A stretch of DNA of 64,000 nucleotides from Haloarcula pelagica (lineage in GTDB: Archaea > Halobacteriota > Halobacteria > Halobacteriales > Haloarculaceae). The translations under genes were made by a program, and so were the position numbers. Shown in pieces: positions 1 to 64,000 of this stretch (position 1 is the first letter of the stretch; each line of letters starts with the position of its first letter). The notes below the pieces were generated by a model. The model was not told the origin of the DNA and ran no database searches. It saw only the letters and a list, made by a program, of their open reading frames with translations. The DNA lies in the NCBI RefSeq assembly GCF_030127105.1, contig NZ_CP126161.1:558001-622000 (forward strand), written 5' to 3'.

Positions 1-1
1 C

Positions 2-265
2 GGCGAACTCGGCTACTACCTGACGCCGGACGCCTGGGGGAACGGCTACGCGACAGACGCGGCACGGACCATCGTCGACTACGCGTTCGCCGAGTTGCGC
101 CTCCACCGCGTCCACGCGCTGGCCTTCGACGACAACGAGGCGTCCCGGCGCGTTCTGGAGAAGGTCGGGTTCGAGCACGAGGGCGTCATGCGGGAACACT
201 GGTTCCGCAACGGCGAGTACGAGGACGTACACGTCTACGGCCTGCTGGCGCCCGACTGGGAGTAG
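2..265 (+). CDS. GNAT-family N-acetyltransferase, C-terminal part (RimJ/RimL-like)
   Basis: Only the last 87 codons lie in the window; the 5' end is cut off. The visible protein begins at a Gly-Tyr-Tyr-Leu strand and continues through WGNGYAT, which matches the acetyl-CoA pyrophosphate-binding loop of GNAT enzymes. It then has the ARTIVDYAF helix and the NEASRRVLEKVGFEHEG segment typical of the RimJ/RimL protein N-acetyltransferase branch. The family transfers acetyl groups from acetyl-CoA to amino groups, often the N-terminus of a ribosomal protein. The actual substrate cannot be inferred from this fragment. Its stop codon abuts the stop of the convergent peroxiredoxin-like gene. Confidence 0.85.
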   Translation, partial: GELGYYLTPDAWGNGYATDAARTIVDYAFAELRLHRVHALAFDDNEASRRVLEKVGFEHEGVMREHWFRNGEYEDVHVYGLLAPDWE

Positions 266-721
266 TCACAGCGCCGCGACGGCGTCCAGCAACGGGGCGA
301 TGTCGGGGACCTCGCCCGACCCGTCGTCGGCCCACGCGAACCGGACGCGACACCGACTGTCGACGAGGAACGCCGCCCGTCGCGTCGTCCCGTCGGGTCG
401 CTGGACGCCGAACTGGGCGTCGACGCCGGCGTGGTCGATCAACAGCGGGAACGGGAGTCCCAACTCCGCCGCGAACGAACGGTGGTCCGCCATATCACCC
501 GGCGCCACGCCGAAGACGGCGATCCCGTCGGTCAGTTCCCTCCACTCGGTGTCCCGTAACGCCGCCAGGTACCGCCGGCAGCGCGGCGCGAAGTCCTCGG
601 TGTAGAAGGCGACGACGACGGGCGCCTGCCCGGCCGCAGCGGAGAGCCGGTAGGCGCCGCTCCCACCGTTTGCGGTCCCCTGGAGATCGAAGTCCGGTGC
701 CGGATCGCCAGCGTCGAGCAT
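266..721 (-). CDS. peroxiredoxin-like thioredoxin-fold protein
   Basis: This is a 151-residue AhpC/TSA-type protein. The N-terminal GDPAPDFDL segment and the VVVAFYTEDFAPRC stretch match the strand and active-site helix of peroxiredoxins, which reduce peroxides with a peroxidatic cysteine. Cys48 sits where that cysteine is expected. The canonical Pro-x-x-x-Thr-x-x-Cys setting is altered: Ala replaces the Thr that normally activates the Cys. No obvious resolving Cys partner is seen beyond one further Cys near residue 124. It is therefore a peroxiredoxin-fold protein whose peroxidase activity is uncertain. It converges on the acetyltransferase gene. Confidence 0.75.
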   Translation of the reverse strand: MLDAGDPAPDFDLQGTANGGSGAYRLSAAAGQAPVVVAFYTEDFAPRCRRYLAALRDTEWRELTDGIAVFGVAPGDMADHRSFAAELGLPFPLLIDHAGVDAQFGVQRPDGTTRRAAFLVDSRCRVRFAWADDGSGEVPDIAPLLDAVAAL

Positions 722-831
722 ACCCGAGCGAACGACCTCCTGCGAGAAGAACCTGGCCGTCGTGACAGCGCCGCCGCTGGTCAGCGTGGGCAGAACGGGG
801 AGAATCAGGACGCGTCTGTGTCCGACACGGT

Positions 832-1116
832 TCAGTCGGCCGTGACCTCGCGGCCGGCCGCGGTCTCTTCGGGGACGGGCGTGGCGAGTTTGTAGACTGC
901 GTACAGTCCGAGGACGGCGATGCCGGCCAGGACGAGTCCGGTCCGGATCGTGGGGTCGATCATGGGGGTGGCGACGATCTCGCCCGCGTCGTTGGTGATC
1001 GGTGCCGCGCCGAAGGGTTTGCCCGCCAGCGTCTCGATCAGCCCCATGACGACGACGCCCAGGACGATCAGTCCGCCGCTCAGTGCCATTGCCGCCTTGT
1101 CGATGATGTCAGTCAT
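832..1116 (-). CDS. small two-helix membrane protein downstream of DoxX
   Basis: This 94-residue protein has two clear hydrophobic segments (about residues 10-28 and 58-78) joined by a polar loop, and a short acidic C-terminal tail. I do not recognise a characterised family. It follows the DoxX gene on the same strand after 65 bp, so the two are probably cotranscribed. Its partner may be a quinone-interacting or redox membrane protein, so a role as an accessory subunit is possible but inferred only from position. Confidence 0.7.
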   Translation of the reverse strand: MTDIIDKAAMALSGGLIVLGVVVMGLIETLAGKPFGAAPITNDAGEIVATPMIDPTIRTGLVLAGIAVLGLYAVYKLATPVPEETAAGREVTAD

Positions 1117-1181
1117 TGGTGGTCTCCGTTGGTTGGTCGGGGGGTGGTGTTGGTGTTTGTGTGGTCGTCAGTCGGTGCTGT

Positions 1182-1706
1182 TCAGCCCAGCAGGTATTTG
1201 AGCCGGGGGCGCTGTCGGACGAACTCCATCTTCTCGATGATGGCGTCGAGGCCGTAGTAGCGCCCGGTGCCCAGGACGATCATGGTGACGAACAGCAGGA
1301 GTCCCATGAAGTCGCTGTTGACCAGGCCGTGGCCGAAGCCGGCGTTGCCGACCCAGAACAGGGTCATGAAGACGACCCCGCCGAAGGCCGCCAGCCGCGT
1401 CAGCGCGCCGGCGATCAGCGCCAGCCCGATCAGCGTCTCGAACAGCGGCACACCGGGCGCGATCAGCCACGCCAGGTTGTTGCCCATCCAGACCGGGATC
1501 GGCCCGAGTGCCGTGCCGGTCATCTGTTGCATGTAGGCCGGCCCGTACGCGAAGTTCAGGCCGTCCTCGATGAGCTTGGTCACGCCCGCGTGGAAGAACC
1601 ACCAGCCAGTCAGCACACGCAGCATCGCCAGCCAGTAGGCCGTCCACGGTCCGTCGAGCTCTAGCTCGAACGCCTCGCCCAGGGGGTTGGTTGCTTGGTA
1701 GGACAT
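1182..1706 (-). CDS. DoxX/DoxD-family membrane protein
   Basis: The 174-residue protein contains four hydrophobic helices and the FFHAGVTKLIEDG segment after the first helix, typical of the DoxX family (the fold of the small subunit of archaeal thiosulfate:quinone oxidoreductase). Haloarchaeal members are usually of unknown substrate. The GNAGFGHGLVNSDF loop before the last helices is also characteristic. It is the first gene of a two-gene unit with the small membrane protein downstream, and it has a good TATA box upstream. A direct thiosulfate role should not be assumed. Confidence 0.8.
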   Translation of the reverse strand: MSYQATNPLGEAFELELDGPWTAYWLAMLRVLTGWWFFHAGVTKLIEDGLNFAYGPAYMQQMTGTALGPIPVWMGNNLAWLIAPGVPLFETLIGLALIAGALTRLAAFGGVVFMTLFWVGNAGFGHGLVNSDFMGLLLFVTMIVLGTGRYYGLDAIIEKMEFVRQRPRLKYLLG

Positions 1707-1745
1707 CGGTGGGTTACCTCACATATGGACATCTGGCCGAGACCA

Positions 1746-1755
1746 CCATATAAAC
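1746..1755 (-). promoter_or_regulatory. TATA box of the DoxX unit
   Basis: Read on the minus strand this is GTTTATATGG, a strong haloarchaeal TATA-like element about 43 nt before the DoxX start codon. It predicts a short untranslated leader of roughly 15-20 nt. The remainder of the 215-bp space up to rtcB holds no recognisable gene. Confidence 0.6.
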
Positions 1756-1921
1756 AGACGTGCGTTCCCATCGACTGAAAACGGTTCTGAGCGCCTGAGA
1801 ATGAAGAATTCTGCAGTTTCCGTCGTAACCCCGTGTTCGGGCGGGCTTTTTTCCGTCGGTCGGGCACGCGGCTCCCGAACGACCGTGAGGTTCAACACCG
1901 CCACTGGGCTATCAGTCGACA

Positions 1922-3382
1922 ATGACCCTCAAACTGGAAGGTGCCCACACCACGGCACGCGTGATGGTCGACGACGAGTCGCTGGTCGAGGAGGGGTGTC
2001 TCGACCAGATCAAGACGCTCATCGACCACCCGGCGTTTACCGAGCCGGTCCGGGTGATGCCCGACACGCACTGGGGTGCCGGCGCGCCCATCGGCTTCAC
2101 GATGCCACTGGCCGACCGCGTCGTCCCCAACATCGTCGGCGTCGATGTCGGCTGTGGCATGTGCGCGACGAACCTGGGGCCCGAGCTCCCGCTCGCCGAC
2201 GCCGAGCGCGAGCGACGCGTGCGCGAAGCGGTCCCGATGGGACGGGAAGTCCACGACTACGACGACGCCGTCCACTTCGTCGAGGCGTTCCCCTTCGAGC
2301 GGGCCAACGAGGTGTTCGAGCAGTTCGACCGGGCCTTCGCCGAGAAGTTCGGCGAACGTATCGACCCCATCGAGTTCGAGTTCGACGGCTACGACGGGGA
2401 GTACTTCGAGTCGCTGTGTGACCGCGTGCTCGCGGCCCAGCGTCAGGGGATGGACCACGTGATCAAGAGCGCCGGGACCCTGGGCGGCGGGAACCACTTC
2501 GTCGAGTTCGCTCGCGCTCGCAGTTCCGGGGACTACTGGCTCGTCGTCCACAGCGGCTCCCGGTATCTGGGCAAGTCCGTCGCGGAGTACTGGCAGTCGA
2601 CGGCGACCGACCGCCGAACCATCGGCGCCATCCGCGACGAGATTCCCGAGGAGTACACCCGCTTCCTGAAGTTCGACCCCGACACCGTCGAGTCCCGGGA
2701 CCTCTACGAGTGGGTCACTGGCGGCAAGGGCGAGTCCTATCTGGACAAGGAGCGCCTCCGGCGCGAACTCGACGGGAAGGAGATCGAGGAGGCCTTCGAC
2801 ACGCTGGGCCGGCTTCAACAGGCCGTCCACAGCGACGACGGCGACCGTGAGACGGATCTGGACTGGCTCGAAGGCCGGGAGGCCCACGGCTACTACGTCG
2901 ACATGCTGTTCGCCCAGCAGTACGCCCGCTGGAACCGCGAACTGATGAGCGACGCCATCTGTGAGACACTGGGTGTCGAACCGGTCGAGCGCTTCCAGTC
3001 GACGCACAACTACATCGATTTCAGAGACTTGACGGTTCGTAAGGGTGCCACACCGGCCCGCGAGGGGCAGCGCCTCCTCATCCCGTTCAACATGGCCGAG
3101 GGATCGGTCATCGCCCGCGGGAAGGGCAACGACGAGTACCACCAGACCGCGCCACACGGCGCCGGGCGTGTGATGAGTCGGACCCGAGCCCACGATGTCG
3201 TCGACATGGACGAGTTCGCCGAAGCGATGGACGGCATCTACTCCGAGTCGGTCGTCGAGGCGGTCCGGGACGAGGCACCGATGGCCTACAAGGACGCCGA
3301 CGCGATCCGCGAGGCGATCGAGCCGACCGCCGAGGTCGTCGAGTGGCTCGACGTGGTCCACAACCTCAAGGCGACATCGTAG
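1922..3382 (+). CDS. rtcB: RtcB-family RNA ligase (tRNA-splicing ligase)
   Basis: RtcB joins RNA 2',3'-cyclic phosphate and 5'-OH ends in a GTP- and Mn-dependent reaction, sealing tRNA exon halves after intron removal. At 486 residues it matches the archaeal family length. The VDVGCGM motif holds the metal-binding Cys78; GGGNHFVEF lies near residues 187-195; and His412 in the HGAGR motif corresponds to the guanylylated histidine. No intein interrupts the gene, although archaeal rtcB genes often carry one. The ATG start gives MTLKLEGAHT, matching family N-termini. No archease gene lies nearby. Confidence 0.93.
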   Translation: MTLKLEGAHTTARVMVDDESLVEEGCLDQIKTLIDHPAFTEPVRVMPDTHWGAGAPIGFTMPLADRVVPNIVGVDVGCGMCATNLGPELPLADAERERRVREAVPMGREVHDYDDAVHFVEAFPFERANEVFEQFDRAFAEKFGERIDPIEFEFDGYDGEYFESLCDRVLAAQRQGMDHVIKSAGTLGGGNHFVEFARARSSGDYWLVVHSGSRYLGKSVAEYWQSTATDRRTIGAIRDEIPEEYTRFLKFDPDTVESRDLYEWVTGGKGESYLDKERLRRELDGKEIEEAFDTLGRLQQAVHSDDGDRETDLDWLEGREAHGYYVDMLFAQQYARWNRELMSDAICETLGVEPVERFQSTHNYIDFRDLTVRKGATPAREGQRLLIPFNMAEGSVIARGKGNDEYHQTAPHGAGRVMSRTRAHDVVDMDEFAEAMDGIYSESVVEAVRDEAPMAYKDADAIREAIEPTAEVVEWLDVVHNLKATS

Positions 3383-3446
3383 CCCGACCCGCTCGGTGTC
3401 ACCCGGGGCACAAACCCTATCCCCGGGCCAGACCACTGTCCAGTCG

Positions 3447-4259
3447 ATGGCGTTCCGGCGGTTCCTCCGCGGGACGGTCCCCTGGGACCGGCTCGAAGGC
3501 GTCACCAAGGCGGTGATGGAGCGGTACGGGGAGTCGTCGGCTCGCGTGGAGTTTCTGGAGGCGGACAACTGGCTCTCGACGCCGCTTGTGGTCAACGACC
3601 ACTGGTTCGTGAAGGTGATCACCCAGCAGAACTCGCTGGTCCACGCACTCCTGACGACCGGCCGGAACCTGGGCGCGTTCTCCTCGGGGACGGAGGGGTT
3701 TTTCGAGCACTTCGGGACGCCCTACGAGATGGCCGAACACGAACTGGCCGCGACCGAGCGGATGCGGGAGCTCGGCATCAGCGCGCCCGAGCCGGTCGAG
3801 GCCTTCGAGTACGAGGGGATGGGCGTCGTCGTCCTGGAGTATCTGGCCGAGTTCGAGACGTTCGACGACCTCGACCCCGAGACGGTCCGGCGCCACGCAC
3901 CGACGGTGTTCGACTTCCTCCACCGGATGCACGAGGACGGGCTGGCACACGGGGACTTCCGGTGTGAGAACGTCCTGCTGGCCGACGGCGAGGTGTACTT
4001 CATCGACGCGACGAGCGTCCGCGAGGACGCCATCGCCGACGCGCGGGCCTACGACCTGGCGTGTGCGCTCGGAGCGCTCGAACCCATCGTCGGCGCCGAC
4101 GCGGCCGTCGGTGCCGCCGCGGAGTTCTACGAGACCGACGAGCTCCTCGCCGCCGAGGAGTTCCTCGATTTCGTCAACATCCGCCCGGACCACGACTTCG
4201 ACGCCGGCGACCTCCGCGGCGCGGTCGAGAAACTCGCAAGCGGCGGTCCCTCGGAGTGA
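3447..4259 (+). CDS. RIO/Bud32-like protein kinase-fold protein
   Basis: This 270-residue protein has the minimal kinase fold of RIO-type atypical kinases and related small-molecule kinases. Lys56 in WFVKV is the likely ATP-binding lysine, HGDFRCEN (residues 168-175) is the catalytic loop with Asp170 and Asn175, and IDAT (Asp187) is the DFG-equivalent metal ligand. An N-terminal helical segment precedes the kinase domain, as in several archaeal RIO relatives. It lies 64 bp after rtcB on the same strand and may be transcribed with it. Substrate is unknown. All catalytic residues are intact, so activity is likely. Confidence 0.8.
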   Translation: MAFRRFLRGTVPWDRLEGVTKAVMERYGESSARVEFLEADNWLSTPLVVNDHWFVKVITQQNSLVHALLTTGRNLGAFSSGTEGFFEHFGTPYEMAEHELAATERMRELGISAPEPVEAFEYEGMGVVVLEYLAEFETFDDLDPETVRRHAPTVFDFLHRMHEDGLAHGDFRCENVLLADGEVYFIDATSVREDAIADARAYDLACALGALEPIVGADAAVGAAAEFYETDELLAAEEFLDFVNIRPDHDFDAGDLRGAVEKLASGGPSE

Positions 4260-4265
4260 GGCGGC

Positions 4266-5180
4266 TCAGTCGCCGCTCGACCGCGCTCGTGCCGTCGCCG
4301 CGACGCCGACCAGAACGACCGTCCCACCGAGGAGCGTCGCCGCGCTCGGGACCTCCGAGAGGATCACGAGCGCCAGCAGCGCGCTTCCGAGCGGCTCGCC
4401 AAGCAGTGAGACGCTGACCAGGCTGGACTCGACGTGTTCTAGGGCCCAGTTGAGGACAGTGTGACCGAACACGCCCGGGCCGACGGCCATCGCCAGAAAG
4501 AGGAGCCACTCGTGAGCCGGATAGCCGCGGACGGGCGCCCCGCTGGCGACCGCGAACCCGAGCAGACAGGCGGCCGCGACGCCGTAGACGACGGCCACGT
4601 ACGGAAAGAGCGGGAGCCGCTGTCGCAACGACCGGCCCGCGAGCAGGTAGCCGGCGGTCATCAGCCCGCCCACCGCGGCGAGTGCGTTCCCGTACAGCGG
4701 GGCCGCCCCGACGCCGCCGCCCAGTAGGTCCCCCAGCGACATCACCGCCATCCCGGCGACGGCGACCACGACACCGACCGCCGTCCGGCCGTCGACCCGC
4801 TCGTCGAGGACGAGCCAGGCGCCGACCGCCACGAACAGCGGGTGGGACTGGACGAGTGTCACCGAGGCGGCGACGCTGGTCCAGGAGAGGCTCTCGAACC
4901 ACGCGGCGAAGTGGACCGAAAGTGCAACGCCGGTCAGCGCCGCCGCCAGCAGGTCCCGGCCCGACAGCGCCGACAGCCGGTCGGCGTGACGCCCGAGCGC
5001 GACGGGGGCGACCAGCGCCGTCGTGAACAGCACGCGGTAGAACGCCGCCACGACCGGCGGCGCGTCGCTCCACCGGATCAGGATGGCGCTGGTGCTGACC
5101 GCGAGCACGGCGACGACGAGTCCGGTCCGGGGGTCGAATCGACGGGCCGACACACCGCCCGGGACGGACCAGCGGGACAA
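4266..5180 (-). CDS. DMT-superfamily (EamA) transporter
   Basis: The 304-residue protein has ten predicted membrane helices in two repeated halves, the hallmark of EamA-domain drug/metabolite transporters. The LIRWSDAPPVVAAFYRVLF segment in the first half and GNALAAVGGLMTAGYLLAGR at the start of the second half are typical. These proteins usually export small metabolites such as amino acids, but the substrate here is unknown. It converges on the kinase gene, with stops 7 bp apart. Confidence 0.88.
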   Translation of the reverse strand: MSRWSVPGGVSARRFDPRTGLVVAVLAVSTSAILIRWSDAPPVVAAFYRVLFTTALVAPVALGRHADRLSALSGRDLLAAALTGVALSVHFAAWFESLSWTSVAASVTLVQSHPLFVAVGAWLVLDERVDGRTAVGVVVAVAGMAVMSLGDLLGGGVGAAPLYGNALAAVGGLMTAGYLLAGRSLRQRLPLFPYVAVVYGVAAACLLGFAVASGAPVRGYPAHEWLLFLAMAVGPGVFGHTVLNWALEHVESSLVSVSLLGEPLGSALLALVILSEVPSAATLLGGTVVLVGVAATARARSSGD

Positions 5181-5244
5181 GAAAGTGATCGAGTCCGGAG
5201 AGTGACCGACCCGGACCGCCGTCGAGTCCCCGAGCGAGTTCCGG

Positions 5245-5796
5245 TTACTCCGCGTCCTCGGGCACGTCGAAGTCGTGGAAGTGCTCGCCTTCTTCCTTCG
5301 AGAGGATGTCCAGTGCCGCCGCCCCGCCGTCGCCGGCGGAGATGATCGCCTGCCACTCCTGGTCGCGGACCATCGCGCCGGTCGCGTAGGCGTCCTCGAC
5401 GCTCGTGGCCATCGAGACGTTCACGTCGACGAGGTCGCCGTCGAAGGCACAGCCGAGCGACTCCGCCAGCGAGCGGTCGGCGCCGGTCGCCAGGACCAGG
5501 TACGTCGCCTCGACGCGCTCGCCGTCGACCGTCGCCGCGAAGCCGTCGTCGGTCCGTTCGACGGACTCGACCTCGCCACCCCGGAGGTCGGCGCCGAAGT
5601 CGGAGACCTGGGTGCGGGCGTCCTCCTGGAACGCCGAGCCGTCCTTCGACTCGATCCCGAGGTAGTTGAACAGGTGGGCCTTGTGCATCCACGTCTCGTC
5701 GGTGTCGTAGACGACGGTGTCGAGGCCGTTTTTCGCGGTGAACAACGCTGCGCTGAGGCCGGCGGGACCGCCGCCGACGACGAGTACGTCAGTCAT
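5245..5796 (-). CDS. short FAD/NAD(P)-binding flavoprotein (thioredoxin reductase-like)
   Basis: The 183-residue product begins with VLVVGGGPAGLSAAL, a Rossmann dinucleotide-binding motif, and contains LVLATGADRSLAESLGC, a second typical segment of the thioredoxin-reductase-like superfamily. It is far shorter than thioredoxin reductase (about 300 residues). It lacks the inserted NADPH domain and the CxxC redox centre, so it is a single-domain flavoprotein. The ATG at 5796 is chosen because the motif follows it immediately. It is divergent from the Tat-exported gene. Function is unknown. Confidence 0.8.
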   Translation of the reverse strand: MTDVLVVGGGPAGLSAALFTAKNGLDTVVYDTDETWMHKAHLFNYLGIESKDGSAFQEDARTQVSDFGADLRGGEVESVERTDDGFAATVDGERVEATYLVLATGADRSLAESLGCAFDGDLVDVNVSMATSVEDAYATGAMVRDQEWQAIISAGDGGAAALDILSKEEGEHFHDFDVPEDAE

Positions 5797-5925
5797 GCAG
5801 ATGCCCGTGAGAGCGGGACGGCGGAAAACCCTGTGACTGTGTACGGCCGCCACACGACCGGCGTCGCTACAACTGGGGTTTGTCCCATCTGAAGGCTTAT
5901 TCCGGCACGAGTCGGCCACACGGCT

Positions 5926-6462
5926 ATGGAGCGACGACGGTACCTCGCGGCGCTGGGCGGGTCGGTCGCCACGCTCGTGGGCGGGACCGCCGCGGCGAAC
6001 GCGACGCGCGTGGACATCACGCTCGACGGGCGTCTGCACCGCGCCGACGGCGACCCGGCAGCCACGACGAAGACAGTCACCGACTCGGCTGTCGAGTACG
6101 ACCCGGACTCGGGCCGCGTCCGGACCGACCACGGGACCGAACCGTTCGACGCGTGGGCTCGCCGGACCGCGATCGAGCACGCCGCCGAGACGGTCCTGTC
6201 GGTCGTCGACCGCCGTCTCGACGAGGACCTCTCGGGAGTCGGGCGGGGGATCAGGAGCCTGCTGTTCGGACTCGTCGTCACCGTCGACCACACCGTCACC
6301 CGGAACCGGGACGGCGAGGTGGTCGGCGAGCCGACCGTCCCGATGGAGCAGTTGCTGGCGACGGCGCCGCGGACGATGCGGGCGACCGTGGAACTGGACG
6401 GGCGATCGCTGGAGCGGCCCGTCCCGGTCGGCGTCGGCCACAGCGAGACGCAGTACCTCTGA
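5926..6462 (+). CDS. Tat-exported protein of unknown function
   Basis: The 178-residue protein starts MERRRYLAALGG followed by a small hydrophobic stretch and an Ala-rich cleavage region. This fits a twin-arginine signal, the dominant export route in haloarchaea. The mature part has no Cys and no motif I recognise. It contains an acidic central section and a short hydrophobic patch near residues 108-118. A TATA-like GGCTTATT lies about 30 nt upstream, so translation is probably leaderless. It converges on the SRPBCC gene. Confidence 0.65.
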   Translation: MERRRYLAALGGSVATLVGGTAAANATRVDITLDGRLHRADGDPAATTKTVTDSAVEYDPDSGRVRTDHGTEPFDAWARRTAIEHAAETVLSVVDRRLDEDLSGVGRGIRSLLFGLVVTVDHTVTRNRDGEVVGEPTVPMEQLLATAPRTMRATVELDGRSLERPVPVGVGHSETQYL

Positions 6463-6464
6463 GC

Positions 6465-6950
6465 CTACGCTTCGAGGAGCTTCTTCGTGGTCCGGTGGCG
6501 GTACCGGAACATCGGCTCGAAGCCGACGACGCCAAGCGGGCCGGCCGCCCGCCCGACCGGCCCGCCCGGGAGTTCGTACTCGACGCTGTCCTCGACGATC
6601 GTGGCGTCGGGGCCGTCGGCGATGAATCGGTGCGTGTGCTCCCAGTGGGGGAACGGTCCCTCCCGCATCACGTCACGGAACATCGCCTCGTCGTCGCCCT
6701 CCTCGCGGGCGACGATGTCCGAGACCCAGCGCTGGCGCGGGCCGACGCCGAACGGCTGGACCGTCGCGACGACGGTCGATCCGGCTTCGAGCACGTCGGG
6801 ATCGAGTTCACCGTCGGGTCCGCGTGCCTCCTCGATCCGGAGGTGCATCCAGTCCGGTGTCAGCGCCACCAGTCCGTCGCCCGCGGAGTGAAACTCCCAG
6901 ACCCGGTCCAGCGGCGCGTTCACGCGGACCCGGCGGTCGTAGGTGTCCAT
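6465..6950 (-). CDS. SRPBCC-family (START-like) ligand-binding protein
   Basis: This 161-residue protein opens with RVRVNAPLDRVWEFHSAGDGLVAL, the characteristic first strand and helix of the SRPBCC/polyketide-cyclase fold. It ends with a long helix, RYRHRTTKKLLEA, typical of the fold's C-terminal lid. Members bind hydrophobic ligands in a deep cavity. The conserved WEHTHRF and ATIVEDSVEYELPGG segments match haloarchaeal homologues. The ligand is unknown. It may follow glutamate dehydrogenase on the same strand, with 37 bp between them. Confidence 0.82.
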   Translation of the reverse strand: MDTYDRRVRVNAPLDRVWEFHSAGDGLVALTPDWMHLRIEEARGPDGELDPDVLEAGSTVVATVQPFGVGPRQRWVSDIVAREEGDDEAMFRDVMREGPFPHWEHTHRFIADGPDATIVEDSVEYELPGGPVGRAAGPLGVVGFEPMFRYRHRTTKKLLEA

Positions 6951-6987
6951 GGCCGGGGTTAGGACGGGACGCGCAAAACGTCGGCGA

Positions 6988-8244
6988 TTACGGCCAGATA
7001 CCGCCCTGCTCGGCGGCGTTGACGACGCGGCGAATCGCGACGACGTACATCGCTGTCCGGAGGTTCGGCGCGTCGGTGTCTTCGTGGGCCTCGATCAGGT
7101 CGTCGAACGCGTCGGTGACGACCCGTTCGAGTTCGTCGTTGACCCGCTGTTCGGTCCAGGAGAAGCGCTGTCGGTTCTGGACCCACTCGAAGTACGACAC
7201 CGTCACGCCGCCGGCGTTCGCCAGGATGTCCGGAAAGACGTGAACGTCACGCTCGGTCAGCACGTCGTCGGCGTCGGGCGTCAGCGGCCCGTTCGCGGCC
7301 TCGACGATGACCTCGGCCTGCACGTCGCGGGCGATGTCCTCGTCGATCGCGTTCTCCAGGGCCGCGGGGACGAGGACATCGACAGCCATCGTCAGGAGTT
7401 CCCGGTTGCTCAGTTCCTCGGTCGCGCCCTCGAAGCCCGACAGCGACCCCGTCTCGCCTTTGTGCTCTTTGGCCGCTCGCGTGTCGAGTCCGTCGGGGTT
7501 GTACACCGCCCCCGAGGAGTCCGAGACGGCGACGACGCTGGCGCCGAGGTCCTCGATGAGTTTCGCCGCGACGGAACCGGCGTTGCCGTAGCCCTGGACG
7601 GCGACGGTCGCGCCCTCGATGTCCTTCCCGAGGTAGTCGAACGCCTCCCGGGTCGTGAGCATCACCGAGCGCCCGGTCGCCTCGACCCGGCCCGCGCTCC
7701 CGCCGGAGTCGGGCGCCTTCCCGGTGATGACGCCCGGTTCGGTCGTGTTTTCCAGCGTCTCGTAGGTGTCTTTGATCCAGTTCATCTCCTGCTGACCCGT
7801 GTTGACATCGGGCGCGGGGATGTCCCGGTCGACCCCGATAAAGGGGCGCAGTTCCGTGGCGAACGACCGGGTGATCCGTTCGAGTTCGGCTTCGGAGTAG
7901 TCGTCCGGATCGATCGCGATACCGCCCTTTCCGCCGCCGTAGGGGATGTTCACCGCGGCGCATTTGTACACCATCCACCCCGAGAGCGCCTTGACCTCGT
8001 CGCGGGTCACCTGCGGGTGATAGCGGATGCCGCCCTTGTACGGGCCGCGGTCACCGTTGAACTGTGAGCGGTAGGCCCGGAGTACCTCGACCGTACCGTC
8101 GTCCAGCTCCACCGAGAGGTTCGTCTCGACGACCCGTTCGGGGTGTTTCAGGCGTTCGAGTACGTCCGTGGCGTAGGGCAGGTACTCGGCCGCGTCCGAG
8201 ATCTGCTCTTGTAGACTCTCGAACGGGTTGATGTCGTTCGCCAT
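6988..8244 (-). CDS. gdhA: glutamate dehydrogenase (Glu/Leu/Phe/Val dehydrogenase family)
   Basis: This cytosolic enzyme interconverts glutamate and 2-oxoglutarate plus ammonia with NAD(P)H. The 418-residue length is normal. [12 protein letters not shown] (residues 68-79) binds substrate, PYGGGKGG with Lys106 carries the catalytic lysine, APDVNT holds the catalytic Asp, and [11 protein letters not shown] is the Rossmann loop. The ATG at 8244 gives [14 protein letters not shown], matching family starts; upstream in-frame sequence is low in similarity and was excluded. Cofactor preference and paralogue type cannot be decided by eye. A T-rich promoter-like stretch lies 25-30 nt upstream. Confidence 0.93.
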
Positions 8245-8384
8245 GTGAATAGTTGACAGACAGCGGCCAAAAGCGTACCGCCGCCGGCGAGACGTACTGT
8301 CGGCCGGCCGAGACGTGTCGCTCGCCCCGTCGAGGCGGAGTCCGGCGTCGAGGACGGCACCGGGCCGGGACAGCGCGACTCCCG

Positions 8385-8780
8385 TCAGAGGAACTGGCCC
8401 GCGGCGACGCCGGCGGCTATCAGGACGGCGAAGACGACCGCTCTGAGCCGGATTCCGACCGAGCGGCCCGTCACACGGCCGAGGAGCCTCCCCACCGGCG
8501 GCAGGACAGCGACCCCGCCCAGGACGAACAACACCGTCCGGATGTCCGAGGCGACCGCGAACCCGGCGACGACGGCCACGTAGCCGACAACGTAACTGGC
8601 TCGGTCGGCGAGTGCGGTCCCGTCGGTCGACTGGGCGCCCGTTTCGGCGTCCAGCGCCGCCTGTCGTTTGACGTAGTCGTCGAGGCGCTTTTTCGCCGCG
8701 TCGTTCTGTGGCTGCCCACACCGCGGGCAGAAGTTGACCGAACCGTTTAGCGAGAGCCCACACGCGTCACAGTCCGGCAT
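8385..8780 (-). CDS. zinc-ribbon membrane protein
   Basis: The 131-residue protein has an N-terminal zinc ribbon: CDAC (Cys4 and Cys7) then CPRC (about residues 18-21). It is followed by a basic linker and two to three hydrophobic helices covering residues 60-130. This double-zinc-ribbon-like plus transmembrane layout is common in archaeal proteins of unknown function. The ATG at 8780 places the first Cys pair at the N-terminus as usual. It lies upstream of the glutamate dehydrogenase gene on the same strand but is separated by a likely promoter. Confidence 0.72.
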
Positions 8781-8936
8781 ACGCCAGTACCGTCTCGGCA
8801 CGCGATTATGAACATTGTGATGGGGGAGGTGGCCGTCGAGTATCGCTGCTGAGAATCCGTCCCACAGACATAAGAGCGCCGAGCGCCGAGCTATCGGCCA
8901 GTACCAGTACCGATAGCAGTATCGGACCCGTCATCG

Positions 8937-11618
8937 ATGACTCAGCTCCCACACACCCTCCCCACACCCGACCGAGACACGCTCCGGCGCCTCGGCGTCG
9001 TCCTCGTCGTCGCCGTCGCCGTCGTCGGGCTCGGTCTTCCCGGCGTCGCCGCCGGCCAGACCGAGCAACCCCCCGACGAGGCGACACCCGTCGAGGACCC
9101 CGGGAACGTGGACCCCCGCGGAGACGAGCCGCGAGAGCGGGAGCCACCCGGCGTCGCGTTCGTCGACGACGACGGCCAGGAGCGGACGACGGTCAACACG
9201 AACGGGAGCACCACCGACGCACGGCTGTCGATCACGACACGACAGCCCAACACGGCGGTGGCGGTCAGGTCCGACCGACTCACCGCGTCGCAGTTGTTCC
9301 GGATCTTCGCCGGACAGTCGCCGTCCGGCGTGGCCCGGGACGCGGTCCCGGGTGAACTCGACGACGCGACGACGGTCAACGGCGTCGCGATGTTCGCCAA
9401 CCGCGTCGACGGTTCCGACGAGCGAATCGTCATCGTCAACGCGACGGCCTACGACGGCTCTGAGGTCACGTTCGAGGAGACGAGCGCGGCCAACTACACC
9501 TTCGAGTTCACCGCGATCGATCGCCCGGACGGACTGGCCGACAGCGCGAGCATCGCCGTGGTGGAGGAACCCGCCTCCGCGACCTTCGGGCGCCCGCTGT
9601 ACGAGACGACCGCCGGCGACCTCACGACAGTGACGGTGTCGTTCGAGGACACCGACGCCGGCTACGTCATGATCGGGGGCGACGAACGGACCGGCGGCTC
9701 GGGGCTCCGGAACTACCTCGACGTGCTGTACGTCGAGGACGGCACGACGTTCACGATCAACACCCGGCTGGTCGGGACCGACGTGCCCTCCGAGGCCGCC
9801 TACTACCCCGAAAGCGGGACCGTCGTCAGCTACGCCCACAAGTACGGCCCGGCAACCGACCCCCAGAACACCGACGAGTTCCGGAACCTCTCGTTCGAGA
9901 CGGCCAGCGGGAGGGAGGTCGCCGGCACCCTCGCCGAGTTCCGCGCCCACGTCGGGATCGGCGACCTCCCGCGGCCCCTCCAGCCCGCCCGGTACCGACT
10001 CGTCGCCGGTGCCGGCGGGGATATCGTCGTCAGAGACGACGGCATCCCGGACTTCCGGACCTCGCTGGCGCGGTCGAACGTCCGCCTGACCCAGCCCGAG
10101 ATGGGGACCGCGCGGACCTACGTCGCGCCGAGCCAGAACGCCGACGAGGTGGCCGGGACGAGCACACTTCCGGACGGCGCCGTCGAGGCCTCGACCGTCG
10201 CGGTGGGTGATCGCCTCGTGATAGCGTTCGGCGGGAACGGGACGCTGGGGGCGCTGGCTCACGTCGCCGGCGACCCGGACACCGCCACCGACGCGAACCT
10301 CTCGCACCTCCGCGGACTCCGCCGGCTCCGGGAGGGGGTCAACCTCACGATCACCGAGGTCAACCCCGAGGTGAACACGGAGCCCAATCGGGTCGAGTTG
10401 GGGACCGCCGCACCGCAGGACGCGGTGTTGCTGACCGAGACCGATCCCGACGGGAACCGGGTCGACCGGTTCTACCTCGTCGTCGACACACGCCACCGCC
10501 GGCCGTTCCGTGACCCGCCCGAACCTGGCGATCGGTTCCGGGTCGAGTTTACCCACGAACTGCCGCCCGGCGAGCGCTACCGCTTCGTCGACACCATTCC
10601 CGGGGCGCAACCGCCGCCGTTCGACCCGGCGAACGAGCCCGCCGAGGACGGGACCGAACACTTCCCGTACGCCACCGAGGAGCGGACGGCGACGACGACG
10701 TTCACCTTCCGGGAGCCACAGGTCCGGTACGAACAGGTGAGCAGACAGGGTCGGCTCGTGCTGGAGCCGAACGCCGGCACGCAGCTCTCGGGGACGACGA
10801 ACCTCGCGCCCGGGACGCCCTACTGGATCAGGGTCCTCGCCGGCCAGCAAGAGCCAGCCCGGACGATCTCGGTCACGCAGGGGACCGTCGGTACCAACGG
10901 GAGCTTCGGCACGACCGTCGACCTGGCGACCCTGGACGCGGGCGAGACGATCGACGTGGAGTTCTACACGACAAAGCCCACCGCTCCCCAGGCAGAACAG
11001 CGCCTCCTCGACGATCGCCGGGGCGTGACCGTCAGGAACGGCTCCGCGCCGGCCGACTTCGAGATCACGAGCATGACGACCGAGGCGACGGTCACCGAGG
11101 GCGAGTCACTGTCGGGGCTGACCGCGACGATCCGGAACAACGGGAGCGTCGAGGGACGCCAGAACGTGACCCTGACCATCGAGAACGAGACGGTCGCCGG
11201 CCAGGTCGAACTCCTCCGGGTCGACGAGTCGGTGACGTACACCTACGAGACGGTGTTCCCGGACCGCGAGCCCGGCACCTACAACGTGACACTGGCGACC
11301 GGAACCGACAGCGCGACCGGGGCCTTGCTGATCGAAGAACAGACGCCGACCGCGACGCCGGCGGCCGAGGCGACCGCGACACCAACGCCGACGCCGACAC
11401 CGGCGAGCACACAGGGCGACGCTGGGACTGCAACGCCGACGCCCGCCCCCGGGACGACAGAACCACCGGAAAGCCCGACGAACGGCAGCGAGACGCCGTC
11501 GGGCGACTCGTCGGAGAGCGCGCTCCCGGTGCCGCCGCTTGGCCCACAGCGGGCGCGGGACGCGCTGGGCGCGACGGTGATCGTCGGCGGGGCCTACCTC
11601 GTCGACTACTTCCTCTAG
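8937..11618 (+). CDS. large secreted surface glycoprotein (BGTF/DUF7827-like)
   Basis: The 893-residue protein has an N-terminal signal-anchor (about residues 18-40), a long acidic beta-rich ectodomain, and a CARDB-like domain (about 730-820, starting FEITSMTTEATV). A Thr-Pro-rich linker (TATPTPTPTP, about 825-860) and a C-terminal hydrophobic stretch follow. More than ten N-x-S/T sequons are present, consistent with N-glycosylation. The layout resembles haloarchaeal surface proteins annotated as BGTF-surface-domain or DUF7827 proteins, a match from memory rather than search. No PGF-CTERM tripeptide is visible, so anchoring is probably by the C-terminal helix. The last four bases overlap the convergent fbp gene. 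Confidence 0.75.
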   Translation: MTQLPHTLPTPDRDTLRRLGVVLVVAVAVVGLGLPGVAAGQTEQPPDEATPVEDPGNVDPRGDEPREREPPGVAFVDDDGQERTTVNTNGSTTDARLSITTRQPNTAVAVRSDRLTASQLFRIFAGQSPSGVARDAVPGELDDATTVNGVAMFANRVDGSDERIVIVNATAYDGSEVTFEETSAANYTFEFTAIDRPDGLADSASIAVVEEPASATFGRPLYETTAGDLTTVTVSFEDTDAGYVMIGGDERTGGSGLRNYLDVLYVEDGTTFTINTRLVGTDVPSEAAYYPESGTVVSYAHKYGPATDPQNTDEFRNLSFETASGREVAGTLAEFRAHVGIGDLPRPLQPARYRLVAGAGGDIVVRDDGIPDFRTSLARSNVRLTQPEMGTARTYVAPSQNADEVAGTSTLPDGAVEASTVAVGDRLVIAFGGNGTLGALAHVAGDPDTATDANLSHLRGLRRLREGVNLTITEVNPEVNTEPNRVELGTAAPQDAVLLTETDPDGNRVDRFYLVVDTRHRRPFRDPPEPGDRFRVEFTHELPPGERYRFVDTIPGAQPPPFDPANEPAEDGTEHFPYATEERTATTTFTFREPQVRYEQVSRQGRLVLEPNAGTQLSGTTNLAPGTPYWIRVLAGQQEPARTISVTQGTVGTNGSFGTTVDLATLDAGETIDVEFYTTKPTAPQAEQRLLDDRRGVTVRNGSAPADFEITSMTTEATVTEGESLSGLTATIRNNGSVEGRQNVTLTIENETVAGQVELLRVDESVTYTYETVFPDREPGTYNVTLATGTDSATGALLIEEQTPTATPAAEATATPTPTPTPASTQGDAGTATPTPAPGTTEPPESPTNGSETPSGDSSESALPVPPLGPQRARDALGATVIVGGAYLVDYFL

Positions 11619-12487
11619 AGACTGGCTTCGAGCCGGTCGATCAGGTCGGCGTTGCCGAGATACAGCGGCGTTCGCTCGTGGAGGTCGTCGGGATTCGTCT
11701 CCAGCAGCGACCCGTTCCCGTTCGAGGAGCGCCCGCCGGCGGTCTCGACGACGTACGCCATCGGCTGTCCCTCGAACTGGAGCCGGAGTTTTCCCTCCGG
11801 CCGGGACTGCAGTGCGGGGTACGAGAACAGCCCGCCATAGGAGAGGACCTGGTTGATGTCGGCGATCATCGCGCCGCCGTAGCGGAGTTTCAGTTCGCGG
11901 CGGATCTCCTCGGCGAACCCTTCGAAGGAGTCCGTCCAGGAGTCGACACCGCCGCCGAAGCCAAAGACCGTCGGCTCGCCGGGGACGGTCACGTCGTCGT
12001 CGATGAGCCGGTAGTCGTCCTCCTCGGCGATGTACTCACGGACGCGACCGTTCCGGGCGACGACCATCGAGGTGACCGGCCCGTAGATGACGAACCCGGC
12101 CGCCAGCAGGTACTTCCCGTGGGTCGGCGGCTGCTCGCTGTAGATCCCGAAGATGGTGCCCATCCCGCTGTTGGGTTCGAGGTTCGAGGAGCCATCGAGC
12201 GGGTCCATGGCGACGTGGAGGCGACCGTCGGCCGTCGCGAGTTCGTCCCGTTCCTCGCTGGCGTAGGTGGCGATGCCGTCGATCCCGAGCAGCCGTTGCT
12301 CGAACAGTTCGTCGGCCCGCACGTCGGCAGCCAGTTGCGTGTCGCCGCTGGGGTTGACGCCCCCGGCCTGTTCACGGTGTGTCGCGATCGCAGTCCGCAC
12401 CGCGGGCGCGGTGTCGGCGATGGTCTCGATGGTCTCGGTGACGGTGCTGTCGGTCGCTGCGGTCGCGCTGTCGAGTGACTTGCTCAT
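11615..12487 (-). CDS. fbp: class I fructose-1,6-bisphosphatase
   Basis: This gluconeogenic enzyme hydrolyses fructose 1,6-bisphosphate to fructose 6-phosphate. The DPLDGSSN motif (residues 95-102) supplies metal and substrate ligands, and ASEER (about 76-80) matches the upstream metal-binding region. YGGAMIADINQVL and the C-terminal NPDDLHERTPLYLG segment also match family I enzymes. At 290 residues it fits the archaeal class I type. ATG 12487 is chosen although the frame stays open to 12610; the likely TATA (minus-strand ACTTAACCCC near 12588-12597) lies inside that extension, arguing against it. Confidence 0.92.
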   Translation of the reverse strand: MSKSLDSATAATDSTVTETIETIADTAPAVRTAIATHREQAGGVNPSGDTQLAADVRADELFEQRLLGIDGIATYASEERDELATADGRLHVAMDPLDGSSNLEPNSGMGTIFGIYSEQPPTHGKYLLAAGFVIYGPVTSMVVARNGRVREYIAEEDDYRLIDDDVTVPGEPTVFGFGGGVDSWTDSFEGFAEEIRRELKLRYGGAMIADINQVLSYGGLFSYPALQSRPEGKLRLQFEGQPMAYVVETAGGRSSNGNGSLLETNPDDLHERTPLYLGNADLIDRLEASL

Positions 12488-12717
12488 TGGTTCGAAGACG
12501 GTAAACGGCAGTCGCAGGGTAGTCGGATGGGTCGTCCGGGCGAGACGGCGTCGGCGGAACGCATCGAGTGATACCTCTCTCGGAGGGGTTAAGTATCTTA
12601 TCTCTGACATTTACTACGCTTCGAGTGAATCGTTCGGTTTCGGCCGTAGAACGCCTTCAGAGTCGTGTGAACTTCTACCAGAGCGAGTAAAGAATTTACG
12701 TACCACTATTTCGATAC

Positions 12718-13002
12718 TTAGTCGCCGAGCTGTGCGCTCATCCAGTCGTACTGCTCCTGGAGCCGTCGCCGCCCGGCCTCGGTCAGTGAGTACTTGTCCG
12801 TGATGCCCTCGGTCCGGTGGGTGACGAAGCCGGCGTCTTCGAGCGCGGTGAGTGCGCCGTAGAAACTCTGTGGTTCGATGCGCGTGTCGTACCGGGATTC
12901 GAGACGGGTCTTGAGCCGCTGGCCGCCGAGTTCGCCGTCCTCGGCGCCGGCCAGCAGGACACACATGTCCCGTCGCCGGCCGCTCTGGAGCCACTTTGAC
13001 AT
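12718..13002 (-). CDS. PadR-family transcriptional regulator
   Basis: The 94-residue protein is a single winged-helix domain. MCVLLAGAEDGELGGQRLKTRLE and SFYGALTALEDAGFVTHRTE match the recognition helix and wing of PadR regulators, and YSLTEAGRRRLQ is the characteristic post-wing segment. It lacks the C-terminal dimerisation helices of long PadR proteins, as expected for the small subfamily. The target is unknown. An imperfect AT-rich inverted repeat (GTAAA-gaa-TTTAC, 12687-12699) lies just past its stop and could act in termination or as an operator for fbp, which is transcribed next on the same strand. Confidence 0.82.
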   Translation of the reverse strand: MSKWLQSGRRRDMCVLLAGAEDGELGGQRLKTRLESRYDTRIEPQSFYGALTALEDAGFVTHRTEGITDKYSLTEAGRRRLQEQYDWMSAQLGD

Positions 13003-13113
13003 ACAGGGACAGACGCGAGGCGGGGTTTCGGCTCTTTCGACTGGGACGATCGGCTACCGTCGGCCGTGTACGCAACCGGTAGGTTCGACTGTCTGCAGTC
13101 CAACCCCCGTGTG

Positions 13114-13389
13114 ATGACCGAGACCGAAGCGGTCGCGGACGGGATCACGGCGACGTACCGCGAGACGGAGACCGAGCGGCTGCTGACCTTCGAGCGTGAC
13201 GGACGGACCGCCGCCATCGCCCAGAACGTCGAGGGGTACGCGATGCTGAAGGTCCGGCCCTCGGCCGACGGCGACGAACTGGAGCGGTACTACGGGTTCG
13301 ACATGGCGCTGGACCACGCCGCCGAACTGCTCGACACCGATCCCCACTCCCTGCCGGTCCCCGAGGCCGCACGCGACATGGGGATGTGA
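13114..13389 (+). CDS. small conserved haloarchaeal protein (DUF7111-like)
   Basis: This 91-residue soluble acidic protein has an alternating-strand pattern (GITATYRETETERLLTFERD, TAAIAQNVEGYAML) and a C-terminal helix. I know similar proteins only as an uncharacterised haloarchaeal family, probably DUF7111, from memory. It lies 46 bp upstream of the methylmalonyl-CoA mutase small subunit on the same strand. Cotranscription is possible, but a role in that pathway is not supported by any motif. The ATG at 13114 is preferred over an upstream GTG because family-like sequence starts there. Confidence 0.6.
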   Translation: MTETEAVADGITATYRETETERLLTFERDGRTAAIAQNVEGYAMLKVRPSADGDELERYYGFDMALDHAAELLDTDPHSLPVPEAARDMGM

Positions 13390-13435
13390 GCGGCCGGGGC
13401 AAAGAGTGAAACCGCGTGACGTGGTAGGAGCCCAC

Positions 13436-13858
13436 ATGAGCGTCGAGCAGGAACACGCGGAGCGAACGATCCGGTGTCTGGTGGCGAAAGTGGGACTCGA
13501 CGGCCACGACCGGGGCGCCCACGTCATCTCCCGGGCGCTGCGTGACGCCGGCTTCGAGGTGATCTACTCCGGACTCCACCGCTCGCCCGAGGAAGTCGTC
13601 CAGGCAGCGGTCCAGGAGGACGTTGATGTCGTCGGGATCTCGATCCTCTCGGGCGCGCACAACACACTCGTCCCGAAGATCCTCGACGGGCTCAAGCAGT
13701 ACGACGCCTTCGACGACCGGCTGATCCTGGTGGGGGGTATCGTCCCCGACGACGACGAGGCAGAGTTACGCGAGCAGGGGGTCGACGAGATCTTCGGCCC
13801 CGGTGCCTCGATGGACGAGATGATCGCCTACATCCGCGAACACGCGCCCGAGCGATGA
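13436..13858 (+). CDS. mcmA2: methylmalonyl-CoA mutase, cobalamin-binding (small) subunit
   Basis: The 140-residue protein is the stand-alone B12-binding domain of methylmalonyl-CoA mutase, which interconverts methylmalonyl-CoA and succinyl-CoA. The VGLDGHDRGAH motif contains the His that replaces the lower axial ligand of cobalamin, and GISILSGAHNTL plus LVGGIVPDDD complete the binding site. In archaea the catalytic large subunit is usually a separate gene; none is in this window. The stop overlaps the meaB start (ATGA), so the two products are made together. Confidence 0.93.
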   Translation: MSVEQEHAERTIRCLVAKVGLDGHDRGAHVISRALRDAGFEVIYSGLHRSPEEVVQAAVQEDVDVVGISILSGAHNTLVPKILDGLKQYDAFDDRLILVGGIVPDDDEAELREQGVDEIFGPGASMDEMIAYIREHAPER

Positions 13859-14910
13859 GCGAACTGGTCTCGGACGTACTCGCGGGCAAACACAGCGCCC
13901 TTGCCCGCGTCATCACCAACATCGAGAACCGTGCGCCGGGCTACCGGGAACAGGTCTCGGCGCTCCATCGCCACGCCGGCGACGCGGACGTGATCGGCGT
14001 CACCGGCAGCCCCGGCGCCGGCAAGTCCACCCTCGTGGACAAGGTGGCGGCGGCCTACCGCGAGCAGGGTCTCACCGTCGGCGTCATCGCGATCGATCCG
14101 TCCTCACCCTTTACCGGCGGCGCGGTGCTTGGCGACCGCATCCGGATGGCCTCGAACGCCGGCGATATGGACGTGTTCTTCCGCTCGATGTCGGCCCGCG
14201 GCTCGCTGGGCGGGCTCTCGACGGCGACGACCGACGCCGTCACCGCCCTGGACGCCTTCGGGAAGGACAAGATCGTCGTGGAGACGGTCGGCGCCGGCCA
14301 AAACGAGGTCGACATCGTCCGGACTGCCGACACCGTCGCCGTGTTGGTCCCGCCGGGCAGCGGCGACGACGTGCAGATGCTCAAGGCCGGTATCCTGGAG
14401 ATCGGCGACGTGTTCGTCGTCAACAAGGCCGACCTGGACGGGGCCGACAGGACCGTCCAGCAGCTAAAAGAGATGCTCCAGGGCCGCAGCGGCCGGCCCG
14501 ACACCGGCCACCACGGGACCATCTCGGGGACGCCCGGCGACGGTGAGACCCGTTCGGCTGACCGAACGGGCGAGACGGGCGACTGGGACCCGCCGATCGT
14601 CGAGACGGTCGCGAACCGCGGCGACGGCGTCGAGGCGTTCCTCGACGCGCTCGCGTCCCACGCCGACTATCTCGATCGGAGCGGTCGGCACGAGCACCAG
14701 GCCCGCGAGCGGTACGCCGCGGAGATCCGGACGCTGCTGCGTGAGGACGCCAACGGCTTGCTGTCGGCCGAACTCGACCGTCGGGGTGGTCTGGACGGCT
14801 TCGTCGACGACGTGGTCGACCGCGAGACCGACCCCTACAGCGTCGTCGACGAGTTGCTGGCGCCGCTGCGGGACTGCCTCGCCGAGGACCGAGAGTCCCA
14901 CCACGGTTAA
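13855..14910 (+). CDS. meaB: methylmalonyl-CoA mutase-associated GTPase (G-protein chaperone)
   Basis: MeaB protects and reactivates methylmalonyl-CoA mutase by gating cobalamin loading through GTP hydrolysis. The Walker [10 protein letters not shown] is at residues 51-59, DPSSP at about 82-86, and VNKADLDG provides the guanine-specificity NKxD. The 351-residue length exceeds bacterial MeaB because of an approximately 40-residue polar insert near residues 205-245. This insert is encoded by a stretch containing a perfect inverted repeat at 14549-14570. The gene overlaps mcmA2 by four bases. Confidence 0.92.
14549..14570. repeat. perfect 9-bp inverted repeat inside meaB
   Basis: CCCGTTCGG (14549-14557) and CCGAACGGG (14562-14570) are exact reverse complements around a 4-nt loop. 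They sit in the part of meaB that codes for a non-conserved polar insert. This could be a small insertion remnant tolerated in the loop, an mRNA hairpin, or chance. Confidence 0.85.
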
Positions 14911-14936
14911 GCCGGTTCCGGCCCTCGTCTCGACGT

Positions 14937-15875
14937 ATGAAACTCCGAAAGGCCCTGGGTGTGGCCGCCGGGACCGTCGGCGCGACCGCGCTCGCGAACC
15001 GTCTCCTCCGGTCCCGTGCCGCCGAGTTCGAACCGTTCCTCGACGGAACCCAGCGGAGCTACCGCTGGCGTGGCTTCGACATCGCCTACACGGAGGCCGG
15101 TGACCCCGACGACCCCGACCTGGTCCTCCTCCACGGCATCAACGCCGCGGGCAGCAGCCACGAGTTCCACACAGTGTTCGACCGGCTGGCCGAAGAGTAC
15201 CACGTCCTCGCCCCGGATCTGCCCGGGTTCGGACACTCCGATCGGCCGCCGCTGCTGTACTCGGCGTCGCTGTTGACGACGTTCGTCCGGGATTTCGTCG
15301 CGGACAACACCGCAGACGCGACCGTGGTCGCCTCCTCGCTGACCGGTTCCTACGCCGCGGCCGCCGCCCGCGAGGTCGCGGTCGAGGAACTGGTGTTGGT
15401 CTGTCCGACCGACACCTCGATGGGCGACCGCAACGTCTGGCTGCGCTCGCTGCTTCGCTCGCCGCTCGTGGGCCAGGCGATATACAACCTCATCGTCTCC
15501 AAACCATCGATCAGACACTTCCACGAGGACCACGGCTACTACGACATGGACAACCTCACCGAGGCGGTCGTCGACTACGAGTGGACTTCGGGCCACCAGC
15601 CCGGAGCCCGGTTCGCTCCGGCGTCGTTCGTCTCGGGCTTTCTGGACCCCGAGGAGGACCTGGGCGACGTGCTCGCCGAACTCGACGTGCCCGTGACGCT
15701 CGTCTGGGGAGCCGACGCGGACATCACGCCGCTGTCGGAAGGCCGGGAACTGGCCGACCGGGCGGACGCGAAACTCGTCTCGATCGACCAGTCGCTGTTG
15801 CTCCCACACGTCGAACACCCGGCGGAGTTCGTCGGCATCGTCCGCGGACAGACGACGATCCCGGTCGAGGAGTAA
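14937..15875 (+). CDS. alpha/beta-hydrolase-fold protein with altered nucleophile elbow
   Basis: The 312-residue protein has the [13 protein letters not shown] oxyanion region (about residues 61-73), [14 protein letters not shown], and a C-terminal [12 protein letters not shown] acid strand and LPHVEHP histidine, all typical of alpha/beta hydrolases. The nucleophile elbow reads ASSLTGS instead of the usual Gly-x-Ser-x-Gly: the serine is kept but both flanking glycines are replaced. Activity is therefore uncertain. An N-terminal hydrophobic helix ([14 protein letters not shown]) suggests membrane attachment. It starts 26 bp after meaB, so cotranscription is likely. Substrate is unknown. Confidence 0.8.
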
Positions 15876-15879
15876 CCGC

Positions 15880-16266
15880 TCAGCGCGGGCTGAAGACAAC
15901 CAATCGGTCCCCGGTGGTCACTCGCTCGCCGACCTCGATGCCGACCATCGTCCCGATCTCGACAGCCTCGGGGTCGACGCCGCGGACGATCCCGGTGATC
16001 GAGACCGGGCCGAAGTCCGCGATCGCGGTCACGTAGGGGGCGTCGTCCTCGAACTGCGGCGTCGGGACCGTGATCGTCGTGTGCGTGACGACTTCGCCGG
16101 CGTCGGGAAGCGGTTTCTCGGCGAGCTCTCGGGAGCCACAGGTCGGGCAGACCCGCCGGGGTGGCAGCCAGCCGTGGCCGTTCGCACACTCGGCGTAGTG
16201 ACCCTCCCCGTCAGCGATCGCGTCGAGCCAGGCGTCGTACTGCCCGTCGGGGGCCTGGTCCGTCAT
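15880..16266 (-). CDS. Zn-ribbon OB-fold (DUF35) acyl-CoA-binding protein
   Basis: The 128-residue protein joins a zinc ribbon (a Cys near residue 27 and CPTC about 40-43) to an OB-fold (VVTHTTITVPT to LVVFSPR). DUF35 proteins are partners of thiolase-like enzymes and help channel acyl-CoA between active sites, as shown for archaeal thiolase/HMG-CoA synthase complexes. It overlaps the thiolase stop by four bases (ATGA), confirming joint expression. The visible pairing supports a shared acyl-CoA reaction, but the particular substrate is not evident. Confidence 0.88.
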   Translation of the reverse strand: MTDQAPDGQYDAWLDAIADGEGHYAECANGHGWLPPRRVCPTCGSRELAEKPLPDAGEVVTHTTITVPTPQFEDDAPYVTAIADFGPVSITGIVRGVDPEAVEIGTMVGIEVGERVTTGDRLVVFSPR

Positions 16267-17429
16267 TCCGCCACCTCCAGAACGTGGACCGTCGTAGACG
16301 CGACCGTCCCCCCGGCGTTGTGTGCGACGCCGACCGTCCCGTCGGTGACGGCGTCGGCCCGCGGATGGGACCCGTCCAGCAGCCAGGTGATCGTCGCCAG
16401 CTGCGCGACCCCGGTCGCGCCGACCGGGTGGCCCTTGGCCTTCAGCCCGCCCGAGAGGTTCACGGGCATCTCACCGTGGCGATCCGTCTCGCCGTTCGTC
16501 GCGGCGGCGATCCCCTCGCCGCGCTCGTACAGGCCCAGCGACTCGATAGCCAGCACTTCGGCGATCGTGAAGCAGTCGTGGACTTCCGCTACGTCCACGT
16601 CGTCGGCACCGACGCCGGCGTCGGCGTAGGCCTCCGCTGCTGCCTTGTCGGCGGCGGGCGTCTGTGCGAGGTGTGGACGGTCGTGCAACGCGAGGTTGTC
16701 CCCGCCCTGGCCGGTGCCGGTGACGGCGATGGGCGCGTCGAGGTCGTGGGCCTCGGCGTAGGACTCGCTTGTCAGCACCGCCGCGGCGGCCCCGTCGGTG
16801 ATCGGGCAGGAGTCGTACAGCCCCAGCGGGCTGGCGATCGTCGGCGCCTCCAGGGCGTCCTCGACGGTGATCTCCTTCTGGATCTGGGCGTGGTCGTTGA
16901 CCAGCGCGTGCTCGTGGTTCTTCACCGCGATGTGAGCGAGGTCCTCGTGGGACCCGCCGTACTGGTCGAAGTACGAACGGGCCATCAGCGCGTACGCACC
17001 GGGGAAGGTCATCCCCGCCCGGACCTCGTAGAGGTCGTCTGCGGCGATCGCGAGCGCGTCTGTCGCCGCTGCCGTCCCGATGTTCGTCATCCGCTCGGCG
17101 CCGCCGACGACGATCACGTCGGCTTCGCCGTTCCGGAGCGCCTGGACCGCCCCCCGGACGGCCGCGCCCGCAGAAGCACAGGCGGCCTCGAACCGCGTGG
17201 CCGGCGCGTCCAGCCCGATCGCCTCGGCCATCAACGGCCCCTGGTGACCCTGGTGTTCGGCCAGTTCGCCCATGAAGTTGCCGTAGTAGAGGCTATCGAC
17301 ATCGTCGGGATCGACGCCGGAGTCGTCGAGCGCTTCCAGGCCCGCCTCGGCGAACAGATCGCGGCCGGTCCGTTCGGGGTGTTTCCCGAACTTCGTGACA
17401 CCGGCCCCGGCTACGCGTGGGTCTGACAT
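16263..17429 (-). CDS. thiolase-family protein (acetyl-CoA acyltransferase, SCP-x type)
   Basis: This 388-residue thiolase has the nucleophilic Cys84 in FEAACASAGAAV, and GGLKAKGHPVGATGVAQ with the catalytic His. The C-terminal HNAGGT lacks the second Cys of biosynthetic bacterial thiolases, as in SCP-x and other archaeal thiolases that work with DUF35 partners. It probably condenses or cleaves acyl-CoA in the cytosol, in lipid breakdown or isoprenoid supply. It heads a two-gene operon with the DUF35 gene. The leader contains a TATA-like TTTAACTA (minus strand, near 17450) preceded by an inverted repeat. Confidence 0.9.
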   Translation of the reverse strand: MSDPRVAGAGVTKFGKHPERTGRDLFAEAGLEALDDSGVDPDDVDSLYYGNFMGELAEHQGHQGPLMAEAIGLDAPATRFEAACASAGAAVRGAVQALRNGEADVIVVGGAERMTNIGTAAATDALAIAADDLYEVRAGMTFPGAYALMARSYFDQYGGSHEDLAHIAVKNHEHALVNDHAQIQKEITVEDALEAPTIASPLGLYDSCPITDGAAAAVLTSESYAEAHDLDAPIAVTGTGQGGDNLALHDRPHLAQTPAADKAAAEAYADAGVGADDVDVAEVHDCFTIAEVLAIESLGLYERGEGIAAATNGETDRHGEMPVNLSGGLKAKGHPVGATGVAQLATITWLLDGSHPRADAVTDGTVGVAHNAGGTVASTTVHVLEVAE

Positions 17430-17472
17430 TATCTATCAGTGTGTACCGAGTAGTTAAATGCCTGCCGCATAT

Positions 17473-17487
17473 GTGACCACATGTCAC
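17473..17487. promoter_or_regulatory. candidate operator upstream of the thiolase operon
   Basis: GTGAC (17473-17477) and GTCAC (17483-17487) form an inverted repeat with a 5-nt spacer. It lies just upstream of the thiolase TATA-like element, where an activator or repressor could act. The rest of the 231-bp gap to 17660 contains an AT-rich stretch at 17537-17545 and a possible 25-codon frame, but no convincing gene. Confidence 0.35.
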
Positions 17488-17660
17488 GAAAATAGCGTGT
17501 CGAGACCGCAGTACGGCAGTTGATTATCCAGTGAGCATATATTTTCCCACGTAGGATCTATGGCCTTCGTGGGTATCGATAGACGGCGGGATTCCGGCAT
17601 CGATGCGTCGCTGCCCGAACGGGATGCGAAGGACTGACACGCGATCGGGATAGCGAGGAG

Positions 17661-17858
17661 TCAGTCGACGATCTCGGCGACCCGACGAGGCTCACCGGAG
17701 AGTGCCGGATCGGACTCGACGATCTGTAACACCTCGTGGTCGGTCACGTCCGGATAGGACTTCTGGGTCGCGTCCTCGATCAGGGACTTCTCCAGGCGGA
17801 ACTCCGTCCCCTCAAAGACAACGTCGACACCCTGCTCGTCGAACGAGAGAACAGTCAT
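17661..17858 (-). CDS. small conserved haloarchaeal protein (DUF5800-like)
   Basis: The 65-residue soluble protein reads MTVLSFDEQGVDVVFEGTEF followed by an acidic helix and a C-terminal VLQIVESDPALSGEP segment. I recognise it as the haloarchaeal family annotated DUF5800, from memory. No catalytic motif is present. A TATA-like CTTTTATCC (minus strand, about 17880-17888) stands about 26 nt ahead of the ATG, predicting a leaderless transcript and fixing the start. It is divergent from the small membrane protein gene on the other side. Confidence 0.68.
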   Translation of the reverse strand: MTVLSFDEQGVDVVFEGTEFRLEKSLIEDATQKSYPDVTDHEVLQIVESDPALSGEPRRVAEIVD

Positions 17859-17940
17859 GGACAGCGGTACGGGCGGCACGGATAAAAGCGTAGCTTCTCG
17901 ACCCCACAAGACGGTTACTCCCGGCGCCGCAGCGGTAGCC

Positions 17941-18252
17941 GTGGCGAAGACTGTCGATCTCTCGGTGTCGACACGGGGCCGGCAGTCTCTCGTCGCCGGG
18001 GCCATCACCGAGTGGGTCACGCTCCCGCTGCTGGCCGCGGTGTTCCAGGCCGGGCTCCCGGTAGTGCCGAGTCTCGTCGTCGGGGGATGGCTCGCGCTCG
18101 TCGTCCTGTGGGTTCGCCGTCTGGATGGTTCGGCCGAGGGATCGACCTGGGACGTGATCCCGGGCTGGCGGTACGACGGCCGGTTCGCCGGTGCCGGTGG
18201 ACTCGTCCGTGATGAACAGGAGGAGGCGCTCGGGCAAAACGACGACGAGTGA
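17941..18252 (+). CDS. small membrane protein of unknown function
   Basis: With the GTG at 17941 the product has 103 residues. It has two hydrophobic helices (about 19-37 and 42-58) followed by a polar, acidic tail. An upstream in-frame ATG at 17857 would overlap the divergent gene's start and promoter, so the internal GTG is preferred. No family is recognised. Confidence 0.55.
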   Translation: MAKTVDLSVSTRGRQSLVAGAITEWVTLPLLAAVFQAGLPVVPSLVVGGWLALVVLWVRRLDGSAEGSTWDVIPGWRYDGRFAGAGGLVRDEQEEALGQNDDE

Positions 18253-18300
18253 CGGCCGCGTCAGCCACGCGTCAGACGCCCGTCGTGCGCACCCTGAGGC

Positions 18301-18308
18301 TTTAATAC
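18301..18308 (+). promoter_or_regulatory. TATA box of the bactofilin-like gene
   Basis: TTTAATAC is centred about 27 nt before the GTG start at 18331. The transcript should begin essentially at the start codon, so no ribosome binding site is expected. Confidence 0.6.
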
Positions 18309-18330
18309 GAGCGCAACCGCTTGTTGGCAC

Positions 18331-19449
18331 GTGCCACTCGGTTCTGCCCCGCTCTCGGAACTCTCGATCCCCGACGGGACGACCGTCGAGGAACACGACC
18401 TGGTGACAGACGGTGATGTCATCGTCGGCGGGCAGAGCACGATCGAGTTCGGCGTCCGCGGTCGGTCGGTCATCGCCGACGAGCGCGTCCGCTTTGGCGG
18501 TCACATCGAGGCCGAGGGCGACTGCCGGCTGGACATGTGGTGTGATGTCGCCGAGAACGTCCTGGTCGGCGAGGACGCCTACATCGGCGAACGCGTCCAC
18601 ATCGGCGGCCAGTTGCGCGTCGCCGGCGACCTCGACATCGGCGACGATGTCGACATCGAGGAGGGGTTCGAGGCCAACGGCTGGATCGTCATTCGCAACC
18701 CGATGCCGACGATCGTCTTCCTGTTCGTCTACCTCTCGCAACTGCTGCGGATCGGCGAGGACGAAGCCGCACGGGAACTGGTCGACGAGATGACCGGCGA
18801 CGGCGGGGACGACCACGAGCCGGTGTTGATCCCCCGAGGCGCGACCGTCTCGGACGACACTTGGCAGGTCTCGACGCCGGCGACCGTCGGCGACGACTGT
18901 CGACTCCACGGCAACATCCGTGCGGAGTCCCTGGAGGTGGGCCGTGACACGACCGTCTTCGGGAGTCTCCGCGCCCGCGAGGCGATCACGGTCGGGCGCG
19001 GAACGGAGATCAAAGGCGACGTGACCACCCGGAACGGCGACCTCCGGATCGGCCCCGGTGTGAAGGTGTGGGGCGATATCTCGGCGGACACTGTCCACCT
19101 CCACGAGAACGCCACCGTCGACGGGACGATCCGTGCCCGCGGCGAGATGCGGATGCACACCGAGGCCGTGATCGAGCGCCCCGACGAGTCGGCCGCCGCG
19201 ATGGCCGAGATGGCCGAGGAACTGGAAGAGGACGCGGAGTCGGCGACGACGGCCGACGCCGGCGACTCCTCGACCACCGACGAGGCGGCCGACGCCGAGA
19301 CCGAAGCCACGGCCACCGAGGCCGACGAGCCGGCCGACGACCAGTCGACGGACGCCGACACGTCGGACGACACCGCGCCACCCGACGACGATACTGTGGA
19401 ATCGTCCACCGACGAAGCCGACCCCGTCGAACAGCCCGAGCGGTCCTGA
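18331..19449 (+). CDS. bactofilin-like polymer-forming beta-helix protein with internal membrane segment
   Basis: The 372-residue protein contains many six-residue hydrophobic steps (VIVGG, VRFGGHIEAEG, VHIGGQLRVAGDLDIG, then NIRAESLEVGRDTTVFGSL and VKVWGDISADTVHLHENA). These form two blocks (about 25-115 and 170-280) of right-handed beta-helix, as in polymer-forming cytoskeletal proteins. A single hydrophobic segment (PTIVFLFVYLSQLL, about 130-145) separates them. The C-terminal 90 residues are a disordered Asp/Glu/Thr/Ser tail. Start is GTG 18331, fixed by the TATA box. It may form membrane-associated filaments; an acyltransferase-like hexapeptide fold is the alternative reading. Confidence 0.72.
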   Translation: MPLGSAPLSELSIPDGTTVEEHDLVTDGDVIVGGQSTIEFGVRGRSVIADERVRFGGHIEAEGDCRLDMWCDVAENVLVGEDAYIGERVHIGGQLRVAGDLDIGDDVDIEEGFEANGWIVIRNPMPTIVFLFVYLSQLLRIGEDEAARELVDEMTGDGGDDHEPVLIPRGATVSDDTWQVSTPATVGDDCRLHGNIRAESLEVGRDTTVFGSLRAREAITVGRGTEIKGDVTTRNGDLRIGPGVKVWGDISADTVHLHENATVDGTIRARGEMRMHTEAVIERPDESAAAMAEMAEELEEDAESATTADAGDSSTTDEAADAETEATATEADEPADDQSTDADTSDDTAPPDDDTVESSTDEADPVEQPERS

Positions 19450-19500
19450 GCAGGCGCCGGAACCGAAACCCCCTTTTTCGCGACTGCGGTAGGCGGTGGC

Positions 19501-20682
19501 ATGCTCTCGATCGCGCTTGCCGGCAAACCCAACGCCGGGAAGTCGACCTTCTACAAGGCGGCGACGATGGCCGACGTGGACGTGGGTAACTACCCGTTCA
19601 CGACCATCGACGCCAACCGCGGGGTCAGTCACGTCCGGACCGACTGCCCCTGTCTCGACCGCGAGACGCGGTGTGGCGACGAACACTGTCACGACGGCAA
19701 ACGCTACGTCCCGATCGAACTCATCGACGTGGCCGGCCTGGTCCCCGGCGCCCACGAGGGCCGGGGGCTGGGCAACCAGTTCCTCGACGAACTCACGAAC
19801 GCCGATGTCATCCTCAACGTCGTCGACGCCTCCGGCGGGACCAACGAGGAGGGCGAACCCGTCGAGGTCGGGGAGCACGACCCCGTCGAGGACATCGACT
19901 TCGTCGAGCGGGAGATGGACCTGTGGCTCGCCAGCATCGTCGACCGGAACTGGGAGTCGGTCGAACGCGCCTCTCGCTCGCCCGATTTCGACCTCGACGA
20001 GGAACTGACGGACCTGCTCGCCGGCGTCGGCGCGACCGAACTCGACGTGGCCCGGAGCCTCCGGGAGATGGACTACCCCGAAGACCCGATCGCCTGGACC
20101 GACGACCACCGCGAGACGCTCGCCAGTGACATCCGCCGACGGACGAAACCGATCGCGGTCGTCGCCAACAAGGCCGATATCGCTCCGGAGGGCAACGTCG
20201 AACGCCTCCGGGAGGCCGCCGAAATCGTCGTCCCCGCGACCGCCGACGGGGAACTCGCGCTCAGGAAGGCGGCGAAGGCAGGCGCGATCGACTACGATCC
20301 GGGCGATCCCGACTTCGAGATCATCGGCGACGTGAGCGACCAGCAGCGGGAGGGGCTCGACCGGATTCGGGACGTAATGGGCCAGTGGGGCGGCACCGGC
20401 GTCCAGCAAGCGCTAGACACCGCGGTGTACGACCTGCTGGAGTACTTCACGGCTTATCCCGTCCAGAACGACACGAACTGGACCGACGGCCAGGGCAACA
20501 TCCTTCCGGACGCCTTTCTGCTCCCCCAGGGATCGACGCCGAAGGACCTCGCGTACGCCGTCCACTCCGACATCGGCGACGGCTACATCCACGCGGTCGA
20601 CGCCCGCAAGGAGATGCGGATCTCCGACAGCGAGGAACTCGGGGAGGGGTCGGTGATCAAGATCGTCAGCGACGCGAACTGA
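19501..20682 (+). CDS. ychF: OBG-type GTPase/ATPase YchF
   Basis: YchF/Ola1 is a ribosome-associated P-loop NTPase that prefers ATP. GKPNAGKST (residues 8-16) is the Walker A, DVAGLVPGAHEGRGLG the G3/switch II region, and VANKADI the altered G4. The C-terminal part ends in a TGS domain (from about residue 310: LPDAFLLPQGSTPKDLAYAVH). At 393 residues it matches the archaeal form. A T-tract at 19470-19476, 27 nt before the ATG, may serve as its TATA element or as the terminator of the upstream gene. Confidence 0.94.
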   Translation: MLSIALAGKPNAGKSTFYKAATMADVDVGNYPFTTIDANRGVSHVRTDCPCLDRETRCGDEHCHDGKRYVPIELIDVAGLVPGAHEGRGLGNQFLDELTNADVILNVVDASGGTNEEGEPVEVGEHDPVEDIDFVEREMDLWLASIVDRNWESVERASRSPDFDLDEELTDLLAGVGATELDVARSLREMDYPEDPIAWTDDHRETLASDIRRRTKPIAVVANKADIAPEGNVERLREAAEIVVPATADGELALRKAAKAGAIDYDPGDPDFEIIGDVSDQQREGLDRIRDVMGQWGGTGVQQALDTAVYDLLEYFTAYPVQNDTNWTDGQGNILPDAFLLPQGSTPKDLAYAVHSDIGDGYIHAVDARKEMRISDSEELGEGSVIKIVSDAN

Positions 20683-20683
20683 G

Positions 20684-21538
20684 TCAGGCAAGGGGCCGGA
20701 ACCACACCGCCGCGACCAGGACCGCCAGAAAGAGATACGACCCCCGTATCAGCAACATCGTCGCCAGCGTCGAGTCCGCGCGGTGGGCGACGGCCGCGAC
20801 GGCCCCGAAGACGACCGCGGCGCCGGCGGCAGTCGGCGGGATCCGGGGCACCACGGCCGCCAGCGCCACCACGCCGGCCATCGCACCGACGAGCAATCCG
20901 ACGGCGAGACGCCGTGCTCGCTGGGGACCCAGCATCACGGCAACCGTCCGCTTGTCGATGCTACTGTCGTAGTCGTGGTCGTCCTCGTCGTCGACGATCT
21001 TGATTCCAGTGAGAAGCACCAAGAACACCGCCGCCAGACCGAGCACACGCGGTGAGAACGCCGTCGCCTGGGCGTAGTACCCGCCGAGCAGCGCCAGCGT
21101 GATCCCGGTGGGGTACCCCATCGTCGCGCCGATCGGGTGCATGTCCAGTTGTGGCGCGTGCGTGTAGCCGACGACCCAGGTCGGGGCCGTGACGAGTGCG
21201 GCCAGCGGGCCGGCGAGGAGCCAGAGCCCGGCAGTACAGGCAGCGAAGCCGACGCCCGCGCCCACGAGTGCGCCCCGACAGGCGCCGCTTGTCAGGGGGT
21301 GGTCGTCGTCCTCGCCGCGCAGATAGAAGTCGACGTAGCCGTCCTTGACGTGGGCGGTGTAGACGGCGAAAAACATCGCGCCGGCGTGGAGCGCGGCCAC
21401 GCGGAGGTCGACGCCGCCGGCCAGGAGCGCGCCGAACAGCGAGGTGGCAAGCGGCGGGAGCATAAACACCGGATGGACCTGGGACAGCAGCGCTCGCCCC
21501 GCCGCCGAAAATCCCGTGTCGTGTCGGGAGATTGCCAT
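20684..21538 (-). CDS. UbiA-family prenyltransferase
   Basis: This 284-residue integral membrane enzyme has eight to nine helices and both aspartate-rich motifs of the UbiA superfamily. These are Asp66-x-x-x-Asp70 after helix 2 (KDGYVDFYLRGEDD) and the DDEDDHDYDSSIDKRT cluster (about 183-198). These bind prenyl diphosphate through Mg. Haloarchaea use several UbiA enzymes for menaquinone, archaeal ether lipids and carotenoids; this sequence alone does not say which. The HAPQLDMHPIG segment is unusual to me and may define a subgroup. It converges on ychF one base apart. Confidence 0.85.
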   Translation of the reverse strand: MAISRHDTGFSAAGRALLSQVHPVFMLPPLATSLFGALLAGGVDLRVAALHAGAMFFAVYTAHVKDGYVDFYLRGEDDDHPLTSGACRGALVGAGVGFAACTAGLWLLAGPLAALVTAPTWVVGYTHAPQLDMHPIGATMGYPTGITLALLGGYYAQATAFSPRVLGLAAVFLVLLTGIKIVDDEDDHDYDSSIDKRTVAVMLGPQRARRLAVGLLVGAMAGVVALAAVVPRIPPTAAGAAVVFGAVAAVAHRADSTLATMLLIRGSYLFLAVLVAAVWFRPLA

Positions 21539-21581
21539 ACGTCTACAACGGAGCGGGACGGCAAAAAGTCTCGTGCGGCGC

Positions 21582-21953
21582 CTATCGCCAGTTGTCCCGG
21601 GTCAACACGAACGGCGAGATGTGTGAGGCGAGCTGTCGGGCGCCGTTCTCCGTCGAGGCGTGGAGTTCGCCGGCGACGGGGCCGGCCTCCCCGCCGACGC
21701 CCTCGGTCTCGGACACCGGATCGGTCCCCGTTGGGTAGGGCCGGCGGGAACGGACGCGGTTGCGGAGCCGCTGGACCGTCTCGGTCGTGAGTTCGTTGTC
21801 GAGATGCTGAAGATCGTACCGGACGATGTAGCCACGCTCGCCGACCCGGATCGCCAGAACCGGCTGTCCCCTGTCGGCACACCGCTGCCAGATCTCCCGT
21901 TGTTCGCCCGGCGTGTCGTAGATCGGCACGTTCGATGGCGCGAGATGTTCCAT
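21582..21953 (-). CDS. uncharacterised soluble protein
   Basis: The 123-residue protein has no membrane segment or signal. GERGYIVRYDLQHLDNELTTETVQRLRNRVRSR suggests a beta strand followed by a helix. The C-terminal HISPFVLTRDNW ends in Trp-Arg. I do not recognise a family. It lies 43 bp upstream of the prenyltransferase on the same strand, so the two may be cotranscribed. Codon use and acidity are like its neighbours, supporting a real gene. Confidence 0.6.
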   Translation of the reverse strand: MEHLAPSNVPIYDTPGEQREIWQRCADRGQPVLAIRVGERGYIVRYDLQHLDNELTTETVQRLRNRVRSRRPYPTGTDPVSETEGVGGEAGPVAGELHASTENGARQLASHISPFVLTRDNWR

Positions 21954-21998
21954 CGACCCGCAGTACGGCCCGAACCGGTATCCACCCTTCGCCTTGAG

Positions 21999-22295
21999 TC
22001 AGCGGAGTGTCGTGTAGCTCAGGCCCACGATGGCGACGAACTGGAGCGAGCGCAACACCAGCACGGCCTCCTGGACGTGTGGGTCGCCGGCGTAGAAGCT
22101 CTGCATCGAGAAGAAGAAGTAGACCGCCATCGCGTTCTCGGCGAGCATCGCCACAGCGAACGCGAGGAGTCCGGCGACGAGACCGGTTCGAAAGGTCGCG
22201 TAGTTGCGCGCCCAGACCCCGACCAGCGGGAGCAAGAGCACGACGTTGATCCCCGCCAGGACCACCGCTGCGGTGATGAGCGGACCCATCGCCAT
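21999..22295 (-). CDS. small membrane protein downstream of a wHTH regulator
   Basis: The 98-residue protein has three hydrophobic helices (about 5-26, 36-60 and 76-95). Its loop contains FSMQSFYAGDPHVQEA. In haloarchaea, similar three-helix proteins often accompany a winged-helix regulator, and here a 92-residue regulator gene ends 73 bp upstream on the same strand. The pairing suggests a regulated two-gene unit; the function is unknown. Confidence 0.65.
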   Translation of the reverse strand: MAMGPLITAAVVLAGINVVLLLPLVGVWARNYATFRTGLVAGLLAFAVAMLAENAMAVYFFFSMQSFYAGDPHVQEAVLVLRSLQFVAIVGLSYTTLR

Positions 22296-22368
22296 CAGGC
22301 GGTCACCCCCGAGTCCTCGGAGGCCGGCGGTGTCGCTCCCGTGGGTTCCCGGCGTGTCCTGTCTCCGA

Positions 22369-22647
22369 TCATGAGTCCATCTGCTCGACGATCTCGTCGA
22401 ACGTGTCGCGGTACTTGTCGAACCGATCGGTCAGGAAGTACAGTTTCGCGTACTCCTCGTCGCCGGACTCGACGACGCCGTGGTCTTCGAGTTGGTCCAT
22501 GTGGTGGCGGATCGTCTTGTACCCCACGTCGAGTTCGTTGGCCAGTTCGTTCGCGTTCATCGGTCGATCGGAGAGGGCGTCGATGATGCGCGCTCGGTTG
22601 GCTCCGCCACGCGTCGCCGTCAGCAGATACCAGAGCGCCTTCTCCAT
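22369..22647 (-). CDS. winged helix-turn-helix (ArsR-like) transcriptional regulator
   Basis: The 92-residue protein is a single wHTH domain: RIIDALSDRPMNANELANELDVGYKTIRHHMDQLEDHGVV contains the helix-turn-helix and recognition helix. This is followed by a wing and a C-terminal helix YRDTFDEIVEQMD. This is the common haloarchaeal ArsR-like type. The ATG at 22647 starts the first helix directly. An inverted repeat GTGTT-N14-AACAC (22667-22671 / 22686-22690) overlaps its likely TATA (TTATTAT, minus strand), suggesting autoregulation. The small membrane protein downstream is a probable partner. Confidence 0.85.
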   Translation of the reverse strand: MEKALWYLLTATRGGANRARIIDALSDRPMNANELANELDVGYKTIRHHMDQLEDHGVVESGDEEYAKLYFLTDRFDKYRDTFDEIVEQMDS

Positions 22648-22838
22648 CCCTCTTTCTTGGGCGGTTGTGTTCGCGCCCCGATAATAACACTGTCTCTCTC
22701 GGGCCGGCCCACGCTCGGGCGGCCCGTCGCGTACGTATGACACACCCGGTTCGTTCGGACTGACTCGGCCGACGGATATAACCGTTGTTCGAACTCCGTT
22801 CCGAGACTCCCCCAAATTCGTGACCGCCGGGGCGACCG

Positions 22839-22870
22839 ATGTATAGTTCGCTAGGTGATACATTTTTATT
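22839..22870 (+). promoter_or_regulatory. TATA box with adjacent 6-bp inverted repeat, DUF7504/DUF7344 gene
   Basis: ATGTAT (22839-22844) and ATACAT (22858-22863) form a perfect inverted repeat with a 13-nt spacer. It overlaps the edge of the TATA element CATTTTTATT (22861-22870), which lies about 28 nt ahead of the ATG at 22895. The half-site spacing of about two helical turns fits a dimeric helix-turn-helix protein. The remaining 190 bp up to the divergent regulator hold no gene. Confidence 0.5.
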
Positions 22871-22894
22871 CGGTGACGGCATACCTGACCGCCA

Positions 22895-23929
22895 ATGGAC
22901 GGGGCCGGCGGCGAGCTACAGGGACTGATCGACGGAGCGGCGACAGTCCTGCTTCTGGTCCCGTCGTCTGGCCCCGAGAACGAGGCCTGTATCGACCTCC
23001 TGATCGGTGACGAACCCGAGGAGACGAACGTCCTCAGCGTGACCGTCGACGCGACCCCGGACGAACGGCTCTCGGTGTGGCAACAGCACCTCGACGACCG
23101 GCGGCCACGACAGGCGACGATCGTCGACGGCAGTACCGCCGGGGCGAGCGGGTCCCAGGCCGCCGGGACCGACGCCTTCCCCGAGATCGACCTCCAGTCG
23201 CTCTCCGACGACGCCGAACTCGTCGATCTGGTGGCGACCGTCGCCCGGACGCTCGGACGCTGGGAGGCGACTGCGGACTCGGTGGTCCTCTGCCTGCACT
23301 CGGTGACCGGACTGTTACAGACGTTCGCCCGCGACGACGTGATCTCGACGGTGAACACGCTCAACGAGAACTGTGATCGAACGTCTGCGCTCGCCCACCA
23401 CCACATGGATCCGACCGCCCACAGCGAGGAAACCGTCGAACTGTTCCGTCCGTTGTACGACCGGGTTCTGGAGTACGACCCCGAGACGGGCTGGACGGTA
23501 CTCGGTGCGGACCGGTCCAGTGACGAACCGTCGTTCAGGGAGTCGACGGCCCCCCCGGGTGGCGTCGGGAAGTGGGACCCCGAACGGCCCGAGACGGTTC
23601 CGATCCCGTACTCGTTCGACCAGGCGCTTGACCTCATCTCCGTCCCGCGGCGGCGGACGCTCCTCTATCACCTCAAGGACCGGACCGACGAGGAGATTCC
23701 GCTCGACGACATCGTCGATCAGGTCGTCGCTCGCGAGCGGTCGATCCCCGTGCGGGAGTGCCCGGAGTCGCGCGAGTCGGTCATGGTGTCGCTGACACAC
23801 ACTCACCTCCCGCAGCTCGCCGATCTCGGAATCCTCACGTACGACAGCGAGGCGAGGATCGTCCACTACCACGGGAATCCCGCTCTGGAGTCGTTCGTCC
23901 GCTACATCGAGACGCTGGAACTCGGGTAG
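22895..23929 (+). CDS. DUF7504-like + DUF7344-like wHTH fusion (putative regulator)
   Basis: The 344-residue protein has two parts. Residues 1-200 show a RecA/KaiC-like strand order without a Walker motif (VLLLVPSSGPENEACIDLL, LSVTVDATPDER, VVLCLHSVTGLLQTF), matching the haloarchaeal DUF7504 type. Residues 230-340 form a winged helix of the DUF7344 type (ALDLISVPRRRTLLYHL, MVSLTHTHLPQLADLGILTYD). Domain names are from memory. The combination suggests a sensor or regulator with an inactive nucleotide-binding domain. It is leaderless with its own TATA box and a candidate operator. It stands alone, convergent with the aminotransferase. Confidence 0.7.
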   Translation: MDGAGGELQGLIDGAATVLLLVPSSGPENEACIDLLIGDEPEETNVLSVTVDATPDERLSVWQQHLDDRRPRQATIVDGSTAGASGSQAAGTDAFPEIDLQSLSDDAELVDLVATVARTLGRWEATADSVVLCLHSVTGLLQTFARDDVISTVNTLNENCDRTSALAHHHMDPTAHSEETVELFRPLYDRVLEYDPETGWTVLGADRSSDEPSFRESTAPPGGVGKWDPERPETVPIPYSFDQALDLISVPRRRTLLYHLKDRTDEEIPLDDIVDQVVARERSIPVRECPESRESVMVSLTHTHLPQLADLGILTYDSEARIVHYHGNPALESFVRYIETLELG

Positions 23930-25051
23930 CTACCGGACGGCCGCGGTGGCCTCGCCCATGATCTCGATGGCTTCTTCCAGCGTCTCCAGGTCCGTCGCGT
24001 AGGAGATCCGCGCGTAGCCCTCGCCGCCCTCGCCGAAGGCCGACCCCGGCACGACGACGACCCCGCGGTCGATGACCTCGTCGACCCAGCCCGCCGGGAC
24101 CTCCGGCATCGCGTAGAACGCGCCTTTGGGCGTCGGGCACTCGAGGCCCATCTCGGCGAGTCCGTCGAGCAGGACGTTCCGGCGCTGCTCGAAGGCGGCC
24201 CGCATCTCCGCGACGGGCTCTTGGGGGCCGGTCAGGGCCGCCTCGGCGGCGTACTGGGCCGGAGCCGAGGCACAGGCCTGGGCGTACTGGTGGACCCGCA
24301 GCATCCGCTCGATCCGGTCGCTGGCCCCGGTGACCCAGCCCAGTCGCCACCCCGTCATCGAGTAGGCCTTCGAGCAGGCGTTGACGACGACGACGTTGCC
24401 CGAGTCGGTGAACTCCGCGGGCGAGCGGTGCTCGCCCTCGAACACCTGGTGTTCGTACACCTCGTCGGAGACACAGAGCACGTCGTGGTCCTCGGCGATG
24501 CGGGCGAACTCGCGCATATCGTCGGGCGACTGAACCGCCCCAGTCGGGTTCGCCGGGGAGTTGACGACGAAGGCCGCTGTGTCCTCGGTGATCGCGTCCT
24601 CGACGGTTTCGGGGGCGAGCGTGAGGTCCTCGCGTAGACCGACCGGCTTCGGGGTCCCGCCCGCGAGGTTCGTCAGCGCGTCGTAGGAGACGAAGCCGGG
24701 GTCGGGGAAGATCACTTCCTGGCCCGCGTCGACGTGGGCTTCGAGGGCGATATGCAGCGCCTCGCTCCCGCCGGAGGTGGCGATCACGTCCGCGGGGTCG
24801 ACATCAAGGTCGTTGTCCCGGGCGTGTTTCGCGGCGATGGCCTCGCGCAGTTCCTCGGTCCCTTTGTTGGAGGTGTAGGCGTCTGCCTTCCCGGCACGGA
24901 TCGCGTCGACCGCCGCCTCGCGGGCGTGGTCCGGCGTCGGGAAGTCGGGCTGGCCGAGGCCGAGGTTGATCGCGTCCTCGCCGGCGGCCTCGAACACTTC
25001 GCGGATCCCCGAGATCGAAACCGCTTCGACGCGGCGTGAGAATTCCGTCAT
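23930..25051 (-). CDS. class I/II PLP-dependent aminotransferase
   Basis: The 373-residue protein is a fold-type I aminotransferase. NACSKAYSMTGWRLGW contains the PLP-binding Lys228; NSPANPTGAV (about 164-173) and SDEVYEH (about 195-201) supply cofactor contacts; and a C-terminal Arg region (SYATDLETLEEAIE) closes the active site. The N-terminus NLGLGQPDFPTPDH matches the aspartate/aromatic aminotransferase subgroup common in archaea. Substrate specificity cannot be read from sequence. Start ATG 25051 gives a normal family length. Confidence 0.88.
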   Translation of the reverse strand: MTEFSRRVEAVSISGIREVFEAAGEDAINLGLGQPDFPTPDHAREAAVDAIRAGKADAYTSNKGTEELREAIAAKHARDNDLDVDPADVIATSGGSEALHIALEAHVDAGQEVIFPDPGFVSYDALTNLAGGTPKPVGLREDLTLAPETVEDAITEDTAAFVVNSPANPTGAVQSPDDMREFARIAEDHDVLCVSDEVYEHQVFEGEHRSPAEFTDSGNVVVVNACSKAYSMTGWRLGWVTGASDRIERMLRVHQYAQACASAPAQYAAEAALTGPQEPVAEMRAAFEQRRNVLLDGLAEMGLECPTPKGAFYAMPEVPAGWVDEVIDRGVVVVPGSAFGEGGEGYARISYATDLETLEEAIEIMGEATAAVR

Positions 25052-25140
25052 ACTCGTCTCAGTGGCGCCCGGCCCGATAATTCTTCCCGATTGTGTCGTC
25101 CCGGCAGTGGCTACACCGCCCTCGGTACCGTGTCACGCTT

Positions 25141-26253
25141 TCACTCGCCGTCGAAGACATCGGTGTTGTCCTCGGCGAGTTCACTCGCTTCGATGTGCGA
25201 GTACATCTGACTCGTCGTCGACGGGTCGGCGTGGCGAAGCGTCCGCTGGGCGGCCGCAGCGCCGCGCTCGCGGTAGAGCTTCTCCCCGACGCCGCGCCGG
25301 GCGCCGTGGAGGGTCAGATACTCCCCGTCGGCCACGTCGAGTCCGGGGATGTCGGCTTCCGTACTCCACCGCTTCAGGAGCGATCTGGCCCCCGAGGTCG
25401 TCAGCGACGGCGGTTCGATCCCGTTGTCGAGGAGGAACGTCCAGGGATCGTCCGCCGGCCGGTCGTAGCCCGCTGCCTCGATCGTCTCGTACAGCGTCGG
25501 CGTGTGTCGCGAAGGGAAGACGGGCCAGTCGTCATCGGGCGGCGAGAGAAGCCGTTTGAGCCGGCCGAGCGGCCGGGACGCCTGTTCGGGAAGCGGCGTC
25601 GGTTCGATCTCCTGGTTCTTCCCGAGGACGGTGATCGTCCCGGCCGCGAGGTCGACATCGCCCCACGTGATCCCCGTCCGGCGAGGGTCGTGGCGGTCCG
25701 CGAGGATCTCGGCGCCGCGGACGCCGGTGTACGCCAGGACTGCGCCGAGCGCCCTGTCCCGGACGGGGTCGACGGCGTCGAGTCCCTCGCTATCGACGGC
25801 TTCCCGGGCGCGCTCGTCGAGGTACGTCAGCAGGGCCTGCCGTTGCTCGGGCTGCCAGAACTGCCGCTCCGCCTCGTTCCCCGAGGGTCTGGGCGGCAAC
25901 TGGTCTTTCGCGCGGCCCTTGTCCGCGGGGTTCTCGGGGATGTACTCCCACTTTGTCGCCCACGAGAGGAACGCGGAGATCTGGCTGTAGTAGGTCCAGG
26001 CCGAGGAGGCGGCGATCCCGTCGTCGCCGTCCGCCTGCCCGGCCCGCACGCGGCGGGTGAGGTGGTCGGCGTAGCGCGCCATCGTCTGGACCTCGACATC
26101 GTCGAGCGTGTGGACATCGCGGTCGCGACACCAGTCGATCCACTTCCCCACGACCCGTTCGAGGTTGGCGGCGTAGTTCGGGCTCTTCCCGTCGACGAAC
26201 TCGTCGAGCGCGTCCGGGAGCGGCCGGGTCCCGCCGGAGTTGCCGGTCGGCAT
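25141..26253 (-). CDS. tyrosine-type site-specific recombinase/integrase
   Basis: The 370-residue protein has an N-terminal SAM-like core-binding domain (about 10-115) and a C-terminal catalytic domain. The tyrosine recombinase residues are all visible: Arg179 in TGVRGAE, Lys212 in LGKNQE, His316 and Arg319 in LHGARRG, His341 in RHADPSTT, and nucleophile Tyr351 in QMYSHIE. It is therefore likely active. There is no tRNA, directionality factor or other phage or plasmid gene beside it. It may be a domesticated Xer-like enzyme or the last survivor of an element. Confidence 0.88.
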   Translation of the reverse strand: MPTGNSGGTRPLPDALDEFVDGKSPNYAANLERVVGKWIDWCRDRDVHTLDDVEVQTMARYADHLTRRVRAGQADGDDGIAASSAWTYYSQISAFLSWATKWEYIPENPADKGRAKDQLPPRPSGNEAERQFWQPEQRQALLTYLDERAREAVDSEGLDAVDPVRDRALGAVLAYTGVRGAEILADRHDPRRTGITWGDVDLAAGTITVLGKNQEIEPTPLPEQASRPLGRLKRLLSPPDDDWPVFPSRHTPTLYETIEAAGYDRPADDPWTFLLDNGIEPPSLTTSGARSLLKRWSTEADIPGLDVADGEYLTLHGARRGVGEKLYRERGAAAAQRTLRHADPSTTSQMYSHIEASELAEDNTDVFDGE

Positions 26254-26317
26254 ATGATCGGGTGAGAAGAGTGGGGCGTGACTCCTAAATCCACCGCACG
26301 GGACACCGTGCGCGGCG

Positions 26318-26479
26318 TCACTCCTCGACTGTCGTTCGGAGGTCGCTGATCGCGCTCTCCAGTTGCCGCAGCGTCGCGTCCGCGTCGGCGTAGCCGTTCT
26401 CGTACTCCTCGTAGGCCGCGTCCGCGGCCGCCAGGAACTCGGTCACTGCCGTCTCGGTTTCGGTGGGCTCCTCGCTCAT
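26318..26479 (-). CDS. small acidic coiled-coil protein
   Basis: The 53-residue protein is almost entirely helical and acidic (EFLAAADAAYEEYENGYADADATLRQLESAI), with a heptad-like pattern. ATG 26479 is preferred because the open frame upstream of it is rich in Arg and looks non-coding. It lies 64 bp upstream of the recombinase on the same strand. The helix resembles small-subunit-type coiled coils such as exonuclease VII small subunit, but the match is too weak to name. Confidence 0.5.
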   Translation of the reverse strand: MSEEPTETETAVTEFLAAADAAYEEYENGYADADATLRQLESAISDLRTTVEE

Positions 26480-26628
26480 ACCTGCCCCGACGGCCGGGAC
26501 GCTGAAAAAGCGTTCACTCCGCGACCGTCGACGCCGGTCCCCGGGAACGTCGACCGCCGGGCCGACGAACGCACGTCGGGACACCGGGTGCGTCACGGCT
26601 TTGTGTCCCCGTCTCCGAGAACGGCCGT

Positions 26629-27321
26629 ATGACTACGGCAGGCACCCCCACGTTCGACGACCGGGCCGTCGTCCTCGACGGGACGCTCGTGGTCGCAGAC
26701 CTCCACGTCGGCCGGGGAACCGGCGGGTCGCTGGAACTCCCCGTCGGCTCGAACACGGAGCTGGTCGAGCGGTTCACGTCGCTGGTCGATCGGCACGACC
26801 CCGAGCGCGTCGTCGTCGCCGGGGACCTGTTGCACTCGTTTCAGACCGTCCCGCGGCCCGTCGACGACACCGTCGCCGGGTTCGAACGGGCGTGTCGCGA
26901 GGCCGGCGCTCGCCTGGTCGTCGTCCCCGGGAACCACGACACGATGCTGGATGCCGTCTGGGACGGGCCGACCGAAGCCGCCGCCCGCATCGGCGACACC
27001 GTCGTCTGCCACGGTCACGAGGAGCCGCCGGAACAGGGCGACCGATACGTGATCGGCCACGACCATCCGACCATCGAGATCGAGGGCCAGCGCCGGCCGT
27101 GTTATCTGGTCGGAGCCGACCAGTACCGCGGCAGCGAGGTCCTGATGGTCCCGTCGTTCAACGCGCTCAACGCCGGCGTCGTCGTCAACGAGATGCGCGC
27201 CGGCGACTTCCAGTCCCCGCTGGTGACCGACACCGACGAACTGGAGCCGATCGTCTGGGACGAGCAGGGCCGTGAAACGCTCTCCTTCCCGCCGCTGGGG
27301 GAGTTCCGGCGGATGCTGTAA
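26629..27321 (+). CDS. calcineurin-like metallophosphoesterase
   Basis: The 230-residue enzyme has the five metal motifs in order: VADLHVG (about 23-29), VVAGDLLHSF (about 62-71), VPGNHDTM (about 103-110), CHGHE (about 126-130) and IGHDHP (about 139-144). This is the single-domain DNA-ligase-associated/YfcE-like type common in archaea. It probably hydrolyses phosphodiesters with two divalent metals, substrate unknown. It starts divergently from the coiled-coil and recombinase genes, and a TATA-like element is not obvious. Confidence 0.88.
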   Translation: MTTAGTPTFDDRAVVLDGTLVVADLHVGRGTGGSLELPVGSNTELVERFTSLVDRHDPERVVVAGDLLHSFQTVPRPVDDTVAGFERACREAGARLVVVPGNHDTMLDAVWDGPTEAAARIGDTVVCHGHEEPPEQGDRYVIGHDHPTIEIEGQRRPCYLVGADQYRGSEVLMVPSFNALNAGVVVNEMRAGDFQSPLVTDTDELEPIVWDEQGRETLSFPPLGEFRRML

Positions 27322-27358
27322 CGGTAGGTATTTGGGGAACGGCGGTGGACAGCCGAAC

Positions 27359-27517
27359 ATGGTTCAGACTGGTGCTGCACTCGCGCTCATCGCGATTACG
27401 CTGCTCGCGCTGCTGGCACTGTACTTCGCGACGATCAAGTACGTCTCGGAAGTGTTGACACCCGAGGAGGAACACGACCACGAGGGAAACACGAATAGCG
27501 GCGGTCCGGTCGCGTAG
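27359..27517 (+). CDS. single-helix membrane protein
   Basis: The 52-residue protein has one hydrophobic helix (about residues 5-27) and an acidic His-containing tail (PEEEHDHEGN). A TATA-like GTATTTGG at 27328-27335 lies about 27 nt before the ATG, so translation is leaderless and the start is well supported. Function is unknown. The 89 bp after its stop show nothing notable. Confidence 0.6.
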   Translation: MVQTGAALALIAITLLALLALYFATIKYVSEVLTPEEEHDHEGNTNSGGPVA

Positions 27518-27606
27518 GCCGCCGCACAGACTGCTTTCTGCGTGACGCTGTTCGGGGCGACAGCGGCGGGCCTCGTCGGGACAGCCCTGGGTTCGGGACC
27601 CCCGGC

Positions 27607-28863
27607 TCACTCAGTGAGCAGGTCGGCAGCGACGCGCCCGCTCTCTAAGGCCCCCTGGATCGACGACCACCGGGTGTAGTCGCCGGCCAGGACCACCGGT
27701 CCGTCGGGTGCGTCGGGGTCGGGCAGACCGGCACGGAACCCGGGCGGCTGTGCGAACTGCGCCAGCGGCACCCGGTCGGTCCGCAGCAGTTCCAGGTCGT
27801 CGAAGCTCGCTGCTGGGTACCACGAGCCAAGTGCCTCGCGGACTGCCGTCGCCAGCGTCGCGTCGTCGTCCTCGGGCGTGCCGAGGAACGTCGCGCTGTA
27901 CAGTTCCATCCCCTCGGGCGCGTACTCGGGGGCGACCGCGGACATCGGCGCGACGGTGTTTGGCCGCTCGTCGGCGGCGTTGAGGACGATCCGTTTGCCC
28001 ATGTCCGGCGCCCGGTTCGTCGGGAGCGCGAAGTACTGGGTGACACAGCCCAGGATGTCCGTCGTGATCCCGGCCACGTCGGTCAGGTCGGCGGCCGTCG
28101 CCGGGTCGGTGGCGACGACGACCCCCGCCGGGGAGAGCGTCTCAGACCCCACTTCGACGGTCGCCGCGTCGCCCTCGCCGGCGACCGCGGTGACCGTCCG
28201 GTCGGTCTCGATCGTCGCGCCGGCGGCCCGCGCTCGGTCGGCCAACTGCTCGGGCATCGCCTCCATTCCCGCTGCCGGCACGAATATCTCGCCCTCGCTC
28301 AGCATCTTGTAGGTGTACTCGAAGATCGCGCTGTCGGTCCCGAGCGAACGGTCCAGCGTGATCCCGCCGTAGAAGGGCGCCGCGAAGCGCTCGACGAACC
28401 GCTGTGAGAACCCACGGTCGGCGAGGTAGTCACTGATCGGCTTCCCGCCGCCACGGAGGATCGCCTCGGGGTCCCGACCCGCCAACTCGCGCTGGAGGGT
28501 GAACAGCCGGAGTTTGTCCGCGAGGCGCACGTCACGGTTGAACGCCGTCTCGACGGCCGCGGTCGGTACGCGCAGCGGGTCCGACAGCACCGACCGATGG
28601 TTCGGCCGCGCGATGGTCGCCCCCGGCGTGAACGGACGGGGCGAGAGCGCCTCCACGTCGAGTTCCCGCTTGACCGCGGGGTACGCCGAGAACAGCACCT
28701 GAAAGCCCCGGTCGAACGTGTACCCGTCCTCGTGGGCGGTGCGGACGCGCCCGCCGACCTGCTCGCTGTCCTCGAACACCGTCACGTCCCGTCCGGCTTC
28801 GGCGAGGTGGCGCGCGGCGACCAGGCCGGCCAGTCCCCCGCCGGCGACGACGACATCTGTCAT
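27607..28863 (-). CDS. FAD-dependent amine/phytoene-type oxidoreductase
   Basis: The 418-residue flavoprotein begins VVVAGGGLAGLVAARHL (Rossmann FAD motif, residues 3-20), followed by GGRVRTAHEDGYTFDRGFQVL, the second conserved segment of the amine-oxidase/phytoene-desaturase superfamily. VVLAGDYTRWSSIQGALESGRVAA at the C-terminus closes the FAD site. ATG 28863 is chosen because the motif follows directly. The GFQVLFSAYPAVKREL segment is typical of haloarchaeal homologues of protoporphyrinogen-oxidase-like proteins, whose substrates are unknown. The gene is divergent from the threonine-synthase-like gene, 82 bp apart. Confidence 0.85.
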   Translation of the reverse strand: MTDVVVAGGGLAGLVAARHLAEAGRDVTVFEDSEQVGGRVRTAHEDGYTFDRGFQVLFSAYPAVKRELDVEALSPRPFTPGATIARPNHRSVLSDPLRVPTAAVETAFNRDVRLADKLRLFTLQRELAGRDPEAILRGGGKPISDYLADRGFSQRFVERFAAPFYGGITLDRSLGTDSAIFEYTYKMLSEGEIFVPAAGMEAMPEQLADRARAAGATIETDRTVTAVAGEGDAATVEVGSETLSPAGVVVATDPATAADLTDVAGITTDILGCVTQYFALPTNRAPDMGKRIVLNAADERPNTVAPMSAVAPEYAPEGMELYSATFLGTPEDDDATLATAVREALGSWYPAASFDDLELLRTDRVPLAQFAQPPGFRAGLPDPDAPDGPVVLAGDYTRWSSIQGALESGRVAADLLTE

Positions 28864-28945
28864 TGTCGGTCGTTGTGCTGCCCCGACCAAGAGCGTGCTG
28901 GAGTGTGACCGACAGTATTTGTGGCTCCCGGTCACAGTGACGACC

Positions 28946-30100
28946 ATGGAGACGACAGCGACGTTCCGTGGCCTCGCCTGCACCGTGTGTGGCACGACGG
29001 CCGACGCCGACGCGACACGCTGCCCCGACTGTGGTGGGACCCTCGCCGGCGACTACGACTACCCCGAACTGACGCCGGCCGACCTCCCGGATCGGCGAGC
29101 ACAGGCCGGAGCCGTGCTCCCGTTCGAGGCGGACACGCTGGTCAGCATCGACGAGGGCGGGACGCCGCTGGTCGCGGTACCCACGCTGGCCGAGGAACTG
29201 GGCGTCGAGGCCGTCTACGTCAAAGACGAGGGCCGGAACACGACGGGGTCGCTGACCGACCGCAAGCTCTCGGTGGCCGTCACCGCCGCCCGCCAGTCCG
29301 ACGCCGACGCGGTCGCGGCCCCGTCGACCGGCAACGGCGCACAGGCCGCCGCTGCCTACGCCGCCCGCGCCGACCTCGACTCGAAGGGGTACGTCCCGTC
29401 GCGGTGTCCGTTCCTCAACAAGGCGATGGTCAACGTCCACGGCGGCGACATGCGGGTCGTCGAGGGCCGCTACGACGACGCCGTCGCTGCCTTCGACGAA
29501 GCCCACGGCGACCGCTACAGCGTCGCGCCCGGCCACCCGTTCCGCGTCGAGGGCGCCAAGCCCGTCGCCGTCGAGACGGTCGCACAACTGGACTGGACCG
29601 CACCCGACGCCGTCGTCCACCCGACCGGCCACGGCGAGAGCCTCGTCGGTCTCGAACGCGGGTTCGGCGCCGCCGCGGCGACCGGCCTCGTCGACCGCGA
29701 GCCGGAACTGTACGCCGTCGAGCCCGACGGCTGTGCGCCCCTGACGGACGCGTGGGTCGAGGGGAGCGAGACGCCCGCCGCCGTCGACCACCCGGACACT
29801 ATCGTCGGGCCGCTGGAGGTCCCCGACCCCGCTGCCGGGACCGCCGCGCTCGCCGCCGTCGAGTCTTCCGGTGGCGGGGCGGCGGCAGTCGAGGACAAAG
29901 CGGTGCTCCAGGGCGCCGTCGACGGCTGCGAACTCGGCCCCGAGGTCGGTGCCACCGGCGGGACCGCCGTCGCCGGCGCACGGGAACTGGCACACAGGGG
30001 CGCCTTCGCAGACGACGACGTGGTCGTCCTCGTCAACCCGATCGCGGGGAGCAAGGAGGCCGATCTGCTGCGGAGTCACCTGATGAGTCAGGGCATCTGA
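28946..30100 (+). CDS. threonine-synthase-like protein lacking the PLP lysine
   Basis: The 384-residue protein has an N-terminal zinc-ribbon pair (CTVC, about 12-15; CPDC, about 26-29) and a fold-type II PLP domain like threonine synthase. At the site where the family has Thr-Gly-Ser/Thr-Phe-Lys-Asp-Arg, with Lys forming the Schiff base, this protein reads TGSLTDRK. Thr104 replaces the catalytic Lys and Leu103 the Phe. The codon is ACC at 29255-29257. The phosphate loop (HPTGHGES) also departs from the family. A functional-looking threonine synthase with FKDR intact is at 62631-63809. This copy is probably a pseudoenzyme with another role. Confidence 0.8.
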   Translation: METTATFRGLACTVCGTTADADATRCPDCGGTLAGDYDYPELTPADLPDRRAQAGAVLPFEADTLVSIDEGGTPLVAVPTLAEELGVEAVYVKDEGRNTTGSLTDRKLSVAVTAARQSDADAVAAPSTGNGAQAAAAYAARADLDSKGYVPSRCPFLNKAMVNVHGGDMRVVEGRYDDAVAAFDEAHGDRYSVAPGHPFRVEGAKPVAVETVAQLDWTAPDAVVHPTGHGESLVGLERGFGAAAATGLVDREPELYAVEPDGCAPLTDAWVEGSETPAAVDHPDTIVGPLEVPDPAAGTAALAAVESSGGGAAAVEDKAVLQGAVDGCELGPEVGATGGTAVAGARELAHRGAFADDDVVVLVNPIAGSKEADLLRSHLMSQGI

Positions 30101-30109
30101 GTCGGCGAG

Positions 30110-30712
30110 TCAGGACGCGACGTGCTGTTTCGCCATCGTGTAGGCCTCGCGGACACGCTTGAACTCGTCCTCGTCGCCGCCGTGGTCGGGGTGGACTTCC
30201 TTGACTCGCTGCCGGTAGGCCGACTTGACCTCGGCAGGGGTCGCGCCGTAGTCCAGTCCCAGTTCCTCGAAGGCACGCACGGTCGGATCACCCGACTCCT
30301 CGGGGTCGGGGCCGAGCGTCACTTCGGGCACCTCGAACGGGAGACGAGTCCCGAGGTGGATACCGGGCATCTCGTGTTCGACCAGCACCGGATAGGTCGG
30401 TGACCGTTCGATCCGGTAGTACGCCCGGGCGTCGAACGTGATCGCCACGTCCCGCTTCGGGAGGTAGAAGGCGACGTGCTGGCCCTCGACGAAGTGGTTC
30501 TCCGCGAACTGCTCGTCGATCGCCGTCAGGTACTCCCGGAGCTCCGAGCGGCGCCGTTCCTCGCCACCGTCGCTCATCCGGCGGGCCTGCTGTTCGGCGG
30601 GAAAGAGGCGACTCGCCGTGAGAAACAGGCCAGCGACGAGGACGCTCCCGGCCGCACCGAGCCCCAGACCGAGGACGAGCCAGTTCGGGAGCGTACCCAG
30701 TTGTGACTGCAC
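30110..30712 (-). CDS. membrane-anchored J-domain protein (DnaJ-like)
   Basis: The 200-residue protein has an N-terminal membrane helix (about residues 11-35), a middle beta-rich region (VAFYLPKRDVAITFDARAYY) and a C-terminal J domain (about 143-198) containing the HPD motif at residues 174-176 that stimulates DnaK-type chaperones. The J domain at the C-terminus and a membrane anchor at the other end indicate a specialised, membrane-located co-chaperone. There is no Gly/Phe or zinc-finger region. It converges on the threonine-synthase-like gene. Confidence 0.82.
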   Translation of the reverse strand: MQSQLGTLPNWLVLGLGLGAAGSVLVAGLFLTASRLFPAEQQARRMSDGGEERRRSELREYLTAIDEQFAENHFVEGQHVAFYLPKRDVAITFDARAYYRIERSPTYPVLVEHEMPGIHLGTRLPFEVPEVTLGPDPEESGDPTVRAFEELGLDYGATPAEVKSAYRQRVKEVHPDHGGDEDEFKRVREAYTMAKQHVAS

Positions 30713-30758
30713 GACTCCGCGTTAGACGTGAACGCTAAAGAAATTCTCGCTCCGTCGT

Positions 30759-31517
30759 CTAGCCGATGTAGCGCAGGTCCTCGTCGGACGGAGACGGAGC
30801 GTTTTGCTGTTCCATCTCCTGGATCTTTCGGACGACCTCCTCCATCTCGTCGGCCCGCTCCTCCAGGGTCGCGAAGTCGACTTCGAAGCCGACGACGGTC
30901 TGGAGCACTTCGAGTACCGCCTGCGCGCTCTTGGGGTCGACCAGATAGCCGGAGGTCTCGCCCATCAGACACGCAGCGGGGAACCCACGGCGCTTGCCCA
31001 GCCCCAGGAGGAGTCCGGAGACGCCGACGATCCCGCCCGCTGGTTCGTCGTCGCGGAACTCGACGCCGGCGTCGGTGAGCGTCTCTGCGAACTCGTCGGT
31101 CGTCGTCGCCCCCAACACGTCGTACTCCTCGATGAGTTCGCCCGTCGGGACGCCCCCGAGCGCGAACACTTCCTCGACGCCGAACTCGTCGGCGACATCG
31201 AGGAACGTGTCGGTCAGCCCGTAGTGGCCCTCGGTGTCCTGTGCCTGGTGGTTCCCCGAGAGGACGAGCATGTCCCGGCCGTCTTCGGGCGTGACGGCGT
31301 AGAACTCCGCGGCGGCCAGTTCGGCACGCCCCTCGTCGATGCTGACCTGCGGCGGGAAGTGCGTAGAGTAGACCTTCCGCACGAGCTCGCTTTCGAGTTC
31401 CTCCAGCAGGTGCTCTGCGGCGAGTTTGCCCACGTGGCCGACACCGGGGAGCCCCTCGACCAGCACGGGGTCCGTCAGGTCGGGGTCGGCGACGGTCTCG
31501 ACATCGTATTCGTCCAT
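30759..31517 (-). CDS. PAC2-family proteasome assembly chaperone
   Basis: The 252-residue protein begins with DPDLTDPVLVEGLPGVGHVGKLAAEHLLEEL, the signature of the archaeal PAC2 family (related to the eukaryotic proteasome assembly chaperone PAC2). GFPAACLMGETSGYLVDPKSAQAVLEVL is the second conserved block. A C-terminal helix (EERADEMEEVVRKIQEMEQQN) resembles a coiled coil. It is the last gene of the ribosomal/aIF2alpha/Nop10 operon, five bases after nop10. The linkage of PAC2 proteins to translation genes is common in archaea. Confidence 0.88.
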   Translation of the reverse strand: MDEYDVETVADPDLTDPVLVEGLPGVGHVGKLAAEHLLEELESELVRKVYSTHFPPQVSIDEGRAELAAAEFYAVTPEDGRDMLVLSGNHQAQDTEGHYGLTDTFLDVADEFGVEEVFALGGVPTGELIEEYDVLGATTTDEFAETLTDAGVEFRDDEPAGGIVGVSGLLLGLGKRRGFPAACLMGETSGYLVDPKSAQAVLEVLQTVVGFEVDFATLEERADEMEEVVRKIQEMEQQNAPSPSDEDLRYIG

Positions 31518-31522
31518 ACCGC

Positions 31523-31705
31523 CTATTCTCGGCGGCGCCGCTTAAGAGAACGTCGATACGGACCATGCGGGTCCGACGGATCGAACGGCGCCGGAGCGCT
31601 GTTGACCGCCTCGGCCCCGCAGTCGGGACAGGTGTCACCGAACGTGTACACCGGGCGGTCGTGTTCGCGCTCCCAGGCCGAACAGACGTGGATATCCGAT
31701 TTCAC
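31523..31705 (-). CDS. nop10: H/ACA RNP protein Nop10
   Basis: The 60-residue protein is archaeal Nop10, a subunit of the box H/ACA ribonucleoprotein that pseudouridylates rRNA with Cbf5, Gar1 and L7Ae. TFGDTCPDCGAEAVNSAPAPFDPSDP, with its CPDC and the Ser-Ala-Pro-Pro-type linker, and the Arg-rich tail are diagnostic. The N-terminus MKSDIHVC carries the first Cys of the zinc site. It lies between aIF2alpha (3 bp) and PAC2 (5 bp), so it is translated from the same message. Confidence 0.94.
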   Translation of the reverse strand: MKSDIHVCSAWEREHDRPVYTFGDTCPDCGAEAVNSAPAPFDPSDPHGPYRRSLKRRRRE

Positions 31706-31707
31706 GC

Positions 31708-32508
31708 CTACTCGTCGTCTTCGTGGCGCTCACGGTGGAACAGCGCGGTTCCGCCGTGGTCCTCGACGACGTGGCTGGCACGGGCCGCGCTGTCTTCGAG
31801 CGCGCCCTCGGCGGTCTTGTAGTCGGGCGCTTGCACCTGGATACGGTACTCCGGTGACCCGACGTAGGTGACTTCGAGTTCGATCTCGTCGGGCACTTCG
31901 CCGTTGCCCTCGGCGGCCTGCAGTGCCTCCTTGATGATGTCGACGCCGTCGTGATCCGGCACTTCCAGGTCGACGTAGCCGGTGACGTTGACGTAGGGCA
32001 CCGAGACGTTGTCGCGAGCGGTGCCGACGATAGCCTCGACCTCCTCGTCGGCCAGGTCCGTCGCTTCGAGCGCCTCCTCGCCGTGGATGGCGGCGGCCTC
32101 GAAGCCGTCGTACAGCGAGCCGAACTCCGCGAGCAGGGCGTTGGCGACGGCGCTGTAGCGCTCGTCGTCGATGTCCTCGCCGAAGGCCAGTTCCATCCAG
32201 TTGTCGGCCTTCTGCTCGTTTTTCCACTCCTGGATCTTCTCCTTGCGCTGGTGGTCGTTCACGTCCTTGATCGAGAGGTCGATCTGCTGGGCGCTCTCGT
32301 CGACATCAAGCACTTTGGCGACGACGGTTTGGCCCTCGTTGACGTGATCGCGGACGTTCTTGATCCAGCCGCTGGCGACCTCGGAGATGTGACAGAGGCC
32401 GCGCTTGCCCTCGTACTCTTCGAGGTCGACGAACACGCCGAAGTCCTCGATCTCGTCGACCTTGCCGACGACGAGTTCGCTCGGTTCGGGCCAGCCGCTG
32501 TACTTCAT
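31708..32508 (-). CDS. eif2a: translation initiation factor aIF2 alpha subunit
   Basis: The 266-residue protein is the alpha subunit of aIF2, which binds initiator Met-tRNA to the small ribosomal subunit. An S1 RNA-binding domain (about 10-85: [22 protein letters not shown]) is followed by an alpha-helical middle and a C-terminal alpha-beta domain (about 170-266). [12 protein letters not shown] at the N-terminus is typical. It starts two bases downstream of S27e in a translation operon. Coupling to S27e and Nop10 matches the standard archaeal order. Confidence 0.95.
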
Positions 32509-32509
32509 C

Positions 32510-32683
32510 CTATCGTGCCTCGACGACGGCGGTCACTTCACCTTCGATGTCGGCCTTCCCGCCGGTCGGGTGGGCCAGCGTGTGGCCACAGACGGCACAG
32601 GAGACCTCGGAGGCCGCCTTCTCGAAGATGGTCTGTTCGTTCTCGCAGTCCGGACAGGCGACGGTGACGAAACTTCCTGCCAT
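32510..32683 (-). CDS. rps27e: 30S ribosomal protein S27e
   Basis: The 57-residue zinc-ribbon ribosomal protein has CPDC (about 10-13) and CAVC (about 29-32), giving the four-Cys site, and the [25 protein letters not shown] run diagnostic of S27e. ATG 32683 lies two bases after the L44e stop, confirming the start; a longer upstream frame overlaps L44e and was rejected. Confidence 0.95.
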
Positions 32684-32685
32684 GG

Positions 32686-32970
32686 TTACTCCTGGAACTC
32701 CAGTCGGCCGGCACGCCATCCCTCGCGGAGGTGGGCGTTGCCACAGTCCGAACAGATGTACTTGAGGTCGGTCTTCTTCGTGGGCTTGTCCCCACCGGGG
32801 ACCTTCGAGAACTTACCTTTGTTCCCGATACCGGTCCCACGCCGCTTGCGCTGGCGGTCGTTGACCTTCTTCATCCCCGACGAGCGACCGGAGCGGACCT
32901 TCTCGACCTCGTGCTCGTTGTGTGCGTGACAATGCGGACAGTACGTGTTGAAGCGTCGCGGCATCTCCAT
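32686..32970 (-). CDS. rpl44e: 50S ribosomal protein L44e
   Basis: The 94-residue protein starts [28 protein letters not shown], the signature of L44e (eL42), and has a second zinc half, CSDC (about 73-76). L44e sits near the tRNA E site of the large subunit. It is the first gene of the operon L44e-S27e-aIF2alpha-Nop10-PAC2. A minus-strand TATA-like element lies 36-43 nt upstream. Confidence 0.95.
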
Positions 32971-33005
32971 AGATATCGACCTTACAGACCGGTTCGATAT
33001 GCCCG

Positions 33006-33013
33006 CTTAAAAC
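33006..33013 (-). promoter_or_regulatory. TATA-like promoter element of the L44e operon
   Basis: Read on the minus strand this is GTTTTAAG, centred about 39 nt before the L44e start. It predicts a leader of roughly 12 nt, typical for haloarchaeal ribosomal operons. Confidence 0.5.
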
Positions 33014-33275
33014 CCCGACGGTTCGAGCTTCCCCGTCCCGGATCGGGGAGCCATCACGTGGTCTATTCCCGCTTTCCGCTGCACAGGGCAGCCGCTCAGG
33101 TGTGTTAGAGAGACGGGGTAGGTCGGGCAGCGGTGACCCACGTTTTGACACGTGGGCTGAAAGGTGCTGTCGGACCGTGCCGTCCACGTGGTGCTCTCGC
33201 CTCCCCACGTAAAGCCCCTCCGATCGGCCCGGCGCCCGTGCCAGGTAGACGGCGCCGGGGGCTCCTTCGAAGTCA
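33014..33275. other. long hairpin-rich intergenic region between divergent promoters
   Basis: No credible protein gene occupies this 260-bp stretch, which lies between the L44e operon promoter and the promoter of the HAH_0734-family gene. It contains three strong stem-loops. One is CCCCG/CGGGG at 33031-33048. The second is a two-part stem, GTCGGGCAGC (33122-33131) with GCTGTCGGAC (33166-33175), enclosing an inner stem CCCACGT (33137-33143) with ACGTGGG (33150-33156). The third is a perfect 9-bp stem, CCCGGCGCC (33228-33236) with GGCGCCGGG (33251-33259). Three CACGTG hexamers occur at 33055, 33149 and 33185. A non-coding RNA or a regulatory region is plausible. I found no match to SRP RNA or RNase P RNA by eye. 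Confidence 0.5.
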
Positions 33276-33304
33276 CTAAGTACGCCGTTTACAAAGGGCC
33301 AGGC

Positions 33305-33577
33305 ATGAAGAAACTCATCGTCCACGGGGACGCCGGCTTCCGGAAGGGCGGCCGCATCGAGTACGACGACGAGGAGTACGAGGTGTTCGCCGTCGCTCGA
33401 CAGGGCGAGTGGCACGGTCCCGACCGCCCCCAGCTGTGGTGTACGGTGGGCAAGGCCCACGAGGAGGAGACGTTCAAGAAGCAGGACTACATCCCGATGC
33501 ACCTAGATACCGAGGACATCGACGCCGAAGCAGTCACCGTCATCCGCGAGAAGGCACCGCCCAGCGCCGAGAGCTAA
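33305..33577 (+). CDS. HAH_0734-family protein
   Basis: This 90-residue soluble protein reads MKKLIVHGDAGFRKGGRIEY at the start, with a Trp-containing middle (EWHGPDRPQLWCTVG) and an acidic C-terminus. I recognise it as the conserved haloarchaeal family known as HAH_0734, whose function is unknown. A weak TATA-like CTAAGTA (33276-33282) lies about 26 nt before the ATG, which suggests leaderless translation. It converges on the YYY-type membrane protein with a 4-bp overlap. It is adjacent to translation genes, but that is only context. Confidence 0.8.
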   Translation: MKKLIVHGDAGFRKGGRIEYDDEEYEVFAVARQGEWHGPDRPQLWCTVGKAHEEETFKKQDYIPMHLDTEDIDAEAVTVIREKAPPSAES

Positions 33578-35898
33578 CGGTCCTGGTCGACGCGATAGAT
33601 CGTCACGCCGCCGGTTTCTTTCGCCACCGTCGCACCCGGGAGTTCCCCGATAGTCACCGTTCCGTAGCGGTTGCGCTCGGCCGGCCCGACGTAGACGTAC
33701 GTGACATTGTACTTCGAGACGAGCCGTTGCTGTGCGCTCCGGTTGCCCGTGTAGATCGTCTCGACATCGCTGACCCGCTGCTGATAGACCGTGTTGTTCC
33801 GGTACTGCGCTTCGTGGTACCACCCCGCGACCGTCGGGAGGCCGGTCAGGCTCGCCGGCGCGCTGGCGCCCTTCCCGTCGGCCGGTGCCCACTGGTAGCC
33901 CGCCGGGGCGGCGGTGACGATGGTCGGCTGGCCCTCCCGGTCGTCCAGCCAGCGGATCGCCGCCGCCTCCTGGGGGTGGGCGTCGTCGACGTACGCCCGC
34001 CCGTTCAGCGTCAGCTCGCCGGCCCGGTCGGCGTGGTTCGACAGCGCGAACGCGCCGTACAGCGAGGTGGAGACGACCAGCAGCGCGACGAACGCTCGCA
34101 CGCCGATGGCAGCGCCGGTTCGTGCCCGGGCCGAAGACGGCCACGCGGGTCGCCAGCGGACCAGGAGCCAGCACAACACGGGGCCGACGGCGACCCCCCA
34201 GAGGATCCACACCTGCATGTAGGTCTTGAACACGGTGTTCATCCGGCCGATGTTCTCCCGGACGAAGACGAACTCGACGAGCAGGACGAGGCCCGCCCCA
34301 GCCAGGATCAGCACGGCTTCAAAGCCGACGGGGCGGTCCCCGCCGTCGGCCAGCGCGGGGACGCCGTCGAACCGCTCGGAGAGCGTCGGCCCGCGGGCCA
34401 GCAGCCAGGCGCCCACGAGCAGTGGGCCGATCAGGCCGACGGCAGCGATGTCGAGGGCCGCCGCGCCGGCGACGACGCCGACGGCGGCAGCGGCCGCCGC
34501 CAGCCGCGACCGGGCGTCCGACAGCGTCCCCGCGACGCGGGCGAACAGGTACAGCCCGAACGGGAGCACGAACGGGCCGTGAACCGCAAGCAGTTCCACG
34601 AGCGAACTCCGGTCGGGCAGGATCGCCAGTTCGCGACCGCTGGCCGGGCCGAGCCAGAACGGGAGCGACCAGAGTAGCCCGAACGCGAGGACGAGCACTG
34701 CGACCGCCAGTGCCGCGCCGATACGGACGAGTTCGCCTCCGACGCCGTCGACACGGGCCTGTCGGGCGTACCGCTCGGGCAGCAACGTCGTCGGCGGTGC
34801 CGGCGCGACGGCGACGGTCAGCATCGTGAGGCCGGCCACCGACGGGAACGACCAGGTGTTCGTCACCGCGACGATGCCGCCGACCGCCGGGAGCGCGCCG
34901 AACAGGAGCGCGAGCCGACGGCGGCGTTCGGCGGCCGGAGTCTGGTAGTAGCTGAAACACAGCGCGGCCGCAAGCAGGAGAAAGCCCGTGCTCATCATGT
35001 GGGCGTGGAGGTCGCCGTTGAGCCAGGAGAACAGCGGAAACTCGTCGATGACGGGCGCGATCGCGGGTTCGTATGCCGCGAAGTCGGCCGGGTCGTCCTG
35101 GATCACGCGGCTCGCGTCCCAGTAACTGAACGACGCCGGGCCGGCCGCAAGCCCGCCGAGTTCGCCCCCCGCCGCGTCCACGAGCGGCCCGGAGAGCGAG
35201 CCGGGCAAGAGCCAGACGAGGAACTTCGCCGGCGTCGAGAGGTTGCTGGCGAACCCGACGAAGAACGCAGCGAGGCCGGCCGAGAGTCGGCGCGGGAGGT
35301 CGCGGTCGGCGGCGACTGCCCCGGCGAGCCCGTAGGCAGCGGTCACGAGCGTGGCGTAGAACCCGGCCAGCGCGAGGTTGTAGGCGTACTCGCCGGCGGT
35401 GCCGGTCAGCCGGGCGAGCGTCGCGGCCAGGAGGTGACCGCCGTAGTAGTACGCGACCGGTTCGCCCGCGAACCACATGTCTTCGGGCGGGATCGTCTCG
35501 GCCCGCAGGAGCGACTGCAGGAGTCCGAAGTCGAGGAACTTCTCGCCCCCGATGGGGACGATCCCGGGATCGACGGCCCGGATCCAGACGACGAACAGGA
35601 ACGCGAGCGAGAAGACAGCGGCCACCTCCGCGTAGGTCCGACCGTCGACGGCCCACCCGCGGTAGGTCGCGGCGACGGTCACCGCGAGCAGGACGGCGAG
35701 TCCGAGCCAGACGCCCACCGTCAGGGAGAGCCGGCCGACGACGTAGACGACGAGCCACAGGACCGAGAGCGCGACCGGAACGCCGAACGCGGTCCCCTCG
35801 TCGGCAAAGCGCGGGAACAGGGCCGTCGCGGCCGTCGCCCCCGCATAGAGCAAGAGGAGATACAGGGCGAGCCACGTGGCGACGAGCGCAAACTCCAT
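33574..35898 (-). CDS. DUF2298 (YYY-type) large membrane protein
   Basis: The 774-residue protein has about 16-18 membrane helices and the AYYYGGH motif (Tyr150-Tyr152) after the third hydrophobic block, the signature of the Chlor_Arch_YYY/DUF2298 family. These resemble GT-C glycosyltransferases and probably transfer sugars from polyprenyl phosphate on the outer membrane face. Residues IGGEKFLDFGLL, about 115-127, include acidic positions in a first extracellular loop as GT-C enzymes have. The gene is divergent from a GT2 glycosyltransferase, consistent with a shared glycan pathway. Confidence 0.85.
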   Translation of the reverse strand: MEFALVATWLALYLLLLYAGATAATALFPRFADEGTAFGVPVALSVLWLVVYVVGRLSLTVGVWLGLAVLLAVTVAATYRGWAVDGRTYAEVAAVFSLAFLFVVWIRAVDPGIVPIGGEKFLDFGLLQSLLRAETIPPEDMWFAGEPVAYYYGGHLLAATLARLTGTAGEYAYNLALAGFYATLVTAAYGLAGAVAADRDLPRRLSAGLAAFFVGFASNLSTPAKFLVWLLPGSLSGPLVDAAGGELGGLAAGPASFSYWDASRVIQDDPADFAAYEPAIAPVIDEFPLFSWLNGDLHAHMMSTGFLLLAAALCFSYYQTPAAERRRRLALLFGALPAVGGIVAVTNTWSFPSVAGLTMLTVAVAPAPPTTLLPERYARQARVDGVGGELVRIGAALAVAVLVLAFGLLWSLPFWLGPASGRELAILPDRSSLVELLAVHGPFVLPFGLYLFARVAGTLSDARSRLAAAAAAVGVVAGAAALDIAAVGLIGPLLVGAWLLARGPTLSERFDGVPALADGGDRPVGFEAVLILAGAGLVLLVEFVFVRENIGRMNTVFKTYMQVWILWGVAVGPVLCWLLVRWRPAWPSSARARTGAAIGVRAFVALLVVSTSLYGAFALSNHADRAGELTLNGRAYVDDAHPQEAAAIRWLDDREGQPTIVTAAPAGYQWAPADGKGASAPASLTGLPTVAGWYHEAQYRNNTVYQQRVSDVETIYTGNRSAQQRLVSKYNVTYVYVGPAERNRYGTVTIGELPGATVAKETGGVTIYRVDQDR

Positions 35899-35994
35899 CA
35901 GTGGTGTGGCCGCGACCCGGGAGTATACGTCTTTTGCACGAGGCCGAGGTGCGCTCCGAACCGTTTTTACTCACCCGAATCGCACGATACCACA

Positions 35995-36762
35995 ATGTCG
36001 CCGACCGTCGGTGTCGTCGTCCCCGCCTACCGGCCCGACGTAGCCCAGCTCCGGCGCTACGTCCAGGCGATCGACGACACGCTCTCGCCGACGACGATCC
36101 TGGTCGAACTCGACGCTCCGAAACGCGGCGTCCCGGAACGGCTCGCAGACCTCCCCGCCCGCGTCGAATCGGTCCCCTACCGCCGCGGGAAAGGCGCGGC
36201 GATCACCGCCGGCTTCGAGCGGCTGGAGACCGACATCCTCGTGTTCGCCGACGCCGACGGCTCGACGCCGGTCGAGTCGCTCCAGGCAGTCGTCGATCCC
36301 GTACTGGACGGGTCGGCGGACCTCTCCGTCGGGTCGCGGCGTCACCCGGACGCGACCGTCGCCAGCCACCAGACCCGCGCCCGCCGGTTCCTCGGTGACG
36401 GGTTCGCCTGGCTGGCCGGCCAGCTGCTCAGCGTCCGGCTGTACGACTACCAGTGCGGTGCGAAAGCGATCGACGCCGACGCCTGGGAGCGCGTGCGTGC
36501 CCACCTCTACGAACCGGGGTTCGCCTGGGATGTCGAACTGGTGGCGATGGCGGGTGCGCTCGATCAGCGCGTGACGGAGGTGCCGATCGAGTGGGAGGAC
36601 AAACCCGGCTCGACAGTCTCGCCGGTTCGGACCTCGGTCGCTCTGTTTCGCGCGCTGCTCGCCGCCCGCCACCGCGCGAAACAGCTCCGGGATAGCACGC
36701 TCCACACGGCGATCGCTGCCCGCCGTGAGGAACCGACCGCGCTCGTCAAACGCGACCGATGA
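35995..36762 (+). CDS. family 2 glycosyltransferase (dolichyl-phosphate sugar synthase-like)
   Basis: The 255-residue GT-A enzyme has VGVVVPAYRP at the nucleotide-sugar fold start, FADADG (about 83-88) as the DxD metal motif, and the YDYQCGAKAID segment typical of dolichyl-phosphate mannose/glucose synthases. It probably charges dolichol phosphate with a sugar at the cytosolic membrane face. No membrane helix is predicted. The downstream gtrA-like gene overlaps by four bases (ATGA); GtrA proteins often partner such enzymes as flippases. A TTTTTAC stretch about 27 nt upstream fits a TATA element. Confidence 0.88.
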   Translation: MSPTVGVVVPAYRPDVAQLRRYVQAIDDTLSPTTILVELDAPKRGVPERLADLPARVESVPYRRGKGAAITAGFERLETDILVFADADGSTPVESLQAVVDPVLDGSADLSVGSRRHPDATVASHQTRARRFLGDGFAWLAGQLLSVRLYDYQCGAKAIDADAWERVRAHLYEPGFAWDVELVAMAGALDQRVTEVPIEWEDKPGSTVSPVRTSVALFRALLAARHRAKQLRDSTLHTAIAARREEPTALVKRDR

Positions 36763-37238
36763 CACCGCCCGAAGACCGTCTCCGTCAGGCCGTCCCCGAC
36801 AGGTTCGAGTCGCTCGTCTCGGGCGTGCGGTTCGGCCAGTTCGTCTCGGTCGGCGTCGTCGGCGCAGCGTGTGACACTACCGTCCTGCTCGTCCTGACCG
36901 AGGTGTTCGGCGTCCTCCCAGAACTGGCGACGCTCGCGGGGATCGAGACGGCGATCCTGGTCATGTTCGCGATCAACGAGCGCTGGACCTTCGCCGACGA
37001 GGGGGACCCGGAGTCGCTGCCGCGGCGCTTGCTCCGCTCACACGTCGTCCGTGCCGGCGGCTCGACGACGCAGTTTCTCGTCTTCGTCGTCATCTACCGG
37101 TTACTGTTCGTCCCCCTGTCTGTCGCCGGGATCGACCTCTGGATTCTCGTCGCCAAGGGAGGCGGGATCGGGCTCGGGATGCTCGTCAACTACGTCTTCG
37201 AGAGCATCTTCACCTGGCAGGTCCATCACGAGGAGTAG
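36759..37238 (+). CDS. GtrA-family membrane protein
   Basis: The 159-residue protein has four membrane helices (about 22-40, 45-65, 94-115 and 120-145). RFGQFVSVGVVGAACDTTVLLVL and NERWTFAD are characteristic of GtrA, and NYVFESIFTWQ closes the protein. GtrA proteins help move or act on polyprenyl-linked sugars. The start overlaps the GT2 stop codon (ATGA), so this pair is translationally coupled. The initiator tRNA begins 68 bp downstream. Confidence 0.88.
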   Translation: MTPPEDRLRQAVPDRFESLVSGVRFGQFVSVGVVGAACDTTVLLVLTEVFGVLPELATLAGIETAILVMFAINERWTFADEGDPESLPRRLLRSHVVRAGGSTTQFLVFVVIYRLLFVPLSVAGIDLWILVAKGGGIGLGMLVNYVFESIFTWQVHHEE

Positions 37239-37306
37239 CGCGTCACGAACTCACGGACGGCAGGTGAATCACAACCCTTAATGAGGGGCCTCGGTTACGA
37301 GGAAGT

Positions 37307-37381
37307 AGCGGGATGGGATAGCCAGGAGATTCCGGCGGGCTCATAACCCGCAGATCGGTAGTTCAAATCTACCTCCCGCTA
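37307..37381 (+). tRNA. initiator tRNA-Met (anticodon CAU)
   Basis: A complete cloverleaf of 75 nt: 7-bp acceptor AGCGGGA with TCCCGCT and discriminator A at 37381; D arm with GGATAGCC; anticodon CAT at 37342-37344 in loop CTCATAA; anticodon stem GCGGG/CCCGC; and T arm TTCAAAT. The A1-U72 pair and three consecutive G-C pairs in the anticodon stem are the marks of archaeal initiator tRNA. No intron. No CCA is encoded. The 3' end is repeated at 37480-37502. Confidence 0.95.
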
Positions 37382-37383
37382 TA
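37361..37383 (+). repeat. tRNA 3'-end direct repeat, copy 1 (within tRNA-iMet)
   Basis: This 23-bp unit starts GTTCAAATCTACCTCCC and ends CGCTATA. It covers the T arm and acceptor 3' half plus two flanking bases. A perfect second copy is 119 bp downstream. Such tRNA 3'-end duplications are the standard footprint of an integrative element, with one copy restoring the tRNA. Confidence 0.9.
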
Positions 37384-37387
37384 TTCT

Positions 37388-37411
37388 GTCGCTCACAACA
37401 TCGTGAGCGAC
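37388..37411. repeat. 9-bp inverted repeat between the tRNA-end repeats
   Basis: GTCGCTCAC (37388-37396) and GTGAGCGAC (37403-37411) are exact reverse complements with a 6-nt loop. The stem lies just after the tRNA and may aid 3'-end formation, or belong to the remnant between the repeats. A second, looser repeat (CCAGAC at 37441 with GTCTGG at 37469) follows. Confidence 0.8.
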
Positions 37412-37479
37412 GAATTCGTATGGAGAAGATTCGAACCCTGCCAGACAGAGCGAACGAAGTGAGCGGCCGTCTGGCTTCG

Positions 37480-37502
37480 GTTCAAATCTACCTCCCGCTA
37501 TA
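37480..37502 (+). repeat. tRNA 3'-end direct repeat, copy 2
   Basis: This exact copy of the 23-bp tRNA 3' end is preceded by TTCG instead of the tRNA sequence, so no tRNA is formed here. The 96 bp between the copies contain a fragment whose reverse strand resembles a T-loop (GGGTTCGAATC, 37425-37437) and two hairpins. The remaining 190 bp to the next gene hold nothing recognisable. Confidence 0.9.
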
Positions 37503-37695
37503 CGTTTGCTGCGAACGATTCCGTGAGCAGTAAATTCCGAACGGGTCGTTCGAACGAGAGAACACTGAGCGGCGGCGACGCGGTCGAGAACACCACCGGG
37601 TCGTTGTTACCACGCGAGAGAGCAGGGCGGCGCGGACCGGACAACGGTCGAGCGGGCAGAAGACTCACGTGTGAGACGGAACAGTGTCCGGGCGT

Positions 37696-38109
37696 ATGGA
37701 GACGACAGCGACCGACCCGGGTCGCTCGACGGCCACGCGGCGTGGATTCCTGGCCGCGGTGGGTGCTGGCGCCGTGGCAGGCTGTGCGGGCATCGATAGC
37801 GGGCCGGAGGGTGAAGGAGACACCGTCGAGATAATCCCGGTAAACGAGAGCGAGGACCCAGTGACGCTGGCGGTCAGGGTCGAAGACGCCGACGGCGAGG
37901 CGCTCATGAGTCGGGTCTACGACCTGCCGGCAGGGCACGCCGACGAGTCGGAAGGGGTCGACACGCCGCCGGCGACGGTCGTCGCGTTCACGCAGGACGG
38001 TCGCTCGAACGAGTGGGCCTACGAGCCCCGTCCCGACTTGGACTGTCCGGGACAGGATGTCGGGATCAGGGTGTCGGCCGACGGTATCGAACCGTGGTAC
38101 AGCTGTTGA
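37696..38109 (+). CDS. Tat-exported lipoprotein, unknown function
   Basis: The 137-residue protein has a textbook twin-arginine lipoprotein signal: TRRGFLAAVGAG with a lipobox AVAGC, so Cys (about residue 32) is lipid-modified and anchors the mature protein outside the membrane. The mature part is acidic with a beta pattern (VTLAVRVEDADG) and two C-terminal cysteines (LDCPGQDVG and the final Cys) that could form a disulfide. ATG 37696 is preferred over an upstream GTG at 37684. No family is recognised. Confidence 0.75.
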   Translation: METTATDPGRSTATRRGFLAAVGAGAVAGCAGIDSGPEGEGDTVEIIPVNESEDPVTLAVRVEDADGEALMSRVYDLPAGHADESEGVDTPPATVVAFTQDGRSNEWAYEPRPDLDCPGQDVGIRVSADGIEPWYSC

Positions 38110-38125
38110 GCGGTCGGCCGCCCGC

Positions 38126-38695
38126 TCAGCCGTCGCCGTTCTCGTCGACGACGACGACTTCGCCGTCCTCGACGGTGACGTTGATGAGCGTCTTGGCGTC
38201 GTAGCCGGCCTCGTCGAGTTTGTTCGGCCCGTCCTCTTTCTTGATGACGCAGACGACATCGCAGATGTCGGCGCCGATGTCCTCCAGCGCGCCGGTCAGC
38301 GCCGCGAGCGTGCCGCCCGTCGAGAGCACGTCGTCGAGCACGAGGACGCGGTCGCCCTCGTACACGTCGTTGACGTACATCTCGCTCTCGGAGTAGCCGG
38401 TGACCTGCGAGAGCGACACTTCGCCGTCGAGGCCGTACTGTCGCTTGCGGACGACCACGAGGGGGATGTCGGTCATCAGCGAGACCGCGGTCGAGAGGTG
38501 GATACCCATGGCGGCGGGCGTGACGATCTTGTCGACGCCGTCGATCTCGGCTTTGCGGATGATCTTGATGACTATCTCCCGGAGGAGTTCGGGGCGCAAC
38601 ATCGGCACGCCGTCGCTGATCGGGTGGACGAAGTAGTGGTAGCCGTCCTTCTCGATGATCGGTGCCTCAAGCAACGACGCTTTCAGCTTGTCCAT
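38126..38695 (-). CDS. hpt: hypoxanthine/guanine phosphoribosyltransferase
   Basis: This 189-residue enzyme salvages hypoxanthine and/or guanine by transfer to [17 protein letters not shown] (about 118-129) is the 13-residue PRPP-binding motif, and VRKRQYGL with the following segment matches the archaeal HGPRT-type family that resembles adenine phosphoribosyltransferase. No fused regulatory domain is present. It is convergent with the lipoprotein gene, stops 17 bp apart. Base specificity is not certain from sequence. Confidence 0.9.
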
Positions 38696-38739
38696 GTCGA
38701 CGGTACTCCGAGGCCGTACAAAAGTTCTCCGTCAGCGGG

Positions 38740-40608
38740 TCAGAACAGTTCCAGCAGTTGCCCGACGAAACGAACGATCGGGAGCGCGTGGCTGTTCCCG
38801 AGCGCGTAGTATTCGAGGACGGTCAGCCAGACGAAGATCGAGGTGACGCCGGTGGTAACACCGAGCAGGCCGGCCCCGGCACGGCCGATCCACCCGTCGC
38901 TCCGTTCGAGCAGTGCCCAGGCTCCGAGCGGGGCGGCCGTCCCCAGCGCGAGCAGCGCGTGGAACTGGAACGCTTCCCCGATCCCGTTGACCGAGAGCGC
39001 GACGACGGCCACGATCAGTTGCCCGCCGATCAGCAGCGTCGCGGCGAGCGCCCAGGCGAACGGCCGGGCGTGCCGTGAGAGCGTCTCGCGGACGGACGGC
39101 ACACGGAGGAGGAGGTAGATCCCCAGCGGATACAGGACGAACAGATACCGGACCGTCACCTGTGCGTGCAGCGGAAGCCGGGAGAGATAGAGCCCGCAGA
39201 CGCCCAGCGCGACCAGGACGACGTAGCTGTCGACGACTCGCGTCGCCGGGAGGACACGCTTCGGGCGTGTCAGTTCGTCCCGGCGGCGCCAGACCGCCGG
39301 AAGGAGGCCGACGGTCGCAGCGAGCAGCGGAGCCGACTCCAGCACGGCGAGGTTGACCGCCTCGGTGTTGTCGTTGTTCAGCGTCGCGGGCGCGCTCCCG
39401 GACCGGACGAACGTCAGGAACACGTCGCCGGGCCGGGAGAGGGCCGTCCTGAACCCGAGGAGCAGTTCGCCGCCGAGGAGGGTGAAGGGCCGCAGTGCCG
39501 TCGACAGCGGAGCCACCACAGAGCTACCATCGCCGGAGTTCGGGGCTGACGAACCGGTTGCCGCCTCCACGGCTGGCCCGGTGTTCCTCAGTAGCCGGGT
39601 CGGTGTCACTGGCGACCCGGTTACCAGCGTGTTCGTCACGAGGAACGGGACGAGCGCGAGCGCGGAGGCGAGCGCGATCGTCGCCAGCGCCCGGGGGCTG
39701 TTGTCGGCCGCCGTCGGAAGGTCGACTGCAGCCAGTGCGACACAGAGGAGGAGTGCCTCGGGTGCGTGGACCCAGGCGTAGAGCATCACGAGCGCGTAGG
39801 CCGACGCGCGGAACGCGGTCGAGCGACTGCCAACCCCGTCTCCGTCGGCGTCCCGACTCCGGTAGAGGCAGTACATGACCCCGACCGTCACCGTCGCCGT
39901 GAGGACGTGACGCTTCGGAACCGTCGCCCAGATCACCAGGGGTGACCCCAGGACGTACATCGTCGCGCCGGCAACTGCGATCCGGGGGCCGTCGACGCGA
40001 CGGAGGAGGCGATAGAGGACGACGGCGCCGAACGCGGCGACCGTCAGGTGGAACAGTTGGAGGGCGTAGAGCTCTGTCGCCCCATCGTCGACCGGTGTCG
40101 CGAGGAGGACGTTCACGCCGAACACACCGAGGACGAGGACGCTGCCGCCGACGACGAGACGCGGACGGTCGAGCAGTGTACCCCCCTGTGCGACGGCGCC
40201 GAGCGCGAGGAGCGCCCACAGTGCGGCGATCCCGATCCGCAGCGAGGCGACGGCACCGACCCCTTCGATCAGCGCCAGAAAGGGCAGCGAGAGGACGATC
40301 GCGCCGTAGTTCCGGGCGATCGTCCGGCCGTCGGATGCAGTGGCGCCGGGGGTATCGAGGCTCCCGCCGTAGGCGGGCTCGGTGTATCCGAGAGCGCCCT
40401 GGGAGACGGCGTGGAGCCCGTTGGCGAGCGTGTAGGTATCGGTAATGAAGATCGCAGTCCGCCAGCCGAGCACGAACAGACAGAGCGATGCCAGAAAGAT
40501 CGTCAGTCCGATCCTGTCGCCGAACAGCGCGGTCGTGAGCCGTGTCCGGGCCGAGTGCTCGGCTTCGGAGCCGGCCTGCCGAGCCTGGGAAAACTCGATA
40601 CTGCTCAT
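38740..40608 (-). CDS. large integral membrane protein (GT-C-like)
   Basis: The 622-residue protein has about 12-14 membrane helices. The first extracytoplasmic loop holds TYTLANGLHAVSQGALGYTEP, an aromatic- and acid-containing region reminiscent of GT-C glycosyltransferases, where an acidic residue is catalytic. A catalytic motif cannot be confirmed by eye. It overlaps the downstream secreted protein gene by four bases, and it lies beside three pilin genes. A role in glycosylating surface proteins is plausible but inferred. Confidence 0.72.
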   Translation of the reverse strand: MSSIEFSQARQAGSEAEHSARTRLTTALFGDRIGLTIFLASLCLFVLGWRTAIFITDTYTLANGLHAVSQGALGYTEPAYGGSLDTPGATASDGRTIARNYGAIVLSLPFLALIEGVGAVASLRIGIAALWALLALGAVAQGGTLLDRPRLVVGGSVLVLGVFGVNVLLATPVDDGATELYALQLFHLTVAAFGAVVLYRLLRRVDGPRIAVAGATMYVLGSPLVIWATVPKRHVLTATVTVGVMYCLYRSRDADGDGVGSRSTAFRASAYALVMLYAWVHAPEALLLCVALAAVDLPTAADNSPRALATIALASALALVPFLVTNTLVTGSPVTPTRLLRNTGPAVEAATGSSAPNSGDGSSVVAPLSTALRPFTLLGGELLLGFRTALSRPGDVFLTFVRSGSAPATLNNDNTEAVNLAVLESAPLLAATVGLLPAVWRRRDELTRPKRVLPATRVVDSYVVLVALGVCGLYLSRLPLHAQVTVRYLFVLYPLGIYLLLRVPSVRETLSRHARPFAWALAATLLIGGQLIVAVVALSVNGIGEAFQFHALLALGTAAPLGAWALLERSDGWIGRAGAGLLGVTTGVTSIFVWLTVLEYYALGNSHALPIVRFVGQLLELF

Positions 40609-41090
40609 TCGACGACCTCGACAGTCGTGTTCTGTGTAGCGACGCGTGAGCGACCATCAGTGTCTTCGATCCAGACCGACAGCCGCGCGTCGAACGCTGT
40701 CCGCTCGTCCGGAAGCTCCGCCAGAGAGTCGGACCGGAGCGTGGCTTCGTACCGAGTGCCCGTGTCGGGGGACAGGAAATGGGTCGTCCCGCGGGAGTAG
40801 TTCAGCGCAGGAATTTCGATCTTGTAGGTGAGCACCGGCGCGCCGTCGAACGTCCCGAACCGGACCGTCGCCGGCGGAACGACCAGATAGTCGCTCTCGG
40901 AGCCGAACCCGCCCCGCTCGATCGTCGCCCGCTCGGGGAACTCGACGCTGGCGACGGTGGCGGTGCCCTCGCCGTAGGCCGGTTGCTGTGCGTTCGTCAG
41001 CGAGAGACCGGGGACCAACGGCCCGGAGACGAGCGCCGTGACCACGACGAGTGCCCCGACGGCGACGACGACCCCACGCGTGGCGTCCAT
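40605..41090 (-). CDS. signal-anchored extracellular protein, unknown function
   Basis: The 161-residue protein has an N-terminal hydrophobic helix (about residues 8-30) and a beta-rich ectodomain (ATVASVEFPERATIERGGFG, ALNYSRGTTHFL). Several N-x-S/T sites occur (NYS, NTT). The first gene of this pair, it overlaps the stop with the start of the large membrane protein by four bases (ATGA), so both are probably made together. No family is recognised. It could be the protein partner or substrate of the membrane enzyme. Confidence 0.7.
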   Translation of the reverse strand: MDATRGVVVAVGALVVVTALVSGPLVPGLSLTNAQQPAYGEGTATVASVEFPERATIERGGFGSESDYLVVPPATVRFGTFDGAPVLTYKIEIPALNYSRGTTHFLSPDTGTRYEATLRSDSLAELPDERTAFDARLSVWIEDTDGRSRVATQNTTVEVVE

Positions 41091-41174
41091 CGTTACACTC
41101 CATTACGAGGACGGAAATAAACCCATCGCGGCGCTGTCGCTCTCCGATTGAAAAATACGAGAAGCGGCAGTCAG

Positions 41175-41636
41175 TTACGCGTTCGGCCCGGAGTCCTGCC
41201 CGAGGGTCGCGGAACTGTCACCTTCGGCCGCTTCGTAGACGATCCGGATGTCGTAGGTGCCGTCGGGAGCCGAACCAACTGAACCCGAAGTTCCGTCGAT
41301 GGTAATACCCTGCCCGGCACTCACTTCAGTGATACTACTGAGGTCACTCCAAGCCGCGTCGACATTCGTCCCCGAGGCGACCTGCCCACGCACGTACAGT
41401 TCACTCGCCTGGATGGTGTCACCACCGTCGTGGGTGACACTCAGTGAGTTCGGGCTGCCGGTGTCGTAGTCGAACGAGAAACTCGCCTGCGGCGTCGCGC
41501 TCTGTGTCTGGTCGCCCAGTCCAAGCACGAACGAGGCGATGACTGCCGCCAGGATGACCGTGATCGCGACCATCAGGATGACCCCGATGACCGGTGAGAC
41601 CGCGTCGTCGTCGTTGAACAGTTGTTTCAGATCCAT
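41175..41636 (-). CDS. pilA: PilA-type type IV pilin (1)
   Basis: The 153-residue prepilin starts [19 protein letters not shown], followed by the hydrophobic helix ending FVLGLG that is nearly invariant in haloarchaeal PilA adhesion pilins. Cleavage by the prepilin peptidase PibD is expected near the Asp-Ala-Val-Ser-Pro border. The exposed part has the THDGGD motif common in archaeal pilins and an acidic tail. The first 107 coding bases are close to those of the two pilins upstream (42473-42579 and 43807-43913), so the three are recent duplicates. Likely N-x-S/T sites are few. It is transcribed from its own promoter. Confidence 0.9.
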   Translation of the reverse strand: MDLKQLFNDDDAVSPVIGVILMVAITVILAAVIASFVLGLGDQTQSATPQASFSFDYDTGSPNSLSVTHDGGDTIQASELYVRGQVASGTNVDAAWSDLSSITEVSAGQGITIDGTSGSVGSAPDGTYDIRIVYEAAEGDSSATLGQDSGPNA

Positions 41637-42069
41637 TGTTGGTGGACACACCGGCTGTGTCGTCTGCGAGCGGCACTGTTCCGATAGGACGGGACAGGCG
41701 CCGGCTTCGCGTCGGTGTGCTGTCTCAGGGCAATGCGAGGGACCGTCTTATACCCGTATTACGTTTTAGCGGGTCAAGAACAGCCTGAACCCGAATCAAG
41801 ACGGTGCTGACCGGCACGAGATTCCGGCACAGCCAGCGAAATACTGCGGCACGAGGGCGGTGCAGTCGAAGTCCGGTTTTCATCGGTGATAATTGGCCGG
41901 GTGAGACAGTCAGTATCGCAGTTATACAGCGTGGTCGGCGAGCGGCGCTCCCCTTCACACTCGTTCCGAACCACTGACACAGCCAGTCAGTGCTGGCGTC
42001 CGCCGATCGACAGCACCGCGCCTCGATGATCGGTGCGACTGCACGAACGCGGTGAAAGACGGATCGAGG
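41637..42069. other. 433-bp intergenic region with pilin 1 promoter
   Basis: I see no gene here. The pilin 1 promoter lies near 41747-41753 and gives a leader of about 85 nt. Two short minus-strand frames of 68 and 77 codons are present but have no family-like features or typical haloarchaeal composition and are not called. CGGCACGAG occurs twice (41813 and 41849) without further structure. Confidence 0.5.
41747..41753 (-). promoter_or_regulatory. TATA box of pilin 1
   Basis: GTATAAG on the minus strand, about 114 nt upstream of the pilin 1 start. It implies a transcript leader of about 87 nt, long for haloarchaea. Confidence 0.5.
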
Positions 42070-42579
42070 TCAGTTCGCTTCGGGACCGGAATCCCGCCCG
42101 AGCGTCGCGGACGTGTCTCCCTCCGGGGGTTCGTAGACGACGCGGACGTTGTACGCGTCCGTGACGCCGGCGTTGATCGAGTTCCCCGCCGCGATTTCGG
42201 TCTGCCCACCGACGGCGGTGTCCCAGTCGTCGTCCGCGTTGGTGTCGTCGATGTCGACCGAGTTAGTTGCCGGGGCGCTCCAACTGGACGACGTGTCGAC
42301 CCAACCGCTCCCGCGGAGGTAGATGCTCGCCCCGGAGAGGGTGTCACCGCCGTCGTGAGTGATCTCCAAGACACCCTCGTCGGCGCTGCTGCCCGAGACA
42401 TCTTCCTCGAAGTCGAACGTGAAGCTCGCCTGTGGTGTCGTTCGCTGCTGCTGGTCCCCCAACCCGAGGACGAACGACGCGGTGACCGCCGCCAGGATGA
42501 CGGTGATCGCGACCATCAGGATGACTCCGATGACCGGCGACACCGCGTCGTCGTCGGTGAACAGTTGTTTCAGATCCAT
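42070..42579 (-). CDS. pilA: PilA-type type IV pilin (2)
   Basis: The 169-residue prepilin has the conserved N-terminus [11 protein letters not shown] and the hydrophobic stretch to FVLGLG, followed by THDGGD in the globular part. The exposed domain is more acidic and longer than pilin 1 (EEDVSGSSADEGVL, DTNADDDWDTAVGG). It is one of three tandem, independently promoted pilin genes. The H-domain DNA matches pilin 1 closely. It lies downstream of the wHTH membrane regulator (42749-43321). Confidence 0.9.
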   Translation of the reverse strand: MDLKQLFTDDDAVSPVIGVILMVAITVILAAVTASFVLGLGDQQQRTTPQASFTFDFEEDVSGSSADEGVLEITHDGGDTLSGASIYLRGSGWVDTSSSWSAPATNSVDIDDTNADDDWDTAVGGQTEIAAGNSINAGVTDAYNVRVVYEPPEGDTSATLGRDSGPEAN

Positions 42580-42683
42580 AGTGTTGCCTGCGCACACGCA
42601 GTTGTTCGAGCACCGCCCCACCCTATCGAGGCATCTCTCAGGCTCGGAAGTAGCGTGTTAGTACTCGCTATGCACAGGCCCCA

Positions 42684-42690
42684 CTTATAT
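42684..42690 (-). promoter_or_regulatory. TATA box of pilin 2
   Basis: ATATAAG on the minus strand, about 108 nt upstream of the pilin 2 start; predicted leader about 81 nt. Confidence 0.5.
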
Positions 42691-42748
42691 CCCACTGTTC
42701 AGTGTGAAATTTACCTGGAGAGCGCTTCGAAGCTACGTCGACACCGCG

Positions 42749-43321
42749 CTACCGGTTTTCGCGCTGGTTCGACATGTACTCGCTGAGGGTCATCTCCCGA
42801 CCGGCGTACGTGTGGTAGCCGGCCGAGAGCGCGAACACGACGGTAATCAGCGTCGTCCAGACCAGCGGCGGGATGAGTGTGAACGGATACACGCCGACCC
42901 AGAGGACGGTCACCACTGCGAGACTGACGGCGCTCAGCGAGAGGTAGTACTCTCGCCAGGGAAACTCACCGGCCGAGACGATCTCCAGATACACCGTTAG
43001 CTCCTGGGTCTGTGGAGTGGTCGAGATGAGGTTGTCGTCGCTGTCGTACTCGACGATTCCTGCCTCGTCCAGCCGTGGGAGGTGTGTTTGCTGGAGTGTC
43101 GTGTACACTCGTTTGCGCTGTGCGCTGGAGACATCGGTGGACTCACAGTCGTACTCCATCGCTGCGACGTGGGACGCCAGGTCGCCGAGGTCGACAGGTC
43201 CCCGGTTCTCCCGGAGGTACTGGAGCGTGTGCCGTCGGCGCTCGTTCTGGAGCACGTCGAAGATCTCGCCTTTCGAGAGCGAGTCGTCAGCGTCGCGCAT
43301 CTGCATCGCCTGGTTGCTCAT
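42749..43321 (-). CDS. wHTH (DUF7344-like) regulator with C-terminal membrane helices
   Basis: The 190-residue protein has an N-terminal winged-helix domain (about 10-100: EIFDVLQNERRRHTLQYLRENRGPVDLGDLA and VYTTLQQTHLPRLDEAGIVEYD). This is followed by two hydrophobic helices (about 128-148 and 150-172) and a basic C-terminal tail. The winged helix is the same DUF7344 type seen at 22895-23929. It stands between two pilin genes on the same strand, with an AT-rich promoter about 65-70 nt upstream. A membrane-bound regulator of pilin expression is the obvious inference, not proven. Confidence 0.75.
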   Translation of the reverse strand: MSNQAMQMRDADDSLSKGEIFDVLQNERRRHTLQYLRENRGPVDLGDLASHVAAMEYDCESTDVSSAQRKRVYTTLQQTHLPRLDEAGIVEYDSDDNLISTTPQTQELTVYLEIVSAGEFPWREYYLSLSAVSLAVVTVLWVGVYPFTLIPPLVWTTLITVVFALSAGYHTYAGREMTLSEYMSNQRENR

Positions 43322-43439
43322 CTATATGCCTCCCCGCTGCCCTGTCCCGAGGCTCCCATCGTAGAAGGTAGATGGTGAGTCGATGATAATAACGGTACGG
43401 ATGTCCCGGCCAGATGACGACGCCGGGGGTCAGTCCCAA

Positions 43440-43913
43440 TTATGCGTTCGGACCGGTCCACCGGCCGAGGGTCGCAGAGTTGCCGCCGTCACTGGACTGG
43501 TAGACGATTCGGACAGTGTCGCCGGAGCCGACCTGAGTGGATACGCTCGTCCCGGCTCTAACTTCACTAGTTTGTCCTAAACCGCTATTGCTATTATTCA
43601 CCTGGTCCCAGCTGCCAGTATAGGTGTTAGTGCCAGTCGCAGTCGAGCCACGGAGGAAGAGCTCGGACGCGACGATCGAGTCACCGCCGTCGTGGACGAC
43701 CGTCAACGACCCATCGCCGTTACCGTTGCCTGCGCCAGCCTCGTAGTCGAAGCTAAACGTGGCCTGTGGAGCCGTGTTGCTGACCTGGTCACCGAGACCG
43801 AGGACGAACGTTGCGATCACTGCGGCGAGGATGACGGTAATCGCGACCATCAGGATGACACCGATGACCGGGGACACCGCATTGTCGTCGTCGAAGAGTT
43901 GTTTGAGTTTCAT
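43440..43913 (-). CDS. pilA: PilA-type type IV pilin (3)
   Basis: The 157-residue prepilin starts [19 protein letters not shown], with the conserved hydrophobic segment ending FVLGLG and VHDGGDS. Its globular part includes a short Asn/Ser-rich loop (NNSNSGLG, about 108-115) encoded by an AT-rich stretch at 43560-43640, unlike the surrounding GC-rich DNA. Potential N-glycosylation sites sit in this loop. It is the most upstream member of the three-pilin group. Confidence 0.9.
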
Positions 43914-44005
43914 GAGTTGCGCCTTGTCCGGCACGCGCACGAGGAGAAGTCGGCCACTACCGACTGCTCTCACGGCGACGCGCTTACGGGACAATTGGTA
44001 TCACC

Positions 44006-44015
44006 GTATATAAAT
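44006..44015 (-). promoter_or_regulatory. TATA box of pilin 3
   Basis: ATTTATATAC on the minus strand, a strong TATA element about 97 nt upstream of the pilin 3 start; predicted leader about 70 nt. The three pilins thus share unusually long leaders. Confidence 0.55.
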
Positions 44016-44043
44016 GTACAGGAGTAACTATCGGAATTGAGAA

Positions 44044-45840
44044 TTACCCCAGCGCCAGCAGCGCGAGGGCGACGAAAACGACGAGTACGAGGATGCTGAA
44101 TCCGATTCCCGCGCGGAGTGGATGGGAGCTCTCGTCCGGTCCAACCTGATTGTTCCACAGTTTCTGGGCGGCTTCGTTCGGTTCCCTGACAATATCTCCC
44201 AGGGCAACCGTGCCGCGGACGACCGCCCGGTCGACGGCGGCGTAGAGATCGGTCACGCCGACCACCAGCGCCCGGGTGGCGTAGAAGATACCAGGGTTGT
44301 ACAGCGAGTCGATGTCCGGGACGCGCCCGAGACGGCTCAGCGGGCGCTTGGTGACGACAAAGCCGATCAGGCCGGCGACCGCCAACGCGACTCCTTCGAC
44401 GATGTGGTCGACGGTGTAGGTGGTGTAGACGTGCGAGACGACGTTCCCGTCGGTCACGTCGAAGGGGAGGATCGCGAACAGGGCGCTGTCGAAGACGCCG
44501 TAGGCGACACAGAGCGCGGCGACCGACAGCATCGCGACGGTCTGGCCGCGGTTGGCGTCTGCGACGCTGCCGTCGTAGTCGCCGTGGAAGAACGCGTAGT
44601 AGCCGAACTTGATGAACGACATGAACGTGCCGACGCCACCGAGGTAGAGCAGCCACTCGAGGGTACCAAAGCCGGCGACCGGGAGCGGCCCCTTGGCGAA
44701 GTCGTAGTGGCTCCCGGCGATGACGATCCCCTTGCTGACGAAGCCGTTGAACCCGGGGAACCCGGCGATCGAGAGCGCCGCCACAGTGAACGCCGCGGCG
44801 GTGATCGGCATCTCGCGAGCGAGGCCGCCGAGTTTCTTCAGGCTCTCCTGGCCGGTGCGGTAGACGACGACACCGGCGGTCATGAACAGCAGTCCCTTGT
44901 AGAGGATGTGATTGAAGACGTGGGCGAAGGCGCCGGCCTGGGACAGCGCCGTCCCGATGCCGACGCCGGCGACCATGTAGCCGACCTGGGACTGGATGTG
45001 GTAGGAGAGCAGGCGGCGCATGTCGTTCTGGAACAGCGCGAACGTGGCGCCGAAGACGGCCATCCCGCCGCCCATGTAGGCGATGGCCTCGTTGCCGGCG
45101 GGGAAGGCCCGGTACATCCCGTAGACGCCGGTCTTGGTCGTGAACACACAGAGGAAGACGCTGGCGGCGATGTGTGGGCGCGGGTAGGTGTCGGGCAGCC
45201 AGGCGTGCAGACCGATGAATCCGACGTTGACCCCGATCCCGACGGCGGCCAGCGCCGCGGGGAGTCCGGGCGTGATCCCGACCGTCTCCGGGCCGCCGGG
45301 GACCGAGCCAAAGAGGAAGGTCCCCTTCGCGACGTAGGTCTGGAGGATCGCGGCCATCAGGAGCGTCCCGCCGATGCCGTGCAACAGCGCGTAGCGGAAG
45401 CCGGCGCGGACCGCCTTGCCGCCGTAGTGCCACACGAGCAGCGTGCTCGTGACGGCCATCAGTTCCCAGAAAAAGAGGAGCGTGAGCCAGTCGCCGGCGA
45501 AGACGGCGCCGTAGCTCGTCGCCACGTACGAGAGCGCGAAGCCTGTCTGGATTCCCTCGGCTTCGCTCGCGTAAGAGTACAGCACGGCCGCGACGCCGAT
45601 GATCCCGAAGATCAGCCCCATCAGCCGGGAGAACTCGTCGACGTTGAACAGCACCGCCTTGAAGCCCAGGAACGTCGTCTGGAGGTGTGCCCCCGCGGGA
45701 ACGACCCAGGTCCAGGCGACCGCTGCGCCCGACGCCAGCACGCCCAGCGCGTGGCCGCTCCGGCGCGGCAACAGCGCGACCAGGATCGCCACCGGGAGTA
45801 AGAGTGCGACCGGCGGGAGAGCCGTCAGAGGAGTCGCCAT
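44044..45840 (-). CDS. mnhD: Mrp-type antiporter subunit D homologue (third antiporter-like subunit, NuoL/MrpA-like)
   Basis: The 598-residue protein has about 15-16 helices and belongs to the proton-conducting antiporter-like family (NuoL/MrpA/MrpD). HAWLPDTYPRPHIAASVFL and LLSYHIQSQVGYM are the conserved segments that contain key charged residues of the discontinuous helix and connecting helix. A long C-terminal extension after residue 480 has further helices. It is the last gene of the nine-gene Mrp operon, and its start overlaps the stop of the upstream mnhD-like gene. Confidence 0.88.
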   Translation of the reverse strand: MATPLTALPPVALLLPVAILVALLPRRSGHALGVLASGAAVAWTWVVPAGAHLQTTFLGFKAVLFNVDEFSRLMGLIFGIIGVAAVLYSYASEAEGIQTGFALSYVATSYGAVFAGDWLTLLFFWELMAVTSTLLVWHYGGKAVRAGFRYALLHGIGGTLLMAAILQTYVAKGTFLFGSVPGGPETVGITPGLPAALAAVGIGVNVGFIGLHAWLPDTYPRPHIAASVFLCVFTTKTGVYGMYRAFPAGNEAIAYMGGGMAVFGATFALFQNDMRRLLSYHIQSQVGYMVAGVGIGTALSQAGAFAHVFNHILYKGLLFMTAGVVVYRTGQESLKKLGGLAREMPITAAAFTVAALSIAGFPGFNGFVSKGIVIAGSHYDFAKGPLPVAGFGTLEWLLYLGGVGTFMSFIKFGYYAFFHGDYDGSVADANRGQTVAMLSVAALCVAYGVFDSALFAILPFDVTDGNVVSHVYTTYTVDHIVEGVALAVAGLIGFVVTKRPLSRLGRVPDIDSLYNPGIFYATRALVVGVTDLYAAVDRAVVRGTVALGDIVREPNEAAQKLWNNQVGPDESSHPLRAGIGFSILVLVVFVALALLALG

Positions 45841-47504
45841 CAGGCGACCACCCCCGGGAGGTTCCCGACGACGGTCGTCACGACTCGCAGGAACACCGCC
45901 TGGTTGGGGACGATCCCGAGCACGAGCGACAGCGTCGCGGCGGTGAGGATCGGCCCCAGCATGAACCACGTGCTCTCGCCGCCACGCCAGTTCCGAACGT
46001 CCCAGCCGCCGGCGGGCGGGCCGCCGTGGTGTTCCACGTCCTCGTGGCGCTTGCCGAGGTGGTCGACGTGTTCCGGGTTGGGAACGTCCACGTCGGCGTG
46101 GTGGTCACCGCCGTCCGTGCGGACGGAGGTGCCGCCGAGGGCGGCCTCGATGAGCGGCTTCTCGTCGTGTTCTTCGGGCGATTCGAAGAACGCCTGGTAG
46201 ACGATGGGCCAGAAGTACGCGATGTTGAGCACGCCCGAGACGAGCAGTGCGGCCGCGAAGACCGACCCACCGCCGTCCAGCGCGCCGATGACGAGATACC
46301 ACTTGCTGACGAAGCCGGCGACCAGCGGGATGCCGGCCATCCCCGCCGCGGCGACCCCGAAAGCGGTCATCGTCAGGGGCATCCGTGCACCGATCCCGGC
46401 CATGTCGCTGATGTCGTCGGTGTGCGTCTCGACGTGGATCGCACCCGCACAGAAGAAGAGTGTGAGCTTCATGAAGGCGTGAGCGGGGATGTGGAGCAGG
46501 CCGCCGATCAGGGCGTCCCCTTCCAGCAAAGCGAGTCCCAGCACGATATAGGAAAGTTGACTGATCGTCGAGTACGCCAGCCGGCGCTTGAGGTTGTCCT
46601 GGCGCAGGGCGATGACGCTCGCGGTCAACAGCGTGAACGCGGCGACGGCCGCGAGCGGGAGGTCGACACCGAGGTCGGCCATCAGGCCCGTGCCGAACAC
46701 GTCCAGGACGACCCGTGCGACGCCGAAGACACCGCTCTTGACGACCGCGACGGCGTGGAGCAGCCCCGACACCGGCGTCGGCGCGACCATGGCGTCGGGC
46801 AGCCAGGAGTGGGCCGGCATCAGCGCCGCCTTCACGCCGAATCCGGCCGCCAGCAGCGCGAACGCGGCGCGAGCCAGCGTCGGGTCGGCGCCGGCCAGCG
46901 CCTCGATACCGCCGGGCGTGAACGCCGTCGTCCCCGTCAGGAAGAAGACGAGGATCGATCCCCCGAGGACGGCGACACCGCCGCCGAAGGTGTACGCGAG
47001 GTACTTCCGGCCGGCGCGTCGAGCCTCGTCGGTCTCGTCGTGGGTCACCAGCGGGTACGTCGAGACCGTCAGTAGTTCGTAGAAGACGAACAGCGTCACG
47101 AGGTTCGCCGCGAACGCGACACCGATCGCGGAGGCCAGGCTCGCCGCGAAGGAGGCGAAGTAGCGCGTCTGTGCGTGTTCGGCCAGCCCGCGCATGTAGC
47201 CGATGCTGTAGAAACTGGTGACGATCCACAGCAGACTCGCCAGCAGTCCGAAGAGGATCGCGAGCGCGTCGACCCGCAACGCGAGCGTGATGCCGGGACC
47301 GAACTGGCCGATCGTGAACGTGAACCGGTCGCCGGCCAGGACGGCCGGGACCATGCTCGCGACGATGGCGAACTTCGTCAGCGCGACGGTGATCGTGACG
47401 CCCTCGCGGACGTTCGGGCGGCGCTTCAGCGAGAGGATCACCGGGATGGCGACCGCCGAGACGAGCACTGCGAGCAGTGGTCTGAGTGATGTAATGTCGG
47501 TCAT
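45840..47504 (-). CDS. mnhD: Mrp-type antiporter subunit D homologue (MrpA N-terminal-like)
   Basis: The 554-residue membrane protein has VKAALMPAHSWLPDAMVAPTPVSGLLHAVAVVKSGVF and RRLAYSTISQLSYIVLGLAL, the conserved proton-antiporter motifs. The extended His-rich loop near the C-terminus (DHHADVDVPNPEHVDHLGKRHEDVEHH, residues about 480-505) is notable and hydrophilic. Loops of this kind might bind metal ions. The start is 4 bases into the preceding gene's stop, giving tight coupling. Confidence 0.88.
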   Translation of the reverse strand: MTDITSLRPLLAVLVSAVAIPVILSLKRRPNVREGVTITVALTKFAIVASMVPAVLAGDRFTFTIGQFGPGITLALRVDALAILFGLLASLLWIVTSFYSIGYMRGLAEHAQTRYFASFAASLASAIGVAFAANLVTLFVFYELLTVSTYPLVTHDETDEARRAGRKYLAYTFGGGVAVLGGSILVFFLTGTTAFTPGGIEALAGADPTLARAAFALLAAGFGVKAALMPAHSWLPDAMVAPTPVSGLLHAVAVVKSGVFGVARVVLDVFGTGLMADLGVDLPLAAVAAFTLLTASVIALRQDNLKRRLAYSTISQLSYIVLGLALLEGDALIGGLLHIPAHAFMKLTLFFCAGAIHVETHTDDISDMAGIGARMPLTMTAFGVAAAGMAGIPLVAGFVSKWYLVIGALDGGGSVFAAALLVSGVLNIAYFWPIVYQAFFESPEEHDEKPLIEAALGGTSVRTDGGDHHADVDVPNPEHVDHLGKRHEDVEHHGGPPAGGWDVRNWRGGESTWFMLGPILTAATLSLVLGIVPNQAVFLRVVTTVVGNLPGVVA

Positions 47505-48979
47505 GGGTTCAGTAGCGGCGGGAGCGTGTCGATCAGCGTCTGTTCGAGCGTCGGCACCAGTGCGGTCAGCGCCACCGCGAGGACGGCGGTGACGACGACG
47601 ACGGCGAGCATCCCCGGCGAGACGGCACTTCCGCCGTCGGCGATGGCCTGTTCCTCCTGGATGGTCGGTTCGGCGAAGTAGAGCCGCTCGACCAGGCGGG
47701 CGAAGTACGCGAGCGTCAGCAACGTACTCGCCAGCAGGACGACGACGACCGGCCAGATACCGGCCTCGACGGCGCCGACGACGATGTACCACTTGCCGAC
47801 GAAGCCGACCGCCGGCGGGACGCCCACCATCGCCAGCGCCAGGACGGCGAACCCGCCGGCACCGATCGGCGACCGCTCGGCCATCCCGGCGTAGCCGTTG
47901 ACCGCCGACGCGCCGGTGTCACGCTCGATGACGCCCGTCGCGGCGAACAGCCCGCCTTTCATCACCGCGTGACCCAGCAGGTGGACCGTCGCGCCGACGA
48001 CCGCCGTGGGAGTAGCGATGGCGAACCCGGCGACGACGAGGCCGAACTGGGACACCGAGGAGTACGCGAGCATCCGCTGGACGCTGTCCTGGGAGACGGC
48101 CAGGGCGCTGCCGGCGACGATGCTCACCGACGCCAGCCCCACGAGCGTCCAGCGGGCGGCCGGGACCGCGGTCAGGAACTCGACGGTGAAGACCGAGAAC
48201 ATGACCCGGGCGAGCGCGTAAGCCGACACCGTCGAGACGAGCGCCGAGATGAGCGCGCTCACGGTGTCGGGCGCGTTGTCGTAGGCGTCGGGCTGCCAGG
48301 TGTGCAGCGGGAACAGCGCCACCTTCACGACCAGCCCGCCGATCATCAGCCCGAAGGCGGTCACGACGAGCGTCGAGTCGTAACCGACCGCCGCGAGTTT
48401 GTCCGCGAGGTCGGCCATGTTCAGCGTCCCCGTCGCGGCAAGCGCGTAGCCGACGCCAAGCAGGTACAGCGAGGCCCCGACGGTCCCGATGATGAGGTAC
48501 TTCAGCGCCGCGACGGCGGCGCTGGCCTCCCGTCCGCTGGCGACAAGGCCGTAGGCGGCCAGTCCGGTGATCTCCAGAAATACGTAGAGGTTGAACGCGT
48601 CGCCGGTGACGGTCATCCCGGTGAGGCCGGTCACCAGCAGGAGATACTGGCTGTAGAAGGTGTTCGCGTGGGGGCCGGCGCGGCGTGCGTACGCGAGCAG
48701 ACCCAGCGCGACGAGACTGACGAGGAGGACGACCGACGCCGAGAGCCCGTCGACGACGAGTTCGATCCCGTAGGGGGCGACGAAGCCGCCGACGACGTAG
48801 CTGACGGTCCCCTCGGTGACGACGGTCACGGCCAACCACACCGCCAGCGCGGCGTGTGCGGTGAGCGTGACCGCGGCGACCGGCCAGCCGGCCCGGTCCG
48901 AGAGCAGACTGGCGACCAGCGGGACGGCGCCGCCGACGATGGGCAGGACGACCAACAGCGCAGGAACGTGTTCAATCAT
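47501..48979 (-). CDS. mnhD: Mrp-type Na+/H+ antiporter subunit D
   Basis: The 492-residue protein has 14 helices and the MrpD motifs VKVALFPLHTWQPDAYDNAPDTVSALISAL and RMLAYSSVSQFGLVVAGF. It lies directly after mnhC with an 8-bp overlap, matching the C-D order of Mrp operons. In Mrp complexes MrpD and MrpA provide the ion channels. Confidence 0.92.
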   Translation of the reverse strand: MIEHVPALLVVLPIVGGAVPLVASLLSDRAGWPVAAVTLTAHAALAVWLAVTVVTEGTVSYVVGGFVAPYGIELVVDGLSASVVLLVSLVALGLLAYARRAGPHANTFYSQYLLLVTGLTGMTVTGDAFNLYVFLEITGLAAYGLVASGREASAAVAALKYLIIGTVGASLYLLGVGYALAATGTLNMADLADKLAAVGYDSTLVVTAFGLMIGGLVVKVALFPLHTWQPDAYDNAPDTVSALISALVSTVSAYALARVMFSVFTVEFLTAVPAARWTLVGLASVSIVAGSALAVSQDSVQRMLAYSSVSQFGLVVAGFAIATPTAVVGATVHLLGHAVMKGGLFAATGVIERDTGASAVNGYAGMAERSPIGAGGFAVLALAMVGVPPAVGFVGKWYIVVGAVEAGIWPVVVVLLASTLLTLAYFARLVERLYFAEPTIQEEQAIADGGSAVSPGMLAVVVVTAVLAVALTALVPTLEQTLIDTLPPLLNP

Positions 48980-49343
48980 AGTAGAGCTGTTTCAGCGTGT
49001 CTTCGTCCAGCGTACCGTACTCGGAGTAGATGCGAATTATCAGCGCCAGCGCCACTGCGGTGAGGCTCACGCCGACGACGATGGCCGTCAGGATGAGGAC
49101 GTGGGGCAGCGGGCTGACGTACGGGCCGGCGCCCTCCTGGACCACCGGCGGGCTCGCGCCCGCTCGGTAGGCCAGCGTGATGAAAAACAGGAAGATCCCC
49201 GTCTGGAAGATGTTCATGCCGATGACCTTCTTGACGAGGTTGCTCGACTCGACGAGCATGTACAGCCCGATGCCCAGCAGCAACATCACCGCGTAGTAAT
49301 TGTAGTGGCTCGTCAGCAGGTCGACCTGGAGCGGGCCGATCAT
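48972..49343 (-). CDS. mnhC: Mrp-type Na+/H+ antiporter subunit C
   Basis: The 123-residue protein has three helices and the NuoK-like conserved acidic position in the LYMLVESSNLVKKVIGMNIFQTGIFLFF segment. PHVLILTAIVVGVSLTAVALALIIRIY is the third helix. Gene order B-C-D and a start overlapping the mnhB stop confirm the assignment. Confidence 0.93.
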   Translation of the reverse strand: MIGPLQVDLLTSHYNYYAVMLLLGIGLYMLVESSNLVKKVIGMNIFQTGIFLFFITLAYRAGASPPVVQEGAGPYVSPLPHVLILTAIVVGVSLTAVALALIIRIYSEYGTLDEDTLKQLYYD

Positions 49344-49816
49344 CGCTCGCCCTCCCGTGGCTGGTCGGCGACGTGGCCAAAGCCCGCGGCCAGCAGGAAA
49401 AAGAGGCCGATCGCCACGCTGGCGACGATGGCGCCGATCCCCAGTTCGACCAGTTCGATGCCGTACTTGCTGGCTTTCTTCGTGATGAAGAGGTACTCGG
49501 TGTACTCCAGGAAGGTCCCGCCCAGCGCGATCGAGCCCAGCCCGATCGTCGCGAACGTGAGGATCCCGCCTGACGCGAGCGCGACGACGATCCGAATGTC
49601 CACCCAGTTACGGACCGACTCGATCCCGTAGGCGAACGCGAGCATCATCACCACTGAGCCGGCGATGACACCGCCCTGGAAGCCGCCGCCCGGCGAGTCC
49701 GCGCCGTGGAACATCACGAACAGCGCGAACGTCAGCACGAACGGCGCGACCACGCGGACGGTGGTCATGATGATCGTACTCTCGACGTACAGCCCGGGTT
49801 CGTTGTCGACGCTCAT
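49340..49816 (-). CDS. mnhB: Mrp-type Na+/H+ antiporter subunit B (MnhB domain)
   Basis: The 158-residue protein has four helices and HGADSPGGGFQGGVIAGSVVMMLAFAYG, the signature of the MnhB domain. An acidic residue cluster and the ELGIGAIVASVAIGLFFLLA helix complete it. It follows the DUF4040 gene with a 4-base overlap. Confidence 0.92.
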   Translation of the reverse strand: MSVDNEPGLYVESTIIMTTVRVVAPFVLTFALFVMFHGADSPGGGFQGGVIAGSVVMMLAFAYGIESVRNWVDIRIVVALASGGILTFATIGLGSIALGGTFLEYTEYLFITKKASKYGIELVELGIGAIVASVAIGLFFLLAAGFGHVADQPREGER

Positions 49817-50352
49817 GCGAACACCTCCTGTCTGAGGACCGACAGCGCGGCGATACCGGCGACGAAGACGACGACGGCCTCGCCGAGCGTGTCGAACCCG
49901 CGGTACGCGGCCAGGACGGCCGTCACGGCGTTTTTGACCCCGGTCTGGTCGTAGGCGTTCTCGATGTAGTACTGGGTCACCTCGCCGCCCGCCACCGGCG
50001 CGCTCGGATCGCCGATGGCCGGCAGCGCCGGCACCGTCGCGGCCATCACGACGACGAAGACCCCGACGCCCAGCAGCGTCCGGAGCCCGACGGGTTCGAG
50101 CAGGCGGTCCTCGTCGGGCCGGACTGTGTTGGCGAGCGCGAGCAGGAAGAGGATCGTCATGATCCCGGCGCCGACGGCCGCCTCGGTCAGACCCACGTCG
50201 GGGGCCTGCAGGACGAGCCAGATGATCGAGATGCCGAGGCTGTAGGCCGCAAACGCCATCACGGCGGCCAGCACGTCCTTGAGCATCGCGGTCCCGACCG
50301 CACACGCGAGGACGAACCCGATCAGGGCGATCTCGACGGCGGTCGGCGTCAT
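49813..50352 (-). CDS. MrpA C-terminal-like subunit (DUF4040/MbhD-type)
   Basis: The 179-residue protein has five helices with QAPDVGLTEAAVGAGIMTILFLLAL, the hallmark of the DUF4040/MbhD domain that forms the C-terminal part of bacterial MrpA. In haloarchaea this part is a separate gene, so MrpA is split. A second part (about 100-179) adds an MbhE-like segment. It overlaps mnhG by four bases and precedes mnhB. Confidence 0.88.
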   Translation of the reverse strand: MTPTAVEIALIGFVLACAVGTAMLKDVLAAVMAFAAYSLGISIIWLVLQAPDVGLTEAAVGAGIMTILFLLALANTVRPDEDRLLEPVGLRTLLGVGVFVVVMAATVPALPAIGDPSAPVAGGEVTQYYIENAYDQTGVKNAVTAVLAAYRGFDTLGEAVVVFVAGIAALSVLRQEVFA

Positions 50353-50669
50353 GGCTCTCCCTCCCCGTCGTCTGCCGTCCAGGGCTCGATCCCCTGGTCC
50401 TGTGCCGCCCGGGCGATCGCGTGGGCCGCCGTCGGGTTCGTCAGGAACATGAACACGAGCAGGAAGACGGCCTTGATCGTCGAGAGGTCGGTCTGGAGGA
50501 CGATGGCGACGGCGCCGATCGAGAGGACCGCCCCCAGGGTGTCGCTCTTGGAGGCCGCATGTGCGCGGGTGTAGACATCCGGGAGGCGAACGATCCCGAG
50601 CGCGGCTACGAGGCCGAAGAAGGCCCCGAGGACGCCCAGCGCGACGGCCGCCCACTCGATCGGCGTCAC
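50349..50669 (-). CDS. mnhG: Mrp-type Na+/H+ antiporter subunit G
   Basis: The 106-residue protein has three helices with ALGIVRLPDVYTRAHAASKSDTLGAVLSIGA, the characteristic MnhG/PhaG motif. The C-terminal acidic tail is haloarchaeal. It overlaps both neighbours by four bases. Confidence 0.93.
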   Translation of the reverse strand: MTPIEWAAVALGVLGAFFGLVAALGIVRLPDVYTRAHAASKSDTLGAVLSIGAVAIVLQTDLSTIKAVFLLVFMFLTNPTAAHAIARAAQDQGIEPWTADDGEGEP

Positions 50670-50941
50670 AGCACACCCCCCTGTTCGACGTTGAACTTCG
50701 AGAACGCGATCGAGAGCAGGAAGTTCAACAGGGCGTAGACCAGCGCCACGTCCAGGAACACCGGTTCGTCGAGCGCCGCCGCGACTAGCGAGATAGCGAT
50801 GACGGTGTTGGTCCCGGCCACGTTGACGGCGATGACCCGATCGTGGGTCGTCGGGCCGGCGAAGACCCGGTACAGCGCGACCCCGGCGAAGACGACGAAC
50901 GCGCCGGCGAGCACCACGAAGACCGTCCCGATGTCAGTCAT
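50666..50941 (-). CDS. mnhF: Mrp-type Na+/H+ antiporter subunit F
   Basis: The 91-residue protein has three helices with YRVFAGPTTHDRVIAVNVAGTNTV, the MnhF/PhaF signature around the conserved Asp. ATG 50941 overlaps the end of mnhE, confirming the start and coupling. Confidence 0.92.
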   Translation of the reverse strand: MTDIGTVFVVLAGAFVVFAGVALYRVFAGPTTHDRVIAVNVAGTNTVIAISLVAAALDEPVFLDVALVYALLNFLLSIAFSKFNVEQGGVL

Positions 50942-52013
50942 CGCCGGCCACCTCCTCGTCGGTGGATTGGCCGTCCGGCCGGCCGCCGTCGCCCCGCTCA
51001 CGCGGCGACGGGATCGCGGCCGCCTCCCGGCCGTAGAAGACGAACCGGACGGCCCGTTCGAGGCCGCCGTCGAACAGGTCCTCCCGGGAACCGCCGGTCA
51101 GCGAGTGGATGTCGAACGCGCGGTCGGAGACGCTGACGGTGAGTGTCCCCGGTGTGAGCGTGATGCTGTTGGCCAGCGTCGTCACCGCGGCGTCACCCCA
51201 GACCGCGGCTCGGAGTTCGACGATCTCCGGGTCGATCGGGAGCGACGGGTGGAGGACGACGTAGGCGATCTGGAAGTTCGCGAGCGCGATCTCCCAGAGG
51301 AGATAGGGGATGTACAGCAGAAGCCGGGCGAGTTGGACCGGGAGTCGCGTCACGGACGGCTGCTGGCTGAACGTGATCGGGGCGAGCAGAAGCGTCACCA
51401 GCGTCGCGGTGACCGCCCCGGTGAAGAAATCGAAGGGCGTGTACGCGCTCAGGAGCATGTAGAACACGTACGACGCCCCAAACAGCGTCAGGTACTTCGG
51501 GAGCGACGCCGCTCTGGCGAGGACGGTCTGCTGGGCACGCCGCTCGACCGGTGCGCGTTCGATCTCGAACTCGCCGCGGGAGAGTTCGACCTCCAGCGGG
51601 CGCAACATCGGTGCCGCTCCGCCGGGCCGGTACTCCGGGTCGAGGACGACTGTGTCGATACCGTGTTCGGCCCCGTACTCGACGAGAGTGTCGGCGTAGT
51701 CGCCCGGACTGAAGAGGTACCGGTCGGCGCCCAGCACCTCCTCGGTGATGGTGAGCCAGCCCGGTGGCTCGGTGCCGAGGTCCTCCTCGATCCAGACATC
51801 GACTCGGTCTAGCAGTTCGGTCGCCTCCCCCAGTTCCGTCGGGGCGTCGGGATCGAGTGCCCGCGTGCTGGCGACGACGACGAAGTGGAGTTCGACCGAC
51901 CGTCCCTCGTCCGCGGCCGCCTGCGCCTGTTCGACCGCGTACGCGACGGTGTTCCGGACGGTCTCGGAGTCGGCGACCGGGACCAGCAGACGGCGTGCGT
52001 CAGATACGGTCAC
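50934..52013 (-). CDS. mnhE: Usp-like domain fused to antiporter subunit E (MnhE)
   Basis: The 359-residue protein has two parts. Residues 1-150 resemble the universal stress protein fold (RLLVPVADSETVRNTVAYAVEQAQ, VELHFVVVA, then ITEEVLGADRYLFSPGDYADTLVEYGAEHGIDTVVLDPEYRP). Residues 165-345 are MnhE with its membrane segments (YLTLFGASYVFYMLLS, LLLYIPYLLWEIALANFQIAY) and the TPGTLTVSVSDR motif. The nucleotide-binding GxxGxxGS motif of ATP-binding Usp proteins is not apparent. It is the first gene of the Mrp operon, so the fused soluble domain could regulate transport. Confidence 0.88.
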   Translation of the reverse strand: MTVSDARRLLVPVADSETVRNTVAYAVEQAQAAADEGRSVELHFVVVASTRALDPDAPTELGEATELLDRVDVWIEEDLGTEPPGWLTITEEVLGADRYLFSPGDYADTLVEYGAEHGIDTVVLDPEYRPGGAAPMLRPLEVELSRGEFEIERAPVERRAQQTVLARAASLPKYLTLFGASYVFYMLLSAYTPFDFFTGAVTATLVTLLLAPITFSQQPSVTRLPVQLARLLLYIPYLLWEIALANFQIAYVVLHPSLPIDPEIVELRAAVWGDAAVTTLANSITLTPGTLTVSVSDRAFDIHSLTGGSREDLFDGGLERAVRFVFYGREAAAIPSPRERGDGGRPDGQSTDEEVAGDD

Positions 52014-52118
52014 GATAGTTCCTTGAAAATCCTGATTTTGTGTGTCTGACGAGCGCTACTGTCGTTACCCCTCTCGAACAACGGGACACGCAAAACTATT
52101 TCGCAATCCGTCGGACGA

Positions 52119-53276
52119 TTATCCGAGGACGGCGGCCAGTTCGTCCGCGACCCGCAGTCCGAGTCCGGTCTTGTCGCCGACGTACTCGGCTGCGCTGTCC
52201 GCGTCGACCAGCAGCGCACGGGTCTCCGTGGCCCCCATCACGCTCGCGTCGTTGGCGACGACGAAGGCGAGATCGACCCGGTCACGCAGCGCCCGGGCAC
52301 GCTCGACGAGTCGGTCGTCGTCGCCCTCGGTCTCGACCTTGAACCCGACGATCGGGAGCGACGGGTGGTCCGCCCGAACCGTGTCGATGAGCTTCGGCGT
52401 CGGTGTCAGTTCCAGCGTCAGGTCCGTCTGGCCGCTGCTGATCTTCTCCGGGGCGGTCTCGACGGTGTAGTCCGAGATCGCGGCCGCGGAGACCACGGCG
52501 TCGGCATCTTCCGCAAGATCGGCGACGGCGGCGGTCATCTCGGCCGCGCTCTCGACGCGCTCGACGGTCGCGTAGGGGACTTCGGGACCGTTCTGAACGA
52601 GGGTGACCTCGGCACCACGGACGTAGCAGGCCCGCGCCACCGCGCGGCCGGTCCGGCCCGACGCGCGGTTCGAGAGGGTGCGCAGCGGGTCGACCGACTC
52701 GGTCGTCGCGCCGGCCGTGACGACGACGTGCTCGCCGTCCAGCGGTCGGTCGGCGGCCGCGCGGGCGACGCCCGTGACGATCGCCGCCTCGGTGGCGATC
52801 TTCGCTTTCCCTTCCTCGACGCGAGGGTCGACGAACTCGACGCCCCAGGACTGCACCCGGTCGATCGCGTCCAGCACGCCGGGGTGGTCGTACATGGGTT
52901 CGTGCATCGCCGGCGCGACGACGACCGGCAGGCCCGCCCCGAGCGCCGTCGTCGCACACGTCGTCACCGGCGTGTCGTCGACGGCCGCGGCGACTTTCCC
53001 GACCGTGTTGGCGGTCGCCGGCGCGAGCACGAGCACGTCGCCCCACCCCTCCCGACCGCAGAGTTCGACGTGTTCCACCGAGCCCGTGATCTCGGTGACC
53101 ACGTCGTGGTCGGTGGCGAACTCCAGTGCCCAGGGGTGGACGATCCCCCGCGCGCTGTCGGTCATCACGGCCCGAACGTTCGCGCCCTCCCGGCGGAGTT
53201 CGTGGGCGAGTTCGACCGTCTTCACGGCCGCGATGGAGCCCGAGACCCCGAGGACGACGTTGACTCCCTCAAGCAT
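52119..53276 (-). CDS. coaBC: bifunctional phosphopantothenoylcysteine decarboxylase / phosphopantothenate-cysteine ligase
   Basis: This 385-residue enzyme makes 4'-phosphopantetheine for coenzyme A. The N-terminal CoaC flavoprotein domain (about 5-175) has GVSGSIAAVKTVELA, VLAPATANTVGKVAAAVDDT and PAMHEPMYDHP. The C-terminal CoaB ligase (about 185-385) has VVTAGATTESVDPLRTLSNRASGRTGRAVA and DLAFVVANDASVMGA. The ATG at 53276 places GVSGSIA close to the N-terminus; the frame is open further upstream but unlike the family. It lies after the Mrp operon on the same strand, separated by about 105 bp. Confidence 0.94.
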   Translation of the reverse strand: MLEGVNVVLGVSGSIAAVKTVELAHELRREGANVRAVMTDSARGIVHPWALEFATDHDVVTEITGSVEHVELCGREGWGDVLVLAPATANTVGKVAAAVDDTPVTTCATTALGAGLPVVVAPAMHEPMYDHPGVLDAIDRVQSWGVEFVDPRVEEGKAKIATEAAIVTGVARAAADRPLDGEHVVVTAGATTESVDPLRTLSNRASGRTGRAVARACYVRGAEVTLVQNGPEVPYATVERVESAAEMTAAVADLAEDADAVVSAAAISDYTVETAPEKISSGQTDLTLELTPTPKLIDTVRADHPSLPIVGFKVETEGDDDRLVERARALRDRVDLAFVVANDASVMGATETRALLVDADSAAEYVGDKTGLGLRVADELAAVLG

Positions 53277-53328
53277 ACGCCGTCGTTGGCGCCCGCGGGG
53301 TAAAAGGCCACCCGGAGCAGGCTGGCGG

Positions 53329-53901
53329 TCAGTCCGGGCCACGAGCGAGGACGAGCGCGGCCCCACAGCAGTCCGAGCGATACTGTTCGCGTTCGCGGAC
53401 GAGCTTACAGTCCCGGTATCGGCGAGCGACGAGGCCGTCACAGTCCCCGCAGGTCAGGACGTACTTCGGGTCCGCGAAGGCCGGACAGTGCACGTCGGTG
53501 TCGAGGTCGGCGGCCCGCTCGCGGAACGCCGGCCCGTGGCCGGTCGTACCCGCGTGCTGGTACTGCTCGACGTGGATCAGTTCGTGGCGCAGCGTCGCCG
53601 CCCACTCGCTCCGGTCGAACGCCTCGAAGGCCGCCCGCGTCAGCGACACCGTACACGGCAGCGGCCGCCCGTCGCTCCCGGACACGTGGTCCCAGTCGTA
53701 GGGCGTCCCGACGGTCGCGTCGGGAAGCCGGGGCCGTTTGACCGCGGCCGCCCGGCGCTTGGCCCGCGTCGATATCTCCCAGTCGACCAGGTCGAACCGC
53801 ACGTCGACACCGCGCTCCCGACGGACCTGCCGACAGTACTCCCGGGACCAGGCGAGCAGGTCTTCGTCGGTCGCGATGGCGTCGTACTCCGGCGCGGACA
53901 T
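53329..53901 (-). CDS. SprT-like zinc metalloprotease-fold protein
   Basis: The 190-residue protein has ATLRHELIHVEQYQHAG with the HExxH metal site (His106, Glu107, His110), as in SprT/Spartan-type proteins. A C-terminal zinc ribbon (CGDC and a later CC pair, about residues 151-180) is present. ATG 53901 is preferred: a GGAG sequence precedes it by eight bases, and the upstream in-frame GTG at 53910 overlaps this. SprT proteins are associated with DNA-protein crosslink repair in eukaryotes; a role in haloarchaea is unknown. Confidence 0.82.
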   Translation of the reverse strand: MSAPEYDAIATDEDLLAWSREYCRQVRRERGVDVRFDLVDWEISTRAKRRAAAVKRPRLPDATVGTPYDWDHVSGSDGRPLPCTVSLTRAAFEAFDRSEWAATLRHELIHVEQYQHAGTTGHGPAFRERAADLDTDVHCPAFADPKYVLTCGDCDGLVARRYRDCKLVREREQYRSDCCGAALVLARGPD

Positions 53902-53913
53902 CGGCGCCACTCC

Positions 53914-54681
53914 CTACAGCCCGGTCGGGCAGTCGACGAACGTCGTCGTCGGTCCCCACTCCTCGATCCGGGCGGCGAGCGACCGGACGCCGAAGGTCTC
54001 GGTGGCGTAGTGACCCGCGAGCGCGACGTTGAGCCCCGCCTCGCGGGCCTCGTGGTAGGCCTGCTGTTTGCCCTCGCCCGTTATCAAGAGGTCCGCGCCC
54101 GTCTCGACGGCCTCGTCGAGCCAGTCGACGCCGCTGCCCGTGACGATAGCGACCTCCTCGACGCGGTCGGGGCCGAAATCGAGGAGCTGGACCGGCTGGC
54201 CGCCCGTGTCAAGCGACGACTCCAGCGTCCCCGTGATCTCTTCGACGGGACGCGGATCGGCGAGCGTCCCGGCCTGGCCGATGTACTCCGGCCCCATCGA
54301 GCCGAACGGACGGCGGTCGGTCAGTTCCAGCAGGTCCGCGAGGCCGGCCGCGTTCCCGAGGTCCTGGTGGCCGTCTAGCGGGAGGTGGGCGACGTACAGC
54401 GCCAGGTCGTTCCCGATCAGCGGCGCGACCCGGTCGTAGGTCCGGCCGGTGACCCGCTCGACGCTCCCCCAGACGATGCCGTGGTGGGTGACCAGCAGGT
54501 CCGCGCCGGCCTCGCTGGCCCGTTCGATGGTCTCGGCGGCTGCGTCGACCGCTACTGCGACGTGGTCGACCGCGCGGTCGTCGGGGCCGACCTGGAGCCC
54601 GTTCGGGCTCGCGTCGATGTCGGCGTAGTCCTCGATAGCCAGTCGCTCGTCGAGTCGCGCGGCGATGTCGCCTGTCTCCAT
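53914..54681 (-). CDS. Nif3-family dinuclear metal-centre protein
   Basis: The 255-residue protein matches the Nif3/YbgI family. LLVTHHGIVWGSVERVTGR (about 62-80) supplies metal-binding His residues, LYVAHLPLDGHQDLGNAAGLAD the second ligand region, and LITGEGKQQAYHEAREAGLNVALAGHYATETFGV the C-terminal ligands. Nif3 proteins form hexamers with a dimetal site. They are often annotated as GTP cyclohydrolase type 1-like, but the real function is unknown. It lies 12 bp upstream of the SprT-like gene on the same strand. Confidence 0.9.
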   Translation of the reverse strand: METGDIAARLDERLAIEDYADIDASPNGLQVGPDDRAVDHVAVAVDAAAETIERASEAGADLLVTHHGIVWGSVERVTGRTYDRVAPLIGNDLALYVAHLPLDGHQDLGNAAGLADLLELTDRRPFGSMGPEYIGQAGTLADPRPVEEITGTLESSLDTGGQPVQLLDFGPDRVEEVAIVTGSGVDWLDEAVETGADLLITGEGKQQAYHEAREAGLNVALAGHYATETFGVRSLAARIEEWGPTTTFVDCPTGL

Positions 54682-54716
54682 AGCCGGGCGTTGTCCCGCC
54701 CCGCTCGTAGACCTTG

Positions 54717-55478
54717 CTACTCCGGTGCGACGAGTTGCCCCTCGCGCTCGGCGATCAGGTCCCGCTCGATGGCGGCGTCGACGATTGTGTCGAACTCGTC
54801 GGGCTGGATCTCGTAGGCGTTGACCGCGACGGCCTGGATCTCCGCCCGATCGACCGGGAGTTCGCGGTTCTGGAGGAGGCGCATCACCTTGTTGTACTCC
54901 AGACGAGTGAGCCCCTGGCTGTCGTCGGCCTGCTCGTCCGGGTCATCGTCGTCCTCGGAGCGGTCGGACTCGCCGTCTGCTGTCGAGGCGGCTCGGTCCG
55001 GGTCGGACGTGCCGTCTCCGTTCTCGGTCCCGTTCCCGGACGGGGCAGTCGCGGGCCGCTGCTCGCTGGCGTCTTCGGCGTCGGGGTGCTGTTCGGGGCC
55101 GGAGGCGGGCGAGGGGGCCGAGTCGCCGTCCGGAGTCGGTGTGTCGTCGGTATCGGCCTCGCTGGCGTCGCTGAGCTCCATCGGGTCCGGCTGTGGCTCC
55201 ATGCCGGACTCGTCGAGCATCCCCGTGAGGTCCTCGTCGTCGGCGGCGCTGGGGAGCGTCGCGGCGTCGCCGGCGACCCCGTCGCTGGCCTCGCTCTCGC
55301 CGGCCGCGGCGACGACCGGCTCCAGGATCGTCGCGAGTTTGCGCCGGCAGGTCGGACAGAGCACGACGGTCCGGTCGTCGCCGCCAGCGGGTCGAAGCGC
55401 CCGCGGGACGACCGGGTACTCGGAGAGCGAGGCGTCCAGTGCGACACCGCAGAAGTAACACGACGAGAGGCGGTCCAT
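54717..55478 (-). CDS. zinc-finger protein with long acidic linker, haloarchaeal
   Basis: The 253-residue protein has an N-terminal zinc finger (CYFC, about 7-10; CPTC, about 41-44) and a disordered acidic linker of over 100 residues (Asp/Glu/Ser/Pro-rich, about 60-185). The C-terminal helical domain (LTRLEYNKVMRLLQNRELPVDRAEIQAVAVNAYEIQPDEFDTIVDAAIERDLI) looks like a winged-helix or helical bundle. I do not recognise the family. The finger and helical ends joined by a flexible linker suggest a nucleic-acid or protein adaptor. It lies 35 bp upstream of the Nif3-like gene. Confidence 0.68.
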   Translation of the reverse strand: MDRLSSCYFCGVALDASLSEYPVVPRALRPAGGDDRTVVLCPTCRRKLATILEPVVAAAGESEASDGVAGDAATLPSAADDEDLTGMLDESGMEPQPDPMELSDASEADTDDTPTPDGDSAPSPASGPEQHPDAEDASEQRPATAPSGNGTENGDGTSDPDRAASTADGESDRSEDDDDPDEQADDSQGLTRLEYNKVMRLLQNRELPVDRAEIQAVAVNAYEIQPDEFDTIVDAAIERDLIAEREGQLVAPE

Positions 55479-55521
55479 ATCTCGGCATACACCCCCGCGG
55501 TCTTAAAACGGGGCGCAGTAC

Positions 55522-56334
55522 TCAGTCCCCGGCGCGCCCGTCCGCGTGGGCGAAGACGAACGCACGGAGGAGCTTCGCGGCCAGCGTCGCGGCCTGGCCG
55601 TCGTCGCGGTCGTTGACCTCGACGGCGTCGAACCCCACTGCGTGTGGCGCGACCGCCCGAACGGTGTCGTGCATCGTCGGCGGGTCGAGCCCGAACGGTT
55701 CCGGCGTCCCCGTGCCGGGTGCGAACCCGGGGTCGGCGGCGTCGATGTCCACCGAGAGGTAGGCCCGCTCGCCCGCGAGCGACGGCGTCCAGTCGGGCAC
55801 CTCCGCCGGCGGGACGACCGTCACGTCCGCCGCTGTCGCTCGGTCCCACTCGGCTTCGCTGCCGGTTCGGGCGCCCAGAACCACTGCCCGGTCGGCGACC
55901 GAGAGGGCGTGGCGTGTGACCGTCGCGTGCGAGAGCGTGTCGCCGGCATAGGACTCCCGGAGGTCCAGATGGGCGTCGAGACAGACGAACACGTCCGGGT
56001 CGAGCGCGCGGACGGCGGCGACGGTGACGGTGTGTTCGCCGCCCATCAGGAGCGGGACGACACTCTCGTCTGCGAGGTCGGAGACCGTTCCTTCGAGGAA
56101 AGTCAGATACTCGTCGGTGTCGGCCGTCGGACCGATGTCGCCGTAGTCGAAGACGGCCAGGTCGGTGAACTGCCGGCCGGTGTGGTGGTCGTAGTCGTCG
56201 AACTGCTCGGAGAACTCGCGGAGCCGGCGCGGACCGAAACGCGCCCCGGGCCGAAACGAAGTCGAAACGTCCAGCGGCGCCCCGACGACGGCGTAGTCGG
56301 CACGGTCGCGGTCGGCGTTCGCACCGGGAAACAT
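55522..56334 (-). CDS. speB: agmatinase/arginase-family ureohydrolase
   Basis: The 270-residue ureohydrolase has the metal-binding motifs GGEHT (about 94-98), DAHLDLR (about 118-124) and SVDIDAADPGFAPGTGTPEP (about 188-207). The second and third hold the Mn-binding Asp/His residues. It lies six bases after aIF5A on the same strand. In haloarchaea an agmatinase-like gene acts in making the (deoxy)hypusine of aIF5A from an agmatine-modified intermediate (HVO_2299 in Haloferax volcanii), so the pairing points to that role rather than polyamine synthesis alone. Confidence 0.87.
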   Translation of the reverse strand: MFPGANADRDRADYAVVGAPLDVSTSFRPGARFGPRRLREFSEQFDDYDHHTGRQFTDLAVFDYGDIGPTADTDEYLTFLEGTVSDLADESVVPLLMGGEHTVTVAAVRALDPDVFVCLDAHLDLRESYAGDTLSHATVTRHALSVADRAVVLGARTGSEAEWDRATAADVTVVPPAEVPDWTPSLAGERAYLSVDIDAADPGFAPGTGTPEPFGLDPPTMHDTVRAVAPHAVGFDAVEVNDRDDGQAATLAAKLLRAFVFAHADGRAGD

Positions 56335-56340
56335 GCGGCG

Positions 56341-56721
56341 TTACGTGCGCGTGATCTTGCGCTGGTCCTCGTATTCGAGGTATTCGATCTCGTCGTCGGG
56401 GTTGAGCGCGACATCGTCGGGCATCAGCATCGTGAACGTCTCGTACGTTTCGAGGTCCATGACCTGCGCGTCGTCGCCGTCGACGGAGACGACCTGCCCC
56501 TGCTTTCGGTCGATGATCGGGACCCAGACCTTCGCGTCGACGGGCTGGGAGAGCGAACGCTTCTTGCCGTCGAAGACGCCCCGGGCGTCGATTCGGGCCT
56601 TCGCACTGCCGTGTTTGCCCGGCTTGGCCGTGCTGTAGGAGTCGATCTTACACGGCGTGTCCTCGATCATCACGTAGCTACCTTCGTCGAGCTCGCGAAC
56701 TTCGGTCTGCTCTCTTGCCAT
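56341..56721 (-). CDS. eif5a: translation factor aIF5A
   Basis: The 126-residue protein has [13 protein letters not shown] with Lys36 at the site of hypusine/deoxyhypusine modification, an N-terminal SH3-like domain and a C-terminal OB-fold (about 75-126). aIF5A rescues ribosomes stalled at proline-rich stretches. The modification gene candidate, an agmatinase-like enzyme, follows at once in the same operon. Confidence 0.95.
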
Positions 56722-56773
56722 ACGGCCGGGTTACCCCTGTTGTGGCATAAACGGTTTGGAATGGGGCGCCCCG

Positions 56774-57835
56774 TCAGCGACCGACCTCGATCGAGCGGAG
56801 GCGGTCGATTCGGTCGGCCGTCGGCGGGTGCGATCGCGTCTCGACGTGGAATCGGTCGGTTCTGGTCCCGGTCTGGAAGCCGCCGGCGAGGAAACAGAGC
56901 CCACGAACGCCCTCGTACGCCTGTCGCTTGTCCGTCTCGGGCGTCACCGCGATCTCGCTGTCCAGCGTCTCCAGAGCGGTGACCAGCGCGGCCGGGTCGC
57001 CGGTCAACAGCGCGGCGCTCCGGTCGGCCGCGTACTCGCGGTACTTCGAGAGCGAGCGGCTCAGGACGACGACAGGTGCGGTGAACACGCCGAGCAGGAC
57101 GCCGCCGAGAACGACCGTGATGCCGGCAAGCACGGCGAACCCGGCGGTAAAGGCGAGGCTCCCGACCGGTGCGGCCAGGAACCGGGCGCTCAGGACGTAC
57201 GCACCACACAGGGCGAGCGCACCGACGACGAGTTTGCTCCCGCGCTTCCCGGGGAGCGTGTCGTCCAGTAGTCCGTGTTCGCCGTTAGTCAGCGCCGGCA
57301 GGAAGCTGGCGAGGGTCATCACCGTCGCGTCGCGGTTCTTGATGTGCATGAGCTCGTGGGCCAGCACGGCGTCGAGTTCGTCGCCGGAGAGCGTCTCCAG
57401 CAGGCCGTCGCTGACGACCAGCGTGGCGCTGTTGATGGTGCCGACGGCGAAGCTGTTGGGGACCGCGGAGTCCGCGACCGCGATCGTCGGGGGCCGCATG
57501 TCGGCGAGCTGTGCGAGCCGGTGGACGCGTTCGCTCAGGTCGGGATACTCCCGTTGGGACACTTCCCGTGCGTCGACTTTGTTGAGTGTTCGCGCGCGGG
57601 TGTACCGGAGCTGCCCCCAGACGAACAGCGACAGCGCCGGCAGCAGGATGGCCAGCCACCACGCGGCCTGGGCCGACAGCGCGCCGAAGGGCAACGTCCC
57701 GGCGACGGCGTCGCGGAGGGGGGCGAGCCACGGCGTCAGGAGGTACGCGGCCGTCGCGACCACCGCGAGGTCGACGACCAGCAGGAGCGCGAGCGTCAGC
57801 AGGATCCGTCGGTTGAGGTGGGTATCTCTCCCCAT
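56774..57835 (-). CDS. htpX: M48-family membrane metalloprotease (HtpX-like)
   Basis: The 353-residue protease has two N-terminal membrane helices (about 12-33 and 55-75), the zinc motif HELMHIKNRDA (His160, Glu161, His164), two further helices (about 185-240), and a catalytic Glu region KYREYAADRSA. HtpX degrades misfolded membrane proteins. The protein carries the conserved NSFAVGTINSA segment before the zinc site. Upstream, on the other strand, starts the DUF4129 operon. Confidence 0.9.
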   Translation of the reverse strand: MGRDTHLNRRILLTLALLLVVDLAVVATAAYLLTPWLAPLRDAVAGTLPFGALSAQAAWWLAILLPALSLFVWGQLRYTRARTLNKVDAREVSQREYPDLSERVHRLAQLADMRPPTIAVADSAVPNSFAVGTINSATLVVSDGLLETLSGDELDAVLAHELMHIKNRDATVMTLASFLPALTNGEHGLLDDTLPGKRGSKLVVGALALCGAYVLSARFLAAPVGSLAFTAGFAVLAGITVVLGGVLLGVFTAPVVVLSRSLSKYREYAADRSAALLTGDPAALVTALETLDSEIAVTPETDKRQAYEGVRGLCFLAGGFQTGTRTDRFHVETRSHPPTADRIDRLRSIEVGR

Positions 57836-57912
57836 AGGGCGTGTAGAATCTAGCTGTCAGTGAATGAAAATAGTTCTGGTGGTCGGTCGGCGAGCGTCGA
57901 AGTAATGACAAT

Positions 57913-57922
57913 ATTTTATATT
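57913..57922 (+). promoter_or_regulatory. TATA box of the DUF4129/DUF58 operon
   Basis: ATTTTATATT is centred about 27 nt before the GTG start at 57945, giving a leaderless first gene. Confidence 0.6.
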
Positions 57923-57944
57923 CGTTGGCAAGAACTGTGTAACA

Positions 57945-58969
57945 GTGCCTTCCAGTCTCATCCGCGCCGCCCTCGCCCTCCTCTGTGCCGGCGCTGTGGT
58001 GTTCGGGACCGCATTGTTCCCCGCCGCGCTGGACGTGGAGCTCCAGCCGTCGGGTCCTGATACGGTCGGGTCGGACGCCACGAACCCCGCCGGGAGCCAG
58101 CCCACCGACACGGGCAGTCCGGCCACCGAAACCCCGACAGCGACGCCGACACCGACCGAGACGCCCGTCCCGCCCCCGGACGACGACACCGGTGACGTAG
58201 ACCCCAACCTCGGCTGGCTCTCCCTCGTGCCGAAGCTGTTCGGCCTCGTCGTGCTGGGCGGGCTCGGCTACGTCGGGCTCGTGTTGTTCCGCGCGGCCGA
58301 CATCGATGTCGGTGGCGGACTGTCGCTGGGCTGGCTCACGCTGCCGTCGCTGCCCGCCCCCGTCGGGAACGCGCTCCAGCTCATCCCGCAGGTGACGACC
58401 ACCGTCCTGCTGGCCGGCGCGACAATGCTGGGCCGTGTCGCCGCCGGCGTCGGAACGGTCGCCGCCGGCGTCGGCCGCGGCGTCGTCGCCGGACTGGGAC
58501 CGTTCGGGCGGATAGTCGGCCGGAGCGTCGGCGCGCTCCCGGTCGCTCTGGTGCCGTCCTCGCCGCGCCGCTGCAGGCGCTCGGGTCGCTCGGGAGTTCC
58601 GGTGGCCTGCTGGCGTCGCTGCGCGGTGGGCTCACACGGCCCGACTTCATGGAGCCCGACGAGCCGACGACCGAGGACGCCCGGACCACGGGGCCGACGG
58701 CGGCTGCCGGGCGCGAGCCCGAACCGCCGTCGCTCCGGGAAGCCTGGGAGTCGATGGTCGACCTCGTTCCCGTCCGGAACCCCGCCGCGACGACACCCGG
58801 CGAGTACGCCCGGAAGGCCATCGACATCGGTCTGCCGGCCGCGCCGGTCCGCCGACTCACGGAGCTGTTCCGGGCGATCGAGTACGGCGGTGCCGACGCG
58901 ACCAGCTCCCGGACGGAAGCCGCCCGCGACGCCCTGGATCACATTCGCAAGGGAGGTGACGAGCGATGA
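57945..58969 (+). pseudogene. DUF4129-domain membrane protein, split by a single-base frameshift
   Basis: The first 200 codons read well in one frame: signal-like helix (about 5-27), Thr/Pro-rich linker (ATETPTATPTPTETP), and hydrophobic segments to GRIVGRSVGALPVAL. The frame then becomes arginine-rich and implausible. A second frame picks up at 58553 with AVLAAPLQALGSLGSSGG and runs to 58969. It carries the DUF4129 core LREAWESMVDLVPVRNPAATTPGEYARKAIDIG and LTELFRAIEYGG. Adding one base near 58545-58555 would give one protein of about 341 residues. The downstream start overlaps its stop (ATGA). This is either an inactivating mutation, a phase-variable site, or a sequencing error. Confidence 0.75.
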
Positions 58970-59754
58970 GCCAGACCAAGACGGTCGAGCCGGCGGACGA
59001 AAAGCTCGCCGTCGACACCGAGACCGTCGAGCGCGCGGACGAACAGGCCAACCAGCGACGGGCTGACGCGGACACCGACGACGCCACTGCCGCACGTGCG
59101 TCCGTCGACGCGACGATCGAGCGCGAGCCGGCCGGTCGGCTCTGGCTCGTGTTCGCGTTCGCCGGGCTGGCCGCACTGGCCGCCGCCGCGGTGGTCGCGA
59201 CCTTCCCCGGCCTCGTGGAGACGGTCGCCGCGGCCGACGCCGTCCGACAGCTGCGCGGCGCTGCACCGCTACTGGGGGCCGTCGTCGGCGCGTTGGGCCT
59301 GTACGGCCTGTACGATCGCCACGAGTCCCCGGAGTACGCGAGCGACGAGACGGTCGAACTGCCCGCGGCGAACCCCGAATCGACTCAGGGGACCGAACAG
59401 ACGGTCGTCGGCGCGGACATCGACGAGTTGCTGGAGAGCATCGACGGCCGGGTCGACCCCTACAACGGGCTGGAGGCGAGCTACGCGGCCGACATCCGTC
59501 GGGAACTGCGCGAGACCGCCAAGCGAGTCATCGTGGATTCGACGGGAGTCCCCGACGCGACGGCCGCCGCGGCCATCGACGAGGGGACCTGGACGGACGA
59601 CCAGCGGGCGGCTTCCTTCCTCGGGAACGAGACGGTGGCCGAACCGTCGCTGGGCGTCCAGCTCCGGGACTGGGCCTCCGGCGAGGCGTTCGACCGGAGA
59701 GTCAACGCGACGCTTGACGCGATCCGCCGCGTCGAGCGGGGTGATCTCCGATGA
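58966..59754 (+). CDS. DUF7269-like two-helix membrane protein
   Basis: The 262-residue protein has an acidic N-terminal region, two membrane helices (about 61-81 and 95-112) and a cytosolic C-terminal domain (ADIDELLESIDGRVDPYNGLEASYAADIRRELRETAKRVIVDS) with a Glu/Arg-rich helix set. I assign it to the DUF7269 type from memory, based on its fixed place between DUF4129 and DUF58 genes. It overlaps both by four bases, so the operon is translationally coupled. Function is unknown. Confidence 0.68.
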   Translation: MSQTKTVEPADEKLAVDTETVERADEQANQRRADADTDDATAARASVDATIEREPAGRLWLVFAFAGLAALAAAAVVATFPGLVETVAAADAVRQLRGAAPLLGAVVGALGLYGLYDRHESPEYASDETVELPAANPESTQGTEQTVVGADIDELLESIDGRVDPYNGLEASYAADIRRELRETAKRVIVDSTGVPDATAAAAIDEGTWTDDQRAASFLGNETVAEPSLGVQLRDWASGEAFDRRVNATLDAIRRVERGDLR

Positions 59755-61079
59755 GTACGCGGCTGGACGCGCGACGCGATATCGGGATCTGGGTCGCACT
59801 GGTCGCCGGCGCGGTCGGCGTGGTCACCGGCAACACGGCCGTGTTCATGGTCGCCGTCGTCGGACTGGTCTACGCCGCCTACGAGGCGGCGGCGAGCGTC
59901 CCGGAGCCGAAGCTGACGGTCTCCCGGGCGTTGGAGCCGGAAGCCCCGCTGCCCGGCCAGGAAGTCGAAGCGACGGTCACCGTCCGCAACGACGGCCTGG
60001 ACTACCTGCCCGACGTTCGGGTCGTCGACGGCGTCCCGGACCGGCTCGGCGTGATCGAGGGGTCGCCACGCTTTGGCACGACGCTGGATGTCGACGAGTC
60101 GGCGTCGTTCAGCTACACGGTCACCGCCCGTCGCGGCGAACACGGCTTCGGCGAGACGACCGTGGTGTGTCGGAACCTCACCGGCGGTGCCGAGTACCGG
60201 ACGACCGCCGACATCGGGACGGACCTGGACTGCTCGACCGACGCCGAACGACTTGACATGCCCCCACAGACGCTGCCACAGACCGGACGGATCCAGGCCG
60301 ACGCCGCCGGCGAAGGCGTCGCGTTCTACTCGATCCGCGAGTACCAGTCCGCGGACCCGATGAGCCGTATCGACTGGAACCGCTTCGCCCGGACCAACGA
60401 ACTGGCGACCGTGGAGTTCCAGGAGACGAAGGCTGCCAGCGTCGTCCTGCTGGTCGACGCACGGTACCCGGTCGCCGCGGAACCGCGGGCGCCAAACGCC
60501 GTCCAGTACTGCACCTACGCCGCCGAGCGACTGGCGACCGCCCTGCTGGACGAGGAGAACCACGTCGGCGCGGCGGTCTATGACTCCTGTGCGTATCTCC
60601 GTCCGTCCGCCGACAGGGTCCAGGCCCGTCGGGTCAGGGAGTTCCTGCTCGACGAGATCGGACACGGCGACGGCACCGCGACTGTCAGCGGGACCGACTG
60701 GTCGGTCGGCGACCTGGACGGGCAGCGGTTCTTCCAGGGGATCGACGAGGTCGAACAGCGCTACGGCGTCGCGGACGGCGGGAACCCGGTCAAGACGCTC
60801 AAGCGATCGATCCCGGACGAGGCACAGCTCGTGTTCTGCAGCCCGCTCCTGGACGACGCCGCGGCCGACGTTGCCAAGCGCTTCGCGGCATACGGACACG
60901 CGGTCACGCTGGTGACCCCGGACGTGACCACCAGCGAGACGCCGGGTGCGACGCTTGAAGCCCTCGACAGGGACGAACGCGTCGACGACCTGCGCAGCGC
61001 CGTCCGGGTCGTGGACTGGGAGCCGGAGCAGCCGCTGTCGAAGGCGCTCGTGCGGGCCATGGGACGGTGGTCGGCGTGA
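59751..61079 (+). CDS. DUF58-family protein
   Basis: The 442-residue protein has two N-terminal membrane helices (about 12-30 and 32-50), an immunoglobulin-like ectodomain (about 60-150), and the DUF58 block IREYQSADPMSRIDWNRFARTNELATVEFQETKAASVVLLVDAR. The last part starts a von Willebrand A-like fold. DUF58 proteins usually occur with MoxR AAA ATPases and transglutaminases in systems thought to assemble or modify cell-surface proteins. No MoxR gene is in the window. Confidence 0.85.
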   Translation: MSTRLDARRDIGIWVALVAGAVGVVTGNTAVFMVAVVGLVYAAYEAAASVPEPKLTVSRALEPEAPLPGQEVEATVTVRNDGLDYLPDVRVVDGVPDRLGVIEGSPRFGTTLDVDESASFSYTVTARRGEHGFGETTVVCRNLTGGAEYRTTADIGTDLDCSTDAERLDMPPQTLPQTGRIQADAAGEGVAFYSIREYQSADPMSRIDWNRFARTNELATVEFQETKAASVVLLVDARYPVAAEPRAPNAVQYCTYAAERLATALLDEENHVGAAVYDSCAYLRPSADRVQARRVREFLLDEIGHGDGTATVSGTDWSVGDLDGQRFFQGIDEVEQRYGVADGGNPVKTLKRSIPDEAQLVFCSPLLDDAAADVAKRFAAYGHAVTLVTPDVTTSETPGATLEALDRDERVDDLRSAVRVVDWEPEQPLSKALVRAMGRWSA

Positions 61080-62593
61080 GCGACAGCGAGCGCGGGATCG
61101 ACACGCGGCCGGTCCGCTCGACGGCGACGCTCGCGGGCGTCCTCGCGGTCGTGACGGCGCTGGCCGTCGGCGTGAGCATCGGCGACCCGCTCCCGGTCGT
61201 CTCGGCGGTCGGCGGCGCGGTGTTGATCGCCGGTGGGGCGTGGGCGCTGGGCGAGGAGTCGAACGCGCGTATCGCGGCCGGGAGCGTCATGGCAGTCGCC
61301 GGCGTCGTCGGGTTCGCGCTCACCGTGGTGTTGGCGGCCGGCGGGAGCAGGCTGGCCGCCTACCTCGGGCTGGCGCTCGGGACGACGTACGTCCTGCTCG
61401 ACGCCGTCACAGAATCGATCGACGACGAGAACCGCCTCGGGGCCGCGCTCAGAGAGAGCGGGAACGCGCTGCTGGTCGGGATCGTCCTCGCGGTCTTCCT
61501 GAGTATCAACGCGCAGTACAGCGTCGTGAGCGGCCTCGTGCTGGGCGTGACCGGGATCGCGTCGATCACGCCGCTTGTCGGGTTCGTCACCCTCCAGATC
61601 GTCGCAGTCGCCGTCCTCCTGCTGTTGAACCGGGTCGTGCCGGTGCTTGAAGGCTGGCTTCCCGACCCGGGCAGTGGCGACCGGCCGCTGGAGACGCTGT
61701 CGGACGTGGGACTGTCCAGACACGAAGTGCCCGTCGCCGCCTGGGCAGTGCTCGGTGTCGAGAGTGTCGTCGCGCTGTTCCCGCAGAGCCACGTCCTGTT
61801 CAACGCCTTCCTCGTCGGGACGCCGGTCGTCGGGCCGGTGCTCCGGGCGGCGCTGAGCGGGCTCTTGCACGTCCCGCTGGTCGTGATCGGCGTCGGACTG
61901 GTCGGCATCCTGCTGGTGAGTGGCCTCCAGCGGTGGGTCGTCGACTGGCTCGGGGACGACCCCGCGACCACGCTCTCGCTGCAGGCCGGCGGGATCGTCG
62001 CCGTCGCCGCGACGGTAGTCGGGACGGCGATCCTCCCGCTGCTCGGTGTCGGTCTCTTCGGCGGGAACACGGCCGTCTCGTGGGTGATCGGGCCGGCAGC
62101 GATCGTCCTCGGCGGCCTGGTGACGGCCGCGTTGCTGGTCGGCGTCCTCGTCACCGTCGTGCCGATGCTGAGCCAGCGTGGCTTCCTCCCCCAGCCCGCC
62201 GGAGGGTTCGCACTCGGCAGTGCGGTGCTGTTCCTGACGATCCTGCTCGGGGCGGAACTGGGCGTCCCGACCGTAGTAGTCATCGCCGGCGCCGCCGCCA
62301 CGCTGCTGGTCTGGGACGCCGGCGCCCACGCGAGCAGTATCGGCGCCCAACTGGGCCGTGCGGCGGGGACGACCGACAGCGAGTTCGTCCACGTCACCGG
62401 GACGGGAATCGTGCTCGGCCTGGCCGTGGTCGGTGCCGTCGCCGCGCGCTACCTCGTGGTGCCGGCCATCGCCCCGCCGGAGACGAGCGCGGCGGCGTTC
62501 CGGTCGGCCGTCTCGCTGTTCCTCATCGTGCTGGCGATCCTCGCGCTGGGGCTTGCCCTCTCCGTACGATCGGACACCCCGATCGCCGAGTAG
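61076..62593 (+). CDS. DUF7519-like integral membrane protein
   Basis: The 505-residue protein (GTG start overlapping the DUF58 stop by four bases) has about 12 hydrophobic helices arranged in pairs, with GLALGTTYVLLDAV and PLLGVGLFGGNTAVSWVIGPAAIVLGG among them. A GTG nine bases upstream is also possible. I assign it to DUF7519 from operon position and memory. No catalytic motif is visible; it may be the channel or scaffold partner of the DUF58 system. Confidence 0.68.
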   Translation: MSDSERGIDTRPVRSTATLAGVLAVVTALAVGVSIGDPLPVVSAVGGAVLIAGGAWALGEESNARIAAGSVMAVAGVVGFALTVVLAAGGSRLAAYLGLALGTTYVLLDAVTESIDDENRLGAALRESGNALLVGIVLAVFLSINAQYSVVSGLVLGVTGIASITPLVGFVTLQIVAVAVLLLLNRVVPVLEGWLPDPGSGDRPLETLSDVGLSRHEVPVAAWAVLGVESVVALFPQSHVLFNAFLVGTPVVGPVLRAALSGLLHVPLVVIGVGLVGILLVSGLQRWVVDWLGDDPATTLSLQAGGIVAVAATVVGTAILPLLGVGLFGGNTAVSWVIGPAAIVLGGLVTAALLVGVLVTVVPMLSQRGFLPQPAGGFALGSAVLFLTILLGAELGVPTVVVIAGAAATLLVWDAGAHASSIGAQLGRAAGTTDSEFVHVTGTGIVLGLAVVGAVAARYLVVPAIAPPETSAAAFRSAVSLFLIVLAILALGLALSVRSDTPIAE

Positions 62594-62630
62594 CCCCTTG
62601 CGCTACGGGGCGGTAGGCCCTACCGGTCAC

Positions 62631-63809
62631 ATGGACCGGCTACGCTGTTACGCCTGCGGAGCGACCACGAGCGAGAGCGACCGCTATCGCTGTTCGTGTG
62701 GCGAACCGCTCTGGCTCGACACCGACCCGACCGGGTTCGAGTGGCCCGCCGACACCGATCGGTCGATGTGGCGCTACAGCGCTCTCCTGCCGGCCGTGAC
62801 GCCGACCGGGCTCGCGGCGTCCGCGGGCGGGACCCCGCTCGTTCGGACGGATCGGCTGGACGGCGATGTCGGGGCGACCGTCTCGGTGAAGTACGAGGGG
62901 TCGAACCCGACCGGGACGTTCAAAGACAGGGGGAGCGCGGTCGGCGTCGCGATGGCGAAGACCGGGACCGTCGCCACGGTCTCGCACGGGAACATGGCCC
63001 GGTCGATGGCGGCACACGCCGCGAGCGCGGGGCTCGACTGTCTCGTGTTCGTCCCGGCGGACGTACCCCAGGAACGGCTCTCGCTCCTGGCGCGCTACGA
63101 CCCGACGATCCTCCGCATCGAAGGGGAGTACGGTCGACTCTACGAAGCCTCGCTCCGGTTGGGCAGGGCACACGACATCGCGGTCGTCAACTCGGACGCG
63201 CCGGCCCGCGTGGCCGGCCAGAAGACGACCGGCCTGGAGATACTGGCGGCGTTCGCGCCGTCGGTTCCCGACGCCATCGTGCTCCCGGTGTCGAGCGGGG
63301 GCCACGCCAGCGGCATCTGGAAGGGGATCGAGGAGCTGTTCGCGGCGGGCGTCGTCACCGAGCGCCCGCGGCTCTACTTCGTCCAGGCGGCGGCGTGTGC
63401 ACCGATCGCCGCGGCCTGGGACCGCGGCGAGACTACCGTCGCGCCGGTCGACGGCGGCGAGACGGTCGCGTACTCGATCGCGAACGCGGACCCACCCAGC
63501 GGGAACCGGGTGCTCGCGGCCGCTCGGCGGACGAGCGGGGGTGTCCTGGCGGTCGACGACGACGCGATCCTCGACGCCCGACGGACCCTCTCCGAACGGA
63601 CGGGGCTGTTCGTCGAGTCCGCGTGTGCGACGGCCCTCGCTGGCGCGCGAGCATTGGGAAGACAGAGGGCGTTCGAACCGGACGACGAGGTCGTCCTCGT
63701 CGCGACCGGGACCGGCTTCACGGAACGCGACCTGGCGACCCCGTCGGTCTCTGCGCCGACGGTCCCGCTTGCCGACCTCGACGACGCGGTCGCGGCACGT
63801 ACCGACTGA
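62631..63809 (+). CDS. thrC: threonine synthase
   Basis: The 392-residue PLP enzyme converts O-phosphohomoserine to threonine. GSNPTGTFKDRG includes the Schiff-base Lys98, and VSSGGHASGIWKG binds the PLP phosphate. The N-terminal CYAC and CSCG (about residues 6-24) make a zinc ribbon typical of archaeal threonine synthases. The FKDR block is intact, in contrast to the paralogue at 28946-30100. The start follows the DUF7519 gene after 37 bp on the same strand, so it may be cotranscribed. Confidence 0.88.
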   Translation: MDRLRCYACGATTSESDRYRCSCGEPLWLDTDPTGFEWPADTDRSMWRYSALLPAVTPTGLAASAGGTPLVRTDRLDGDVGATVSVKYEGSNPTGTFKDRGSAVGVAMAKTGTVATVSHGNMARSMAAHAASAGLDCLVFVPADVPQERLSLLARYDPTILRIEGEYGRLYEASLRLGRAHDIAVVNSDAPARVAGQKTTGLEILAAFAPSVPDAIVLPVSSGGHASGIWKGIEELFAAGVVTERPRLYFVQAAACAPIAAAWDRGETTVAPVDGGETVAYSIANADPPSGNRVLAAARRTSGGVLAVDDDAILDARRTLSERTGLFVESACATALAGARALGRQRAFEPDDEVVLVATGTGFTERDLATPSVSAPTVPLADLDDAVAARTD

Positions 63810-63816
63810 GGGGGCG

Positions 63817-63999
63817 TCACTCCCAGGGCGGCCATCGCCGTCCGAGTTCGCGCACCGTCCGGACACCGAGTGTCGCGGCGCGTGCGAGAAAGCGGGTCGG
63901 GATCGACTCGGCGGGGACCAGCGGCGGCCCGCGCTGGGTCGCGACGGTCTGGACCTCGGTGAACTTCCGGATCCCCTCCGGACCGTGGCGGCGCCCGAC
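63817..63999 (-). CDS. C-terminal end of an unidentified protein (truncated by the window)
   Basis: About 60 residues are visible, ending in VRTVRELGRRWPPWE and the stop at 63817-63819. The stretch is basic-helical (GIRKFTEVQTVATQRGP) and has no diagnostic motif. The gene runs on beyond 64000 on the minus strand and is convergent with threonine synthase. Family unknown. Confidence 0.55.
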   Translation of the reverse strand, partial: VGRRHGPEGIRKFTEVQTVATQRGPPLVPAESIPTRFLARAATLGVRTVRELGRRWPPWE

Positions 64000-64000
64000 G

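Follow-up and report, generated by a model that had tools for sequence, protein, structure and literature searches.

In a 64,000-nucleotide stretch of the Haloarcula pelagica genome (hereafter, the window), a threonine-synthase-like protein lacks the lysine expected to bind PLP. From the sequence comparisons described below, we consider it probable (roughly 0.7) that this protein is a pseudoenzyme, retained for a second function that does not depend on PLP and is linked to a conserved C-terminal tail. A first-pass annotation of the window had proposed a kept non-catalytic or altered role, and this is the best-supported explanation not only for the one gene but for its family, given that the phosphate loop is lost together with the lysine (151/151), that dN/dS is about 0.18, that nearly all genomes retain the gene and that the C-terminus is invariant. 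Pseudoenzymes are already known, and they are usually single dead paralogues. What is new is the repeated loss in place among orthologues, together with the partition of catalysis and tail: one orthologous protein is retained across an entire archaeal class, while the lysine needed for catalysis seems to have disappeared from it on several occasions.

The gene (28946-30100, + strand) encodes 384 amino acids in a frame without internal stops, and the full-length frame reported earlier is thus borne out. The protein matches the PF00291 profile with 190.7 bits (gathering cut-off 35), which places it in the PALP superfamily. Its AlphaFold2 model (pLDDT 91.1, pTM 0.91) has threonine synthases for all of its best PDB matches in Foldseek, with TM-scores of 0.75-0.88 to solved threonine synthases and a PALP domain in common with ThrC (TIGR00260, NF006050/PRK08197); the model and these matches indicate fold type II architecture. 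The N-terminal zinc ribbon that had been noted is also seen, as a zinc-ribbon-like CxxC...CxxC segment at residues 12-29 (28979-29032, + strand). Most of its cysteines are gone from Haloferax-type orthologues that likewise lack the PLP lysine (L063 6001-7167 and others).

The Schiff-base motif of the protein reads KDEGRNTTGSLTDRKLSVAV in translation. It lies within the degenerate segment KDEGRNTTGSLTDRK (residues 93-107; 29222-29266, + strand), whose flanking KDE, NPTG and DR elements are conserved family-wide. Where ThrC is expected to carry TGSFKDR, this protein has TGSLTDR, with Thr104 (codon ACC, 29255-29257, + strand) at the PLP-binding lysine position as assigned by phmmer alignment to structures 2zsj, 2d1f and 1uim; translation and structure alignment thus agree with the earlier claim that threonine replaces this lysine. 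The PLP-phosphate loop is likewise degenerate. In the family alignment, residues 226-232 read PTGHGES (29621-29641, + strand), so that GHGES stands where ordinary ThrC has PVGNAGN/GNAGN and Lys-bearing relatives have GGGVG. A third departure from ThrC is Pro365 (30038-30040, + strand), which aligns with Thr317 of the Thermus threonine synthase (1uim), a residue that we take to contact the pyridine N1.

Other ThrC features remain, including the KxEGxNPTG and DR flanks and the phosphohomoserine-side arginine. The family alignment shows Asn130 retained in the asparagine loop STGNG (29324-29338, + strand), and this residue is missing in 34 of 151 Lys-less members. The substrate-side motifs KDEGRNPTG, DR and PYRHEG with Arg200 are kept in Lys-less members, and their presence could mean that some ligand or chemistry remains.

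At E <= 1e-60, 383 of the 391 Halobacteria genomes sampled have an orthologue, and divergent, partial or broken copies occur in most of the others. Plasmid records hold only more distant relatives (36-39% identical). All sampled Haloarcula species are Lys-less, with A, G, D, S or T at the site, and lysine is also absent from every named Haloferax locus examined. It is kept in named Halobacterium loci and in most Natrialba, Halorussus, Haladaptatus and Halorubellaceae loci. Lysine in homologues had been put forward as a sign of sequencing error, and such homologues do exist (79 of 230 distinct family proteins); however, the Lys-less majority (151/230), which uses fifteen different replacement residues (A, L, T, V, G, R, D, Y, S, F, H, I, N, Q and E), speaks against that reading. 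The chance that codon 104 reflects an error of sequencing or assembly is negligible. Two split PALP genes in the same assembly could reflect indel errors, but the nearest relative (L006, 88% identical) carries alanine at this position and no sampled Haloarcula carries lysine, and we regard the error as refuted.

Loss of the lysine is accompanied by loss of other PLP contacts. Lysine, Asn130, GGGVG and Thr365 occur together in all 72 of the 72 intact Lys-bearing members, and GGGVG is found in none of the 151 Lys-less members. Three proteins (L054, L058 and L186) have lysine at the site yet carry a degenerate phosphate loop, as expected of a freely drifting codon that occasionally hits lysine. 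Of all 384 sites, none rises as much in entropy from the Lys-bearing to the Lys-less group as site 104, with the adjoining Asp105 and Arg106 staying at 100%; the former lysine position has thus been freed from constraint rather than re-specialised.

Median dN/dS is 0.179 for close Lys-less pairs (345 pairs) and 0.206 for close Lys-bearing pairs (893 pairs), where the pairs are not independent of one another, and there is no sign of relaxed selection in the Lys-less members. The Lys-less members thus show two characteristics of a pseudoenzyme, namely catalytic residues lost from an enzyme fold and purifying selection. These values bear on the view that a redundant threonine synthase copy is becoming a pseudogene. 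Such a route would account for the missing catalytic residues in a genome with an intact ThrC elsewhere, and a rare decayed member with three in-frame stops does exist in the Haloferacaceae (G317:C1:2774574-2775428, L179). It is nevertheless very improbable, with intact frames in the listed genomes and an almost invariant C-terminus, and decay is largely refuted by the dN/dS of about 0.18 and the class-wide retention.

The number of losses was assessed on a tree from which the motif columns had been left out. With the intact active site as the scored state, the minimum is 4 changes, or 7 losses if regain is disallowed, and scoring the bare lysine state gives a minimum of 6 changes, or 14 losses if regain is disallowed. 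The clearest separate losses are in Halobacterium G018 (FRDR), which adjoins Lys-bearing Halobacterium (support 94), and in a Natrialbaceae group (support 97). Forcing all dead members into one clade costs 90 log-likelihood units with a p-AU of 0.047, and a single loss event is thus rejected weakly and marginally. Gene order is common to Lys-bearing and Lys-less relatives: one context is found in Lys-bearing Halopiger and Natrialba as well as in Natrinema, which is Lys-less, and another in Lys-bearing Halostella and Haloarchaeobius as well as in Lys-less Haloferax. This shared order supports loss of catalysis in place, which appears to have happened several times. One fully intact Lys-bearing member (L238, in G165) sits beside Lys-less sisters of the same genus (support 100), reflecting either retention or replacement by transfer.

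The protein ends in the family-specific segment DLLRSHLMSQGI-COOH (residues 373-384; 30062-30097, + strand), which in the family alignment follows the consensus [VIL]LRSHLM-[SG]-[QK]-G-[IV]-COOH in Lys-bearing and Lys-less groups alike. Canonical ThrC lacks this segment, seen here as the extra C-terminus LRSHLMSQGI. R376, S377, L379, M380 and G383 are each conserved at 98-100% in Lys-less members, and a few of them (L174, L175, L176 and L183) have either an altered tail or none. A 23-base DNA pattern for the tail has a single match in the whole Haloarcula genome. In about 100 genomes sampled from the phylum outside Halobacteria, the ordinary ThrC matches end before the last residues of the query, as judged from the matches and, for a dozen of these loci, from direct reading.

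Genomes with two copies separate the tail from the catalytic site. In each of 11 Haloferacaceae genomes and in G390, one copy has the lysine and no tail, and the other has the tail and no lysine. The Haloferacaceae copies form one well-supported clade in the tree, and the partition represents few independent events, mostly a single Haloferacaceae acquisition. Other pairs are less tidy. Both copies in G156 carry the lysine, with a degenerate loop in the tailed copy and thus no clean split, and in G001 and G007 the Lys-less copy has an altered tail and is paired with a distant Lys-bearing paralogue. Despite the few independent events, the direction is clear that the catalytic site and the tail are separable. 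Such duplicated cases, in which the two reside on different copies, amount to a natural experiment indicating that a second function can be separated from PLP catalysis.

Threonine synthesis by the Lys-less protein is very unlikely, and the best reading assigns this reaction to an ordinary ThrC encoded at another locus of the genome. The protein falls below both curated cut-offs for this enzyme (228.4 against 303 bits for NF006050 and 105.4 against 167.1 bits for TIGR00260), and all ThrC motifs are found in a separate Haloarcula gene, whose product scores above the thrC cut-off (281 versus 167 bits). Disruption of HVO_2969 (thrC3) alone makes Haloferax volcanii auxotrophic for Gly/Ser/Thr (PMC4300041). 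In close Haloferax relatives, the Lys-less gene lies between HVO_0817-type and HVO_0819 (SirR)-type genes, and therefore the H. volcanii orthologue is probably HVO_0818. A role as the required threonine synthase is accordingly rejected, as a separate canonical gene exists and the auxotroph maps to HVO_2969 rather than to the expected HVO_0818.

The Haloarcula genome also contains several further PALP paralogues. One of these (62631-63809, + strand), used here for comparison only, had been described at first pass as a second copy that keeps FKDR. The motif is indeed intact (NPTGTFKDRG), but the gene is no duplicate, as it belongs to a different subfamily and its product is 37% identical.

Upstream and divergent lies a flavin amine-oxidase or phytoene-dehydrogenase-like gene of the HVO_0817 type (27607-28863, - strand), which adjoins Lys-bearing and Lys-less orthologues alike, a pairing conserved over several families. 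HVO_0817 has been proposed to be a second phytoene dehydrogenase (PMC4300041). A convergent gene (30110-30712, - strand) encodes a DnaJ domain, judging by a Pfam DnaJ match on the Haloferax homologue. It is followed by genes that we take to be of the PAC2, aIF2-alpha and Nop10 types. Haloferax-like genomes have conserved SirR/GDT1/LysE neighbour genes; neither these nor the divergent flavin oxidoreductase gives a clear clue to a pathway, and no other PALP gene is next to the Lys-less locus.

The preferred explanation would run as follows. The ancestor of this Halobacteria-wide PALP-fold family may have been a PLP enzyme that already bore the conserved C-terminal tail, and the Lys-bearing tailed relatives are presumed from their sequences to be PLP enzymes still. 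Haloarcula and several other lineages would then have given up PLP chemistry, losing the lysine together with the phosphate loop and, in many cases, the N1 contact, while the folded protein and its tail survived because of another function that does not depend on PLP. This function would most likely consist of binding and regulating a protein or small-molecule partner. We infer that PLP binding and Schiff-base chemistry are absent from the Lys-less members and that the function kept by these proteins resides in the tail.

One version of the pseudoenzyme explanation casts the protein as a dead subunit that forms a hetero-oligomer with an active PALP paralogue (ThrC, the 62631 paralogue or another) and activates or inhibits it. 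Such an arrangement is possible but on the whole unlikely. It would suit the threonine synthase fold and the several PALP paralogues available as partners in the same genome, and a dead deoxyhypusine synthase paralogue provides a precedent (PMC3663545). However, the Lys-less protein is retained across lineages with differing sets of paralogues, its locus has no neighbouring PALP gene and homo-oligomers are equally possible.

It is more doubtful that the protein is still an enzyme, whether holding PLP non-covalently or through Lys107, Lys93 or Lys159, or using its former active-site pocket for a reaction that needs no PLP. The retained KDEGRNPTG, DR and Arg200 are consistent with this alternative, as are Lys93 and Lys159, which are almost invariant. 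Yet these two lysines are equally invariant in Lys-bearing members, and Lys93 also in ordinary ThrC; they are therefore not replacements. Lys107, suggested at first pass as a substitute, finds no general support, being almost fixed in Haloarcula-like members (~97%) but glycine in most other Lys-less members. A newly gained lysine is ruled out, as none was found across the 151 Lys-less members. Loss of the phosphate loop in all Lys-less members and free drift at site 104 further argue against continued catalysis.

More speculative again, and drawn from analogy, is the idea that a partner, which may be another PALP enzyme, receives the invariant tail in its pocket, as CysK does the C-termini of CysE and CdiA. 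The CysK partners CysE and CdiA-CT carry a C-terminal isoleucine (PMC4961446). Both systems involve a PALP fold and a free, conserved C-terminus in which an aliphatic residue follows glycine (...QGI-COOH here), which is a resemblance of sequence only; in the haloarchaeal case, unlike that of CysK, the tail sits on the PALP-fold protein itself. If docking does occur, the family would be a dedicated regulatory subunit found throughout Halobacteria that has repeatedly shed its own catalysis.

Returning to the pseudoenzyme explanation, the closest relatives for comparison are the Lys-bearing haloarchaeal proteins of Halobacterium, Natrialba and Haladaptatus, which share the orthologous locus, the tail and about 50% identity. 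They differ in having the intact lysine, the GGGVG loop and Thr365, and NF006050 names them threonine synthase. Among established pseudoenzymes, the dead deoxyhypusine synthase paralogue and PDX1.2, an enzyme-derived pseudoenzyme according to its citation in PMC6522883, are similar in that the catalytic residue is gone, the fold is kept and the gene is under selection. These two are paralogues beside an active partner, whereas the haloarchaeal loss appears to have occurred in situ, in orthologues and repeatedly. Our literature search found no description of the Lys-less haloarchaeal gene and no biochemical or genetic data on it; its function is testable in H. volcanii, probably at HVO_0818.

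The family also exposes a problem of naming. A Lys-less protein from Natrinema zhouii (L055 6001-7185) scores 341.7 bits against the NCBIfam equivalog NF006050 'threonine synthase', above the cut-off of 303, and therefore automated annotation would name a Lys-less protein as an active enzyme. Outside the window, two further PALP genes of the Haloarcula genome (G000:C1:653335-654176 and C1:2002986-2003857) are each split over two frames, and these are either pseudogenes or assembly indels.
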